Source: Verrucomicrobiota bacterium (GTDB lineage: Bacteria > Verrucomicrobiota > Verrucomicrobiia > Chthoniobacterales > UBA10450). Taken from it: 45,051 nucleotides of DNA. Position numbers and translations under genes: made by a program. The notes under the pieces were generated by a model that was not told where the DNA came from, made no database searches, and saw only the letters and a program-made list of their open reading frames with translations. The stretch is taken from positions 1-45,051 of the forward strand of contig QHPD01000008.1 in assembly GCA_003218975.1 (NCBI GenBank). The letters are read 5' to 3'. This document shows, in pieces, positions 1 through 45,051 of the stretch. Every line of letters begins with the position of its first letter. Positions within the stretch are counted from its first letter, which is position 1.

Positions 1-322
1 GATATTTCATCAGCGTGCGGGGCGAAGTGCCGATCTTCTTCTCTTCCAGCCAGCCGTTAAGCCATGATCGCGTCGTGCGGAAGTGCAACGGTTTGCCTGT
101 GGCTTTCTCGTATATCTCGGCCAGCACCTTCCGGCACTGGCTCTCGACCAGTCGCCCGGCGCGCGCGGCTTTGCCCGCTTCGTCCCATTCCGAAGCGATG
201 CGCTTCGCGAGTTCGGGGTCAGTTGTTTTTGTGCTTCGTTTGAGGCGACGGCCCAACGAGTCGGTGAAACTTGCTATCCAAAAACGTGATCGCCCGCGTG
301 AATCTTTGAGGATGCTTGACAT
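1..322 (-). CDS. Site-specific tyrosine recombinase/integrase, N-terminal part (runs off left edge)
   Basis: Reading leftwards from an ATG at 320-322, an open frame of 107 codons continues past the window edge. It begins MSSILKDSRGRSRFWIASFT and goes on with GRRLKRSTKTTD, ELAKRIASEWDEA and a GKPLHFRTTRSWLNGWLEEK segment. This is the usual opening of phage-type integrases: a basic beta-sheet arm-binding domain followed by the SAM-like core-binding domain. The catalytic domain (R...HxxR...Y) would lie outside the window, so activity cannot be judged. No strong ribosome binding site is visible, but an in-frame TAG just upstream limits the start. A 3' tRNA-Gly fragment lies about 100 bases upstream, as expected for an integrase next to its attachment site. 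Confidence 0.8.
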   Translation of the reverse strand, partial: MSSILKDSRGRSRFWIASFTDSLGRRLKRSTKTTDPELAKRIASEWDEAGKAARAGRLVESQCRKVLAEIYEKATGKPLHFRTTRSWLNGWLEEKKIGTSPRTLMKY

Positions 323-418
323 GCCAGAACACTACATCAGAACATCCATGGTTGTCAAACACGTTCGCCGTTGCGCGTTTTACGAGGGAAAATGGAGTTT
401 CCGAAGGTGGGTGGAAGG

Positions 419-447
419 AAACGAGGGTTCGATTCCCTTCACCCGCT
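419..447 (+). other. 3' tRNA-Gly remnant, putative attachment site of an integrated element
   Basis: Positions 423-439 form a T arm (GAGGG, loop TTCGATT, CCCTT). Positions 440-446 are a tRNA acceptor 3' strand (CACCCGC), followed by T447, the U73 discriminator typical of bacterial tRNA-Gly. The 70 bases upstream have no anticodon or D arm, so only the 3' end is present. Elements integrating into a tRNA 3' end leave such a fragment at the far end. With the integrase beside it, this is best read as the right end of an element extending left of the window. Confidence 0.7.
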
Positions 448-651
448 CTCCGCCTCGCAGAACCAGGGTAAATCGCGACCTCGGTCATAACAGGGGAGCG
501 GTAAAGTCATAACACGTCCCCTGAAATTCGCTCACGTCCGCTGATGTCTTTTCAGCTCAAAGTCGGATGGAATGCGAACGGTATTTCTTTAACATTATTC
601 ACCTGCATGGCTTAGTTAGACGCCGACGTGAAAGCAAATAACCGAAACGCA

Positions 652-852
652 TTACAGTATCCGGTCGGGACCAGCTGCTGAGTACACTAATCCTCGACAG
701 TAAAATTCCGCCAATTCTCGCTGCGAGAGCCGCCTGAGGCGCTGAATGTCAACATCGTCTTTCATCAGTTTCAGGAGAGTTTCCTTGGAAGTTTCGCCAT
801 AACGGCGATAAAACCAGTCATACATTTCTTGAAAGACAGATCTTTTTGCCAT
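652..852 (-). CDS. Small hypothetical protein, 66 aa
   Basis: A charged 66-residue protein with no signal peptide or membrane segment. It contains FQEMYDWFYRRYGETSKE and later QRLRRLSQRELAEFYCRGL, and looks mostly helical. It starts 15 bases after the stop of the gene at 868-1062 on the same strand, so the two probably form a small operon. I do not recognise the family. The position beside an integrated element suggests accessory cargo. Confidence 0.5.
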   Translation of the reverse strand: MAKRSVFQEMYDWFYRRYGETSKETLLKLMKDDVDIQRLRRLSQRELAEFYCRGLVYSAAGPDRIL

Positions 853-867
853 AAAGCTTCTGTACTC

Positions 868-1062
868 TCAGTTTAACCCCTTCGCGTCAAAGTGTAGGAG
901 TGCCATGAGGCGCGCCTCGTAAAAATCACACATGGGGGACTCGCCATTTGGCTCGACCCATTCGGGATGTTGGATCCGGAGGTCGTCGTGAATCCGTTGC
1001 CGAAGCTCGGTGTAGGTGTGGATTTCGTGAGACACGGTCAGAGATTCTTTGAGCCTGTTCAT
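868..1062 (-). CDS. Small hypothetical protein, 64 aa
   Basis: The chosen start (ATG at 1060-1062) gives MNRLKESLTVSHEIHTYTEL followed by RQRIHDDLRIQHPEWVEPNG and CDFYEARLMALLHF. An in-frame ATG at 1128 would add 22 residues of unlikely sequence. The protein is soluble, with a HDDLRxQHPEW core that I recall from small orphan proteins of Verrucomicrobia, but no function is known to me. It leads a likely two-gene leftward operon with 652-852. Confidence 0.55.
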   Translation of the reverse strand: MNRLKESLTVSHEIHTYTELRQRIHDDLRIQHPEWVEPNGESPMCDFYEARLMALLHFDAKGLN

Positions 1063-1176
1063 AGTTCTACCGTTACTGACCCTCTCAATACGCCGAAGGC
1101 TCACCGTAATTCGCGAGAGATTGTTCAAGTTTTGCGCTGGTTTGCGCCGGCAGATCGAAGGCCACCAAATCTGCCT

Positions 1177-1228
1177 GGCAATGCTATTTGAGACGCACGA
1201 CTACACTGGCGGTTTCAAAGAGTGGTGA
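1177..1228 (+). pseudogene. Decayed copy of the ETHEHxGxFKEW protein C-terminus
   Basis: Reading GGCAAT, then after a one-base slip GAG ACG CAC GAC TAC ACT GGC GGT TTC AAA GAG TGG TGA, this encodes ETHDYTGGFKEW and a stop. It matches the C-terminal tail of the intact gene at 1829-2191. The upstream part of that protein is missing. It is a short fragment of a dispersed coding repeat. Confidence 0.6.
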
Positions 1229-1261
1229 GTCCGCTTTAGGCACTGCTATGACAAAGCTCCA

Positions 1262-1561
1262 CTACTTTTTCGAGGGTGGAGGTGTCGGACTCGAAAATTT
1301 TGGCGTCCGAGTCTCCTTGCGAAGACCTGCTGCTTTTATGCAGAGTTGCAGACCATACCGCGCAGGTTCGTCGCACTTCCGAAAATCCCAGTCAGGGTGA
1401 CCGTCGAGACACCAAACTAAATTGTCGATGTATTCGTCCATACATCGCCTAAGAGCTTTCTTTTGTTCGGGCGTGAGTGCTAGAAGCGAAGTGGAGAATA
1501 GGGTCACGGCGATACAGGTAAAGCAAACTGCAACCGATGTCCGTAATTTGATGAGATTCAT
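1262..1561 (-). CDS. Secreted four-cysteine protein, 99 aa, unknown function
   Basis: The N-terminus (MNLIKLRTSVAVCFTCIAV, then TLFSTSLLA) is a plausible Sec signal peptide, probably cleaved after LLA at about residue 29. The mature part begins TPEQKKALRRCMDEYIDN and has four cysteines (RRC, VWC, RKC, QLC), suggesting two disulfides in a small helical periplasmic domain. The C-terminus is a Pro/Ser/Lys-rich tail. A GGAAG ribosome binding site precedes the ATG. I do not recognise the family. Confidence 0.6.
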   Translation of the reverse strand: MNLIKLRTSVAVCFTCIAVTLFSTSLLALTPEQKKALRRCMDEYIDNLVWCLDGHPDWDFRKCDEPARYGLQLCIKAAGLRKETRTPKFSSPTPPPSKK

Positions 1562-1828
1562 ATATCGTTCTTCCTTTCTTTCTCCCGCTGCGTTGATTCT
1601 AGGAATTGCGGGTCCGGAAGTGGCGAAGAAACCTAGTGGGGGAAATGTCCTCCGCGTGATTCAGATCCGTTTAGCGAGTTTTGAAAGAATCTCGTCGGCT
1701 TGGCAAGACAATTCGCCGCGACTGTGAGCTTCTACCGTCCAACTTATACAGCTGCAGGGCGAAATCAGCTTTGACAAAAATCGTGCGCCTTGAGCAAGAT
1801 CATCCGCCTCCAATAGTTCGCCCCGCTC

Positions 1829-2191
1829 ATGAAAACACTGGCGCAGCGACGACGAAACGTTGTTAACTTGACGAAACGAGCCCGGCGCGTCCTAAAGGCT
1901 TCCATAAACTTGGTTCAGCAACGCTGGCCTAAATCAAACAGGCTTAAACATTCGACAACCTCCGTACCCGTTTACGAGCTTCGGCCGCGAGCCGATAAGC
2001 GCGGCTTTGATCTAATCAGCGATGCGCTACCATACAGTCCGCTGTGGTATCGCGGGCCAAACGCAATCAGCGATGCAATCGGCTACGCCAAGTTTTACAG
2101 CCGTTCACATGATGCTGTGATTCGCGTTTATGATGATGCTGGCAATGTGATCGAACAGCACGGGCACGCGGGCGATTTCAAAGAGTGGTGA
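1829..2191 (+). CDS. Hypothetical protein with VYELRPRADKRG...GDFKEW core, 120 aa
   Basis: The first 45 residues are basic and low in complexity. The rest is a compact domain: VYELRPRADKRGFDLISDAL, then YSPLWYRGPNAISDAIGYAK, then DAVIRVYDDAGNVIE, and a GDFKEW end. The second half looks like a real fold (a DUF2188-like arrangement is possible but unproven). Two further partial copies of its end lie at 1177-1228 and 3343-3420, so it belongs to a duplicated family. The true start may be an internal codon nearer the conserved core. A hairpin terminator follows on the opposite strand. Confidence 0.6.
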   Translation: MKTLAQRRRNVVNLTKRARRVLKASINLVQQRWPKSNRLKHSTTSVPVYELRPRADKRGFDLISDALPYSPLWYRGPNAISDAIGYAKFYSRSHDAVIRVYDDAGNVIEQHGHAGDFKEW

Positions 2192-2205
2192 GCGCGGAGC
2201 GAAAC

Positions 2206-2236
2206 AAAAAGCCGCCACGCGGTAAAGCGTGACGGC
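2206..2236 (-). terminator. Rho-independent terminator, leftward
   Basis: GCCGCCACGC (2211-2220) pairs with GCGTGACGGC (2227-2236) with one mismatch around loop GGTAAA. Read leftwards, the hairpin is followed by a T run (the A run at 2206-2210 on the plus strand). It would end transcription from the remnant at 2276-2647. Confidence 0.65.
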
Positions 2237-2275
2237 TGATTGTTAAATACGGCTGCTTGGTTGGACTCGGGAGCT

Positions 2276-2647
2276 TTACTGACTGTTGAGCACCGTTTGC
2301 GGTGCAGATTTACTCATTTCGAGCTGTGCGCTCACCTTTTGGATTTGCGATGCCTGCTGTTTCACAGTTGCGGCGAGAGCTTTAATTTCTTTCTGCTGCT
2401 CCGCGCCAGTTGTTTCCTGCTTGGCCTCAGTTGATTTGAGCTGCGAGATGGTCGCTTCCCGATTCGTAGAAGTGGACTTTAGTTGACTGATCGTTGCTTC
2501 CTGTTCCTGCACTCTGCGGTGCTGTTGTTGCCCAACATTTCTCCTGAATGGCACCGTCGATTCGAGTTCCAGAAACGCAGTCAGCTTTTCATCCGCGCGC
2601 ACAACGAAACGCTTTCCGTCGCCGCGATGTGCGTCCGCAATGAAATG
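2276..2647 (-). pseudogene. Composite remnant: RADEKLTAFLELE repeat joined to a coiled-coil tail ending VLNSQ
   Basis: At 2558-2647 the frame encodes HFIADAHRGDG followed by KRFVVRADEKLTAFLELES. Near-copies of this block occur at 7863-8015 and 11208-11461. After it comes a heptad-rich coiled coil with two EATISQLKST repeats, then ALAATVKQQASQIQKVSAQ and a SAPQTVLNSQ end. The tail resembles coiled-coil ends I associate with verrucomicrobial exported proteins carrying an intramolecular chaperone (S74-like) region; that link is from memory. The frame runs open to 2824 but its first 59 residues look random and overlap the gene at 2695-3111. I therefore treat this as a decayed fragment rather than a working gene. 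Confidence 0.5.
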
Positions 2648-2694
2648 TCTCGGATGGCTCCGGGGGGGTAAGGGTAAGGGCTTAACGAGCGTTT

Positions 2695-3111
2695 CTATGC
2701 GGTTGTAGCGACTTGTCTGACACCAATCAGTAAAACTGCGGGGCGATGCCAACCCGTGAGCAAAAAATTTGCGATGGGTTTCAGTTTGCGCATGCGAAAC
2801 ACCGCGAACAGCCGGTCCCACCAACTGCTCTTGTTGCGTTTAAAAGTCGCATCGGCGCAGCGAAAGATCACTCGGCGGGTGCGAATATCGATGCAGATCG
2901 TGCGCTTATATGTTTCAAGGAAATGCCAATTACGCCGGTGGAAGCCAACCACGACCTGGGAGGGGTCGCGCGTGGGGAAATCGGCGGTCTTGCCGTGAAG
3001 CGAGCCGCCCTCATAAATAACTTCGAGCGTAGTCAAAACCCTGCGCTCCTCTACATCGTCGGGTTTGAGGAATTTATCTGGGAACCGGACCTCAATCGCC
3101 GCAACTGACAT
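2695..3111 (-). CDS. Hypothetical protein, 138 aa
   Basis: It starts at an ATG (3109-3111) preceded by AAGGAAA. The first 95 residues look like a folded soluble domain: MSVAAIEVRFPDKFLKPDDV, then TTLEVIYEGGSLHGKTADFP, then RTICIDIRTRRVIFRCADAT. The last 40 residues are basic and aromatic (SSWWDRLFAVFRMRKLKPIA) and may be a frameshifted or acquired end. No family is recognised. It lies in the repeat-rich accessory zone. Confidence 0.45.
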   Translation of the reverse strand: MSVAAIEVRFPDKFLKPDDVEERRVLTTLEVIYEGGSLHGKTADFPTRDPSQVVVGFHRRNWHFLETYKRTICIDIRTRRVIFRCADATFKRNKSSWWDRLFAVFRMRKLKPIANFLLTGWHRPAVLLIGVRQVATTA

Positions 3112-3342
3112 GGTAAATTTCCTTCATTCGGATACAGCCTCCGGTTGGGGCCGCAACTCGGCTCTTCGTTACTTGGGTTTTATTAGGCGAAAAGTCTACG
3201 AACAATAATCAGGCAGTCTATAGGACTTTAGTCGTATCCCTTGTTGCAGGCGCGATGCACGCTCTACCGTGCGTTTGACCCCCGATAACAGCCAACATCC
3301 TCTGAACGGTCGAGAATCAATTTCATCGCTTCGCCGTCGAGT

Positions 3343-3500
3343 GATGCCGTGATTCGCGTTTATGATGACGCAGGCAACGTGATCGAGACGCACGAGCACA
3401 CCGGGGAGTTCAAGGAGTGGAAGCGCAATTTTGTTCGCGCGGTCGAGCGGCCCGTCTGCTTTGTGCTCGGCAGCTCTTACTGATTGTTCAGGACCGTTTG
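3343..3500. pseudogene. Decayed duplicate of the 2112-2300 segment
   Basis: On the plus strand 3343-3420 encodes DAVIRVYDDAGNVIETHEHT followed by GEFKEW, closely matching the end of the gene at 1829-2191. On the minus strand 3477-3500 encodes QTVLNNQ and a stop, matching the tail of the remnant at 2276. The same convergent arrangement occurs at 2112-2300, so this is a degraded duplication of that whole segment. The rest of 3112-3595 shows no gene. Confidence 0.55.
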
Positions 3501-3595
3501 TGCGTGGCGAACTGCATCAATGGAGACAGTGTGCGGACGGAATGGAAAACGGCGTACAACTATACTCAAGCCTGTGACTCTAAAGAGTGAGTTTT

Positions 3596-5134
3596 TTACT
3601 CGCAGCCGTAGCTATCCCTGAGTGCCGATGCGAGCTTAACAAGGCTTTCCCAAATCTGTGTCGGTGTCCAGGCCGCGAAACCGAAGACGAATGCTGGCTT
3701 TAGCTTCGCCTGAATACAAAAGAATGATAACGATGACGGCCTCACTCCAATTTCAAGGGTGACACGCCTGATCATTGGGAACTCTTCCTCGCGCTTCAGC
3801 CAGGCGACGACGTTCAATCCGGCTTCCGGAACCTGCAAAGTGAAACGGTCACCAAGCAACTCATTGAATTGTTTGATGAAGAAGTCTCGCCGCTCGGCAT
3901 AGATTTTTCGCATCCGCTTGATGTTACTCAGGAAAAAGCCCTCGGTGATGAAACGCGCAAGTGTCGCCTGGTCGATCGGAGACGAGTGTTGATCCATCGC
4001 ACTGCGGATCTTGGCCAACGAATCAACCAGCGGCTCTGGCGCAACGATGTATCCCAGACGCAAAGAGGGACAAAGAATCTTGCTCACCGTTCCCGCGTAA
4101 ATCACTCGGCTGGAGTTGTCGATCCCTTGCAACGAAGGGAGTGGTGGCCCGGCAAAGCGGAACTCCGCGTCGTAGTCGTCTTCGAAAATAAAGACGTCGT
4201 GAGCACGCGCAAAATCGAGCAAGCCGGTCCTACGCTGGAAACTCATCGTAACGCCGAGAGGAAATTGATGGGAGGGCGTTACGTAAATGATCCTCGGCAG
4301 TGGTTCTTTTGGCGATCGCGCAATCACGATTCCTTGGTTGTCGAGCAGCTTGGGAACTATCTTAACGCCGGCCAAAGTAAGGACCCTTCGGGTCTGCTGA
4401 TAACTGGGGTCTTCGATCCACGCGACTTCACCCGGATTTAGTACAGCCATTGCGCTGATCAGCATCGCCTGCTGCATACCAGCCACGATTACGATCTGAT
4501 CCGGATGACAGCGCACTGCTCTGAAATCGCACAAGTAAGCTGCAATTGCGTTGCGCAGGTCGGCGTCGCCGCGATTCGACGCATAGCGCAACAGGTTGAC
4601 GCCTTTTTTCGCCAGAACCTGCGCTCTGAGGCGTTCCCACACAGCCATCGGAAATTCATCGACTGCGGGAATGCTCGCGACCAGCGAGACGCCTGCTCCT
4701 GCGCCCGTTGCCCCGAGGTCAAACTGACTTCCGACGCGTCCATCCGGAATTGCTCTCGCGCGATCGGAGATGCGAATTGGGCGCTGGATTGGTTGGTAGG
4801 TCTTCGGTTGGTCCGCGGTCAAAAAGGTTTCCGGGAGAAGGTTCGCAACGAATGTTCCGGACTTGGGCTTTGAGCGAAGATAACCTTCAGCATGAAGTTT
4901 TGAAAATGCGAGTGTAACAGTCGATCTTGAGATTCCCAGGTCTATAGCCAGAGCCCGAGACGAGGGAAGTCGAGATGAACTATCGCTGAACCTGCCCGAT
5001 TTCAGCTCGTCCCGAATTTGGCGGTAAAGCTGCTGATGGAGCGGTTCCGTTGCCGTCCGGTCGAGGCGAATCATCTCAAATGCTATAATCGAACGCCGGC
5101 GCCGCTTCTGCGGGCGCGATTTCCTATTAGACAT
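3596..5134 (-). CDS. MocR/PdxR-family regulator: GntR DNA-binding domain fused to PLP aminotransferase
   Basis: The protein has 512 residues from the first ATG. An internal ATG at 5074 (MIRLDRTATEPLHQQLYRQI) is the more natural family start; the first 20 residues are an Arg/Lys-rich extension. Residues 25-100 are a winged-helix GntR domain (SRLPSSRALAIDLGISRSTV). Residues 140-510 are a fold-type I aminotransferase domain with the EDDYD motif (318-322) and the PLP-binding lysine in TVSKILCPSLRLGY (K352). Such regulators sense PLP or an amino compound and control vitamin B6 or amino-acid genes. No pdx gene is adjacent, so the target is unknown. Codon 1 faces a 400-base gene-free region that may hold its operator. 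Confidence 0.9.
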   Translation of the reverse strand: MSNRKSRPQKRRRRSIIAFEMIRLDRTATEPLHQQLYRQIRDELKSGRFSDSSSRLPSSRALAIDLGISRSTVTLAFSKLHAEGYLRSKPKSGTFVANLLPETFLTADQPKTYQPIQRPIRISDRARAIPDGRVGSQFDLGATGAGAGVSLVASIPAVDEFPMAVWERLRAQVLAKKGVNLLRYASNRGDADLRNAIAAYLCDFRAVRCHPDQIVIVAGMQQAMLISAMAVLNPGEVAWIEDPSYQQTRRVLTLAGVKIVPKLLDNQGIVIARSPKEPLPRIIYVTPSHQFPLGVTMSFQRRTGLLDFARAHDVFIFEDDYDAEFRFAGPPLPSLQGIDNSSRVIYAGTVSKILCPSLRLGYIVAPEPLVDSLAKIRSAMDQHSSPIDQATLARFITEGFFLSNIKRMRKIYAERRDFFIKQFNELLGDRFTLQVPEAGLNVVAWLKREEEFPMIRRVTLEIGVRPSSLSFFCIQAKLKPAFVFGFAAWTPTQIWESLVKLASALRDSYGCE

Positions 5135-5535
5135 GCCAACTGCCCTCGTTTCCTGCTGATCACTCTTCCATTTGCGGGTGTACTCTCAAGAGCCGAGGCA
5201 TAGGCGCCGGAAAGTGGGGGAGAATTGGGATGAAAAAAGAATTGTTTCTGCGAGTGCTGGTTCTGAGGGGTACCCACCCCACGAGGGTTGTGACCCACAA
5301 ATCGGACAATGCATGAATGAGGTTTGTGGTTTTGAAAGCGTCGAGCTCGATCCACCTCGCCCATCGATGCCCGAGCGATCATCTCGCGGACACGACGCAA
5401 GGTTCGTTAGCAATAAACCGGTTAGGGCCGAATCGTGCTTCGGGCGAAGTCAAACTGGACTGTGGCAAAGACACGAACTGGCTCTTGTTCGATCCAAAGG
5501 AGCTCCAGAGATTTGGTCATCAAAAAGGAGGCATT
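5135..5535. other. Gene-free spacer between the MocR regulator and a small exported protein
   Basis: No convincing coding frame on either strand. It carries the divergent upstream regions of the MocR gene and the gene at 5536. MocR regulators usually bind direct repeats near their own promoter, but I could not pick out a clear pair here by eye. Confidence 0.4.
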
Positions 5536-5886
5536 ATGAAAAAAACAATTCTCACTCTCGCCTGCTTGCTGGTTGCGCCACTGGCATTTGCCCAGACGGG
5601 TTCGACGCATAAGAGACAAACAACAACTGCGATAGAACAACCAATAACGGTAACTGCACCGATCATCACAACGACTGAGGAAGGGTCGGCGGCGATTTAC
5701 CAGCCGTTCAAAACTCTCGTTGTTAGCAAGGATACTCCGGGCAGTTATGTTCTCAACGGGCCCGGTCACGTTGTAAACAACTACGGCGAAGTGATCCGAA
5801 CCGCGATCAAACCCGGCACTCACGTGCGTGTTTATTATGTAAACACAGGCGGTTTACGTATGGTTGATCACGTCGTTGTCGATTGA
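5536..5886 (+). CDS. Small secreted protein, 116 aa, unknown function
   Basis: A strong AAAGGAGG ribosome binding site lies just before the ATG at 5536, which fixes the start; the frame runs open further upstream but without support. Residues 1-20 (MKKTILTLACLLVAPLAFAQ) are a classic Sec signal peptide. The mature protein has a Thr/Ile-rich linker, then a small beta-rich domain: GSAAIYQPFKTLVVSKDTPG, SYVLNGPGHVVNNYGEVI and GTHVRVYYVNTGG. It looks periplasmic or surface located. No family name is recognised. A terminator follows. Confidence 0.75.
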   Translation: MKKTILTLACLLVAPLAFAQTGSTHKRQTTTAIEQPITVTAPIITTTEEGSAAIYQPFKTLVVSKDTPGSYVLNGPGHVVNNYGEVIRTAIKPGTHVRVYYVNTGGLRMVDHVVVD

Positions 5887-5887
5887 G

Positions 5888-5951
5888 CCCGTGCGGCCTG
5901 GGACATCACCAAAAAAAGCCGCACGGCTTCCACAAACCGCACGGCTTTTTG
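5888..5951 (+). terminator. Rho-independent terminator region
   Basis: Three related arms lie here: CGTGCGGC (5890-5897), GCCGCACG (5918-5925) and a final CCGCACGGCTTTTT. The first two pair perfectly. An outer pairing of AAAAAGCCG with CGGCTTTTT is also possible. The closing T run suits termination of the gene at 5536. Confidence 0.6.
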
Positions 5952-5971
5952 CCCCTCAATAACGACTACTC

Positions 5972-6094
5972 CTAGTACATCGTAAACTGCTTGATAATCA
6001 TGTCGGCCAGCCGCGCACGGTGCAGTTTGTAGAAGAGATGCAGCCGTTGATCGATCACGAGCTCGATACGACGCGAGCCAACCTTATCGATTAG
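5972..6094 (-). pseudogene. Possible C-terminal gene remnant
   Basis: A minus-strand frame ending in TAG at 5972-5974 reads VGSRRIELVIDQRLHLFYKL then HRARLADMIIKQFTMY. Composition and hydrophobic spacing look like real protein, but there is no start and no recognisable family, and the next gene begins on the other strand at 6130. It may be a fragment left by deletion. Confidence 0.25.
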
Positions 6095-6129
6095 TGCTTT
6101 CGACAGAGAATTTCGTGAGGACTTTAGCA

Positions 6130-7257
6130 ATGAATACAAACAAATATTTTCGCGCTTGTCTTCTCTTATGTGCGCTGGCTGTTACCTTGCAAATTGGTCA
6201 CTACTTGTCGTCCACAAGTTCAGCTGCGTCGAAAGGAAATTCTGAACAAACGCCCAAGGAGCGGGATGGGCAACACGATTTCGACTTCAACTTTGCCACT
6301 TGGAAGACCCACGTTTCGCGTCTCGTGCATCCACTGACCGGCTCGAAAGAGTGGATTGAATACGATGGGACCTCAGTCGTGAGCAAGGTTTGGAATGGCA
6401 AGGCCAGTCTCTTCGAGTTGAATGTGAGCGGACCCGGCGGCCACATCGAGGGCGTTGGCTTGCGCTTATTCAATCCCGAAACCCACCAATGGAGTCTGAA
6501 TTGGGCGAACAGCAGCGACGGCATACTCAACAAACCGATGATTGGTGAATTCAAGGATGGTCGTGGCGAATTCTTCGACCAGGAGGAGTTCAATGGCCGA
6601 ATGATTCTTGCGCGGAATGGTTTTTCCGAGATTACGCCGAATTCGAGTCGTTTTGAACAAGCATTCTCAGATGATGGAGGCAAGACTTGGGAGACGAATT
6701 GGGTCATGATATTCATGCGTCAGGAACCTTCAGAAGAAAAGATTGCCGCGTCCAAAATAAAGCCTCAACCGACGTCTTCTGAACCTGATCATGCTCAACA
6801 CGATTTCGATTTCCATATCGGTGCCTGGAAAACTCATCTCAAGCGCCGGCTCCATCCATTAACCGGCTCAAATACCTGGGTCGAATATGAGGGCACGACT
6901 GTTGTCAGAAAAGTTTGGGGCGGCCGCGCGAATCTGGTGGAACTCAAGGCCGATGGTCCGCCAGGTCACTTCGAAGGATTGAACCTGCGACTCTATAACC
7001 CCAGGTCTCATCAATGGAGCCTCAATTTCGCTAACGCCAACGACGGCATCTTAACTCAGCCTACGATTGGCGAATTCAAAAACGGTCGCGGCGAGTTTTT
7101 CGATCGGGAGACACTGAATGGGCGAGCGAGTTTTGTTCGCTTCGTTATTTCGGACATCACGCCGACCTCGTGCCGTTTTGAACAATCATTTTCCGACGAC
7201 GGCGGAAAGACTTGGGAAGTAAACTGGATCGCGGTAGACACCCGCGTAAAGAATTGA
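6130..7257 (+). CDS. Secreted protein with two tandem copies of a DUF1579-like domain, 375 aa
   Basis: The ATG at 6130 is chosen because GAGGA lies upstream; an ATG at 6094 would add 12 residues. Residues 1-35 (MNTNKYFRACLLLCALAVTL...) are a signal peptide. Two homologous domains follow. Both open with QHDFDF and a Trp-Lys-Thr-His motif (ATWKTH/GAWKTH), share HPLTGS, VSKVW/VRKVW, HQWSLNxAN, GILxxPxIGEFKxGRGEFFD, and end FSDDGGKTWExNW. A linker of about 20 residues separates them. The motifs resemble the DUF1579/SnoaL-adjacent group of exported proteins of unknown function. The duplication looks old because synonymous positions differ widely. No partner gene is nearby. Confidence 0.8.
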   Translation: MNTNKYFRACLLLCALAVTLQIGHYLSSTSSAASKGNSEQTPKERDGQHDFDFNFATWKTHVSRLVHPLTGSKEWIEYDGTSVVSKVWNGKASLFELNVSGPGGHIEGVGLRLFNPETHQWSLNWANSSDGILNKPMIGEFKDGRGEFFDQEEFNGRMILARNGFSEITPNSSRFEQAFSDDGGKTWETNWVMIFMRQEPSEEKIAASKIKPQPTSSEPDHAQHDFDFHIGAWKTHLKRRLHPLTGSNTWVEYEGTTVVRKVWGGRANLVELKADGPPGHFEGLNLRLYNPRSHQWSLNFANANDGILTQPTIGEFKNGRGEFFDRETLNGRASFVRFVISDITPTSCRFEQSFSDDGGKTWEVNWIAVDTRVKN

Positions 7258-7273
7258 TTTTGGGAGACGACAA

Positions 7274-7326
7274 GACGCAGCTCCAACTCCAACCGGCTTT
7301 GCTGAGATTGTCAGCGATGATTTCTT
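7274..7326 (-). pseudogene. Fragment of the NLSKAGWSW...RADEKLTAF repeat
   Basis: The minus strand encodes EIIADNLSKAGWSWSCV, then the match ends. The DNA is almost identical to the corresponding stretch at about 11417-11459. Only the first part of the repeat is present. The rest of 7258-7518 shows no gene. Confidence 0.6.
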
Positions 7327-7518
7327 TTCCATAGCGATCGATCGGGTATTCATTATTGAGAACCGCTCACGTTTTTAGCTCTTATTTTGGCCACCACGAG
7401 AGCGTCCGCATTCGATTCACTAACAGAGGAGAGACGCGTACTCATTAAGCGTCGAGCAAATGCTTAGCAGGAAGTTCCATTTCCTGCGCCAAAACAACAA
7501 ACAAGGAGGGAAAACTGT

Positions 7519-7770
7519 ATGAAAAAGCTTCTCTTGATTGCATTGGTGGCAAGTGGATTGGCTTTCGTTCCCGTGCAGCGTTCTGACGCGCAGATTTCGG
7601 TCGGAATCGGCTACCCGGCTTACGGATACAGCTATTATCCATACGGATACTACCGGCCCTATCCGTACTATGGCTACTATTACGGGCCTTCGTATTACTG
7701 GTACAACGGGCATCGAGTCTATTATCACCGCCACCACCGTCATCATCATTACTACCACTTTTGGTACTAA
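7519..7770 (+). CDS. Secreted Tyr/Gly/His-rich protein, 83 aa
   Basis: A strong AAGGAGGG ribosome binding site lies upstream. Residues 1-24 (MKKLLLIALVASGLAFVPVQ...) are a signal peptide ending near SDA. The mature part is almost entirely Tyr, Gly, Pro and His: a YPYGYYRPYPYYGYYYGP segment followed by a His/Tyr tail (HRHHRHHHYYHFWY). The histidine cluster could bind metal; the Tyr-rich region could cross-link or form a surface layer. Both are inference. A strong terminator follows, so it is a single-gene unit. Confidence 0.75.
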   Translation: MKKLLLIALVASGLAFVPVQRSDAQISVGIGYPAYGYSYYPYGYYRPYPYYGYYYGPSYYWYNGHRVYYHRHHRHHHYYHFWY

Positions 7771-7797
7771 GTTGACGTAGGATTATTAAATCCACTG

Positions 7798-7834
7798 AGC
7801 TGGCTTGGAGGCGATTTCCAAGCCAGCTTTTTTT
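7798..7834 (+). terminator. Rho-independent terminator
   Basis: AGCTGGCTTGGA (7798-7809) pairs perfectly with TCCAAGCCAGCT (7817-7828), followed by seven T residues. It ends the transcript of the Tyr/His-rich gene. Confidence 0.9.
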
Positions 7835-7862
7835 GCCAGCCAGGCCTACTTCGCATGGCGCA

Positions 7863-8015
7863 AATAGCCAATTCCAGCTCCAGAAACGCCGTCAACTTCT
7901 CATCCGCTCGCACAACGAAACGTTTTCCGTCATCACGATACGCGTCAGCAATGAAGATTGTCCTCCCGCAAGAATCCACGGCTGATACGCAGCCCACGTC
8001 CAACCGGCTGTGATT
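7863..8015 (-). pseudogene. Copy of the VADxHRDDGKRFVVRADEKLTAFLELE repeat
   Basis: The minus strand encodes GCVSAVDSCGRTIFIADAYR then DDGKRFVVRADEKLTAFLEL. The segment before it (NHSRLDV) looks like a decayed NLSKAGWSW. The frame continues into the neighbouring terminator, so the protein end is not original. No ribosome binding site is seen. The rest of 7835-8244 holds no other gene. Confidence 0.55.
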
Positions 8016-8244
8016 CGCAGCCCCAAGGCAAATCACAAGTTCCTGAATAAAGATCAAAAAGAAGCTTGACACGATGATGCGAGATTAAGTAAAAGTATTG
8101 TCGACCGCGCGCCCACCCGACGTTTCAACGAATCTTCAGCCGCCCTGAAGACGTTCGTGGGGTTGGGTCTTCGCTGGGACACCCGTCTGGCGCGATCGCC
8201 TGGATCCAACTGGGCGGGAGAGGTTCAAAAAGGAAAGGTACATT

Positions 8245-11175
8245 ATGTCGCACGTTACGGGAACCGTGCAGCCAGTCTCGCCGGTCCTGAAAATAGGGCC
8301 CGATTTTGGGCCACCTACCAGTCCTAATACCTGGACCGTTAACTTCGCCTACACTCCTGCACCCACAGGGACCAAGTTGGTGATGCTGCATTTCACCGGC
8401 GCGAGTTTCCCCGCAACTAATCGGCTGGAAGTGGATTTGGGCTACGGCGGCGGTGAAATGGATGTATTCACTTCCGCTGATGGCACGGACTTTTGGACGC
8501 GCCCGATTAACGTTTATGCAGTCGGCGCCACGGTCACCATTCGCTATATCACCAACGGAGCGGCTACAGGAGGTGTTCAACTCGACCAATACGGCCGCGG
8601 CGAGCGGCATACCAAGGATCCTGACCCGCCATATGTCGATCCGAAGTTTGACAGCCTGTCCAACTGCGATCCCTTCCTTAACCCATCGGGTTATCAGCAA
8701 CCGGACTTCGCGACATTCTGGTTCTGCAGCAATCTGCCAAACTGGGAAAATACCGCTTGCATCAAGCCGCCCGGCGATATCCGCAACACCGTAGCGCCTG
8801 CCGTCGGAATGATTGTGCACGTGGACGCCAACAAGGTACTCGGGTTCGTTGTGTCCACTTGCAGTGTCACGCTGGTGAGCCCAGACACAATCGTTACCGC
8901 CGGCCACTGCATGACGGATCCGATTGAGGACGCCAAAAGCGCCTCGGTAATCTTCAACTATGCCACCGATTGCAACAACAATGTGCCTAACAATTACAAT
9001 GGGCGGTTCTTCAAGGTCAAGGAAGTCATCCGGCAGCGCTTCGCCGATGGCTCGGCTAACGATTACTGCCTGCTGCGCCTCAAACTGCCACCTGGCGGGC
9101 TCGGCATAACACCCGTTCCCATGCGGGCAGACATTCCTGCCGTCGGAGAGCAGATGTTCGGTATTCACCACCCTAATGGCTCGATAAAGAAGCTCTCGAT
9201 CCCACATCCCGGCTTTGCTACCGTCACTTCCAGCGGGGTTAATGGAATCGGAGTAAACTTGGACGTGTCTGGTGGAAGTTCCGGCTCTGGGCTTTTCGAT
9301 ACGGCAGGACGAATCACCGGCATACTCAGCAGTGGTGTCGCCTGCAGTCTGGGCTATTTCCCGATCGCCACAATGCAGCAGGATGTTGCTAGCCCTCCTG
9401 CAATCACACGCGATGTGATGTTGGTATTCGATCGCTCGGGCAGCATGTCATTGCCGGGAACCAGCGGCCAGCCAAAAATCGAGGAAGCTCGTGCTGCCGC
9501 TTCGCTCTTCGTGCAACTGGTTCATGCCGGCACAGGTAACCGTGTCGGTCTCGTTTCCTTTAGTACTACCCCAAGTTCGCCGGTGGACTTTCCACTGGCC
9601 GATGTCACGGTAGCCAACAAGAACACCTTAATCGGCCCTGCTCCGTTCACTGGAGGAATCGTCGGCGGGCTTATGCCAGGAGGATCGACCACTATTGGCG
9701 GCGGCCTTAATGCGGCGTATGGACAGTTGCCCGCGGGTGGCACCAATCCCCGTAATATCTTGCTGTTCACCGACGGACTGCAGAACACGCCGCCTATGGT
9801 AAATCCCACAGACTCCTTTCCAACTGACATTACCATCGACGCCATCGGTTACGGTACACCGGCCAGCATAGACGGCGCCATGCTTACCACGCTCGCCACC
9901 CAACACCGCGGGCAGTATGTTCTTGCCGACACAAATTTGAAGCTACAGAAATTCTTTGCGCTGGCGTTTGGCAACATCTTTGAAGCGGGATTGCTGATGG
10001 ATCCCGAGTTTGTGCTGGGTAGCGGCCAGACGACAGCAGCGCCGGTCCCCTTCAACGTCTGCGAGGAAGAAATCATCACCATCGTTGTTGGCTGGGATCT
10101 TCGCGATGCAGGATTGCGAATCGAACTGACCACGCCCTCAGGCGCTACTGTGACCAGCGGTTCGCCAGGTGTTCAATCGTCTGCCTCTCGCACATGGACT
10201 TTCCTGCGCGTTCCGTTGCCTCACGCAGGCGAACGCGATGGAACGTGGAAAGTCACCGTTTTCCGCGCGGGTGAGGTGGGTGAGTTTGCAGCGCCACTGC
10301 CCGAGGTGCGCTACTTCGTAACCGTGATCGTGAGCGGAGGCGCAGTTCTACGGCGCACGCCAGATAACGCCAAATACTACACCGGTGATGTCATCAATCC
10401 ACTTGTGGGATTGAGCTATCTCCAGGGAGGATTCCCCCCCAATGCCAAAGTGAAAGTGGCGGTCTCACGGCCCGATGCCAGTGTGGGTAACTTGCTGTCG
10501 CAAGAAAAACTGGGTCCCTCGGTCGTAATCGATGCGGACACGATTCCGCCGCGCCATGCCACGTTGATGGCAATCGAATCGCGCACCGGCAAGCCGGTCG
10601 TGGGCTATACGCAGCACACCTTTGACATGTACGGCGACATCATTCACACCGGGGCCTTCGAAACTGCGGGGCTCTTCGGCAATTCTTTCAAAGATCTGCT
10701 CACCGTCGAAGGGAACTACACTTTCCACTTCCAGGCCAGCTACGGCGATACCTGCACGGCGACGAGAGAACTACTCTGGTCGTTGCACGTGGAGCCCGGC
10801 ATTGATCCTTCAACCACGATTGTGACTACGGACGTCAGCGGAGGAAGGGGAACAATTACGCTGGTGCCGAAAGACAAGTACGGCAATAATCTCGGTCCGG
10901 GCAGAGGAGACGGACTTTCGGTTACCGGTGCGCCCGGGACAATCTTAACAGGGCCAGTCCGTGACAACGGCGACGGCTCCTATACTGCGCCTGTAAACTG
11001 GGATCCGGGCTCCGGTAACAGTCCGGGAGTGATCATTGGCCAACCCAGCCGTCCGCCGGTGGTTCTGCATGACCCCAAGCTGTCTGGGAGGGACCGCTGC
11101 AGGAAATGGAAGCTATTGTTCTGGCTTATGGCGCTGGTAGCGCTAGTTCTATTCCTGCTTTGGCTTTTGAAGTAA
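8245..11175 (+). CDS. Trypsin-like serine protease / VWA domain fusion with C-terminal membrane anchor, 976 aa
   Basis: The ATG at 8245 follows AAAGGAAAGG. Residues 1-120 form a beta-rich domain (TWTVNFAYTPAPTGTKLVML). Residues 185-385 are a chymotrypsin-fold protease with TAGHC (His221), NDYCLLRL (Asp273) and SGGSSGSGLF (Ser346), the V8/Glu-specific style of active site. Residues 390-580 are a VWA domain with an intact MIDAS: DRSGSM (D396, S398, S400), a GGSTTIGGG threonine and FTDG. Beta-sandwich segments follow, then a final transmembrane helix (WKLLFWLMALVALVLFLLWL, about 955-975). There is no N-terminal signal peptide, yet the protease part is rich in cysteines. A cofactor-dependent adhesive protease at the envelope is plausible. 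The topology and substrate are unknown. Neighbours give no clue. Confidence 0.85.
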   Translation: MSHVTGTVQPVSPVLKIGPDFGPPTSPNTWTVNFAYTPAPTGTKLVMLHFTGASFPATNRLEVDLGYGGGEMDVFTSADGTDFWTRPINVYAVGATVTIRYITNGAATGGVQLDQYGRGERHTKDPDPPYVDPKFDSLSNCDPFLNPSGYQQPDFATFWFCSNLPNWENTACIKPPGDIRNTVAPAVGMIVHVDANKVLGFVVSTCSVTLVSPDTIVTAGHCMTDPIEDAKSASVIFNYATDCNNNVPNNYNGRFFKVKEVIRQRFADGSANDYCLLRLKLPPGGLGITPVPMRADIPAVGEQMFGIHHPNGSIKKLSIPHPGFATVTSSGVNGIGVNLDVSGGSSGSGLFDTAGRITGILSSGVACSLGYFPIATMQQDVASPPAITRDVMLVFDRSGSMSLPGTSGQPKIEEARAAASLFVQLVHAGTGNRVGLVSFSTTPSSPVDFPLADVTVANKNTLIGPAPFTGGIVGGLMPGGSTTIGGGLNAAYGQLPAGGTNPRNILLFTDGLQNTPPMVNPTDSFPTDITIDAIGYGTPASIDGAMLTTLATQHRGQYVLADTNLKLQKFFALAFGNIFEAGLLMDPEFVLGSGQTTAAPVPFNVCEEEIITIVVGWDLRDAGLRIELTTPSGATVTSGSPGVQSSASRTWTFLRVPLPHAGERDGTWKVTVFRAGEVGEFAAPLPEVRYFVTVIVSGGAVLRRTPDNAKYYTGDVINPLVGLSYLQGGFPPNAKVKVAVSRPDASVGNLLSQEKLGPSVVIDADTIPPRHATLMAIESRTGKPVVGYTQHTFDMYGDIIHTGAFETAGLFGNSFKDLLTVEGNYTFHFQASYGDTCTATRELLWSLHVEPGIDPSTTIVTTDVSGGRGTITLVPKDKYGNNLGPGRGDGLSVTGAPGTILTGPVRDNGDGSYTAPVNWDPGSGNSPGVIIGQPSRPPVVLHDPKLSGRDRCRKWKLLFWLMALVALVLFLLWLLK

Positions 11176-11207
11176 GTGGTCACGGCTCTGAGTAACTTGG
11201 CTCTTGG

Positions 11208-11461
11208 ATGTTATTCAGGACCGCTTTCAAGATCTACCTCGCCCTCAAAGGACTGATTGCAAGCTCTACGGTTGCCCCTCTTCTTCCCGCCTGACTTTCA
11301 AGTTCAAGAAACGCAGTCAGTTTTTCATCCGCCTGCACAACGAAACGCTTGCCGTCGTCGCGATGAGTATCAGCAACGAAGATTGGTTGTCCCGAGAATT
11401 CACGGCTGAGACAGCCCCAACTCCAACCGGCTTTGCTGAGATTGTCAGCGATTATTTCCAA
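11208..11461 (-). pseudogene. Most complete copy of the NLSKAGWSW...RADEKLTAFLELE repeat
   Basis: From an ATG at 11461 the frame gives MEIIADNLSKAGWSWGCLSR, then PIFVADTHRDDGKRFVVQAD and EKLTAFLELES, ending after 75 codons at 11234. Beyond the stop, 11208-11230 still encodes AVLNNI, a decayed form of the QTVLNNQ end seen at 2276 and 3477. This shows that the repeat unit carries both motifs in the same order. It could be a short working gene, but lack of a ribosome binding site and frame damage favour a remnant. The rest of 11176-11565 is empty. Confidence 0.5.
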
Positions 11462-11565
11462 TACTTCACGCGCGGCGGAGCTGATTGATCACGCCGCCGC
11501 GCCTGGGTATTCTGCACTCTGAATGTGAGATCCTTCGCCGTCTATGTCGCTCAGGATGACAAGCA

Positions 11566-13740
11566 CTATCTTCCGCCGAAAAGTCTTCGGAATGATTTGA
11601 AGAAACGACCCGGGAAAGTTAATGCTTTCTGGGGAAGATTCGGCACCTGCTGTGCAAACGGCCATTGCTCGCCGCCATGCACCTGGCACGCGGTAGTTGG
11701 GACTTTGTCGCTGGGCAGGTCGATGTCGTAAGCTGTTCCGGCCGCCATGCAACCGGTGGTAGCGAGTTGATTGGAAATGGAACAGACCGTTGCGTGAGTG
11801 GTTGGCACGGTTGGTTCGAGCGGTTTAGCCGGATAATGGTCTGCCGCTTTGTTCATTACCTGTGTCCACACGGGTAAGGCGAGCGCGGCGCCGTAGCCGT
11901 GTGGAATAATCGTTGTCGGTTGATCGAATCCCACCCACACGCCGGAAGTCAGCGTACTCGTATAACCGAGGAACCAGGCATCTTTGTAATCGTTGGTCGT
12001 CCCAGTCTTTCCAGCAGCAGGTAATCTGAAGCCCAACGATGATCTCGCGCCAGCAGCGGTGCCGCGGGTGAGGACTTCCTCCATGAGCTGCGACGTCATC
12101 CAAGCCGCGCTCGGATCAAGCGCGGGCGCAGAGATATGCGCGGCGCGATAAATCGGTTTGTGCAGCTGGTCGTCGATCCGCTCAATGATGTAAGTCTGTT
12201 TGCGTACCCCAGAGTTTGGAAAAACCGAGTAAGCCGCAGTAAGATCTTTCAGGTTTGTCTCGAAGGAACCGATGTAAATCGCCGGCCCGTGCGGAACGTT
12301 TTGCGAAAGCCCGAGCGTGGTCGCGACTTCTTGCACTGAATCGAGTCCGGCGAATTGACCAACTCGCACACTCATGGTGTTGCGCGAATGGATGAGGCCG
12401 TAGGAGCAAGGCATGATGCCGCCGTAGGTGCCATCGGAATTTGCCGGCGACCAATTCCCGGCGCCGTCGATTTCGCCAGGTTGAATCGGCCCATCGCTGA
12501 TGGCACCTCCGGGGAGGAGTCCGTGAGTAAACGCGATCGCGTAAACGAATGGCTTAAAGGCCGAGCCCAGCTGCCGATTAGTCGGAGCGAGCGCGCGATT
12601 GAATTTGCTTTGCGCGTAATCCCGTCCACCGACCAGCGCGCGAATCCCGCCGCTTTCATTGTCAATCACCACGACCGCCCCTTCTAAATACGGCATGGAC
12701 GAATCGCCTTCTCCGTTCTCGGGTGGATGATAATTCGCTTTCAGCGGATGATGAAAATTGGATTGATGCTCGATCTTCGTGAGCTGCGTCTCCAGCGCCT
12801 GCTGCGCGGCGTTTTGCACCGCCGGATCGAGCGTTGTGTAAATCGAGAGTCCGCCGTTGTCGATCTGGTCCTGCGTCAACAACTGGTTCAAATCGCGTTG
12901 CACCGCGTCCATCGCGTAATTTTCTTGGATGAAAGGCAAACGCTTTGGATGTGCGGCAATTTTTGTTCTTTTCGCCTCCTCGGCCTGCGCCGGCGAAATC
13001 CTTTTCAACGCCACCATGCGATCCAGCACCGCGTTGCGCTGCATCGCCGCACCTTCGGGGTTTCTTAGCGGCGAAAACCGATTCGGACTTCGGATCAATC
13101 CGGCGAGGAGCGCAGCCTCGGAGAGATTCAACTTCGATGCACTTTTGCCGAAATAAAGTTGCGAGGCCGTTTCAACTCCGTAACAGCCGGTGCCGAAATA
13201 GATTCGATTTACATAAAGTTCGAGAATCTGCTGCTTGGTGAATTGATGCTCAATTCGGAACGCGACCATTGCTTCGAGCAACTTTCGACTGAGGGTGCGG
13301 CCACCCAACGGAAGACTATTGCGGGCCAGCTGCTGGGTGATGCTGCTGGCGCCCTCTCTGGCGGACCCGCTCAGAACATCGTGGGCGAGGGCCCGGAGAA
13401 TTCCCCGCCAATCGATCCCTTTGTGTTCGTAGAAGCGCGCGTCTTCACGCGTCAGCACTGCCTCAATGAACAGCGGTGAAACTTCGCTGAGCGAGACTTT
13501 CAGACGGTTCGCGCCGGCAAGACGACTGTAGATTTTTCCATCGACATCATAAACGGTGTTCCGCTCCGGCATTTCGCCGACCTTCTTCATGTCGAACGTC
13601 TGCGCCCACGCTCCATAAAAGAGAAAGATCACCACGCCGCTGCCCGCGACAATTGCCGCCAACGTGATCTTCCAGCCGTAGCGGAAAAGAGGATGCCCGC
13701 TTTTCTTTTTTCCGGACCGGAGACGGGCAAAAAGTTTCAT
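11566..13740 (-). CDS. Penicillin-binding protein 1A: bifunctional transglycosylase/transpeptidase
   Basis: A 724-residue class A PBP that polymerises lipid II glycan strands and cross-links the peptides at the outer face of the inner membrane. Residues 1-20 are a basic cytoplasmic tail and about 25-45 a membrane anchor (ITLAAIVAGSGVVIFLFYGA). The GT51 domain has the catalytic Glu in TREDARFYEHKG (E99) and the ITQQLARN motif. The transpeptidase domain shows SAFK (S393, K396), SRN (452-454) and KTGTTND (578-583), all intact. Length is normal for the family. The C-terminus has four cysteines in ATVCSIS...TTGCMAAG...TTACQVHG. It is monocistronic by context. Confidence 0.95.
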   Translation of the reverse strand: MKLFARLRSGKKKSGHPLFRYGWKITLAAIVAGSGVVIFLFYGAWAQTFDMKKVGEMPERNTVYDVDGKIYSRLAGANRLKVSLSEVSPLFIEAVLTREDARFYEHKGIDWRGILRALAHDVLSGSAREGASSITQQLARNSLPLGGRTLSRKLLEAMVAFRIEHQFTKQQILELYVNRIYFGTGCYGVETASQLYFGKSASKLNLSEAALLAGLIRSPNRFSPLRNPEGAAMQRNAVLDRMVALKRISPAQAEEAKRTKIAAHPKRLPFIQENYAMDAVQRDLNQLLTQDQIDNGGLSIYTTLDPAVQNAAQQALETQLTKIEHQSNFHHPLKANYHPPENGEGDSSMPYLEGAVVVIDNESGGIRALVGGRDYAQSKFNRALAPTNRQLGSAFKPFVYAIAFTHGLLPGGAISDGPIQPGEIDGAGNWSPANSDGTYGGIMPCSYGLIHSRNTMSVRVGQFAGLDSVQEVATTLGLSQNVPHGPAIYIGSFETNLKDLTAAYSVFPNSGVRKQTYIIERIDDQLHKPIYRAAHISAPALDPSAAWMTSQLMEEVLTRGTAAGARSSLGFRLPAAGKTGTTNDYKDAWFLGYTSTLTSGVWVGFDQPTTIIPHGYGAALALPVWTQVMNKAADHYPAKPLEPTVPTTHATVCSISNQLATTGCMAAGTAYDIDLPSDKVPTTACQVHGGEQWPFAQQVPNLPQKALTFPGRFFKSFRRLFGGR

Positions 13741-13856
13741 CGCTCAGAAGCAAGACAATCTAGCCACACATTGCGTTGCGCGAAAGTAACCGATCCCGCG
13801 CGGATGTGTTTCGATGAAACGAATGCGACCAATGGGTCGCCTGCAGGTTCGATTAC

Positions 13857-13884
13857 AGGGGAAGCTGACAGCTTCCCCTACAGA
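13857..13884. repeat. Hairpin repeat ending in CTACA
   Basis: AGGGGAAGCTG, one base, then CAGCTTCCCCT is a perfect inverted repeat followed by ACAG. A second CCCTACAAATTCTACAAATT lies just right of it and contains the stop codon of the gene at 13901. It belongs to the CTACA hairpin family found throughout the window. Confidence 0.65.
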
Positions 13885-13900
13885 TTTTCCCCTACAAATT

Positions 13901-14236
13901 CTACAAATTCAGCTTCACTACGCCCTCGTGCTGTTCGGTTGCGCAGGGCGCATTGGTAGGAACCTCGGTCGCGGCGTCGCTCGGCTGAACAAGCTTGTTG
14001 TCGATCAAATATTGCTCAACTTCCTCCCCGCTCACGTCGGCGAGCATTTGCCCGTTGATTTCAACACATGGCGAAAGCGGCTGTCCGCTCTTGGTCTCCA
14101 TCTCCCACCGAAACGCCGGATTCTGAATAATGTCTTTCTCCGTGTAAGGCAGATTGTATTTCGCGAGAACGGCGCGCACGCCGGCGCTCCAGCCACAATA
14201 GGTCTTAAGATAGGCGGTAATTTCAGGGGTTTGCAT
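13901..14236 (-). CDS. Glutaredoxin-like protein, 111 aa
   Basis: The start at 14236 (MQTPEITAYLKTYCGWSAGV) is chosen over an upstream ATG eight codons earlier because it matches the family. The redox motif is CGWS (C14), a monothiol-type active site. The thioredoxin fold continues with YNLPYTEKDIIQNPAF, the cis-Pro region LSPCVEINGQ and a DVSGEEVEQYL helix. The C-terminus (NAPCATEQHEGVVKLNL) extends past the fold. Likely a cytoplasmic thiol-disulfide protein. The stop TAG lies in repeat-derived sequence. Confidence 0.8.
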   Translation of the reverse strand: MQTPEITAYLKTYCGWSAGVRAVLAKYNLPYTEKDIIQNPAFRWEMETKSGQPLSPCVEINGQMLADVSGEEVEQYLIDNKLVQPSDAATEVPTNAPCATEQHEGVVKLNL

Positions 14237-14284
14237 CCGAGGAATATACCACAACTTCAAAAGTTGTAACGCCGAAACGGCCTG

Positions 14285-14307
14285 GGCGCGGTGCGCCTAC
14301 CCTACAA
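14285..14307. repeat. Hairpin repeat ending in CTACAA
   Basis: GGCGC, loop GGT, GCGCC, then TACCCTACAA. It lies in the gap between the CsbD gene and the glutaredoxin gene. Confidence 0.5.
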
Positions 14308-14315
14308 GCGCTGCT

Positions 14316-14501
14316 TTACAGGCTCTCGATTTCTCTTCGCAAATCCTCCTTCGTTTTGCCGAGTTTTTGTTGAAGTCGTCCAAGCAACTCATCCTCTTTG
14401 CCTTCAGTAAATACGAGGTCGTCATCGCTCAGCTGCGCATATTTCTGTTTCAGTTTTCCTTTCACTTCATTCCAACTGCCTTTGAATTCCAGTTTCGTCA
14501 T
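14316..14501 (-). CDS. CsbD-like stress protein, 61 aa
   Basis: The sequence [20 protein letters not shown], then [20 protein letters not shown] and [18 protein letters not shown] is the standard CsbD layout: a conserved GxWNExKGKxKQK start, the DDDL...GKxDELxGxLQ core and a helical end. The length is typical. The frame is open upstream, but the family match places the start at 14501. CsbD proteins are small soluble general-stress proteins of unknown mechanism. It is divergent from the oxidoreductase at 14618. Confidence 0.85.
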
Positions 14502-14617
14502 AATAAATATTTCGCGCGCCGACGCGGGATCAGTTGCCTCTCGCGATACACGCCGATGCACGCGCGCGATGATTCCCGCCCGAAATCCTTTTGTAGGGAA
14601 ACAAACGAGGGAATGCC

Positions 14618-15715
14618 ATGAATAAGAAAATTCGTTATGCCGTTGTCGGACTGGGACACATCGCACAGACCGCCGTGCTGCCTGCATTTGAGCACGCGGA
14701 AAATTCGGAGCTGGCAGCGCTCGTGACCGGAAATCCCGAAAAGGACCGGGAACTGAGCGAGCGCTACGGCGTAAAAGCATATACCTATGACGACCTGGAA
14801 GACGCGCTCGACGCGGAACAAGTCGATGCCGTCTATATCGCTACGCCTAATATTCTCCACCGGGAACATACCGAGCGGACGGCACGTGCCGGTGCCCACG
14901 TCCTTTGCGAAAAACCAATGGCCACTACCGAGGAAGATTGCCGGGCCATGATGCGCGCGGCGGAGCAGAATAACGTAAAATTGATGATCGCGTATCGTCT
15001 CCATTTCAACGACGCAAACCTGCGCGCCGTGGAACTCGCGCGATCGGGAGAACTGGGTGAACTCCGATATTTTGGCTCATTATTTGGATTGCAGGTGAAG
15101 GCCGGTAACATTCGCGTCCGCAAAGATCTCGGCGGCGGGACGCTTTATGACATCGGCATCTACTGCATCAATGCCGCCCGCTACTTATTCCGCGACGAAC
15201 CGATTGAAGTCGTCGGCCTCACAATGAATAACGGCGAAGAGCGTTTTGCCGAAGTCGAGGAAATGACCGGCGCACTCCTGCGCTTCCCAGACGAGCGGCT
15301 GGCGATGTTCACGTGCAGTTTCGGCTCTGCCGATGTTGCCCAATACGATCTGATCGGCACGAAGGGCAGGCTGCGATTGGAGAACGCTTACGAATATCTC
15401 GGCGAATTGAAATGCGTCACCACGATCGATGGCAAAACCACGGAAAAAATCTTCAAGCCAGGCGACCAATTCGCTCCGGAGCTAATTTATTTCTCCAATT
15501 GTATCCTGAATGATCGAGCGCCCGAGCCTTCGGATAAGGAAGGACTAGCCGACGTGCGGGTAATTAACGCGATTTACGAATCAGCAAAAACTGGACAGTT
15601 GAAGCGCATTGAGCCTGTTCCAAAGCAACGCCGGCCTGAGCGCGAAATGGAGATCAAGCGGCCGCCGGTGAAGGAGCCCGAGCTTGTCGGAGCAGCCGCT
15701 GCGCGCTCGGGATAA
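14618..15715 (+). CDS. Gfo/Idh/MocA family NAD(P)-dependent sugar oxidoreductase, 365 aa
   Basis: Residues 1-120 form a Rossmann domain ([20 protein letters not shown]) with the family's EKP motif (CEKPM, 98-100). Residues 125-330 are the GFO/IDH alpha/beta substrate domain with [20 protein letters not shown], which holds the usual active-site Asp and the H-to-C position. The C-terminus is a charged Pro-rich tail ([18 protein letters not shown]). The likely reaction is oxidation or reduction of a hexose or pyranoside, as in glucose-fructose oxidoreductase relatives; the substrate is not readable. It ends eight bases before the monooxygenase remnant at 15723, suggesting a former operon. Confidence 0.85.
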
Positions 15716-15722
15716 TGGCGGC

Positions 15723-16910
15723 ATGGATCCATTTCGGGAACGCACACTAGTTCTTAGCGACGGAAAAGAATTCGTTAATGGACAAACCCTTCCACTCATC
15801 GCCGGCGCCGGACCTGTCGGCCTTGGTGCAGCTCTCTATCTTGCGCAAGCGGCATTGCCACGCGCATCATTGATGTTGCTGAAAAATCGTCGCAGGAGTC
15901 GAGAGCATTGGCCGTTAATCCGCGAACGCTGGAGATCCTTGAACCAACTGGTGTCACTGAGAAGATGCTGGCGCTGGGCTTGCCCTTCCGCGGTGTTCGT
16001 TTCTCGCAACGTGGCAAGCCGGCGCGGGAGCTTTTATTCAAAGGCCAGGTGCATCACAAGTATCCATTCATTTTGGGACTGTCGCAGGCAACAACCGAAC
16101 GACTGCTCGCCGTGGCTTTCGAAAATGCAGGCGGCAAAATCGAGCGCGGGGTCGAACTGATCGGGTGTCGCAACGAAGCCAAAACCGTTTTGACTGAACT
16201 AAGACATTGCTCCGATAATTCCCGCGAAACGGTATTCGCATCGTGGATATTGGCAGCCGACGGCGCGCATAGCACAGCGCGAAAGACATTGAATGTCGAT
16301 TTTCCGGGAAGCAGCTTCGAAAAACCATGGCATCTGGCCGACCTGCCGCTCTCAACGCCATTTGAGGAAGATTTGGGTCACGTCCTTTTTCTCGACGGCA
16401 ATCGATTCATCTTCTTCATACGCGTCATTGACGACATCACCGAACCGCCCAAACAAAATCCGATTTGGCGAGTCATAAGCCCGCAGGAAAATACTTTGGA
16501 AGAAATCGCAGACGTCGAACCCGCTGGCGCGCCCATTTGGAAATCTGCATTCCATATTTCCCACCGCATCAATCGGCAGTTCCAGGTGGGCAACGTTTTC
16601 TTCGCTGGCGATGCAGCGCATATTCATTCGCCAATCGGCGCGCGCGGAATGAATTTGGGGTTGGAAGATGCAAACATTTTCAGCCGGCTCGTTACTTCCC
16701 GCCAAATGCGACGCTACGAAGATTTAAGAAAGACTGTGGATAAAGGCGTCGTGAAAAAAAATCGAACTGTTGTCGCGAATCGTCCTTGGAGAAACAGCAA
16801 CGAAGCGCCTCATATGCTCGGCGCTATTGAACTGGCTCGTGCGAATTCCGCTGTTGCGCCGGCAATTTCTGAAAACTGTTACCGGCCTGGATCATTCTGT
16901 TGAATTTTAG
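15723..16910 (+). pseudogene. FAD-dependent monooxygenase (PheA/TfdB type) with two frameshifts
   Basis: The first frame begins MDPFRERTLVLSDGKEFVNG and reaches the FAD Rossmann motif GAGPVGLGAALYLA. Near 15845 the family sequence shifts frame to SGIATRIIDVAEKSSQESRA and runs through RALAVNPRTLEILEPTGVTE, the FAD-binding GDAAHIHSPIGARGMNLGLE and LEDANIF. At the run of eight A bases (16754-16761) it shifts again, and the new frame gives KIELLSRIVLG, then RIPLLRRQFLKTVTGLDHSV and a TAG at 16908-16910. Two independent shifts suggest a decaying gene; the A-run one could be a sequencing error. The intact enzyme would hydroxylate an aromatic or related substrate using NAD(P)H. Confidence 0.8.
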
Positions 16911-16975
16911 CCGCCGTGTCCCGGAAAGTGCGCGCGGCATGCCCATCAGATGCGAACTAGCTAAAAAGAAAAAAA

Positions 16976-17122
16976 ATGCGCTTCATTTTACTTTTGATCC
17001 TGATCCTGCTGCTGATCGCCGCGCTGCCGACGTGGCCCTACAGCGGGGGCTGGGGCTATTATCCCAGCGGCGGTTTGGGTCTCATTCTGCTGATTGTACT
17101 GCTTATCATCTTGCTTCGATAG
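16976..17122 (+). CDS. DUF3309-family small membrane peptide, 48 aa
   Basis: The peptide is MRFILLLILILLLIAALPTW, then PYSGGWGYYPSGGLGLILLI and VLLIILLR. The hydrophobic first helix, the LPTWPYSxGWGYxPSGGLG core and the second hydrophobic helix are the pattern of the DUF3309 family of short two-helix membrane proteins common in soil bacteria. Function unknown. The upstream AAAGAAAAAA is a weak ribosome binding site. The frame is too short to be picked up by length cut-offs, but the motif match is clear. Confidence 0.8.
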   Translation: MRFILLLILILLLIAALPTWPYSGGWGYYPSGGLGLILLIVLLIILLR

Positions 17123-17200
17123 GGATCCACGGATAATGGACCTTTCGGCGCGCTTCCTTTGGGCTTCCTCAGGACAAGCTAAGCCGGCGTCGTACCAAAA

Positions 17201-17911
17201 TCACACCTTGTGGCGTAAGGGTCGCAGCGCGTGCGTTAGTTTTCGCAGGCCTAGTTCAAGACGCGTTTTTACTGTCCCAAGCGGCGCATTCGTCGCGGCG
17301 GCAATCTCGCTGTGGCTTAGCCCCTTGAAAAAAGCCAGCTCCAGCGCCTCGCGCTGAAGCGGCGGCAGCGTTCGCATGGATTTCTTCAGAAAGCCACGCA
17401 GATCGTTTAGAATAAAAGGAGCGTAGGCCTCCCGGCGCGGATTGCGTGGCCGTTGCCGCAACGCTTGCCCGTAACGCTCCCGTGCGCGGGAATAAGCCTG
17501 GCGCCGGCGCAATCGATCGATGGCGCGCCGGCGCGCGATCGTCACCATCCAGCCAAGAGGTCTGCCCGCCTTTGGTGAGTAATGATCGGCTTCCTTCCAG
17601 ATTTGGAGAAGAATTTCTTGCAACACATCATCCCCTTCAGCCTCTTCATGAACGACGCCGTCGATCGTCGCTCGCAGTCTTTTGCCGTGCCTGCCATACA
17701 ACTCGGCAAGCGCGTCGTGACGCCGGTGCGAAATATCTTTCATCAGCGCCTCGTCGGTGGTTGCTAGTACTCCTGCTCTCTCGAGAGTGTCAATCACGGC
17801 TGTTTTATCTTTGAAAGCCACCCTGGCGCTCATCATCGAGCGAACTCCACCACCTGAATTGGTCTTGGGCGCGCAGGATCGACAGTCGCTCTTCGGATTT
17901 GAGATGAACAT
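17201..17911 (-). CDS. ECF-type RNA polymerase sigma factor, 236 aa
   Basis: Region 2 is at about 55-125 (DALAELYGRHGKRLRATIDG, DDVLQEILLQIWKEADHYSP, GWMVTIARRRAIDRLRRRQA). Region 4 is at about 175-230 (LPPLQREALELAFFKGLSHS, then EIAAATNAPLGTVKTRLELG), a helix-turn-helix that reads the -35 element. The layout resembles SigK/RpoE-like ECF factors. The first 25 residues are atypical, and a start at the Met pair MMSARVAF (residues 26-27) is equally likely. No anti-sigma gene is adjacent, so its control is unknown. Confidence 0.85.
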   Translation of the reverse strand: MFISNPKSDCRSCAPKTNSGGGVRSMMSARVAFKDKTAVIDTLERAGVLATTDEALMKDISHRRHDALAELYGRHGKRLRATIDGVVHEEAEGDDVLQEILLQIWKEADHYSPKAGRPLGWMVTIARRRAIDRLRRRQAYSRARERYGQALRQRPRNPRREAYAPFILNDLRGFLKKSMRTLPPLQREALELAFFKGLSHSEIAAATNAPLGTVKTRLELGLRKLTHALRPLRHKV

Positions 17912-18084
17912 TCATGCTGCCTCGGTCTCGCTGAAATAGTTTGATCGATCGGCAAAAACGCACAATCGGGGCGGCGGATGATTGTGTGATCAGGCAAAAT
18001 CCTACGGGATGTTTTTCTTTAGTAGGGGGAGAGCTCTGCGAGGCCGCCCAGGCTCGGTCCCGCAGAAGCTCGCCCCGGAGGGAG

Positions 18085-18474
18085 TCAGGCCTTTAAGAAG
18101 CTCGCTTGAGATGGACTGCGAATTTGAGCACTCGATGCGATCCGGTGCCCTGAACCGCCGCGATCAGCCGAACTCGATACAGGAGCCTTGCGTTCTTCGC
18201 CTGCCATCATCTCCACCTTCGCCAAGATTTCGTCCGTTGGCAGCACCCAATCCATCGGTATCGAATGACAACCCTCCATCGGACAAATCATCCGCAATGG
18301 TCCATTCCCGCGCGTGCCGCCCATCAACTGTATCTGATGACCGGTAATAATTTTGCCGCACACCAGGCAATAACGCTTGTCGTCGAGTGAGTGCCAGTGC
18401 CGGAATTGATCGAGCCGTCGCAATATCTGCAGCTTTTCCTCATCGGAAACGTGAACGCCGGAAGCAAGCGCCAT
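18085..18474 (-). CDS. Conserved protein with zinc-ribbon-like cysteines, 129 aa
   Basis: It begins MALASGVHVSDEEKLQILRR, then LDQFRHWHSLDDKRYCLVCG. Cysteines at YCLVCG and MICPMEGCHSIPMDW form a CxxC...CPxxGC pattern that could bind zinc. The core ends with VLPTDEILAKVEMMAGEE; the last 30 residues are Ser/Ala-rich and less convincing. I recall close relatives in Spartobacteria, but function is unknown. It would be cytoplasmic. Confidence 0.7.
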   Translation of the reverse strand: MALASGVHVSDEEKLQILRRLDQFRHWHSLDDKRYCLVCGKIITGHQIQLMGGTRGNGPLRMICPMEGCHSIPMDWVLPTDEILAKVEMMAGEERKAPVSSSADRGGSGHRIASSAQIRSPSQASFLKA

Positions 18475-18565
18475 AGCCGTAATATGCCTGCGTAGTGGTC
18501 AGGCACGCAATCAGCCGCACGGCGGATTCGTATATCGGTGAAAACCTTAGCCGCTTGCGCTGTGC

Positions 18566-18646
18566 TGTAGCCGGGATCGACGATCCCAGCTCAGATAAGC
18601 GGTAGCAAGCTTCCATGTCCGCCGGAATCACCGATTCCGGCTACAA
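18566..18646. repeat. Paired CTACA hairpin repeat (two palindromes)
   Basis: The left part is TGTAG followed by a GGGATC GAC GATCCC palindrome. The right part is GCCGGAATC ACC GATTCCGGC followed by TACAA. The two ends, TGTAG and CTACA, are themselves inverted. This is the fullest form of the family: two palindromes with outward TGTAG/CTACA ends, 81 bases. Confidence 0.7.
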
Positions 18647-18663
18647 CTAAAAAACCACATCCA

Positions 18664-18996
18664 ATGCCTCGAAGGCATGCGTTTCAAACGGTGATGAAGA
18701 GAAACGGTCAATTTTCAGATGGGCGTCCCATGGATGAGACACGGCCAGCGATGGAAGAAATGGAAGTTTATTGCGCCGCAAATCCGGGCAGCCCATCGGC
18801 AGTGCACCGTCCTCGACTATTTATTCGCGGCGAACTTTGGATTGCACTGCTTGGTCCCTGTGTTGAAGAAGGAATCGTTGGGATCGGGTCCACGGTCAAA
18901 GCAGCCTTGCGGGCGTTTGATGCACAATATCTGGCCGGACTGCGTCCGCCGGCTCCGGCAGGCAGAAGCTATCGCGCAACTGGCGGTTCAAAGTGA
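18664..18996 (+). CDS. Small hypothetical protein with RPRLFIRGELWIALLGP motif, 110 aa
   Basis: The first 33 residues look unreliable. From about residue 42 the sequence is coherent: SPSAVHRPRLFIRGELWIAL, then LGPCVEEGIVGIGSTVKAAL and RAFDAQYLAGLRPP. The pattern suggests a small alpha/beta domain with an amphipathic final helix. Alternative starts at internal Met codons (18694, 18730, 18751) cannot be separated because none has a clear ribosome binding site. I recall similar verrucomicrobial orphans; function unknown. Confidence 0.5.
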   Translation: MPRRHAFQTVMKRNGQFSDGRPMDETRPAMEEMEVYCAANPGSPSAVHRPRLFIRGELWIALLGPCVEEGIVGIGSTVKAALRAFDAQYLAGLRPPAPAGRSYRATGGSK

Positions 18997-19147
18997 CCGG
19001 GGTCTGAATTCGATCGAAAAAGCCGGGCGGCAATGCCCGCATTTTATTGTGCCAACGCGTTGAGGACAACGGCTTCCACCTTTTTGCCTTTAAACAGCGC
19101 CGCTTTACGATTAAGCTCAGCGCTGGGATCGCCAGTTTAGTGGGCTC

Positions 19148-20770
19148 ATGAAAAAAATAAGGACCGCACATGAGAGGACCCGCAAGCCGGTGCGACACCG
19201 CGCTCGCGCTGGCGACAGCAACGGCGCACCTGATGTTAGTCTTTTACGTCATCCAAGAAACGACCTGGAAGCGGCCATCCAGCGATATGTCGATCTTTAC
19301 GATTTTGCGCCGATTGCTTATGTGAGCTTCGACCGAGCGGGCCGGATTGAAGAAGCCAATCTGGCGGCGACCGAGCTTTTGGGATCTCCGCGGGATTTGT
19401 TAATCGGCAGACCATTTGCGCTTTACGTCGCCGATTCGGATTCATTTCTGCGCCATTTGCTTTACTGCCGAACATCCGAACAGCGCGTTGAAACCGAGCT
19501 GCTCCTGAAGTCGAGAAAAGGGGAGCCGATTCCCGCTCAACTCTCTAGCACGCCGATAACATTGACATCTAAAGACGGCGCGCGCCTTTATCAAACGGCC
19601 GTCATCGATTTGCGAGAGCGTAGACGCGCCGAACAAGCGTTGCGCGAAAGCCAGCAACGGCTGCAAGCAACTTACGAGCGCGCACCGATTGGGATCGTCG
19701 AATCTTCACCCGACGGCGAATACGTCGGCGTCAATGAAGAGTTTTGCCGCTTCCTGGGATACAGCAAAGGCGAACTGCTACAGCGCAACATCAAAGATGT
19801 AACGCACAAAGAAGATTATCCGCGCGACATCAAACTGCACCGTCAACTCATCGCGGGCGAGATTCCGTTTTATGAAATCGAAAAACGGTACATCCGAAAA
19901 GATCGAGCGATTGTTTGGGCTGAAATGCTGCGCTCAATTGTGCGCGATGCGAATGGAAAGCCCCTCTATACCATCGGCACGGTACATGACATCACGCAGC
20001 ACAAAAAAGCGGAAGCCGCGCTGCAAAAATCGAAAGACCTACTGGGAAGACTCGTGCGAGAGCGCACCAAGGCATTACGCATCGCAAATGCCGAGTTAAA
20101 AAATGAGATCGAGCATCGTAAGGGACTGGAAGGAGAAATCCTTTCTATCAGTGACCGGGAGCAACAGCGCTTAGGCCAGGAGTTGCACGACGGGATTTGC
20201 CAGCACCTCACGGCAGTCGCATTCATGGCTCGCTCAGTGGCGTTGCGGTTGAAGAACCATCGCGTCATCGAAGTAAGTGATATCGAAAAAATCGCGGAGC
20301 TGGTGAACGATGCTGCGACCGACACGCGCAACCTTTCCCGCGCTTTACATCGGAGCGATGTCGATGCGGCCGGACTGGTCAATGCTTTGCAAGACTTAGT
20401 TGACCGGGAAATCTGGAAGGTACCCTGCCGGCTGGAAGTCAAACCATCATTTCACATCGAGGATGACATCGCTGCGGCGCAGCTTTATCGCATCGCGCGT
20501 GAAGCGGTCATCAACGCCAACAACCATGCGCAAGCGCGCGAAATTGTCATCAAACTGGAGCGATCGCGAGAGAGAATCGTTTTGCGCGTAATCGATGACG
20601 GCATCGGATTTTCCAATGAGCCGAAATTGAAGCAAGGCCTGGGCGCTCACATCATGAAGTATCGAGCTCGATTGATCGGTGGGCGTCTGGAAATCGACTC
20701 TCCAAAGCGAGGCGGCACACGTGTTTCCTGTTATTTGCCTTTGCCGAGACGGCGCGCTCCAGCCAAGTAA
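19148..20770 (+). CDS. Two-PAS-domain sensor histidine kinase, NarX/HisKA_3 type, 540 aa
   Basis: PAS domains lie at about 45-155 (YDFAPIAYVSFDRAGRIEEA) and 170-290 (YERAPIGIVESSPDGEYVGV), the second followed by a PAC segment ending GTVHDITQHKKAE. A coiled coil leads to the HisKA_3 box DREQQRLGQELHDGICQHLT with phospho-acceptor His347. The HATPase_c domain has the N box (REAVINANNHAQA) and G boxes (VIDDGIGF, KQGLGAHIMKYRA). No transmembrane segment is seen, so it is a cytoplasmic sensor. PAS ligands or redox state may be the signal. It is paired with the NarL-type regulator at 21026. Confidence 0.93.
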   Translation: MKKIRTAHERTRKPVRHRARAGDSNGAPDVSLLRHPRNDLEAAIQRYVDLYDFAPIAYVSFDRAGRIEEANLAATELLGSPRDLLIGRPFALYVADSDSFLRHLLYCRTSEQRVETELLLKSRKGEPIPAQLSSTPITLTSKDGARLYQTAVIDLRERRRAEQALRESQQRLQATYERAPIGIVESSPDGEYVGVNEEFCRFLGYSKGELLQRNIKDVTHKEDYPRDIKLHRQLIAGEIPFYEIEKRYIRKDRAIVWAEMLRSIVRDANGKPLYTIGTVHDITQHKKAEAALQKSKDLLGRLVRERTKALRIANAELKNEIEHRKGLEGEILSISDREQQRLGQELHDGICQHLTAVAFMARSVALRLKNHRVIEVSDIEKIAELVNDAATDTRNLSRALHRSDVDAAGLVNALQDLVDREIWKVPCRLEVKPSFHIEDDIAAAQLYRIAREAVINANNHAQAREIVIKLERSRERIVLRVIDDGIGFSNEPKLKQGLGAHIMKYRARLIGGRLEIDSPKRGGTRVSCYLPLPRRRAPAK

Positions 20771-20802
20771 ATCACACAAGAAAGAGAACCTCGGCTAAGG
20801 CC

Positions 20803-21015
20803 ATGCCTAGCCAAAACCGCAAAGGCACCAGTGGCCAGGAATATAAAATTCAAGCATCTGGCAACCCGTCGAGTGGCGAATCGTTAGAGGGGGCGATTAA
20901 AAAGGGACTGCAATGACACGCCGTGGAGGAATTCCACCAGGCGAAGATCGGTCTCGTAAATCTTGGTTACAAACCGGACGGTTATAGCGCAAATGAAATC
21001 CGCTGGATCGACTGA
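20803..21015 (+). pseudogene. Small 71-codon frame interrupted by an in-frame TGA
   Basis: From ATG at 20803 the frame reads MPSQNRKGTSGQEYKIQASG, then a run ending EGAIKKGLQ before TGA at 20914-20916. The same frame resumes HAVEEFHQAKIGLVNLGYKP then DGYSANEIRWID and ends at TGA 21013-21015. The two halves look like one small domain. Either one nonsense mutation has killed it or the stop is read through. It overlaps the earliest possible start of the downstream regulator, which argues for the regulator starting later. Family not recognised. Confidence 0.5.
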
Positions 21016-21025
21016 CAAGCAGACA

Positions 21026-21691
21026 ATGTGCAGTTCGCCAAACGCGAAGCGGATTGTAATCGTCGATGATCATCCGCTATTTCGAAAAGGTCTTGAGCAA
21101 TTGATCCATTCGGACGGAGGTTTCATGGTTTGCGGTGAAGCAGGCGACGCCGCGGAAGCGATGGAAATAATTCGCAAACTGCATCCCGATCTTGCGATTG
21201 TCGATCTTAGTTTGCCCGGTGCCAACGGAATTGAGCTGATCAAAAACATTCGCGCCGAATTCCCGAGGCTATCAATTCTGGTGCTCTCGATGCACGATGA
21301 ATCGCTCTACGCGTTGCGCGCGCTGCGCGCGGGAGCGCACGGCTACGTGATGAAACACGAGGCCATGGCCAACGTCCTCCAGGCAATTCACGAAGTCTTT
21401 AGCGGACGTCCTTATCTTAGCCCGGCAATGGCGGCCCAGGTGATTACAAAATTCGCGCATCGCCAGTCTGAGGGCGAGACTGACTCGGTCGAGAGACTGA
21501 GCGATCGTGAGCTGGAAATTCTGGAGCTGATCGGGAAAGGGATTGAAGTGCGACAGATCGCGAAGCAGTTGCATCTCAGTCCCAAAACGGTGGAGACTCA
21601 CCGGGCGCACATTAAGGAGAAGCTGCGGCTAAAGAATGCGCGAGAAGTAGCGCGTTTCGCCTTGCAATGGCTGGGCGCGCGCAGTGTTTGA
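21026..21691 (+). CDS. NarL/FixJ-family response regulator, 221 aa
   Basis: The start at 21026 (MCSSPNAKRIVIVDDHPLFR) is preferred; in-frame starts at 20963 and 20993 would overlap the small frame at 20803. The receiver domain has the acidic pair VDDH, the phospho-acceptor in LAIVDLSLPG (D60 in this numbering), a conserved Ser in VLSMHD and the Lys in GYVMKHEA. The C-terminal LuxR-type helix-turn-helix is LSDRELEILELIGKGIEVRQ with LSPKTVETHRAHIKEKL. It would take phosphate from the kinase at 19148 and control transcription. Confidence 0.93.
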   Translation: MCSSPNAKRIVIVDDHPLFRKGLEQLIHSDGGFMVCGEAGDAAEAMEIIRKLHPDLAIVDLSLPGANGIELIKNIRAEFPRLSILVLSMHDESLYALRALRAGAHGYVMKHEAMANVLQAIHEVFSGRPYLSPAMAAQVITKFAHRQSEGETDSVERLSDRELEILELIGKGIEVRQIAKQLHLSPKTVETHRAHIKEKLRLKNAREVARFALQWLGARSV

Positions 21692-21716
21692 GATCCGCGT
21701 GATTGAGTAGGCGGAA

Positions 21717-21775
21717 GAGTTGGTTGCGGGGGCTGGATTTGAACCAGCGATCCGGCAGCTGCCGGATTATGAGCC
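21717..21775 (-). pseudogene. Partial copy of initiator tRNA-Met (anticodon loop to 3' end)
   Basis: Bases 21717-21750 are identical to 22040-22073, covering the T arm, acceptor 3' strand and CCA of the real tRNA-fMet. The anticodon loop GGCTCATAA is also kept. Between them the copy holds a 16-base perfect palindrome (TCCGGCAGCTGCCGGA, 21751-21766) in place of the variable region. The D arm and 5' acceptor strand are missing, so it cannot be a working tRNA. The TAA stop of the GIY-YIG gene is formed by this anticodon loop. Confidence 0.85.
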
Positions 21776-22030
21776 CTCCGAATGCAAACCTGTCATCGAA
21801 TAAAAACCCGTACCGCGGCCTTGTCGTTTTAACCGGTTCTCCAGTTTTCTCGCGTCACTCAGAGACAGCTGCTCGCTCTGCCATGCAAGCCTCCAAGGCC
21901 CACGTCCCTTTGTCCAACGCGACTCGCCGGCATGATGCTGACCTATTCTTCGCGCGACATCATCGGTGATGCCGATGTAGAATCTACCTTCACGGTTTTG
22001 GAGAACGTAAACGCGATAAGCTGCCGGCAT
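21767..22030 (-). CDS. GIY-YIG domain endonuclease-like protein, 87 aa
   Basis: A single-domain GIY-YIG protein: YRVYVLQNREGRFYIGITDD gives the two beta strands of the motif (VYV...YIG). The catalytic Arg is in DVARRIGQHH and the metal-binding Glu in ARKLENRLKRQ. The end, GTGFYSMTGLHSEGS, runs into the tRNA remnant, which provides the stop codon. It starts 13 bases after the 3' end of tRNA-fMet on the same strand, so it may be transcribed with the tRNA. Family members are structure-selective or nicking nucleases. Its position between a tRNA and a tRNA fragment suggests it helped its own insertion. Confidence 0.85.
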   Translation of the reverse strand: MPAAYRVYVLQNREGRFYIGITDDVARRIGQHHAGESRWTKGRGPWRLAWQSEQLSLSDARKLENRLKRQGRGTGFYSMTGLHSEGS

Positions 22031-22043
22031 GCAGCAAAGGAGT

Positions 22044-22120
<77 letters not shown>

Positions 22121-22199
22121 CCTTTACTTATGCCAATGAAGGCAGCGAAAGCAAACCGAAAAGCGGCGACATGTCGCCGCACTCCCCAGGTATCGAAAT

Positions 22200-22274
22200 T
22201 GGCTCCAGCGGTAGGATTCGAACCTACGACCAATCGGTTAACAGCCGACCGCTCTACCACTGAGCTACGCTGGA
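22200..22274 (-). tRNA. tRNA-Asn (GTT)
   Basis: The minus strand begins TCCAGCGTAGCTCAGTGGTA and the anticodon loop is CTGTTAA (GUU). The T arm is GTAGG TTCGAAT CCTAC, the acceptor end CGCTGGA pairs with TCCAGCG, the discriminator is G, and CCA is encoded. All four arms form. Confidence 0.97.
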
Positions 22275-22442
22275 TCGCTTACTGCTCAAAAAATCGGCAA
22301 ACACATTTCGCTCACTCACGCTCCCGAGGCAAGTTCCAGTCGCGCGATCGCCCACGGTGAGCGGGTAGCAGTCGCGCCGTAGCAAAGACCGCTTTGAGTC
22401 GCGCGCGGTTGCTTTCCGCGCGACTTGCGATTCCTGTCTCAC

Positions 22443-23357
22443 GTGAGTCCAAAAAGCTCCGTTCAATCGAAACGCGGGAAAATTCTCGTAGGAACAGCGA
22501 GCTGGTCTGATCTGGCCTTTGTTCAACATTGGTATCCGAAGGGGATGCGTCCGGGCGACCGGCTCGGCTGGTACGCCCAGCATTTCGAGATGGTCGAAGT
22601 GAATTCAACTTTCTATTCCGTGCCAGATTTGCGAATGGCGGAGCGTTGGTGCGCCGCTACGCCCGACGCATTCACGTTCGATGTAAAACTGCATCAATTG
22701 TTTTCGTTTCATTCTACGCCAGCGAAATTGTTGCCGCGAGATTTGCAGCGGCGGGCAGCAACTGATGAGAGGGGCAACGTCGAGCGGACGCCTGATCTGG
22801 TGGAAGCAGTGCTGAATCTTTTTCTACGTTCGATGTCGATCTTGCGCTCGGCGAAAAAGCTCGGCGCACTCCTTCTGCAGTTGTCGCCTGCGTTTTCACC
22901 GCGCATGCATAACCTGGACGAACTTGGCAAGTTGATCGAGTCGCTACGCGATTACCGGTTGGCCATCGAATTTCGAAACCGCAACTGGGCAATCGGCGAT
23001 CAATTAAGATCGACCACCGATTTCTTGCGGCAACGCAAGGCGGCGTTTGTGAACGTCGATGCTCCTGCCGAAGAACACTTCACCATTATGCCATCCAATC
23101 TGAATGAGATCACCAATTCGACCCTCGCCTATCTGCGGCTACATGGACGAAACGCGCGCGCTTATCTCACCGGAAAAACCGTGGCTGCGCGTTTCAATTA
23201 CGATTATCGCGATGACGAGATTGATGAAGTGGCGGAACGCAGTAGGCAACTTGGGCGCGAAGCACACGAAGTGCACGTGGTGTTTAACAACAACGCGCTC
23301 GATTACGCGCCCCGGGCTGCAACGCGATTGCGCACAGCGCTCGGACAGTTGATCTAA
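22443..23357 (+). CDS. DUF72 (YecE-like) family protein, 304 aa
   Basis: The start GTG at 22443 gives MSPKSSVQSKRGKILVGTAS; a TTG six codons upstream is also possible. The TIM-barrel DUF72 signature is clear: GTASWSDLAF, FEMVEVNSTFYSVPD, WCAATPDAFTFDVKLHQLFS, LGALLLQLSPAFS, YRLAIEFRNRNW, AYLRLHGRN and VHVVFNNNALDYAPRAATRL. Length is normal. Members bind an unknown phosphate-containing ligand and are implicated in Fe-S or nucleic acid processes without a settled function. It follows the tRNA cluster divergently. Confidence 0.9.
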   Translation: MSPKSSVQSKRGKILVGTASWSDLAFVQHWYPKGMRPGDRLGWYAQHFEMVEVNSTFYSVPDLRMAERWCAATPDAFTFDVKLHQLFSFHSTPAKLLPRDLQRRAATDERGNVERTPDLVEAVLNLFLRSMSILRSAKKLGALLLQLSPAFSPRMHNLDELGKLIESLRDYRLAIEFRNRNWAIGDQLRSTTDFLRQRKAAFVNVDAPAEEHFTIMPSNLNEITNSTLAYLRLHGRNARAYLTGKTVAARFNYDYRDDEIDEVAERSRQLGREAHEVHVVFNNNALDYAPRAATRLRTALGQLI

Positions 23358-23386
23358 CCAGCGTTATCTCTCTGCGCATTTTTTAA

Positions 23387-23423
23387 TTGAACATTCGGCA
23401 TCGGATGTTGGATGTTCGACGTT
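23387..23423. repeat. Short GAACATTCGGCATCGG...ATGTTCGACGTT repeat
   Basis: The stretch between the DUF72 gene and the next gene is built from variants of GAACATTCG and GGATGTTGGATGTTCGACG, partly inverted (GAACAT/ATGTTC). This style of degenerate repeat is familiar from large environmental genomes. Only one copy is in the window. Confidence 0.35.
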
Positions 23424-23448
23424 AAAGGAACGAATCCGCGAACAACCC

Positions 23449-24108
23449 ATGCGCCTCACAGCTACCTACTATCTCGACGTCATTTCCTCGTGGTGTTTTT
23501 GGGCGGAGCCGACGTGGGCAGAGTTGAGGGCGCGCTACAGCGACAGAGTCGAGTTTCAATGGAAAATTGCGCTGCTGGACAAGACTGGCCTGCCGACTTC
23601 GCGCGAGCAAGAGGAATGGTTCTACCGGCGCAGCGGCACGATCATGCGTTCGCCGTTCATGTTGAGCAGTGAATGGTTCCAGCCGGGCTGGCCCGAATAT
23701 CTCGCGCCAAATTGCGTAGCCGAAGCTGCGAAAGATTTCGGAATTACCGATGACCGTGTCCGGCTCGCGCTGGCTCATGCCGGATTGCGCGAGGGAAAAA
23801 AATTCGGGGAGTGGAAAGTCGCCGCCGAGATCGGCGCGCGCGCGGCCAATATCGATGTTGAGAAGTTGCTCGGGAGCGCGCGTTCAGCTGCGGTGGAAGC
23901 GCGGGTCCGCGCCGCCACCGCCGCGTTTCACTCATTGCAGGTGACGCAGCGGCCCACTTTCGTATTCGACACGGAAATCGGCGATCGCGCGGTTTTTTCC
24001 GGCGTTGTCAGGCTAAAGCCGCTTGTCGCGACAATTGAGTCAATGCTCGATGACGCCGCGGCCTATGCCGCGCACAAAGCGCACTTTGGCGACCCGCCGG
24101 CAAGGTGA
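23449..24108 (+). CDS. DsbA-family (FrnE-like) thioredoxin-fold protein, 219 aa
   Basis: The strand MRLTATYYLDVISSWCFWAE places a single cysteine where the CxxC motif normally sits (CFWA). The helical insertion (SREQEEWFYRRSGTIMRSPF, NCVAEAAKDFGITDDRVRLA) and the cis-Pro loop QVTQRPTFVFDTEIGD are of the DSBA/2-hydroxychromene isomerase type. With no second active-site cysteine it is more likely an isomerase or glutathione-dependent enzyme than a disulfide oxidase. No signal peptide: cytoplasmic. No ribosome binding site is obvious. Confidence 0.8.
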   Translation: MRLTATYYLDVISSWCFWAEPTWAELRARYSDRVEFQWKIALLDKTGLPTSREQEEWFYRRSGTIMRSPFMLSSEWFQPGWPEYLAPNCVAEAAKDFGITDDRVRLALAHAGLREGKKFGEWKVAAEIGARAANIDVEKLLGSARSAAVEARVRAATAAFHSLQVTQRPTFVFDTEIGDRAVFSGVVRLKPLVATIESMLDDAAAYAAHKAHFGDPPAR

Positions 24109-24149
24109 TCGGAATTGAGAAACTCGTTTCACCTTGTTAGGTTTATTTT

Positions 24150-24425
24150 GTGAATCCGAAAGAGATCAGGCAAGAACTGCATGCGACCCCGTTTGTCCCG
24201 TTTCGTGTTCACACGAGCGATGGAAAGCACTTGGGTGTGATGCACCCGGAGATGACAATGCTTACGCGAATAGCTTTGCTGATTGCACGGCCGGTGGCTG
24301 ACCCCACCCGCGAGATTCCTGCTCATTACGACTCGGTCTCGCCGCTGCATATTGTGCATCTCGAGCCGCTAGTTGCCGCGCGATTTGTTGGCGTGATTAT
24401 GACCAGATTCGTCTTGCCAGCGTAA
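24150..24425 (+). CDS. Small conserved protein, 91 aa
   Basis: A GTG start gives MNPKEIRQELHATPFVPFRV, then HTSDGKHLGVMHPEMTMLTR. The pattern LxxxPFxPFRxHxSDGxxxxVxHPExxxxxR followed by YDSVSPLHIVHLEPL is one I recall in many bacterial small proteins of unknown function. The final VAARFVGVIMTRFVLPA is hydrophobic and looks unlike the family, so the 3' end may have changed. Cytoplasmic. Confidence 0.6.
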   Translation: MNPKEIRQELHATPFVPFRVHTSDGKHLGVMHPEMTMLTRIALLIARPVADPTREIPAHYDSVSPLHIVHLEPLVAARFVGVIMTRFVLPA

Positions 24426-24606
24426 AAATGTTGCCTACAACTTGCCCTTGGCTTGCGATTATTAACGTGAGCCCGTCGCCGCGGTCAATCGCAGCTGCGG
24501 CGGTGCCAGAGTGTTCCGGCCAAACTGGCGACGGTGGAATCCGGAGATTGCGATCCAGGAAAATACGGCGTGACGGCGCACTCCCGTCCCGGCTGCAAGG
24601 AGATTG

Positions 24607-25071
24607 ATTAAACTGCAACACCAATTTCGCGTAAACGGTCGGATTCGCGCCCGCGAAGTCCGGGTCATCTTTGGTTCCACAGGCGAACAGCTGGGCATCT
24701 TGGAGCGGGACCGGCGACCAGCAGGGGCTAGGCTGAAAGAACTCAAATTCCGGGTGAACATCGACGAGCACGATTACCTGACAAAAGTGCGTCACGGCGA
24801 AGAATTCCTCGATCGCGGAAACAAGGTTCGCGTGCAGTTGCAATTTCGGGGCCGGGAAATGGCGCACCAGGAACTGGGGCTGCATTTAATGGAGAAAGTG
24901 CGCGAAGATCTCTCTGGGATGTCACAAGTAGAAACCGAACCAAAAATAACCGGGCGAAACCTGACCATGACGCTAACACCATTGCCAGCTAACCGCCGGA
25001 AACGAAAATTCATGGTACGGCCGAAAGAATCCGATCAGACCGAACCAACCGGCTCGTCGAGCAGCAGCTAA
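24607..25071 (+). CDS. infC: Translation initiation factor IF-3, N-domain shortened
   Basis: Residues FRVNGRIRAREVRVIFGSTG EQLGIL match the IF-3 N-terminus. The sequence then jumps to KELKFRVNIDEHDYLTKVRH, missing roughly 50 residues that normally finish the N domain (the LVEVxPxAxPPVCxIxDYGK stretch). The C-terminal domain is complete: GNKVRVQLQFRGREMAHQEL, EPKITGRNLTMTLTPLPANR. A Ser-rich tail follows. An AAGGAG box sits four bases before ATT at 24607; AUU is the classic infC start, and TTG at 24604 is the alternative. rpmI and rplT are not downstream. It is either a deleted second copy or a shortened functional form. Confidence 0.75.
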   Translation: MKLQHQFRVNGRIRAREVRVIFGSTGEQLGILERDRRPAGARLKELKFRVNIDEHDYLTKVRHGEEFLDRGNKVRVQLQFRGREMAHQELGLHLMEKVREDLSGMSQVETEPKITGRNLTMTLTPLPANRRKRKFMVRPKESDQTEPTGSSSSS

Positions 25072-25112
25072 TTGCAAAGAGGTGGAACGCGACCTCTCGG
25101 CGCGTTGAGATC

Positions 25113-25772
25113 CTACCCAGTTCCAGGTTTTTTCTTGCCTGCCGGTGATCCTTTAGGCGAACTCGCTGGTGATGGTGGCGGAGTCAATGGCATACGCTCC
25201 GCTTGCTTCTGTTCTACGCGCTGTTTCCGGGCTTTCGCCTCCTGATTGTTGGGATCCAGTTTCAAAACTTTCTCCGTATCCGCCATCGAATTTTGAACGT
25301 CGTCTTTTACCTCGTAAACATAGGCGCGATAGTTCAAGTAGCGCGTTTCGTTCGGTTTGAGCTTAATCAGCTCGGAATAATCGGCCAACGCTTTGTCGTA
25401 ATCATACATCTTCATTTCCACGGCGGCGCGTTGCTCGTAAATCCGCGGGTCCTTCGCCTCGATTTTGATCGCCTCAGTGTAATCCTGGATAGCCTCCTGA
25501 AACTGCTGGTTTTTCGCGAAGGCGTATGCGCGCCGTTGATAGACGGCGGCGAGCTCATCCGTGTATTTGTGGTCCAGATTCGTGGCTTTGCGAAGAAGTT
25601 CGACGGCCTTGTCCAAGTCCTGGTTCTTGGCAGCCTCCGCGCCTTCTCGCGCAAGTCTGTTCGCTTCGCTGCTGCCTTGCGCTTTGGCGGCTTTGCTGCC
25701 TTGGGCATAGGCGAATTGGCACGTGCAAGTCACAAGGCCGATTATCACCGTGAGAGCTAAAGATTTTTTCAT
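25113..25772 (-). CDS. Secreted TPR-repeat protein, 219 aa
   Basis: Residues 1-23 (MKKSLALTVIIGLVTCTCQF AYA) are a signal peptide. Four TPR-like units follow between about 35 and 180: NRLAREGAEAAKNQDLDKAV, AAVYQRRAYAFAKNQQFQEA, PRIYEQRAAVEMKMYDYDKA and TRYLNYRAYVYEVKDDVQNS. The C-terminus is a Pro/Ser/Lys-rich tail. TPR proteins of this size are periplasmic scaffolds for protein contacts. It begins about 70 bases after the stop of the gene at 25845 on the same strand, so it may be co-transcribed. Confidence 0.85.
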   Translation of the reverse strand: MKKSLALTVIIGLVTCTCQFAYAQGSKAAKAQGSSEANRLAREGAEAAKNQDLDKAVELLRKATNLDHKYTDELAAVYQRRAYAFAKNQQFQEAIQDYTEAIKIEAKDPRIYEQRAAVEMKMYDYDKALADYSELIKLKPNETRYLNYRAYVYEVKDDVQNSMADTEKVLKLDPNNQEAKARKQRVEQKQAERMPLTPPPSPASSPKGSPAGKKKPGTG

Positions 25773-25844
25773 GGTTTCTATTGGACGTTGATCTCTCTAG
25801 ACAATTCGAAACTGATCCTGCAAACAGTTGGCCGCAAGCATTCT

Positions 25845-26699
25845 TTACGTTTGTTCCGGGGAAGGCGCTTGCTCGATATCGATCCTCGGCTCGGGCTCGG
25901 TTGCAGCCGATTCAATCGCTCCGGGCTCGTCCACGCGCGTGATCCGCAGCGCGTGCCCGGTAGTCTCGTCAATTTCGATCAGCGCGCCGCGAAGCCTGAC
26001 TTCGCCGCTGGCCACCGGAAATGAGGCCGGAAGGTTCGAGACGAAGCGGTTCATGATCGGCTCGATGGTTCGCCCGAGAATGGAATTCACCGGACCGCAC
26101 ATGCCCGCGTCGCACATGAACGCTGTGCCACCGGGAAAGATTTGTTCGTCGGCTGTCTGAACATGCGTATGCGTGCCGATGACAGCCGACACTTTGCCAT
26201 CGAGAAACCGGCCCATCGCAATTTTCTCGCTAGTGGTCTCGCCATGCGCATCGACAATAATATTTGGCGTTTCTGCGCGTATTTTCGCCACTGCTGTTTC
26301 CATCGCGCGAAACGGATTCTCTAAAATCGGTTGCATAAAAGTGCGCGCCTGGACGTTGATCACGCCGACTTTGCCCTTGGCCGTATCCAGCACGATCGAC
26401 CCATTCCCCGGCGCGCCATCGGGATAATTCAACGGACGCAGCAGGCGCGGCTCTAGATCGAGGAATGGCACAATCTCTTTTTGGTCCCAAATATGATCCC
26501 CGGTGGTGACGACGGAGACGCCTGCCCGCAAAAGATCAATGGTAATCTTCCCTGTTATTCCGCGACCGCCGGCAGCGTTTTCGCCGTTCACGATGACAAA
26601 ATCCAAAGCGTATTTCTCTTTCAGCTCGGGCAGCCGGGCGATCACTGCCGTGCGTCCCGGCTCGCCGACAACGTCGCCAAGAAAAAGAACGGTTAGCAT
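25845..26699 (-). CDS. YmdB/TIGR00282-family metallophosphoesterase, 284 aa
   Basis: All metal-site blocks of the family are present: LFLGDVVGEPGR, VIVNGENAAGGRGIT, VVTTGDHIWDQKE, IIVDAHGETTSEK and GTHTHVQTAD. The CDAGMCGPVNSILGR segment is also characteristic. Members hydrolyse 2',3'-cyclic nucleotides and use two metal ions; in Bacillus the relative YmdB affects biofilm and motility choice. The last 25 residues are an acidic tail outside the family domain. Cytoplasmic. Confidence 0.9.
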   Translation of the reverse strand: MLTVLFLGDVVGEPGRTAVIARLPELKEKYALDFVIVNGENAAGGRGITGKITIDLLRAGVSVVTTGDHIWDQKEIVPFLDLEPRLLRPLNYPDGAPGNGSIVLDTAKGKVGVINVQARTFMQPILENPFRAMETAVAKIRAETPNIIVDAHGETTSEKIAMGRFLDGKVSAVIGTHTHVQTADEQIFPGGTAFMCDAGMCGPVNSILGRTIEPIMNRFVSNLPASFPVASGEVRLRGALIEIDETTGHALRITRVDEPGAIESAATEPEPRIDIEQAPSPEQT

Positions 26700-26736
26700 T
26701 CTGGGACCATCGTATAAAAGGGGTTGAGACGTCGAT

Positions 26737-28107
26737 GTGAAAATTAATGACGAAATCCAAATCGCGAATGACGAATCAATGACAAATGACGAAGCTCGAA
26801 ACGTGACATTTCGTCATTCAGGCTTCGTCATTCTCTCGTCATTCGTCATTCGAGCTTCGTCATTTTTGCTCCTGGCGGTCTTTCCAAGGGCTGTTCAAGC
26901 GGCTGATAACATCAGCATCCTCGGCAGCAAACCGAAATGGAGCGTGCTCGAACACTATCAGGACACAATCACGCACGATGAGTTCGCGCATTTGATCAAC
27001 GATGTTTATTGCACCCACGGGCTCGCTCCCGATTTAATCGAAATAAACGAGAAGACTGCGCGGATTTTGACAAACCGCGAATCGCAAAAATTTTTCACGT
27101 TACGGTTTGCAGAGAACGACACCTTGTGCAAGCCAGTGCCGCGGCTTTGGCGCGTGGCGAACTCTCTGCCGCGCGCGAATCCCAAGAAGCCGCTCTCGGG
27201 TTTGCGCATCGCGCTCGATCCGGGTCATCTCGGTGGAAAATGGGCAAAGATGGAGGAGCGCTGGTTCCGGGTCGGGAATAGCCCGCCCGTAAGAGAAGGC
27301 GATCTCACGTTGAAAGTCGCGCGCATCCTCGCGCCCCAACTGCGAAGATTAGGCGCGAAAGTTTCTTTTGTCCGCAATAGCAGCGAGCCGATTACGCCGA
27401 AACGGCCGGACGATTTCAAGGACCTCGCTCGGAGAATTTTGATCAAGAACGGCGTGCCGCAGCCGCGGCCCGATGTTCTCGATCCAAATGATTCCGACAA
27501 AGAGAAAACGATTCGCTGGCAAAGCGAAATTTTATTCTACCGCTACAGCGAGATTCGTCGCCGGGCAGTGCTCGTGAACACGAAGCTGCATCCCGATCTC
27601 GTGTTGTGCTTGCATTTCAATGCCGAACCCTGGGGCGATCCGAACAGTCCGACATTGACCGATGCGAATCATCTTCATTTGCTCCTGAATGGCTCCTATT
27701 TGCAAGATGAACTGGAGCTGGATGACGAGCGTTTCGAGATGGTCCGGCGCCTTTTGAGCCGCGCTTATGATCAGGAATTGCCGCTCGCCGATGCCATCGC
27801 GACCGCGATGGCAAAGGAAACGCAATTGCCGCCGTACCAGTATCCGACCACGAATAGCACCACCAAAGTCGGCAGCAGCGGTTATGTTTACGCGCGCAAC
27901 CTGCTGGCAACCCGACTGTATCGTTGTCCGGTCGTTTACTGCGAGCCGTACGTCATGAACAGCAACGACGTTTTCGCCCAGATCCAAGCTGGCGATTACG
28001 ATGGAACGCGTAGCGTCAATGGCCGGGAGCGCAAAAGCATTTTTCGCGAATACGCTGACGGCGTCCTCGATGGGTTAATTGAACATTATTCGAAAGCGCG
28101 AAAGTGA
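26737..28107 (+). CDS. N-acetylmuramoyl-L-alanine amidase (Amidase_3-like), 456 aa
   Basis: The catalytic domain spans about 150-450. It has the zinc-binding His in RIALDPGHLGGKWAKMEE, a Glu in PVREGDLTLKVARIL, the second His in LVLCLHFNAEPWGD and late conserved segments (VGSSGYVYARNLLA, CPVVYCEPYVMNS). It would cleave the amide between MurNAc and the stem peptide in the periplasm. The apparent signal peptide, HSGFVILSSFVIRASSFLLL then AVFPRAVQA, is encoded by an inverted repeat at 26750-26866. The start is uncertain: GTG at 26737, or ATG at 26779 (MTNDEARNV). There is a large insertion between the zinc ligands compared with minimal amidases. Confidence 0.8.
   Translation: MKINDEIQIANDESMTNDEARNVTFRHSGFVILSSFVIRASSFLLLAVFPRAVQAADNISILGSKPKWSVLEHYQDTITHDEFAHLINDVYCTHGLAPDLIEINEKTARILTNRESQKFFTLRFAENDTLCKPVPRLWRVANSLPRANPKKPLSGLRIALDPGHLGGKWAKMEERWFRVGNSPPVREGDLTLKVARILAPQLRRLGAKVSFVRNSSEPITPKRPDDFKDLARRILIKNGVPQPRPDVLDPNDSDKEKTIRWQSEILFYRYSEIRRRAVLVNTKLHPDLVLCLHFNAEPWGDPNSPTLTDANHLHLLLNGSYLQDELELDDERFEMVRRLLSRAYDQELPLADAIATAMAKETQLPPYQYPTTNSTTKVGSSGYVYARNLLATRLYRCPVVYCEPYVMNSNDVFAQIQAGDYDGTRSVNGRERKSIFREYADGVLDGLIEHYSKARK
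26750..26866. repeat. ATGACGAA/TTCGTCAT inverted repeat forming the start of the amidase gene
   Basis: AATGACGAAGCTCGAA (26785-26800) is the exact reverse complement of TTCGAGCTTCGTCATT (26849-26864). Around them are many shorter AATGACGAA and TTCGTCATT units. It is a dispersed palindromic repeat of the kind common in large environmental genomes. It overlaps codons of the amidase gene. Confidence 0.8.
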
Positions 28108-28113
28108 TTCTTC

Positions 28114-28176
28114 TGTAACGGCGGTCTCCGACCGCCGTTCTATATTGGATTCGGCGCTCACAGAGCGCCGCTACAG
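28114..28176. repeat. Paired CTACA hairpin repeat overlapping the aroB stop
   Basis: TGTAA leads into ACGGCGGTC TCC GACCGCCGT (perfect 9-base arms). This is followed by GGCGCTC ACA GAGCGCC and GCTACAG. Read leftwards, the final CTACAG gives CTG TAG, the last codon and stop of aroB. The element sits between two convergent genes and could also act as a bidirectional terminator. Confidence 0.75.
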
Positions 28177-29244
28177 TTGTTTCACTGCTTCCCGGATATC
28201 CTCCATCGTCACATCTGCCGAGACATGCGCTGAACCAATTCGCGGTGTCACAACAAAACGAACCCTCCCGCCTTTGAATTTTTTGTCGTGCGGCAGCGCG
28301 TCAAAAATTTTCTGGCGTGGAAAATTTAGCGGTAATTGCGTTGGCAAATCGAATCGCCGCAGAAGATCGACAATGGCATCGCGCTGAGCCGGTGACAGCC
28401 CGGCTTTTTTTATGGAGACCGTGCAGGCTGCGACGATTCCGAGACTGAGTGCTTCGCCGTGCAGGAACTCGCGATAATCTCCGGCACGCTCGATCGCGTG
28501 TCCCACGGTGTGGCCGAAATTGAGAATTGCTCGTTCGCCACTGCGATCGCGCTCGTCTTTCTCCACAATCTTCGATTTTAACTCGATGTTGCGACGAATG
28601 AGTTGTTGTAGGGCAGGCGCCCCGCTGGCCTTCCACTCTTGAAGCGTGTCGAATATTTTCGCGTCGGCGATAATGGCATGCTTAATGATCTCAGCGAGGC
28701 CTTGGTTGAATTCGCGTCGTGGTAGCGTTTCTAAAACATTGAGATCGTCAATCACAAGCGACGGGTGATGAACCGCGCCGATCAGGTTCTTGCCGTCGCG
28801 CGTGTTCACTCCGGTTTTTCCACCGATTGAGCTGTCCACCATCGACAGCAGCGTCGTGGGGATTTGGACGTGTGGAATCCCGCGATGATAAATCGCCGCG
28901 ACGAACCCCGACATATCGCCGATCACTCCGCCCCCCAGCCCAACGACGAACGATTGTCGATCCAGCCCCGCCGCGATCATCTGATCGCAAATCGCGCCGG
29001 CTTGCTCGAGCGTCTTCGATTTCTCGCCTGACGGAATCGTGATCAGCGTCGGCTGAAATCCGGTCGATGTTAAAATCCTGCTGATGCGATCAGCAAACAG
29101 CGGAGCGACCGCGGCATCGGAGATGATCGTGCAGCGTGAAGCGCGCAACCGCTTCTTTATCAGCTCGCCGGCGTTGGCCAGCAACCCTGACCCGATGATC
29201 ACATCATGCCGCCACGGACCGGCTCGCACTTCAATCGAGATCAC
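28171..29244 (-). CDS. aroB: 3-dehydroquinate synthase
   Basis: A 357-residue enzyme of the shikimate pathway that converts DAHP to 3-dehydroquinate using NAD and a metal ion. The NAD-binding segments are IPSGEKSKTLEQAGAICDQM and VVGLGGGVIGDMSGFVAAIY. Metal ligands lie in LAEIIKHAIIAD (Glu), ILNFGHTVGHAIE (His) and FLHGEALSLG (His). It starts at GTG (29242-29244) and overlaps the end of the pseudopilin frame by 14 bases. The stop TAG comes from the repeat at 28114-28176. Length is normal. Confidence 0.95.
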   Translation of the reverse strand: MISIEVRAGPWRHDVIIGSGLLANAGELIKKRLRASRCTIISDAAVAPLFADRISRILTSTGFQPTLITIPSGEKSKTLEQAGAICDQMIAAGLDRQSFVVGLGGGVIGDMSGFVAAIYHRGIPHVQIPTTLLSMVDSSIGGKTGVNTRDGKNLIGAVHHPSLVIDDLNVLETLPRREFNQGLAEIIKHAIIADAKIFDTLQEWKASGAPALQQLIRRNIELKSKIVEKDERDRSGERAILNFGHTVGHAIERAGDYREFLHGEALSLGIVAACTVSIKKAGLSPAQRDAIVDLLRRFDLPTQLPLNFPRQKIFDALPHDKKFKGGRVRFVVTPRIGSAHVSADVTMEDIREAVKQL

Positions 29245-29533
29245 GCAACGATGTATACGGGCTCCAGCGCTGAGCTGCCCATGGGTCGCTTGCTACTGGA
29301 CGTAACTGCGACATCCACGACGCGCCAGATGAAAACAAGTTGTTGTCGTTATCGCTCGAGTAACTTTCGGTCGCGAGTCCGATCTGGCGCAGATTGTTCA
29401 TGTCTTGCGTTATTGTCGCGCGTTCCAAAGCGGAGATGTAGATGGGGTAGGCAAATGACGCTAGAATAACAAGAAACGCAATGAGGATGATGAACTCCAT
29501 CAACGTGAAACCGCGCACGAAGTTTCTAGTCAT
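29231..29533 (-). CDS. Type II-style pseudopilin, truncated, 100 aa
   Basis: The N-terminus MTRNFVRGFTLMEFIILIAF has the prepilin peptidase site (G followed by FTLME) and continues in a hydrophobic helix to ASFAYPIYISALERA. The helical part goes on with MNNLRQIGLATESYSSDND and SWMSQLRP, typical of verrucomicrobial pseudopilins, which are normally about twice this length or more. After LRP the sequence loses its family look (ASDPWAAQRWSPYTSLRDLD) and stops just inside aroB. The globular domain is missing, so it is probably a truncated relic. The prepilin leader is short and basic as expected. Confidence 0.7.
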   Translation of the reverse strand: MTRNFVRGFTLMEFIILIAFLVILASFAYPIYISALERATITQDMNNLRQIGLATESYSSDNDNNLFSSGASWMSQLRPVASDPWAAQRWSPYTSLRDLD

Positions 29534-29651
29534 TGAGTTGGACAGCTAGCACGCCACGATAATGGTCTTGCTCGAGGTATGAAAGCCAAAATCGAAGTAG
29601 ACTCGCGGAAGATTCCTTGACAAAGTATCTCCAAATTTGCGTATGTAAGCC

Positions 29652-30104
29652 ATGCCCGACCCAGTTGACCCGAACCAACCAACGTCTCCACCGCCACCAC
29701 CGCCAAGTCCCGAACCCGAGACCGGCGCGAAATCCCAATCGACCGGTTTGCCTTCGAATGTGGCTGCAGCCATCGCCTGCATTCCACTGATCGGCGGCAT
29801 CATTTTTTATATCTTGGAGAAGCGAGACAGCTTTGTCCGCTTTTATGCCATGCAATCGATCATCTTTGGCTGCGCGTGGTTCTTGTTCAATATTGTCTCA
29901 GCTGTTGTGCATGCGGTGTTCGGCGCGATTCCAGGGATCGGCGGCATACTGGTATTTTTCTGGGCAATCATTGCAGCGCTAGTTCATCTAGTGTTCTTGG
30001 TGATCATGATCATCACCATTGTGAAAGCATTCACCGGCGTGCGCTGGGAGATTCCGTACATCGGGCCGATTGCGCGCAAACAATTGGAAGGCGGCGCAGT
30101 TTGA
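29652..30104 (+). CDS. DUF4870-like/Tic20-like membrane protein, 150 aa
   Basis: Residues 1-33 are a Pro-rich cytoplasmic leader (PTSPPPPPPSPEPETGAKSQ). Then come membrane helices: NVAAAIACIPLIGGIIFYIL, FVRFYAMQSIIFGCAWFLFN, IPGIGGILVFFWAIIAALVH and LVFLVIMIITIVKAFTG. The FVRFYAMQS motif and the IPYIGPIARKQ end match the small DUF4870/Tic20-like family, whose function is unclear. It converges on holA with a 16-base gap. Confidence 0.8.
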   Translation: MPDPVDPNQPTSPPPPPPSPEPETGAKSQSTGLPSNVAAAIACIPLIGGIIFYILEKRDSFVRFYAMQSIIFGCAWFLFNIVSAVVHAVFGAIPGIGGILVFFWAIIAALVHLVFLVIMIITIVKAFTGVRWEIPYIGPIARKQLEGGAV

Positions 30105-30120
30105 AAATGTGGGATCGGCC

Positions 30121-31281
30121 TTAGTGCCGCGACAATCGGGACACTGAGGTCCCTCCCACATTGCTTTCTCCAAGCAATTTCACCACGACTTCGGTTAAAA
30201 TGAGTTCGTGATCGAGCTGCGTGGTAACGAGTTGGAGATTCGCTTCTAGGCAGGCTTGCATGGCCGCGATCAACTGCGTGGTCTCGAACCGATGGGCATG
30301 TTGCGCCGCAATCCCCAGGGCGTAGGCGTTGATCGAGCCGTCTTTCCTGCGCGGCAAATGCTCCGTTGCCTCAGCAGGCAAACGGTTGATTGTCGAGATA
30401 AATTGAAACGGCAACTGCGGACGCGGGAGGCGATGGCGTTTCACCAAATCTTTGGTCAGCAACAAATTTCGGATGGTCGGAACGATCGCGACAAACAAGA
30501 TGCCAATGGCGCTTTCGCCTTGATCCAGCAAACGCCGCACAAGAGTGAGCGCGAGTTCGAGATCGCGTATCGCCAGGGCGTTGCTCAGCTCGAAAATGAC
30601 GCCTGCGCGTGAAAGCGGCACGATTTCCCGCACAAGATCGACATGAACTGCGCGGTCTTTTCCCAGAAAGATATCGATCTTCTCCAGCTCGTTCTCGATC
30701 TGCCGTGTGTCGCCGCCGGTGAGCAACACGAACAAATCGAGCGCATCCTCATCGAATTGGAGTTTTCTTTTTTTGGCGCGCCGCCGGACAATTTCGGTCG
30801 CTTCTTCCTCCCAGCCACTGCGGCCGGAATCGAGCCGATCAAAAACCTGTATCTCCGCTCGTTTGACCAGCGTCTTGTAAAACCCACGCCGTTTGTCCAC
30901 TTCGGTAGCGCTGACCAAGAACGTAAGCTCAGACCCCAGACCGCTCTCGAGCAAATCAGATAATTCTTCCAGAACCGATTGAACGCTCGCGGCGCGGCCG
31001 ATCGCATTGTCGCCGAGAAAATTCGCGTTCTTCAACCACACTACTTTTGTGCTGCCGAAAAAAGGCAACGTTTGCAGCGCCTCGATTGTGGATCTAATTC
31101 GCGCGGCTGCCTGCTCGGCATTATCTGCGGCGCCATCGATCAGTTCCAACCCGAAATCGCCTGCATCCCGGGGCGTCAATTTTTGCGCCAGCTCCACGGC
31201 AACGCGTTTCACTTCCGCTTCGTCCGAGCCGACGACGGCATAGATATTCGCGGCCGCGGTTGGCGCTTTCGTCTTGGGCAT
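30121..31281 (-). CDS. holA: DNA polymerase III, delta subunit
   Basis: A 386-residue protein of the clamp loader. The N-terminal AAA+-like domain (NIYAVVGSDEAEVKRVAVEL), the middle region (LPFFGSTKVVWLKNANFLGD, LTFLVSATEVDKRRGFYKTL) and the C-terminal helical collar (LLTGGDTRQIENELEKIDIF, ALTLVRRLLDQGESAIGILF) are all in family order. The delta subunit opens the beta clamp and lacks ATPase motifs, as here. Length slightly exceeds the E. coli protein. Cytoplasmic. Confidence 0.9.
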   Translation of the reverse strand: MPKTKAPTAAANIYAVVGSDEAEVKRVAVELAQKLTPRDAGDFGLELIDGAADNAEQAAARIRSTIEALQTLPFFGSTKVVWLKNANFLGDNAIGRAASVQSVLEELSDLLESGLGSELTFLVSATEVDKRRGFYKTLVKRAEIQVFDRLDSGRSGWEEEATEIVRRRAKKRKLQFDEDALDLFVLLTGGDTRQIENELEKIDIFLGKDRAVHVDLVREIVPLSRAGVIFELSNALAIRDLELALTLVRRLLDQGESAIGILFVAIVPTIRNLLLTKDLVKRHRLPRPQLPFQFISTINRLPAEATEHLPRRKDGSINAYALGIAAQHAHRFETTQLIAAMQACLEANLQLVTTQLDHELILTEVVVKLLGESNVGGTSVSRLSRH

Positions 31282-31355
31282 CGGTGATTTCTTCGCATGG
31301 CGGAGCCGCCCTTACAAGATTGCGCACATGGCAGGAACGATGCGGTGCGCCGTCC

Positions 31356-31387
31356 GGTCAACGCAGCGCGTTGACCCCTACCCTACA
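31356..31387. repeat. CTACA hairpin repeat overlapping the uvrB stop
   Basis: GGTCAACGC AGC GCGTTGACC (perfect 9-base arms) followed by CCTACCCTACA. On the minus strand the CTA at 31383-31385 is the TAG stop of uvrB. It lies between holA and uvrB. Confidence 0.75.
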
Positions 31388-33599
31388 CGCGCGAGCGGCG
31401 GCGGCCGGCGTTGCGCGAATATTTTACCGGCCTTCGTCTCGGCTCGATTTTCGCGAGGCCCGTACCGCTTTTCACTTCCATAATTTGATCTCGCAACAGC
31501 GCTGCGCGCTCGAATTCCAGATTCGCGGAAGCCTCTTGCATCTCTTCTTCCAGTTCGCGTAGCAACTCCGTGACATTGAAATCGCCGCCCGCTTCGCGGA
31601 TCACGGATGCCTCGATCGCGCGTCCGCGCAAAATGGTATGCAGACTTTCCTGGACGGCGCGCCGGACCGTTTGCGGTGTAATGCCGTGCTTTTCGTTGTA
31701 ATCCATCTGCTTAGCGCGGCGGTATTCGGAGATCGACATCAGCGCTTGCATGCTTTGCGTGACTTGATCGGCGAAGAGCACTACTTCGCCGTTTACATGC
31801 CGCGCGGCACGACCCGCGGTTTGGATGAGGGAGGTCTGGCTGCGCAGGAAACCTTCCTTGTCCGCATCCAGAATGCAGACCAGGGAAACTTCGGGAAGAT
31901 CGAGACCTTCACGAAGCAAATTGATTCCGACGAGAATGTCGAAATCGGCTGCGCGAAGGCCGCGCAAGATTTCGACGCGCTCGATCGCGTCGATGTCGCT
32001 ATGCAAGTAGCGCACTTTCAATCCGACATCTCGCAGGTAATCGGCCAGATCTTCGGCGGTTCGTTTCGTCAGTGTCGTTATCAGTACTCGCTCGCCTTTT
32101 TCCACACGCTCACGGCAAAGTTCGATCGTATCATCGATCTGATGCTTCAACGGCTTTAACGTGATTTTCGGATCGAGAAGGCCGGTGGGCCGAATGATTT
32201 GCTCTGCGATGAGCGGCGCGCCCGCCGTGTGCACATCGAATTTTTCCGGCGGCTCGTCGGTCGGAGAGATCGGTTGTAGCCGCGGTCGTTGACCGCGGCC
32301 GACGTCAGCGACGCCGGCTACAGCAAACGGCACGAGTTCATCTTCGCCGATCCGCTGTCGTCTATGCGGGATGTATGTTTTGTTCCCGACAAAGCTGTTT
32401 TGAATCTCGAATTCAGCCGGTGTGGCGCCCACATAGATGATTTGGTTCGTCATCTTCATGAACTCATCGAAATTAAGCGGGCGATTGTCGAGCGCACTGG
32501 GCAAACGAAATCCATATTCAACCAGCACCGTTTTGCGCGAGCGGTCGCCTTCGTACATGCCACCGATCTGCGGGATGGTGGCATGCGATTCATCGATCAC
32601 GGTGAGAAAATCGTTCGGGAAAAAGTCGATAATCGTGTACGGCTTTGAACCCGGTGGGCGTCCCGATAAATGACGTGAATAATTTTCGATCCCGTTGCAG
32701 AAGCCCATTTCCTGCAACATTTCCAAATCGTATTCGGTGCGCATCCGGAGCCGCTGCGCCTCGAGTAATTTGTTTTGCGATTCCAGTTCGACGATGCGTT
32801 GCTCAAGCTCTTCGCGAATGGTGCTCAGCGCCCGATTCAATTTATCTGCTGGCGTAACGAATTGTTTGGCTGGATAAAATGTGATCACGCTGAGTGATTC
32901 GTGCGCGTGACCCGTCAACGGATCGAACTGGGTGATCGCCTCGATTTCGTCGCCAAGAAATTCGAGCCGGACTCCTTCTTCATCGGCGCTGCCCGGATAA
33001 ACTTCGACCACGTCGCCCCGGACGCGGAACCTGCCCCTCCCAAAATTCACGTCGTTACGCTCGTATAACATGTCGATCAAACGGCCAAGCACGGCTTCGC
33101 GCGAGATCTGTTGCCCGCGTTTTACAGTCAGCAGCATCTGTAAATAATCTTCCGGCGACGTGATGCCGTAGATGCACGAGACACTGGCGACCACGATTGT
33201 ATCCCGCCGCGAGAGAAGCGCGCTGGTGGCCGCCAACCGCAATCGCTCAATCTCTTCGTTAATCGAGGAATCCTTCTCGATATACGTGTCCGAACGTGGA
33301 ATGTAGGCCTCCGGCTGATAATAATCGAAGTAGCTGACGAAATATTCGACCGCGTTGTGCGGGAAGAACTGTTTGAACTCGGAATAGAGCTGCGCGGCGA
33401 GCGTCTTGTTGTGCGAAATGACGAGCGTGGGCCGATCCAGCGCCTGGATCACGTTGGCGATCGTGAACGTCTTGCCCGAACCGGTGACGCCGAGCAGCGT
33501 CTGATGCCGGTTGCCAGCCTCGACAGACTTAATCAGCTTGGCGATCGCCTGTCCCTGGTCGCCACGCGGTTTGTAGTTCGATTTGAGCTGAAACGGCAC
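31383..33599 (-). CDS. uvrB: Excinuclease ABC subunit B
   Basis: UvrB takes the damaged strand from UvrA and recruits UvrC in nucleotide excision repair. Present are the Walker A site ([18 protein letters not shown]), the beta-hairpin region ([20 protein letters not shown]), helicase motifs ([77 protein letters not shown]) and the C-terminal UVR domain ([20 protein letters not shown]). At 738 residues it is longer than usual. The excess is an insertion of about 65 residues between [10 protein letters not shown] and [12 protein letters not shown], part of which (about residues 426-442) is a CTACA hairpin repeat read in frame. The core motifs remain intact, so it is likely functional. Confidence 0.95.
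32275..32323. repeat. CTACA hairpin repeat inserted in frame within uvrB
   Basis: TGTAG C, then CGCGGTC GTT GACCGCG, then GACGTC AGC GACG-CC with GGCTACAG at the end. The layout is the same two-palindrome unit as at 18566 and 28114. It is translated in the UvrB frame as [18 protein letters not shown] without creating a stop. Confidence 0.75.
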
Positions 33600-33650
33600 T
33601 TAACAATGTAATAGCGACTGTTGAAAATTCCCAGTGCCACACGCGGATGA

Positions 33651-34832
33651 TCAAACTTTGGTGTTCCAGATTTGTCCCAAGACTCTACGGAAATTCCCGC
33701 CGAGGATGAGTTCGATGTCGGCATCGGAGTAACCGCGGCGAATGAGACCGTCAGTAATGTCGAACATTCGCTTGTAATGGTTCACGCCATCGGTGTCCAT
33801 TTTGTCGCGGAACGCGTAACTGGACTTGTAGAGGCCCCTTAACCATTTCTTATAATCCTCCGGGAGCGCGTCGTAGCCATCGAGATCGATGTCGCTGCCG
33901 ACGCCAACGTGCTCGACGCCGACCAGCTTCGCGACGTGGTCGTAATGATCGAGCACGTTCTCTATTGTAGTCGGTTCCCGGGCAGAGACGAAATTGCGGA
34001 CGCCAGTGATACCCATGACGCCACCTTTCTCCGCCATTTTGCGAATCGCTTCGTCGGTTTTGCAACGGGGCTGGTCCCGATTGAGCGCCCGACAATTGGC
34101 GTGAGTGATGAGGACGGGCGCTTTTGAAATATCGAATGCTTCGAGCGTGGTGCGGTCGCCGCAATGCGCCACATCCACTGCCATCTTCATTTTGTTCATG
34201 CGTTGGATAATGCTAAGGCCGAAATCGCTGATGCCGTCGTCGTGTCGTTCGGTACTCCCGTTGCCGATCAAATTGCGGCTATTATAAGTTAGCAGCGATA
34301 TGCGCTGCCCAAGCTGGTAAAAATGATCGACATCGTCCGGAGTGCGAAAATGTTCCGAGTTTTGCAAGCCGAGGATGATCCCGATTTTGCCGGCGCCTTT
34401 CGCGGCATCGATACTCTGCGCGTCATCAACGCGCATCAGTTTGTCGGTGTGATGCGCGATGAATCCGTTCCAATATGAGATGAATGACGTCACCTGATCG
34501 TAGGCATTCGGTCCAACTGTGCCGACCCCGACATGCATCACGTCGATTCTTGAATCTTTGAAGCGCTGAAAATCGGCGGCAGTGAACGTCTCAGGATTCG
34601 TGAACCAAGTCGGGCGCTTGTCTCCCTTTAAGGGAGCCAAAACTCCAAGCAGCGTGAAGGGGTTAAGCATATCCACCACCGTGCTGCGCTGAACCAGATC
34701 GACAGCGCGGGCGGAATATTTGGTCGTATTCTCGGCGAAGAGCTGAAACCAGCCGCGGTTGATCATTGGTGCGATGATTGTTGCCGCGGCAACACCAACC
34801 AAGCGCTTCAAGGACTGGCGACGCGTTACCAT
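33651..34832 (-). CDS. Membrane dipeptidase (peptidase M19 family), Tat-exported, 393 aa
   Basis: The start at 34832 is fixed by a strong GGGAGGA site; an upstream ATG at 35051 would add 73 implausible residues. The leader MVTRRQSLKRLVGVAAATII has a twin-arginine motif, so the folded enzyme is probably exported by Tat. M19 features include DMLNPF (the usual zinc-site DGH region altered to DML), GIILGLQNSEHFRTPDDVDH, RISLLTYNSRNLIGNGSTE, AVDVAHCGDRTTLEAF, APVLITHANCRALN and VGVEHVGVGSDIDLDGYDA. The first zinc ligand motif departs from the DxHxD/DGHND consensus, so activity or specificity may differ. Likely periplasmic hydrolysis of dipeptides. Confidence 0.85.
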   Translation of the reverse strand: MVTRRQSLKRLVGVAAATIIAPMINRGWFQLFAENTTKYSARAVDLVQRSTVVDMLNPFTLLGVLAPLKGDKRPTWFTNPETFTAADFQRFKDSRIDVMHVGVGTVGPNAYDQVTSFISYWNGFIAHHTDKLMRVDDAQSIDAAKGAGKIGIILGLQNSEHFRTPDDVDHFYQLGQRISLLTYNSRNLIGNGSTERHDDGISDFGLSIIQRMNKMKMAVDVAHCGDRTTLEAFDISKAPVLITHANCRALNRDQPRCKTDEAIRKMAEKGGVMGITGVRNFVSAREPTTIENVLDHYDHVAKLVGVEHVGVGSDIDLDGYDALPEDYKKWLRGLYKSSYAFRDKMDTDGVNHYKRMFDITDGLIRRGYSDADIELILGGNFRRVLGQIWNTKV

Positions 34833-35010
34833 GTCTTCCTCCCTGTCGATGATTTGGCCGATGCTAAATATGTGGCCCGCTTGCATCAAGACGTTTCCAG
34901 TGTGACCGAGTCCGAATGTAGGGATGGTAACATTGTGCGTCCCACTGACGTCGTGACTACAATTTGACTCGCCGCGCCGGGCCGATGATAAGATCGAGAC
35001 TAGGGATGCT

Positions 35011-36804
35011 GTGAATCTCTCCAACTTCCTCGCCGAGCTGAAGCGACGCAATGTTTACAAGGTCGCGATCGCATATGGCGTTGTGGCGTGGCTGCTCATT
35101 CAGATCGCCACGCAGGTTTTCCCGTTTTTTGAAATTCCGAATTGGACGGTCAGACTGGTTGTGCTGCTCGTAGTGATTGGATTTCCGGTCGCCGTAATCA
35201 TTGCGTGGGCCTTCGAACTGACACCGGAAGGATTGAAGCGAACTGAAGTGGCCGATGCCGCACCGACTCGCGGTTCCAGGCGCCGCGCGTGGATTTATGT
35301 CGTGATCGTTGCCGCCGCAATCTCGGTGAGTCTTTTTTTCCTCGGGCGTTATACAAGTTCGAAACAAAGTGAAGGCCCGGCATCACCGGAAAAATCGATT
35401 GCGGTGCTGCCGTTCGACAATCTTAGCCGGGACCAAGAGAACGCCTATTTCGCTGAAGGTATTCAAGATGAAATCCTCTCGCGACTGGCGAAGATCGCTG
35501 ACCTCAAAGTTATTTCGCGCACCTCAACGCAAAAGTATAAAAGTACGCCCGACAATTTGCGTGAAATCGCGAAACAACTCGGAGTCTCCAATATTCTGGA
35601 AGGGAGTGTGCAGAAAGTCGCCGATCAGGTCCGTGTAAGCGTGCAGTTAATCAACGCGACGAGCGATGCCCATCTTTGGGCAGAGATTTACGACCGGAAG
35701 CTGACCGACATTTTCGCGGTGGAAAGCGACATCGCCAAAACAATCGCGGAAACGTTACGCGCGAAACTCACTGGTTCGGAAGAACAGATGATGTCGATGA
35801 AGCCGACGGAGAATACGCAGGCTTACGAGCTTTATCTCAAGGGCAGATTTTTTTGGAACAAACGGACGGGCGCAGATTTGCGAAAAGCGATCGAGTATTT
35901 CAATCAGGCGATCGCAAAGGATCCGAATTACGCGCTCGCATATGCCGGCCTGGCTGATTCTTACCTGCTTCTCTCAGCTTTCGGTGCTGCGTCTCCCTCA
36001 GATTCTCTTCCACAGGCAAAGGCAGCTGCAAAGAGGGCGCTGGAAATTGACGACACCTCAGCCGAAGCGCACACATCGCTCGGGCAAATTCTGTTGTTTT
36101 ATGATTTTGATTTTGCGGGCTCGACCAGGGAATTCAAACGGGCGATTACATTAAATCCGAATTATGCCACTGCGCATCATTGGTACGGATCAGGGCCGCC
36201 GACGTGCCTCGGCGAATTCGATCGAGGGATCGCCGAACTCAAACGCGCACAACAGCTCGACCCGCTGTCGTTGATTATCAATGCGGATCTCGGCGGGGCC
36301 TTTGTTGCGGCCCGGCGTTATGATGAAGCCATTACACAGCTGCGCAAAACGATCGAGATGGATCCGCGCTTTTACTTCGCCCACTGGAATCTCGGCGAAG
36401 CGCTGGAGTTGAAGGGGCAGCTCCCGGAAGCCATCGCCGAATACAAAAAAGCCGCCGAATTGGACGAGGATCCATTTGTGCTCGCTCTCGTTGGTCAAGC
36501 GGACGCAAAACTCGGTCAGCGCGACGAAGCGATCAAAATTCTTAGTCAACTGGAGCGACTTGCGACAAAACGATACGTGGCAAACTACAGTTTCGCAATC
36601 ATGCACATGGCACTTGGCGAAAAGGCAAAGGCCATTGACTGGCTCGAGCGCGCTTACCGCGATCGCTCCGGCCCGGAGATCGTTGGTATCAAAGTGGATC
36701 CTATGCTGGATCCGTTGCATGGCGACCCTCGCTTCGAAGCGCTCGTGCAAAAGGTTCTTGCCCCGAAAAACTCTGAGACCGGCGCACGCGAGCGTTCGCC
36801 ATAA
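35011..36804 (+). CDS. Membrane-anchored TPR protein with FlgO-like domain, 597 aa
   Basis: It starts at GTG 35011. The first 105 residues contain MNLSNFLAELKRRNVYKVAI, two membrane helices (YGVVAWLLIQIATQVFPFFE, VRLVVLLVVIGFPVAVIIAW) and a third at RAWIYVVIVAAAISVSLFFL. Residues 128-245 match the TolB/FlgO-like segment found in CadC-type regulators and adenylate cyclases (EKSIAVLPFDNLSRDQENAY, GVSNILEGSVQKVADQVRVS). Residues 270-580 are TPR repeats (YELYLKGRFFWNKRTGADLR onwards). There is no DNA-binding or cyclase domain, so it is probably a membrane scaffold or sensor. It is divergent from the dipeptidase, with a shared 178-base upstream region. Confidence 0.85.
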   Translation: MNLSNFLAELKRRNVYKVAIAYGVVAWLLIQIATQVFPFFEIPNWTVRLVVLLVVIGFPVAVIIAWAFELTPEGLKRTEVADAAPTRGSRRRAWIYVVIVAAAISVSLFFLGRYTSSKQSEGPASPEKSIAVLPFDNLSRDQENAYFAEGIQDEILSRLAKIADLKVISRTSTQKYKSTPDNLREIAKQLGVSNILEGSVQKVADQVRVSVQLINATSDAHLWAEIYDRKLTDIFAVESDIAKTIAETLRAKLTGSEEQMMSMKPTENTQAYELYLKGRFFWNKRTGADLRKAIEYFNQAIAKDPNYALAYAGLADSYLLLSAFGAASPSDSLPQAKAAAKRALEIDDTSAEAHTSLGQILLFYDFDFAGSTREFKRAITLNPNYATAHHWYGSGPPTCLGEFDRGIAELKRAQQLDPLSLIINADLGGAFVAARRYDEAITQLRKTIEMDPRFYFAHWNLGEALELKGQLPEAIAEYKKAAELDEDPFVLALVGQADAKLGQRDEAIKILSQLERLATKRYVANYSFAIMHMALGEKAKAIDWLERAYRDRSGPEIVGIKVDPMLDPLHGDPRFEALVQKVLAPKNSETGARERSP

Positions 36805-36988
36805 ATCTGCCAAAGTCCTTCGCCGATTGAAGCGGGGCAACATTTACACGAACGTTTATTGCTTATGGCCTTCGATCACAATGGCGAGCCAACTCCCGAA
36901 AAATTTCGGGGTCGGTAGATAGATTCGCCTCGGAGTTCCTGATTCGCACTTGCGCGGCCCGCTGGAACCGCCTAATAGCTTTACCCTC

Positions 36989-37306
36989 ATGGTTCATCAT
37001 ATCGTCCTCTACAAACTTAAGTCCGAGGTCACCCCCGCCCGGGTAGAGGCGATGATGATGAACGCCCGGATGCAGCTCCTGAAAATTCCTGAGGTTCTCA
37101 GCATCAAATGCGGGAAACGAATTGACCCGGAATTGCCCTGGCCGTTCTTCATCGCCATCGATTTTGAGTCGATGGACAAGTACGCCATTTTTCGCGAAGA
37201 CCCGATCTTCGTAAAGTTCACGGAAGAAATCATCAAGCCGAACACCGAGGATTCCCTGGCGCTGGATTTCGAGATGGATCCTGGCAAAGACGTCCAGTTT
37301 TCGTGA
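36989..37306 (+). CDS. Stress-responsive A/B barrel (Dabb) domain protein, 105 aa
   Basis: The start at 36989 (MVHHIVLYKLKSEVTPARVE) fits the family, which begins with xHxVLxK; an earlier ATG adds 13 odd residues. Later segments LSIKCGKRIDPELPWPFFIA, IDFESMDKYAIFREDPIFVK and FTEEIIKPNTED complete the ferredoxin-like fold. Such proteins are small dimers of largely unknown role. The stop codon lies inside the repeat at 37306. Confidence 0.85.
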   Translation: MVHHIVLYKLKSEVTPARVEAMMMNARMQLLKIPEVLSIKCGKRIDPELPWPFFIAIDFESMDKYAIFREDPIFVKFTEEIIKPNTEDSLALDFEMDPGKDVQFS

Positions 37307-37406
37307 ATTGCGGATTGCGAAGCGCGGATTTCCGATTGGAAAAGAGTTATCCCCGATTCACTTTCCGAGGATTGCATCCACAGTCCGCAATCCGCAATCC
37401 GCAATT
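37306..37406. repeat. AATTGCGGATTGCG inverted repeat
   Basis: AATTGCGGATTGCG (37306-37319) is the exact reverse complement of CGCAATCCGCAATT (37393-37406), with extra CCGCAAT units. It fills the gap between the Dabb gene and the glycosyltransferase gene, whose GTG start lies only a few bases beyond it. Confidence 0.8.
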
Positions 37407-37413
37407 GTAAGCT

Positions 37414-39378
37414 GTGCGGCTCGGTTATCTTTACTCCAGGTATCCGGTCATTTCGCAAACGTTTTGCGATGCTGAGATGCTGGCGCTGGAGCGGCGCGGC
37501 CTCGAACTTGAGATCGGCTCGGTCTATCCGCCTCTTACGAGTCTGCGCCATGAACATATCTCCCGGCTTCGCGCTCCCGTTCATTACGCGTCGCCGCAAG
37601 AAATTCTGAGAATCTCAGAAGAAAACGCGAAAATCGCCGGTAGATGGCCGCGCGATCTGGTCGAGCAACACGAGCGCAAATACGGGCCGGGGGTCAAGGC
37701 AGAGCAGCGCGCACGCAATGCCCTCTATTTCGCAGACTTCTTTACGCATAAGGGCGTCGATCATGTACACGTTCACTTCGCCAATCGCGCAGCGCACACT
37801 GCACTTTTCCTGAAAGAAATTTCGGGCATTCCGTTCAGCGTCACGGCGCATGGGCAAGATTTTATGAAAGACCTCGGCAGCGACGATCTCCTTCGCGAGA
37901 TCTGCGCTGCCGCGGAGTTCGTCGCGGCTGAGACCGATTACAGTCGGGGGCTTCTTTGCGAGCGCTGTCCGGATTCCGCCGCGAAAATTCATCGCGTTTA
38001 CAACGGAATCGATCTCGAACATTTTCCGACGCCGGCTCAGGGCACCACAAATCCCATGCCGCGCATCATCAGCGTGGGCCGGCTCGTCGCGTTCAAGGGG
38101 TTCGAGCATCTCATCGACGCTTGCGCCGAGCTTGCGCGTCGAGGATTCGATTTCGTCTGCGATATCATTGGCGACGGCCCGCTACGGGATAGGCTCGGGG
38201 CAAAGATCGACATGTTGAATCTCTCGTCGCGATTCAATCTGCTCGGTTCTCTGCCGCAACGGGCGGTATTGGAAAAAATTCAAGCGGCGGACATTTTCGC
38301 GCTCGCTTCTGTGATCGACGCTCAGGGGGCAAGCGACGTTTTTCCAACCGTGATCCTCGAAGCCATGGCCTCGGCGCTCCCCGTAGTTTCCAGTCGGCTT
38401 GCCGGAATTCCGGAATTAGTCATGCATGGCCAGACCGGCATATTAGTTTCTCCCGGCGACACGACGGCGCTGACTCAAGCGCTTGAGCAGTTGCTGCGCG
38501 ACGCTGAATTACGATTGCGTTACGGTCGTGCCGGACGCGCGCGGATTGAGCAGCATTTCCGAATTGAGCACACCGTCATGCCGCTGCTCAAGCTCTTCGA
38601 GACATCATCTGCCGCCGCGGTCAAATCGCATCAGCGACGCGCTTCGCAGAGCGAAGCGGCTACAACAGCGCGTCAGACTGCGTATCTGGTCGATCGCTGG
38701 CCCGATAAAGATTTGCCGCTTCTCGAACGCGAGCTTGAGGAAATGAAGCGACGCAAGGTGCCAATCGTCCCGTTCGTATGCGAATTGAATTCCGGGGCTC
38801 GGTTCAGTCGAGCAATGGAACAAATAGCGCCGTCGCTCGAATTTCTGCCGGATGCGATGGTAATAGAGGCGGAATGGCGGGCAAACACCGTGCTCGCGCA
38901 AAAATTGGAAGAAGAACGAGCACAGCAGAGTACCCGAGCGCCAAGCGCAATCTTTTTGCGGCAGGCGCGTTTTGCTTTGGTGCTGCGCAGACTGCTCCGG
39001 GAGAAAAAAATTTCGCACGTCCACGCCACAAGTTCCCGTGCGCTGGTCTGTGCGCTCATGTTAAAAAAACTCCTCAATGTTACGGTGAGCGCCACTATTG
39101 AGCCGCGGCCAGAATTACCCCGAAACTGGATCCAAGACGCGTTGTCAGAGTGTGTGGCGGCTCGTTTGTGCAATCGCAAACTGCTGCATCAACGCAGCGG
39201 TTCATTCCTTGTTGATAAGACGACATTCCGTTCTGCCCCGCGGAAGGCGCTCGGGCTGATCACTCGCAACACCGGGATCGGTTTGACCACTAGGGCACGT
39301 TTCTGGCATGAATGGGCAGAATTGCTCGCGCGCTGGAGCTGCATCGATCGAAAATCAAAAATCGAAAATCCAAAATGA
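37414..39378 (+). CDS. Two-part glycosyltransferase (GT4-like domain plus second GT-like half), 654 aa
   Basis: It starts at GTG with MRLGYLYSRYPVISQTFCDA, the usual start of exopolysaccharide GT4 enzymes. Residues 1-400 form a GT-B fold: HVHVHFANRAAHTALFLKEI, KIHRVYNGIDLEHF, RIISVGRLVAFKGFEHLIDA and the donor-site motif DVFPTVILEAMASALPVVSS. Residues 409-418 come from a CTACA hairpin repeat. Residues 430-640 resemble the N-terminal half of another GT-B enzyme (ISHVHATSSRALVCALMLKK). This may be a fusion or a remnant of a second enzyme. The last codons overlap the rfbA start (ATGA), indicating translational coupling for nucleotide-sugar use. Confidence 0.8.
   Translation: MRLGYLYSRYPVISQTFCDAEMLALERRGLELEIGSVYPPLTSLRHEHISRLRAPVHYASPQEILRISEENAKIAGRWPRDLVEQHERKYGPGVKAEQRARNALYFADFFTHKGVDHVHVHFANRAAHTALFLKEISGIPFSVTAHGQDFMKDLGSDDLLREICAAAEFVAAETDYSRGLLCERCPDSAAKIHRVYNGIDLEHFPTPAQGTTNPMPRIISVGRLVAFKGFEHLIDACAELARRGFDFVCDIIGDGPLRDRLGAKIDMLNLSSRFNLLGSLPQRAVLEKIQAADIFALASVIDAQGASDVFPTVILEAMASALPVVSSRLAGIPELVMHGQTGILVSPGDTTALTQALEQLLRDAELRLRYGRAGRARIEQHFRIEHTVMPLLKLFETSSAAAVKSHQRRASQSEAATTARQTAYLVDRWPDKDLPLLERELEEMKRRKVPIVPFVCELNSGARFSRAMEQIAPSLEFLPDAMVIEAEWRANTVLAQKLEEERAQQSTRAPSAIFLRQARFALVLRRLLREKKISHVHATSSRALVCALMLKKLLNVTVSATIEPRPELPRNWIQDALSECVAARLCNRKLLHQRSGSFLVDKTTFRSAPRKALGLITRNTGIGLTTRARFWHEWAELLARWSCIDRKSKIENPK
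38640..38665. repeat. CTACA hairpin repeat in frame within the glycosyltransferase gene
   Basis: CGCTTCGC AGA GCGAAGCG (perfect 8-base arms) followed by GCTACAA. It is translated as part of RRASQSEAATT, at the join between the two halves of the protein. Confidence 0.65.
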
Positions 39379-40268
39379 AGAAGGCCATTCTTCTCGCCGG
39401 TGGCGCGGGAACACGTCTATATCCGCTGACGAAAATCGTCTGCAAACAGCTCCTCCCGATATACGACAAACCGATGATCTGCTATCCCCTGGCGACTTTG
39501 ATGCTCGGCGGCCTACGCGAGGTGCTCATCATCACGACACCGAAGGATTTGCCAATGCTCCGCAATTATTTGGGAGACGGCGCGCAACTGGGCATTCGCA
39601 TCGAGTACGCCGAGCAACCGAAACCGGAAGGAATCGCCCAGGCTTTTTTGATCGGCGCGAAATTTATCGGCGACTCAGGCGCATCGCTCATTCTTGGCGA
39701 CAATATCTTCTACGGGAAGCTCGACTTCTATCGCGACGCACTTGCCATCGAGCAAGGAGCATGCATTTTCGGCTATCAAGTTCGCGACCCGGAGCGCTAT
39801 GGCGTGGTCGAGTTCGACGCCGAAGGCAAAGCCATCAGTCTCGAAGAAAAACCGACGCAGCCGAAAAGCCATTTCGCCGTGCCCGGGCTTTACGTTTACG
39901 ACGAGCGCGTTGCCGATCTTTGCCGGACGCTGCGTCCATCAGCTCGCGGCGAGCTCGAGATCACCGATCTGAATTTGCTTTATCTCGAGCGCAACGAGCT
40001 AAACGTGAAGCTGCTCAGCCGCGGCATGGCGTGGCTCGATACCGGCACCACCACGACTTTGCTTGAGGCAAGCAATTACATCGCCACCATCGAGCATCGG
40101 CAGGGTTTAAAAATCGCCTGCCTGGAGGAGGTCGCACTCCGCATGGGTTTCATCACCCAAACCGATCTCGCCAAGATCATCGACGGATTGCCGAAGAACG
40201 AATATCGCGACTATCTGCGAATGGCTTGCGACGAAGGGCCAAGCGCCGGTCCGGAGCCTGTGGGGTAA
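39375..40268 (+). CDS. rfbA: Glucose-1-phosphate thymidylyltransferase
   Basis: From ATG 39375 the protein has 297 residues and begins MKKAILLAGGAGTRLYPLTK, the nucleotide-binding loop (GGxGTRLxPxT). It continues CKQLLPIYDKPMICYPLATL, LILGDNIFYG (metal-binding Asp), VPGLYVYDERV, RGELEITDLNLLYL and AWLDTGTTTTLLEASNYI. It makes dTDP-glucose from dTTP and glucose-1-phosphate, the first step to dTDP-rhamnose and other deoxysugars. The start overlaps the glycosyltransferase stop. The rest of the rml set is not in the window. Confidence 0.95.
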   Translation: MKKAILLAGGAGTRLYPLTKIVCKQLLPIYDKPMICYPLATLMLGGLREVLIITTPKDLPMLRNYLGDGAQLGIRIEYAEQPKPEGIAQAFLIGAKFIGDSGASLILGDNIFYGKLDFYRDALAIEQGACIFGYQVRDPERYGVVEFDAEGKAISLEEKPTQPKSHFAVPGLYVYDERVADLCRTLRPSARGELEITDLNLLYLERNELNVKLLSRGMAWLDTGTTTTLLEASNYIATIEHRQGLKIACLEEVALRMGFITQTDLAKIIDGLPKNEYRDYLRMACDEGPSAGPEPVG

Positions 40269-40275
40269 CCCGAAA

Positions 40276-40300
40276 GGCGTTTGACACAAACGCCCTACAA
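40276..40300. repeat. CTACA hairpin repeat between convergent genes
   Basis: GGCGTTTG ACA CAAACGCC (perfect 8-base arms) then CTACAA. It fills the 32-base gap between rfbA and the SCO gene and may act as a terminator for both. Confidence 0.7.
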
Positions 40301-40951
40301 TTATTTTGGTTGCTCGCGCAAATGGTTCGTATCGGCAAGCAGTTTAGTGACCGCCTCGGGCTCGGTCGCATCGTAATAGCCGCGGATTTGACCATGTCGA
40401 TCCACCAGCACCATCCGCGTGCTGTGCACCGGAATTCCCTGGGCATCGCTGCCGTCGGAGACCGCAAGTTTGAAGCCGTCATGGGAAAGTTTGTAAATCG
40501 CAGATTTCGGCCCGGTGAGAAAATCCCAGCGGCCCGGCTCAGCCTGCAATCTCTCAGCGTAGCTGCGCAGAACCTCCGGCGTGTCTTTCTCCGGATCCAC
40601 ACTGAACGAGACCAGCTGCACATCGGTTTTTTCCAAGGGCTTTTGCAGCTCGCTCATTCGGCTGCTGATCATCGGGCACGGCCCCGGACAGGTCGTGTAA
40701 ATGAAATCGGCGATCCAAATCTTGCCGGCTAATTGCGCTGAACCAAACGGCTGTCCGTTCTGATTGATGAACTGAAAAGAGGGGACTGTGCCGTAAGAGG
40801 AAACAGTGCGCTGGCGCAGAGCCGCCACTTCGACGTTACGCAGCCACAGTAACAGTCCCAAAGTGACGAGTGGAATCAGGATCAGCGTCACCTTCCAAGC
40901 GACGCCGCTCCGGGACGGCGTCTGATTCATTGTCGCAGACGTGGTGTTCAT
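40301..40951 (-). CDS. SCO1/SenC-family copper chaperone, 216 aa
   Basis: A membrane helix at about 19-37 (WKVTLILIPLVTLGLLLWLR) anchors a thioredoxin-fold domain. The copper ligands are the CPGPC motif (C88, C92) and His176 in GIPVHSTRMVLVD. SCO proteins deliver copper to the CuA centre of oxidase subunit II. It is last in the leftward oxidase cluster and overlaps the heme O synthase gene by four bases, which supports this role. Confidence 0.93.
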   Translation of the reverse strand: MNTTSATMNQTPSRSGVAWKVTLILIPLVTLGLLLWLRNVEVAALRQRTVSSYGTVPSFQFINQNGQPFGSAQLAGKIWIADFIYTTCPGPCPMISSRMSELQKPLEKTDVQLVSFSVDPEKDTPEVLRSYAERLQAEPGRWDFLTGPKSAIYKLSHDGFKLAVSDGSDAQGIPVHSTRMVLVDRHGQIRGYYDATEPEAVTKLLADTNHLREQPK

Positions 40952-41847
40952 GATTTCGTCAGAACGAGCGCGCCGAGCAACAGTGGTAGATACGCAATCG
41001 ATGCGATGAACAATGAACGCGCTGCGCCCGCGGTCCGCATCTGCAAAAACCGCATCGCAACGGCCACAAACAGACCGCCAAGCACAAGTTCGGCTGCCAG
41101 ATAAACAAAACTCGCGATTCCAAGAAACGCCGGCAGACCTGCTATCACCAGCAGCAGGATACAGAAAAACACGCTCTGGCTGGCGCTGCGCTCGCCGCTG
41201 CGGTCATTGCTTGAAATCATGCGAAAGCCGGCACGCGAATAGTCTTCGCGGTACATCCACGCGATGGCGAAGAAGTGCGGCAGTTGCCACAAAAACACGA
41301 TCGCGAAGAGAGTCCATGCGCCCGCGCCGATGCTTCCACGCGCAGCCGCCCAGCCGATCATAGGCGGAATCGCACCGGGAATTGCGCCCACCGCGGTGTT
41401 CGCGGTGCTTGCGCGCTTCATGGGAGTGTAAGCAAAAATGTAAATCGCGATCGTTATCGCTGTTAGCGCCGCGCTTAGCGCATTGCAAACAGTCGCCAGA
41501 TATCCAATTCCAAAAACCGATAGGATGACGCCAAGCGTGAGTGCTTGCAGTGGCGGCATTCGCCCCGCCGGAATCGGGCGTGTCCTCGTGCGACGCATGA
41601 GCGCATCGGCTCTGCGTTCCCACCATTGATTGAGCGCCGCTGCGCCCGCTGCTGCTGCCGCTGTTCCAAACACAACATGAAACAGCGCCATGTAATCGAT
41701 CGGCGATTCCGATCCGAGATAAAAACCGACCGCGGTCGTAAGCAGAACAAGGAGCGTCAGTCGCGCTTTGACGAGCTCGGCGAGATCGGCAACTACACGA
41801 TTGCGCGACGGCGCAAGATTCACATTTTCAAGCGCCGCCGTTTTCAT
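40948..41847 (-). CDS. ctaB: Protoheme IX farnesyltransferase (heme O synthase)
   Basis: The start at 41847 (MKTAALENVNLAPSRNRVVA) is chosen since it overlaps the heme A synthase stop as ATGA; an earlier ATG would lie deep inside that gene. The UbiA-type membrane protein has the Asp-rich prenyl site near NQWWERRADALMRRTRTRPI and the second conserved loop MKRASTANTAVGAIPGAIPP. About nine hydrophobic helices follow. It adds a farnesyl group to heme B, giving heme O for the oxidase. Translationally coupled to ctaA. Confidence 0.93.
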   Translation of the reverse strand: MKTAALENVNLAPSRNRVVADLAELVKARLTLLVLLTTAVGFYLGSESPIDYMALFHVVFGTAAAAAGAAALNQWWERRADALMRRTRTRPIPAGRMPPLQALTLGVILSVFGIGYLATVCNALSAALTAITIAIYIFAYTPMKRASTANTAVGAIPGAIPPMIGWAAARGSIGAGAWTLFAIVFLWQLPHFFAIAWMYREDYSRAGFRMISSNDRSGERSASQSVFFCILLLVIAGLPAFLGIASFVYLAAELVLGGLFVAVAMRFLQMRTAGAARSLFIASIAYLPLLLGALVLTKS

Positions 41848-42923
41848 GCGGGTTTTGGTAGGGCGCGACCGGTCCGAGCCGGACTGACGTTTGGTGCGCC
41901 ATGCCGCGACCCCGCCACGACTCGCCAGCAAATCGCAGAAATGCTCACGCCAAAAGATAGCATGACCGCACCGAGTGCGACATGCGCCGTGGCCACATCG
42001 GCTGCTTTGTTACTCCAGATCGTCGAGGCGCCGAGCGCAATCTGGCAAGCGATCACCGCGACCCAGAAGATCGACAATCGCTTTAGCGCAACAAAGCGCG
42101 GCGCATCTCTCCGGACGCGAAGACAAAACGCGATCACCGCTATGGCGATAATGAACGCGAGGAACCGGTGCGCCATTTGCAACCAGATTTGGAATGCAGT
42201 CACATCCGATAAACCCCGGGCGTCGCGCCACGCGTTAATCTTTGCAAGCGCAGTTACGCTCGTGTCCGGTATCCACGCGCCGTTTGCCGTGGGAAAATCG
42301 AGAATCGACAGGTCACGATGTTGATGGCGCATCGTCGCCCCGAGACCAAGCTGCACGTAAATCGCAATCGTGATTGCAATCGCGAGCGTCTTGGTCGGCG
42401 TGAAGTCTTGTGTGTCGAGTGGCTGATTTTCGAGCGCCCGCCAAAATTTCGTCGTCACCAGTGCAATCACCACCAGCAGCCCGAGAAATGCCTGCGCAAC
42501 ACAGGCGTGAAAGACTCCGATTTCATCCTTCATCATGGTAACGCGAAGGCCACCGAGAATTCCCTGCAAGATCACGCCCGCGAGCGCGATCACGCCAAGG
42601 TTGCGCACCCATCGCCGATCTTCGCTGAGCCAAAGCCACATCGCGAGAATGATCGTCAGAAATCCAACGAGCGATCCCATTAAACGGTGAGTGTGCTCAA
42701 ACAAGATTCCGCCGACCCATTTTGATACGGGAAATAAGAACATGTTGTAGCCGAAGGTGGTCGGCCAATCGGGCACAGCGAGCCCGACGTTTTTACTCGT
42801 GACCATCCCGCCACTGCAAATGAGGAAGAGCGTCGCGACGCACGTGAGCCACGCGAAACGATTGAGCCACTTGTTGTAGCGGTGGTCTCTGACCGCCGTA
42901 CTGTTCCAGATCAATTCAGCCAC
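41844..42923 (-). CDS. ctaA: Heme A synthase (COX15/CtaA family)
   Basis: A 359-residue, eight-helix membrane protein that oxidises heme O to heme A. The four heme-ligand histidines are visible in ILFEHTHRLMGS, IGVFHACVAQAF, LQMAHRFLAF and VATAHVALGAV. It starts at GTG 42923. Residues 8-16 (TAVRDHRYNK) are encoded by a CTACA hairpin repeat, so the N-terminus appears partly repeat-derived. The stop overlaps ctaB. Confidence 0.93.
   Translation of the reverse strand: MAELIWNSTAVRDHRYNKWLNRFAWLTCVATLFLICSGGMVTSKNVGLAVPDWPTTFGYNMFLFPVSKWVGGILFEHTHRLMGSLVGFLTIILAMWLWLSEDRRWVRNLGVIALAGVILQGILGGLRVTMMKDEIGVFHACVAQAFLGLLVVIALVTTKFWRALENQPLDTQDFTPTKTLAIAITIAIYVQLGLGATMRHQHRDLSILDFPTANGAWIPDTSVTALAKINAWRDARGLSDVTAFQIWLQMAHRFLAFIIAIAVIAFCLRVRRDAPRFVALKRLSIFWVAVIACQIALGASTIWSNKAADVATAHVALGAVMLSFGVSISAICWRVVAGSRHGAPNVSPARTGRALPKPA
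42875..42900. repeat. CTACA hairpin repeat within the ctaA N-terminus
   Basis: TGTAG CGGTGGTC TCT GACCGCCG (one mismatch in the arms). Read leftwards it ends CTACA. It encodes residues about 8-16 of heme A synthase. Confidence 0.65.
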
Positions 42924-42964
42924 GGTTACGGATAACGGGCCCGATACGAGGAAGATGCGACCAC

Positions 42965-42991
42965 TGCGGCGGGCCTGAGACCGCCGCCACA
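42965..42991. repeat. Degenerate hairpin repeat upstream of ctaA
   Basis: GCGGCGGGCCTGAGACCGCCGC, an imperfect palindrome, followed by CACAG. It looks like the partner palindrome of the copy at 42875, separated by the ctaA start region. It lies between the ctaA and coxB genes. Confidence 0.5.
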
Positions 42992-43001
42992 GAAGAGTAG
43001 A

Positions 43002-43853
43002 CTACCCGCTGGGACTTGGGGACGCGACGGGTGCAGGCGGTTTGTTTTGAGGCTGCTGCGCACCTGGCGATGGCGAAGGCGCAGCGCCTTGCGTACCGCC
43101 GGCGAGTTCGGCGCGCTCCTTCAACCACGCCTGGTAATCCTGCGGCGTATCCACCACTAGCGTGCCTTTCATTCCGTAATGGCCCAGACCGCAAAGCTGG
43201 CCGCAAATCACTTCGTCGGTTCCGGTCTTGATCGGCGTAAACCAGATCGGAATGAGCGAACCGGGAATTGCGTCGCCTGCGATCCGCATGCTCGGCAAAA
43301 AGAAATCGTGGATCACGTCCTTTGAGGAAAGCTCGGCAATCACTGGGCGATTCACGGGCACATGAAGTTCGCCAGTCGTCACGATATCGTCTTTCCCGGC
43401 AGGATCGTTTGGATCGAGGCCAATCGGATTTGAGTTGCTTACAAAGCGAATATCGCGCCGGCCAAATTGTCCATCAGATCCAGGCAGCTGATAATTAAAA
43501 CTGAACTGCTGCGCGATCACATGGACGACCAGCGCCTCTTTGCCTGGCGGAAACTGGTTCACCCGCTTTGCCCAAAGCGGAATCGCGAACCCGAGCAGGA
43601 GCACAGCCTCGATCAAGACGACGGAGAATTCCAGATGCGTCGAGATGCCGCTCCTCACACCGCGGTGATCCGCACCCGGCTGGCGGCGTCGCCGGAACCG
43701 AATCAGCACGAAAATAAAAAACGCCGACCAACCAAGGAAGAGCGCACCCATGAACCAGTGGCAGAACTCGAGGATGTGATCGATTTGATATCCGTGCGAG
43801 GAGGCGTTGGGCGGCTGGCCCAGGAATTCATTGATGAGCGCGAGGCTACTCAT
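43002..43853 (-). CDS. coxB: Cytochrome c oxidase subunit II
   Basis: Two membrane helices (FCHWFMGALFLGWSAFFIFV and FSVVLIEAVLLLGFAIPLWA) precede a cupredoxin domain. The CuA ligands are His182 (DVIHDFFLPSMR), Cys217, Cys221, His225 and Met228 in VICGQLCGLGHYGM. The bridging position normally Glu (CSELC) is Gln219. The C-terminus is a Pro/Ser/Gln-rich tail with no cytochrome c domain. It receives electrons at the outer face of the membrane. Overlaps the 86-residue gene upstream by eight bases. Confidence 0.93.
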   Translation of the reverse strand: MSSLALINEFLGQPPNASSHGYQIDHILEFCHWFMGALFLGWSAFFIFVLIRFRRRRQPGADHRGVRSGISTHLEFSVVLIEAVLLLGFAIPLWAKRVNQFPPGKEALVVHVIAQQFSFNYQLPGSDGQFGRRDIRFVSNSNPIGLDPNDPAGKDDIVTTGELHVPVNRPVIAELSSKDVIHDFFLPSMRIAGDAIPGSLIPIWFTPIKTGTDEVICGQLCGLGHYGMKGTLVVDTPQDYQAWLKERAELAGGTQGAAPSPSPGAQQPQNKPPAPVASPSPSG

Positions 43854-44106
43854 ACTTGCTCAGATCTTCCTCGGTGAGCTCCTGATAAGGCTCGGTTGGC
43901 GTGCGCCCATGCCGCCAAAGATGAAAACTGAATGCCCCGATTCCGCCGAATACCGACATGACGGCGCCAAAAAGAAACCAAAGCGCCACCGTCATGTGCT
44001 CGGTCGATTTTCCATCTTTTGCGCCGTAGCAAAACGGACATGCCAGCGCTTGCCCAACCGGCGAAAAGATAAACAAAAGCAGGATCGATAGAATCTTCGC
44101 TTTCAT
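43846..44106 (-). CDS. Small exported membrane protein with CPFC motif, 86 aa
   Basis: Residues 1-22 (MKAKILSILLLFIFSPVGQA) are a signal peptide or first helix. Just after is LACPFCYGAKDG, a CxxC pair. A second helix follows (MTVALWFLFGAVMSVFGGIG), then an acidic cytoplasmic end (QELTEEDLSKYE). It sits between oxidase genes with overlaps on both sides, so it is likely an oxidase accessory subunit or a thiol/copper helper. Family not named by me. Confidence 0.7.
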   Translation of the reverse strand: MKAKILSILLLFIFSPVGQALACPFCYGAKDGKSTEHMTVALWFLFGAVMSVFGGIGAFSFHLWRHGRTPTEPYQELTEEDLSKYE

Positions 44107-44312
44107 GTGATGATGCGAAGCCGTTTCATTTTCCTGTAAAACCAGACGCCGTAAACGATCAGCGCAACCGCGGCCACAAACGACGCGATTGCGCCGGCAA
44201 GATAAATCGGCGTGCCCTCAACGAGATCGACCCAGATGCACCACGCCCCAACTCCCAGCGCAAGCAGCGTCGAGAAAATGATGAAAACAATATGGAAAGC
44301 TTTAAGCGACAT
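44103..44312 (-). CDS. Small two-helix membrane protein in the oxidase cluster, 69 aa
   Basis: Helices FHIVFIIFSTLLALGVGAWC and IYLAGAIASFVAAVALIVYG are joined by a short loop and end with a basic tail (WFYRKMKRLRIIT). It starts directly after the subunit IV stop and overlaps the next gene by four bases. A small structural oxidase subunit is the likely role, by position only. Confidence 0.7.
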   Translation of the reverse strand: MSLKAFHIVFIIFSTLLALGVGAWCIWVDLVEGTPIYLAGAIASFVAAVALIVYGVWFYRKMKRLRIIT

Positions 44313-44657
44313 CTAATGGACGACCGGGTAGTCGTACCACGCCAAAAATATAAGCCAGAAAAGGCCCAGCACAAAAAAACCGGTGAAAATGAGGATGCGG
44401 TAGATGAGGCGCTTTTCCGCCGCAAGATGCATGAAAACCGCGGCGACGGCTCCCGCTTTCAACGTCGCCACCAACATAGCGATGCCGATGTTGGCTTTGC
44501 GCGTTCCGAAATCGACATAGGAAAGAGCAACCGTGACAGCGGTAAAGGTGAGCAGGAGCGCGCCGACCATCAAATAACCTCTAACGTGCTTTTGTATGCC
44601 GTGCGCGTATTCCTCGTATTCCTTGGGGTCTTGCGAAATATCAGGCGGATTATTCAT
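44313..44657 (-). CDS. Cytochrome c oxidase subunit IV (prokaryotic type), 114 aa
   Basis: An N-terminal charged segment (DISQDPKEYEEYAHGIQKHV) precedes three membrane helices: YLMVGALLLTFTAVTVALSY, NIGIAMLVATLKAGAVAAVF and IYRILIFTGFFVLGLFWLIF. The KAxxVxxxFMHL motif (KAGAVAAVFMHLAAEKR) is the hallmark of caa3-type subunit IV. It lies three bases after the subunit III gene, in one operon. Confidence 0.88.
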   Translation of the reverse strand: MNNPPDISQDPKEYEEYAHGIQKHVRGYLMVGALLLTFTAVTVALSYVDFGTRKANIGIAMLVATLKAGAVAAVFMHLAAEKRLIYRILIFTGFFVLGLFWLIFLAWYDYPVVH

Positions 44658-44660
44658 GGC

Positions 44661-45051
44661 TTAGAGCAGATAAAAGAGCGGGAACACAAATATCCAGATC
44701 AGATCGACAAAGTGCCAGAAAAGGCCGCTTACCTCGACGCGATTAGCCAGATGCTCTGGGTTGCGCTGGTAAAGTTTTTTGCTGACCGGCAGCCACATGT
44801 AAATGAACACCAGCACACCGCCGAGCACGTGCATGCCGTGCAGGCCAGTGATGGTGAAATAGCTGGCGAAATACGCGCTGTGCGTCGGCAGAAACATCGT
44901 CGCTCGCTCGACGTCTTCCTTCTCGATCGTCGCGATTTTGTCAGTGACCGGCAGGGGAAAAAAGTGCGGCCGATCCATCACAGGATTCGTGGGCTCGGCG
45001 TTGAGCGGGTCGAGCGCGACTTCGTATTCCTTGATCTTGGGATCGTTCAGC
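44661..45051 (-). CDS. coxC: Cytochrome c oxidase subunit III, C-terminal part (runs off right edge)
   Basis: The frame is open to the window edge. The visible 129 codons begin LNDPKIKEYEVALDPLNAEP, then pass MFLPTHSAYFASYFTITGLH and GMHVLGGVLVFIYMWLPVSK, then VSGLFWHFVDLIWIFVFPLF. The FTITGLHGxHVxxG and WHFVDxxWIFxFPxxYL motifs are those of the last helices of subunit III. The conserved Glu and first helices lie outside. The operon continues to the right, where subunit I is expected. Confidence 0.93.
   Translation of the reverse strand, partial: LNDPKIKEYEVALDPLNAEPTNPVMDRPHFFPLPVTDKIATIEKEDVERATMFLPTHSAYFASYFTITGLHGMHVLGGVLVFIYMWLPVSKKLYQRNPEHLANRVEVSGLFWHFVDLIWIFVFPLFYLL

Follow-up and report, generated by a model that had tools for sequence, protein, structure and literature searches.

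The gene at 8245-11175 (+) of the window, by which we mean the whole 45,051-nucleotide stretch of Verrucomicrobiota DNA analysed here, opens with ATG and encodes a real and conserved leaderless membrane protein of 976 residues, with a protease head, VWA and beta domains and a C-terminal helix on one chain. On profile comparison, a frame that recurs in at least 24 distinct leaderless proteins of bacteria and archaea, with unrelated enzymatic heads, is homologous to its VWA and first beta domain; the protein is a distant relative of that group. Our leading, still tentative, reading is that of a tail-anchored inner-membrane protein with its body toward the cytoplasm and a VWA domain that captures a target for the adjoining protease. 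The coordinates of all features are given in Table 1.

One full-length orthologue was found, in the genome G022; its product is 84% identical and begins at the same methionine, with 12 in-frame codons upstream. The upstream DNA is conserved as well, and G022 carries AAAGGAGAC at about the position of the ribosome-binding site AAGGAAAGG of the window. Over 972 codons the two genes give a dN/dS of 0.096 (dS about 1, near saturation), indicating that the gene is real and has been kept under purifying selection; the lowest value falls in the N-terminal domain. Conservation was judged from this single pair, the sole full-length holders found: the window's own genome and G022 were each time the two positives among 98 relatives, 35 genomes of the genus and 213 of the order. 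A tblastn search with the protein gave no match in phages and, on plasmids, two matches of the VWA region that led to the leaderless family, and pattern scans of genome_contigs and viral_contigs yielded no relative. The flanks examined around the window gene and its relatives held no conserved neighbour indicating a pathway. An antisense open frame of 360 residues (window 8125-9207, -) lies over the first third of the gene and is probably due to chance. An interspersed repeat of ~145 bp occurs at window positions 7868-8014, 11297-11435 and 2560-2644, so that one copy flanks the gene on each side; counting itself, it matches 24 times in the window's genome, most of the others being 75-85% identical.

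No signal peptide was found from any in-frame start of the window gene, or from any of the orthologue with its 12 upstream codons included. By our own hydropathy rule, which is not a trained predictor, the first 40 residues reach a top 12-residue value of 0.94 versus 2.52-3.09 in all five signal or anchor controls. In leaderless rows including the window protein and G022, but neither near-copies nor L031 (which has no start), this value stays at or below 1.49 in all 26 tested, and at or below 1.59 once upstream codons are included. The missing signal peptide reported in the earlier note is thus borne out, also by the comparison of orthologue N-termini that it had proposed. A mis-assigned start, or an upstream frameshift concealing a signal peptide, is very improbable: we found nothing in its support, both genomes agree on the start, and neither the 32 in-frame codons ahead of the window's ATG nor the 12 in G022 encode a hydrophobic stretch, on which ground a missed start was rejected.

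Pfam places Trypsin_2 at residues 209-360 (8.3e-12; Trypsin, 2.3e-11) and VWA_2 at 391-511 (7.2e-10; VWA at 390-570, 4.5e-8), all above curated cut-offs, and the closest solved sequences to the protease, by phmmer, are weak matches (best E 3.3e-4). The serine protease triad and the MIDAS, both called intact in the earlier note, are supported by these matches and by the conservation of every one of their residues in G022, and the VWA domain also by fold comparison (best Z 17.8, rmsd 2.7, 156 aligned). The C-terminal anchor it had noted likewise stands: the structure model puts a helix at 949-975, with a maximal 17-residue hydropathy of 2.83. The model has low confidence for the protease head and the N-terminal domain because an alignment was available for the VWA half only, and the Foldseek and VIA matches, all taken up by the VWA domain, barely probe the folds of the other parts. 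For the N-terminal domain, no homologue beyond the G022 orthologue was found on plasmids or among 288 sampled genomes from the phylum, where the search returned the domain itself and one chance match within an unrelated dehydrogenase-like ORF; on plasmids the protease region gave no match either.

Table 1. Features of the window gene and its product (positions in the window).
Feature	Position	Strand	Basis
Whole gene, 976 aa, without signal peptide	8245..11175	+	ORF reading, orthologue comparison, hydropathy, dN/dS 0.096
Ribosome-binding site AAGGAAAGG	8230..8238	+	sequence, ahead of ATG
N-terminal beta domain (residues 1-120), the part under strongest constraint	8245..8604	+	dN/dS 0.026
Trypsin-fold serine protease, about residues 186-380	8800..9384	+	Pfam match 209-360
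Catalytic His221	8905..8907	+	translation; conserved in G022
Catalytic Asp273	9061..9063	+	translation; conserved in G022
Catalytic Ser346	9280..9282	+	translation; conserved in G022
VWA domain, 388-580; MIDAS D396, S398, S400, T482, D510	9406..9984	+	Pfam, hhalign, fold
First beta domain after VWA, 581-675, homologous to the leaderless frame	9985..10269	+	hhalign
Second beta domain, 688-855, colinear with the leaderless frame, not significant	10306..10809	+	hhalign probability 6
Third beta region, 856-945, least confident	10810..11079	+	predicted model, pLDDT mostly 35-58
Basic flank RDRCRKWK ahead of the transmembrane helix	11089..11112	+	translation, tail charges
C-terminal transmembrane helix, 957-975, then one Lys	11113..11169	+	hydropathy, predicted helix

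Trypsin_2 and S1-type proteases have the fold and the triad in common with the window protein, but usually stand alone or are secreted, without its VWA domain and anchor. Its nearest known build is that of the CLCA proteins (calcium-activated chloride channel regulators), found in animals and with bacterial homologues, in which a protease head is followed by a VWA domain, beta domains and an optional C-terminal anchor. Two things are new relative to that build, the trypsin head and the lack of a leader: CLCA proteins are secreted and have HExxH metalloproteases as their heads, whereas the Pfam scan of the window protein gives trypsin and not CLCA_N (PF08434). DUF1973, the CLCA-specific beta domain after the VWA, had no Pfam match in the window protein, nor in L103, a true CLCA of bacterial origin that has a signal peptide (PF08434, 8.9e-25) and matches the profile of the leaderless frame. 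A profile of the first beta domain matched the window protein but not L103. The frame model (mean pLDDT 81.9) has the VWA domain of CLCA1 as its best fold match (Z 20.6, rmsd 1.9, 150 aligned), tied with 4fx5 (Z 20.2). The accessible part of a 2013 report describes the CLCA architecture with its head replaced by Peptidase_M10 or CHAP in two species (PMC3650047). The earlier note knew of no described system with this exact architecture; that claim holds for the trypsin head alone, since the build is that of CLCA and, as far as the accessible part of that report goes, its head had been replaced before. The profile and fold searches it had suggested confirmed the trypsin and VWA domains and, against the same claim, brought out both the CLCA build and a related family of leaderless proteins bearing five other heads. 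In the literature surveyed, which mostly lay outside subscription journals, we recognised no description of a tail-anchored VWA protease, or of a VWA family headed by tyrosinase, subtilase, M14, M64 or lysyl oxidase.

The weak matches on plasmids and within the order proved to be proteins with other heads on a common frame. Its first members, an M14 carboxypeptidase (Caballeronia), a tyrosinase (Haloarcula) and an M64 peptidase (G159), are 31-34% identical to one another over 559-619 aligned residues. A scan of genome_contigs with the frame returned 57 loci, 21 of which (L031-L051) were judged frame carriers; the remaining 36 resemble it through the VWA region and were used as controls only. 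The alignment A5 has 20 rows, made up of 16 loci from the scan, three from plasmids and one from the same order, and omits the near-copies L037, L044, L047 and L049 as well as the partial L050. A search of 243 genomes from the Calothrix order gave further members in 2, one of them Calothrix itself. In the phylum of L032, 5 of 297 genomes matched; three carry the whole frame, L032's own genome twice, and one of the other two holds a true CLCA. Among 387 genomes of the window's phylum the frame matched at 1e-15 in the window's own genome and G534 only, and in phages the frame query gave one partial match.

Besides the two trypsin-headed proteins, the heads of the 24 distinct rows are tyrosinase (13), S8 (4), M14 (3), M64 (3) and lysyl oxidase (1). 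Pfam scans covered 16 of the 24 rows, and the head of L027 was taken from its annotation; tyrosinase was assigned from the N-termini alone in L039, L040, L042, L043, L045, L046 and L048, and S8 by eye in L031, whose 5' end is cut and whose 75 head residues have no Pfam match. By pattern, catalytic motifs are present in all three M64 heads and in the lysyl oxidase head; the M14 heads show the first motif in three of three and the second in two of three, and the S8 heads the His motif in four of four and the Ser motif in two of four. A tree of the frame columns only (24 rows, with L031 and without L050) implies at least nine changes of head type. In L032 (Acidobacteria), neighbouring S8- and M14-headed genes have sister frames (100/100), and the anchored cyanobacterial variants L031 (S8, by eye) and L100 (tyrosinase) are likewise joined at 100/100. 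Sister frames with different heads indicate that the heads have been swapped.

A small ORF, itself leaderless by inspection, lies upstream of the frame gene in 8 of 13 tyrosinase, 3 of 3 M14 and 3 of 3 M64 rows, most often overlapping or adjoining its start and never more than 71 bases away. These ORFs are alike within each head's set (by alignment; by eye for L100 and L101), and three of them, when scanned, had no Pfam family match above cut-off. No such ORF was recognised in the rows with S8 (four), lysyl oxidase (one) or trypsin (two) heads. The L032 pair forms a leaderless tandem, with a subtilase head at 3026-6586, an M14 head at 6973-9882 and the small partner gene between them. The Calothrix frame gene, with its head cut off, lies at L031:5776-7728, and upstream on the opposite strand are nifD- and nifH-like pieces (by eye). 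The tyrosinase-headed gene at L100:3395-5542 (-) has lost the start of the VWA and the first MIDAS motif and kept the C-terminal helix. At L035:2142-4280, directly upstream of a subtilase-headed frame gene, lies a papain-family peptidase of 712 residues that by eye has no leader.

The window protein aligns with this frame over residues 388-672 (hhalign, 99.7%, E 9.5e-27), and the part after the VWA does so on its own (E 2.9e-7, probability 93). The profile of the first beta domain had the window protein as its only match among 475 control ORFs; G022 was not reported there, which counts against the match. The second beta domain aligns colinearly, without significance. The best tree built from the VWA and first beta domain (36 rows) places the window protein and G022 on a long branch outside the leaderless clade (87/96), although their joint clade with the leaderless rows was not rejected (p-AU 0.40). 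After G022, the closest VWA to that of the window in this tree, again on long branches, belongs to L104:2250-6548 (-), a protein of 1432 residues with an HExxH-like motif. The window protein shares with the frame proteins the missing leader, an enzymatic head and the homologous VWA and first beta domain. It differs from them in having its own N-terminal domain, without similarity to the three partner-protein groups of the leaderless family, and no small upstream partner gene; it also has no Cys hairpin like theirs, and their Ig-like domain before the VWA was not seen in the Pfam scan, where the protease abuts the VWA. It is possible, if somewhat doubtful, that all these proteins form an unrecognised prokaryotic VWA-beta platform with interchangeable heads, several with a small upstream partner of their own, made without signal peptides and delivered or used by a common route, in which the window protein would be a trypsin-headed, membrane-anchored branch.

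Two known systems were weighed as an alternative home for the window protein. The accessible part of a report on vWA-MoxR ternary conflict systems describes fusions of trypsin-like domains to vWA and finds the trypsin domains at that position nearly all inactive (PMC7159879). A vWA component of such a defence system with a trypsin effector domain would share with our protein the presence of both domains on one chain, and PADLOC adds a weak, partial Avs1b protease match (9e-5) and nothing more, on which a defence family was rejected. The MoxR-vWA reading is improbable and was also rejected: Pfam finds no MoxR ATPase among 20 window ORFs scanned, and the triad is intact, in contrast to the nearly all inactive domains in the accessible part of that report; the beta domains and the anchor are further differences. 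Cargoes of contractile injection systems lack signal peptides, which counts in favour of reading the window protein as cargo of an extracellular system of this kind. The marker Pvc16_N (PF14065), however, occurs in 5 of 22 genomes or records with the window protein or its relatives and is absent from the window's own genome (a draft of 165 contigs), from G022 and from G159, and a membrane helix is ill-suited to a cargo. This reading is hardly conceivable; it was rejected for the missing marker and is close to refuted for the window's genome.

The earlier note had framed the choice as one between unusual export and a cytoplasmic tail-anchored protease, and this was the right choice to pose. We infer the membrane side, the proteolytic activity, the role of the VWA domain and any target, and the indications conflict: the missing leader and the tail charges point inside, and the amino-acid composition points outside. 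The protein has the traits of bacterial tail-anchored proteins, namely no leader, one C-terminal helix and a single residue after it. Six Lys/Arg lie in the 12 residues before the helix (five in G022) and one after it, and these ratios of 6:1 and 5:1 are the pattern of a body held inside; G534, a relative with a signal peptide, has two before and three after. Charged residues (K+R+E+D) make up 14.9% of the body; 1 of 67 cytosolic-type ORFs sampled from the same genome has as few, and their mean is 25.4. A weak composition classifier, which in cross-validation called 8 of 67 cytosolic ORFs wrong and 17 of 24 exported ones right, leans toward exported (0.64); its sample came from 20 draft-genome stretches and the window, with ORFs sorted by our hydropathy rule.

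Cysteine content gives export no support. The protein has 11 Cys, eight of them within 141-367. The earlier note had taken the cysteine-rich protease half to suggest an oxidising location; this argument is not supported, since in the same genome exported-type proteins are Cys-poor (mean 0.5%, 24 ORFs, versus 1.5% in 67 cytosolic-type ORFs) and the protease half reaches 3%. Against the inside reading, Cys206 and Cys222 are placed where trypsins carry a disulphide beside the catalytic His, and the heads of the leaderless relatives are enzyme types usually met outside cells. The position outside the leaderless clade, the two-genome distribution and the lack of a conserved neighbour also count against the preferred explanation. 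Export by an undescribed route that needs no classical signal peptide, shared with the leaderless relatives and leading to action at the cell surface like that of CLCA, is rather doubtful. It would fit the exported-type composition, the signal peptides of relatives with the same VWA beyond the leaderless clade (G534, L103) and two Cys in the helical hairpin at the C-terminus of the leaderless frame, each conserved in 17 of 18 rows as expected of a disulphide; the window protein has no such pair. The tail charges, the missing leader and the Cys-rich protease half argue against it, and no transporter gene accompanies the family in the flanks examined. Overall, the body is slightly more likely to be inside than outside. 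An intact MIDAS lets a VWA domain hold its partner by way of a metal ion, and in the cytoplasm-facing, tail-anchored protein that we prefer, the VWA domain would bind a target protein in this way and present it to the adjacent protease head, to be cut at the membrane.

A protease that looks made for the outside and carries no export signal would mean either that the CLCA build is used within the cell or that an export route has yet to be described. The question reaches beyond this gene, as the leaderless relatives occur in many phyla and in haloarchaea and put at least five other enzyme heads on a single frame. Cultured organisms among them (Paenibacillus, Lentzea, Dyadobacter and Haloarcula) make the location of these proteins open to direct test.
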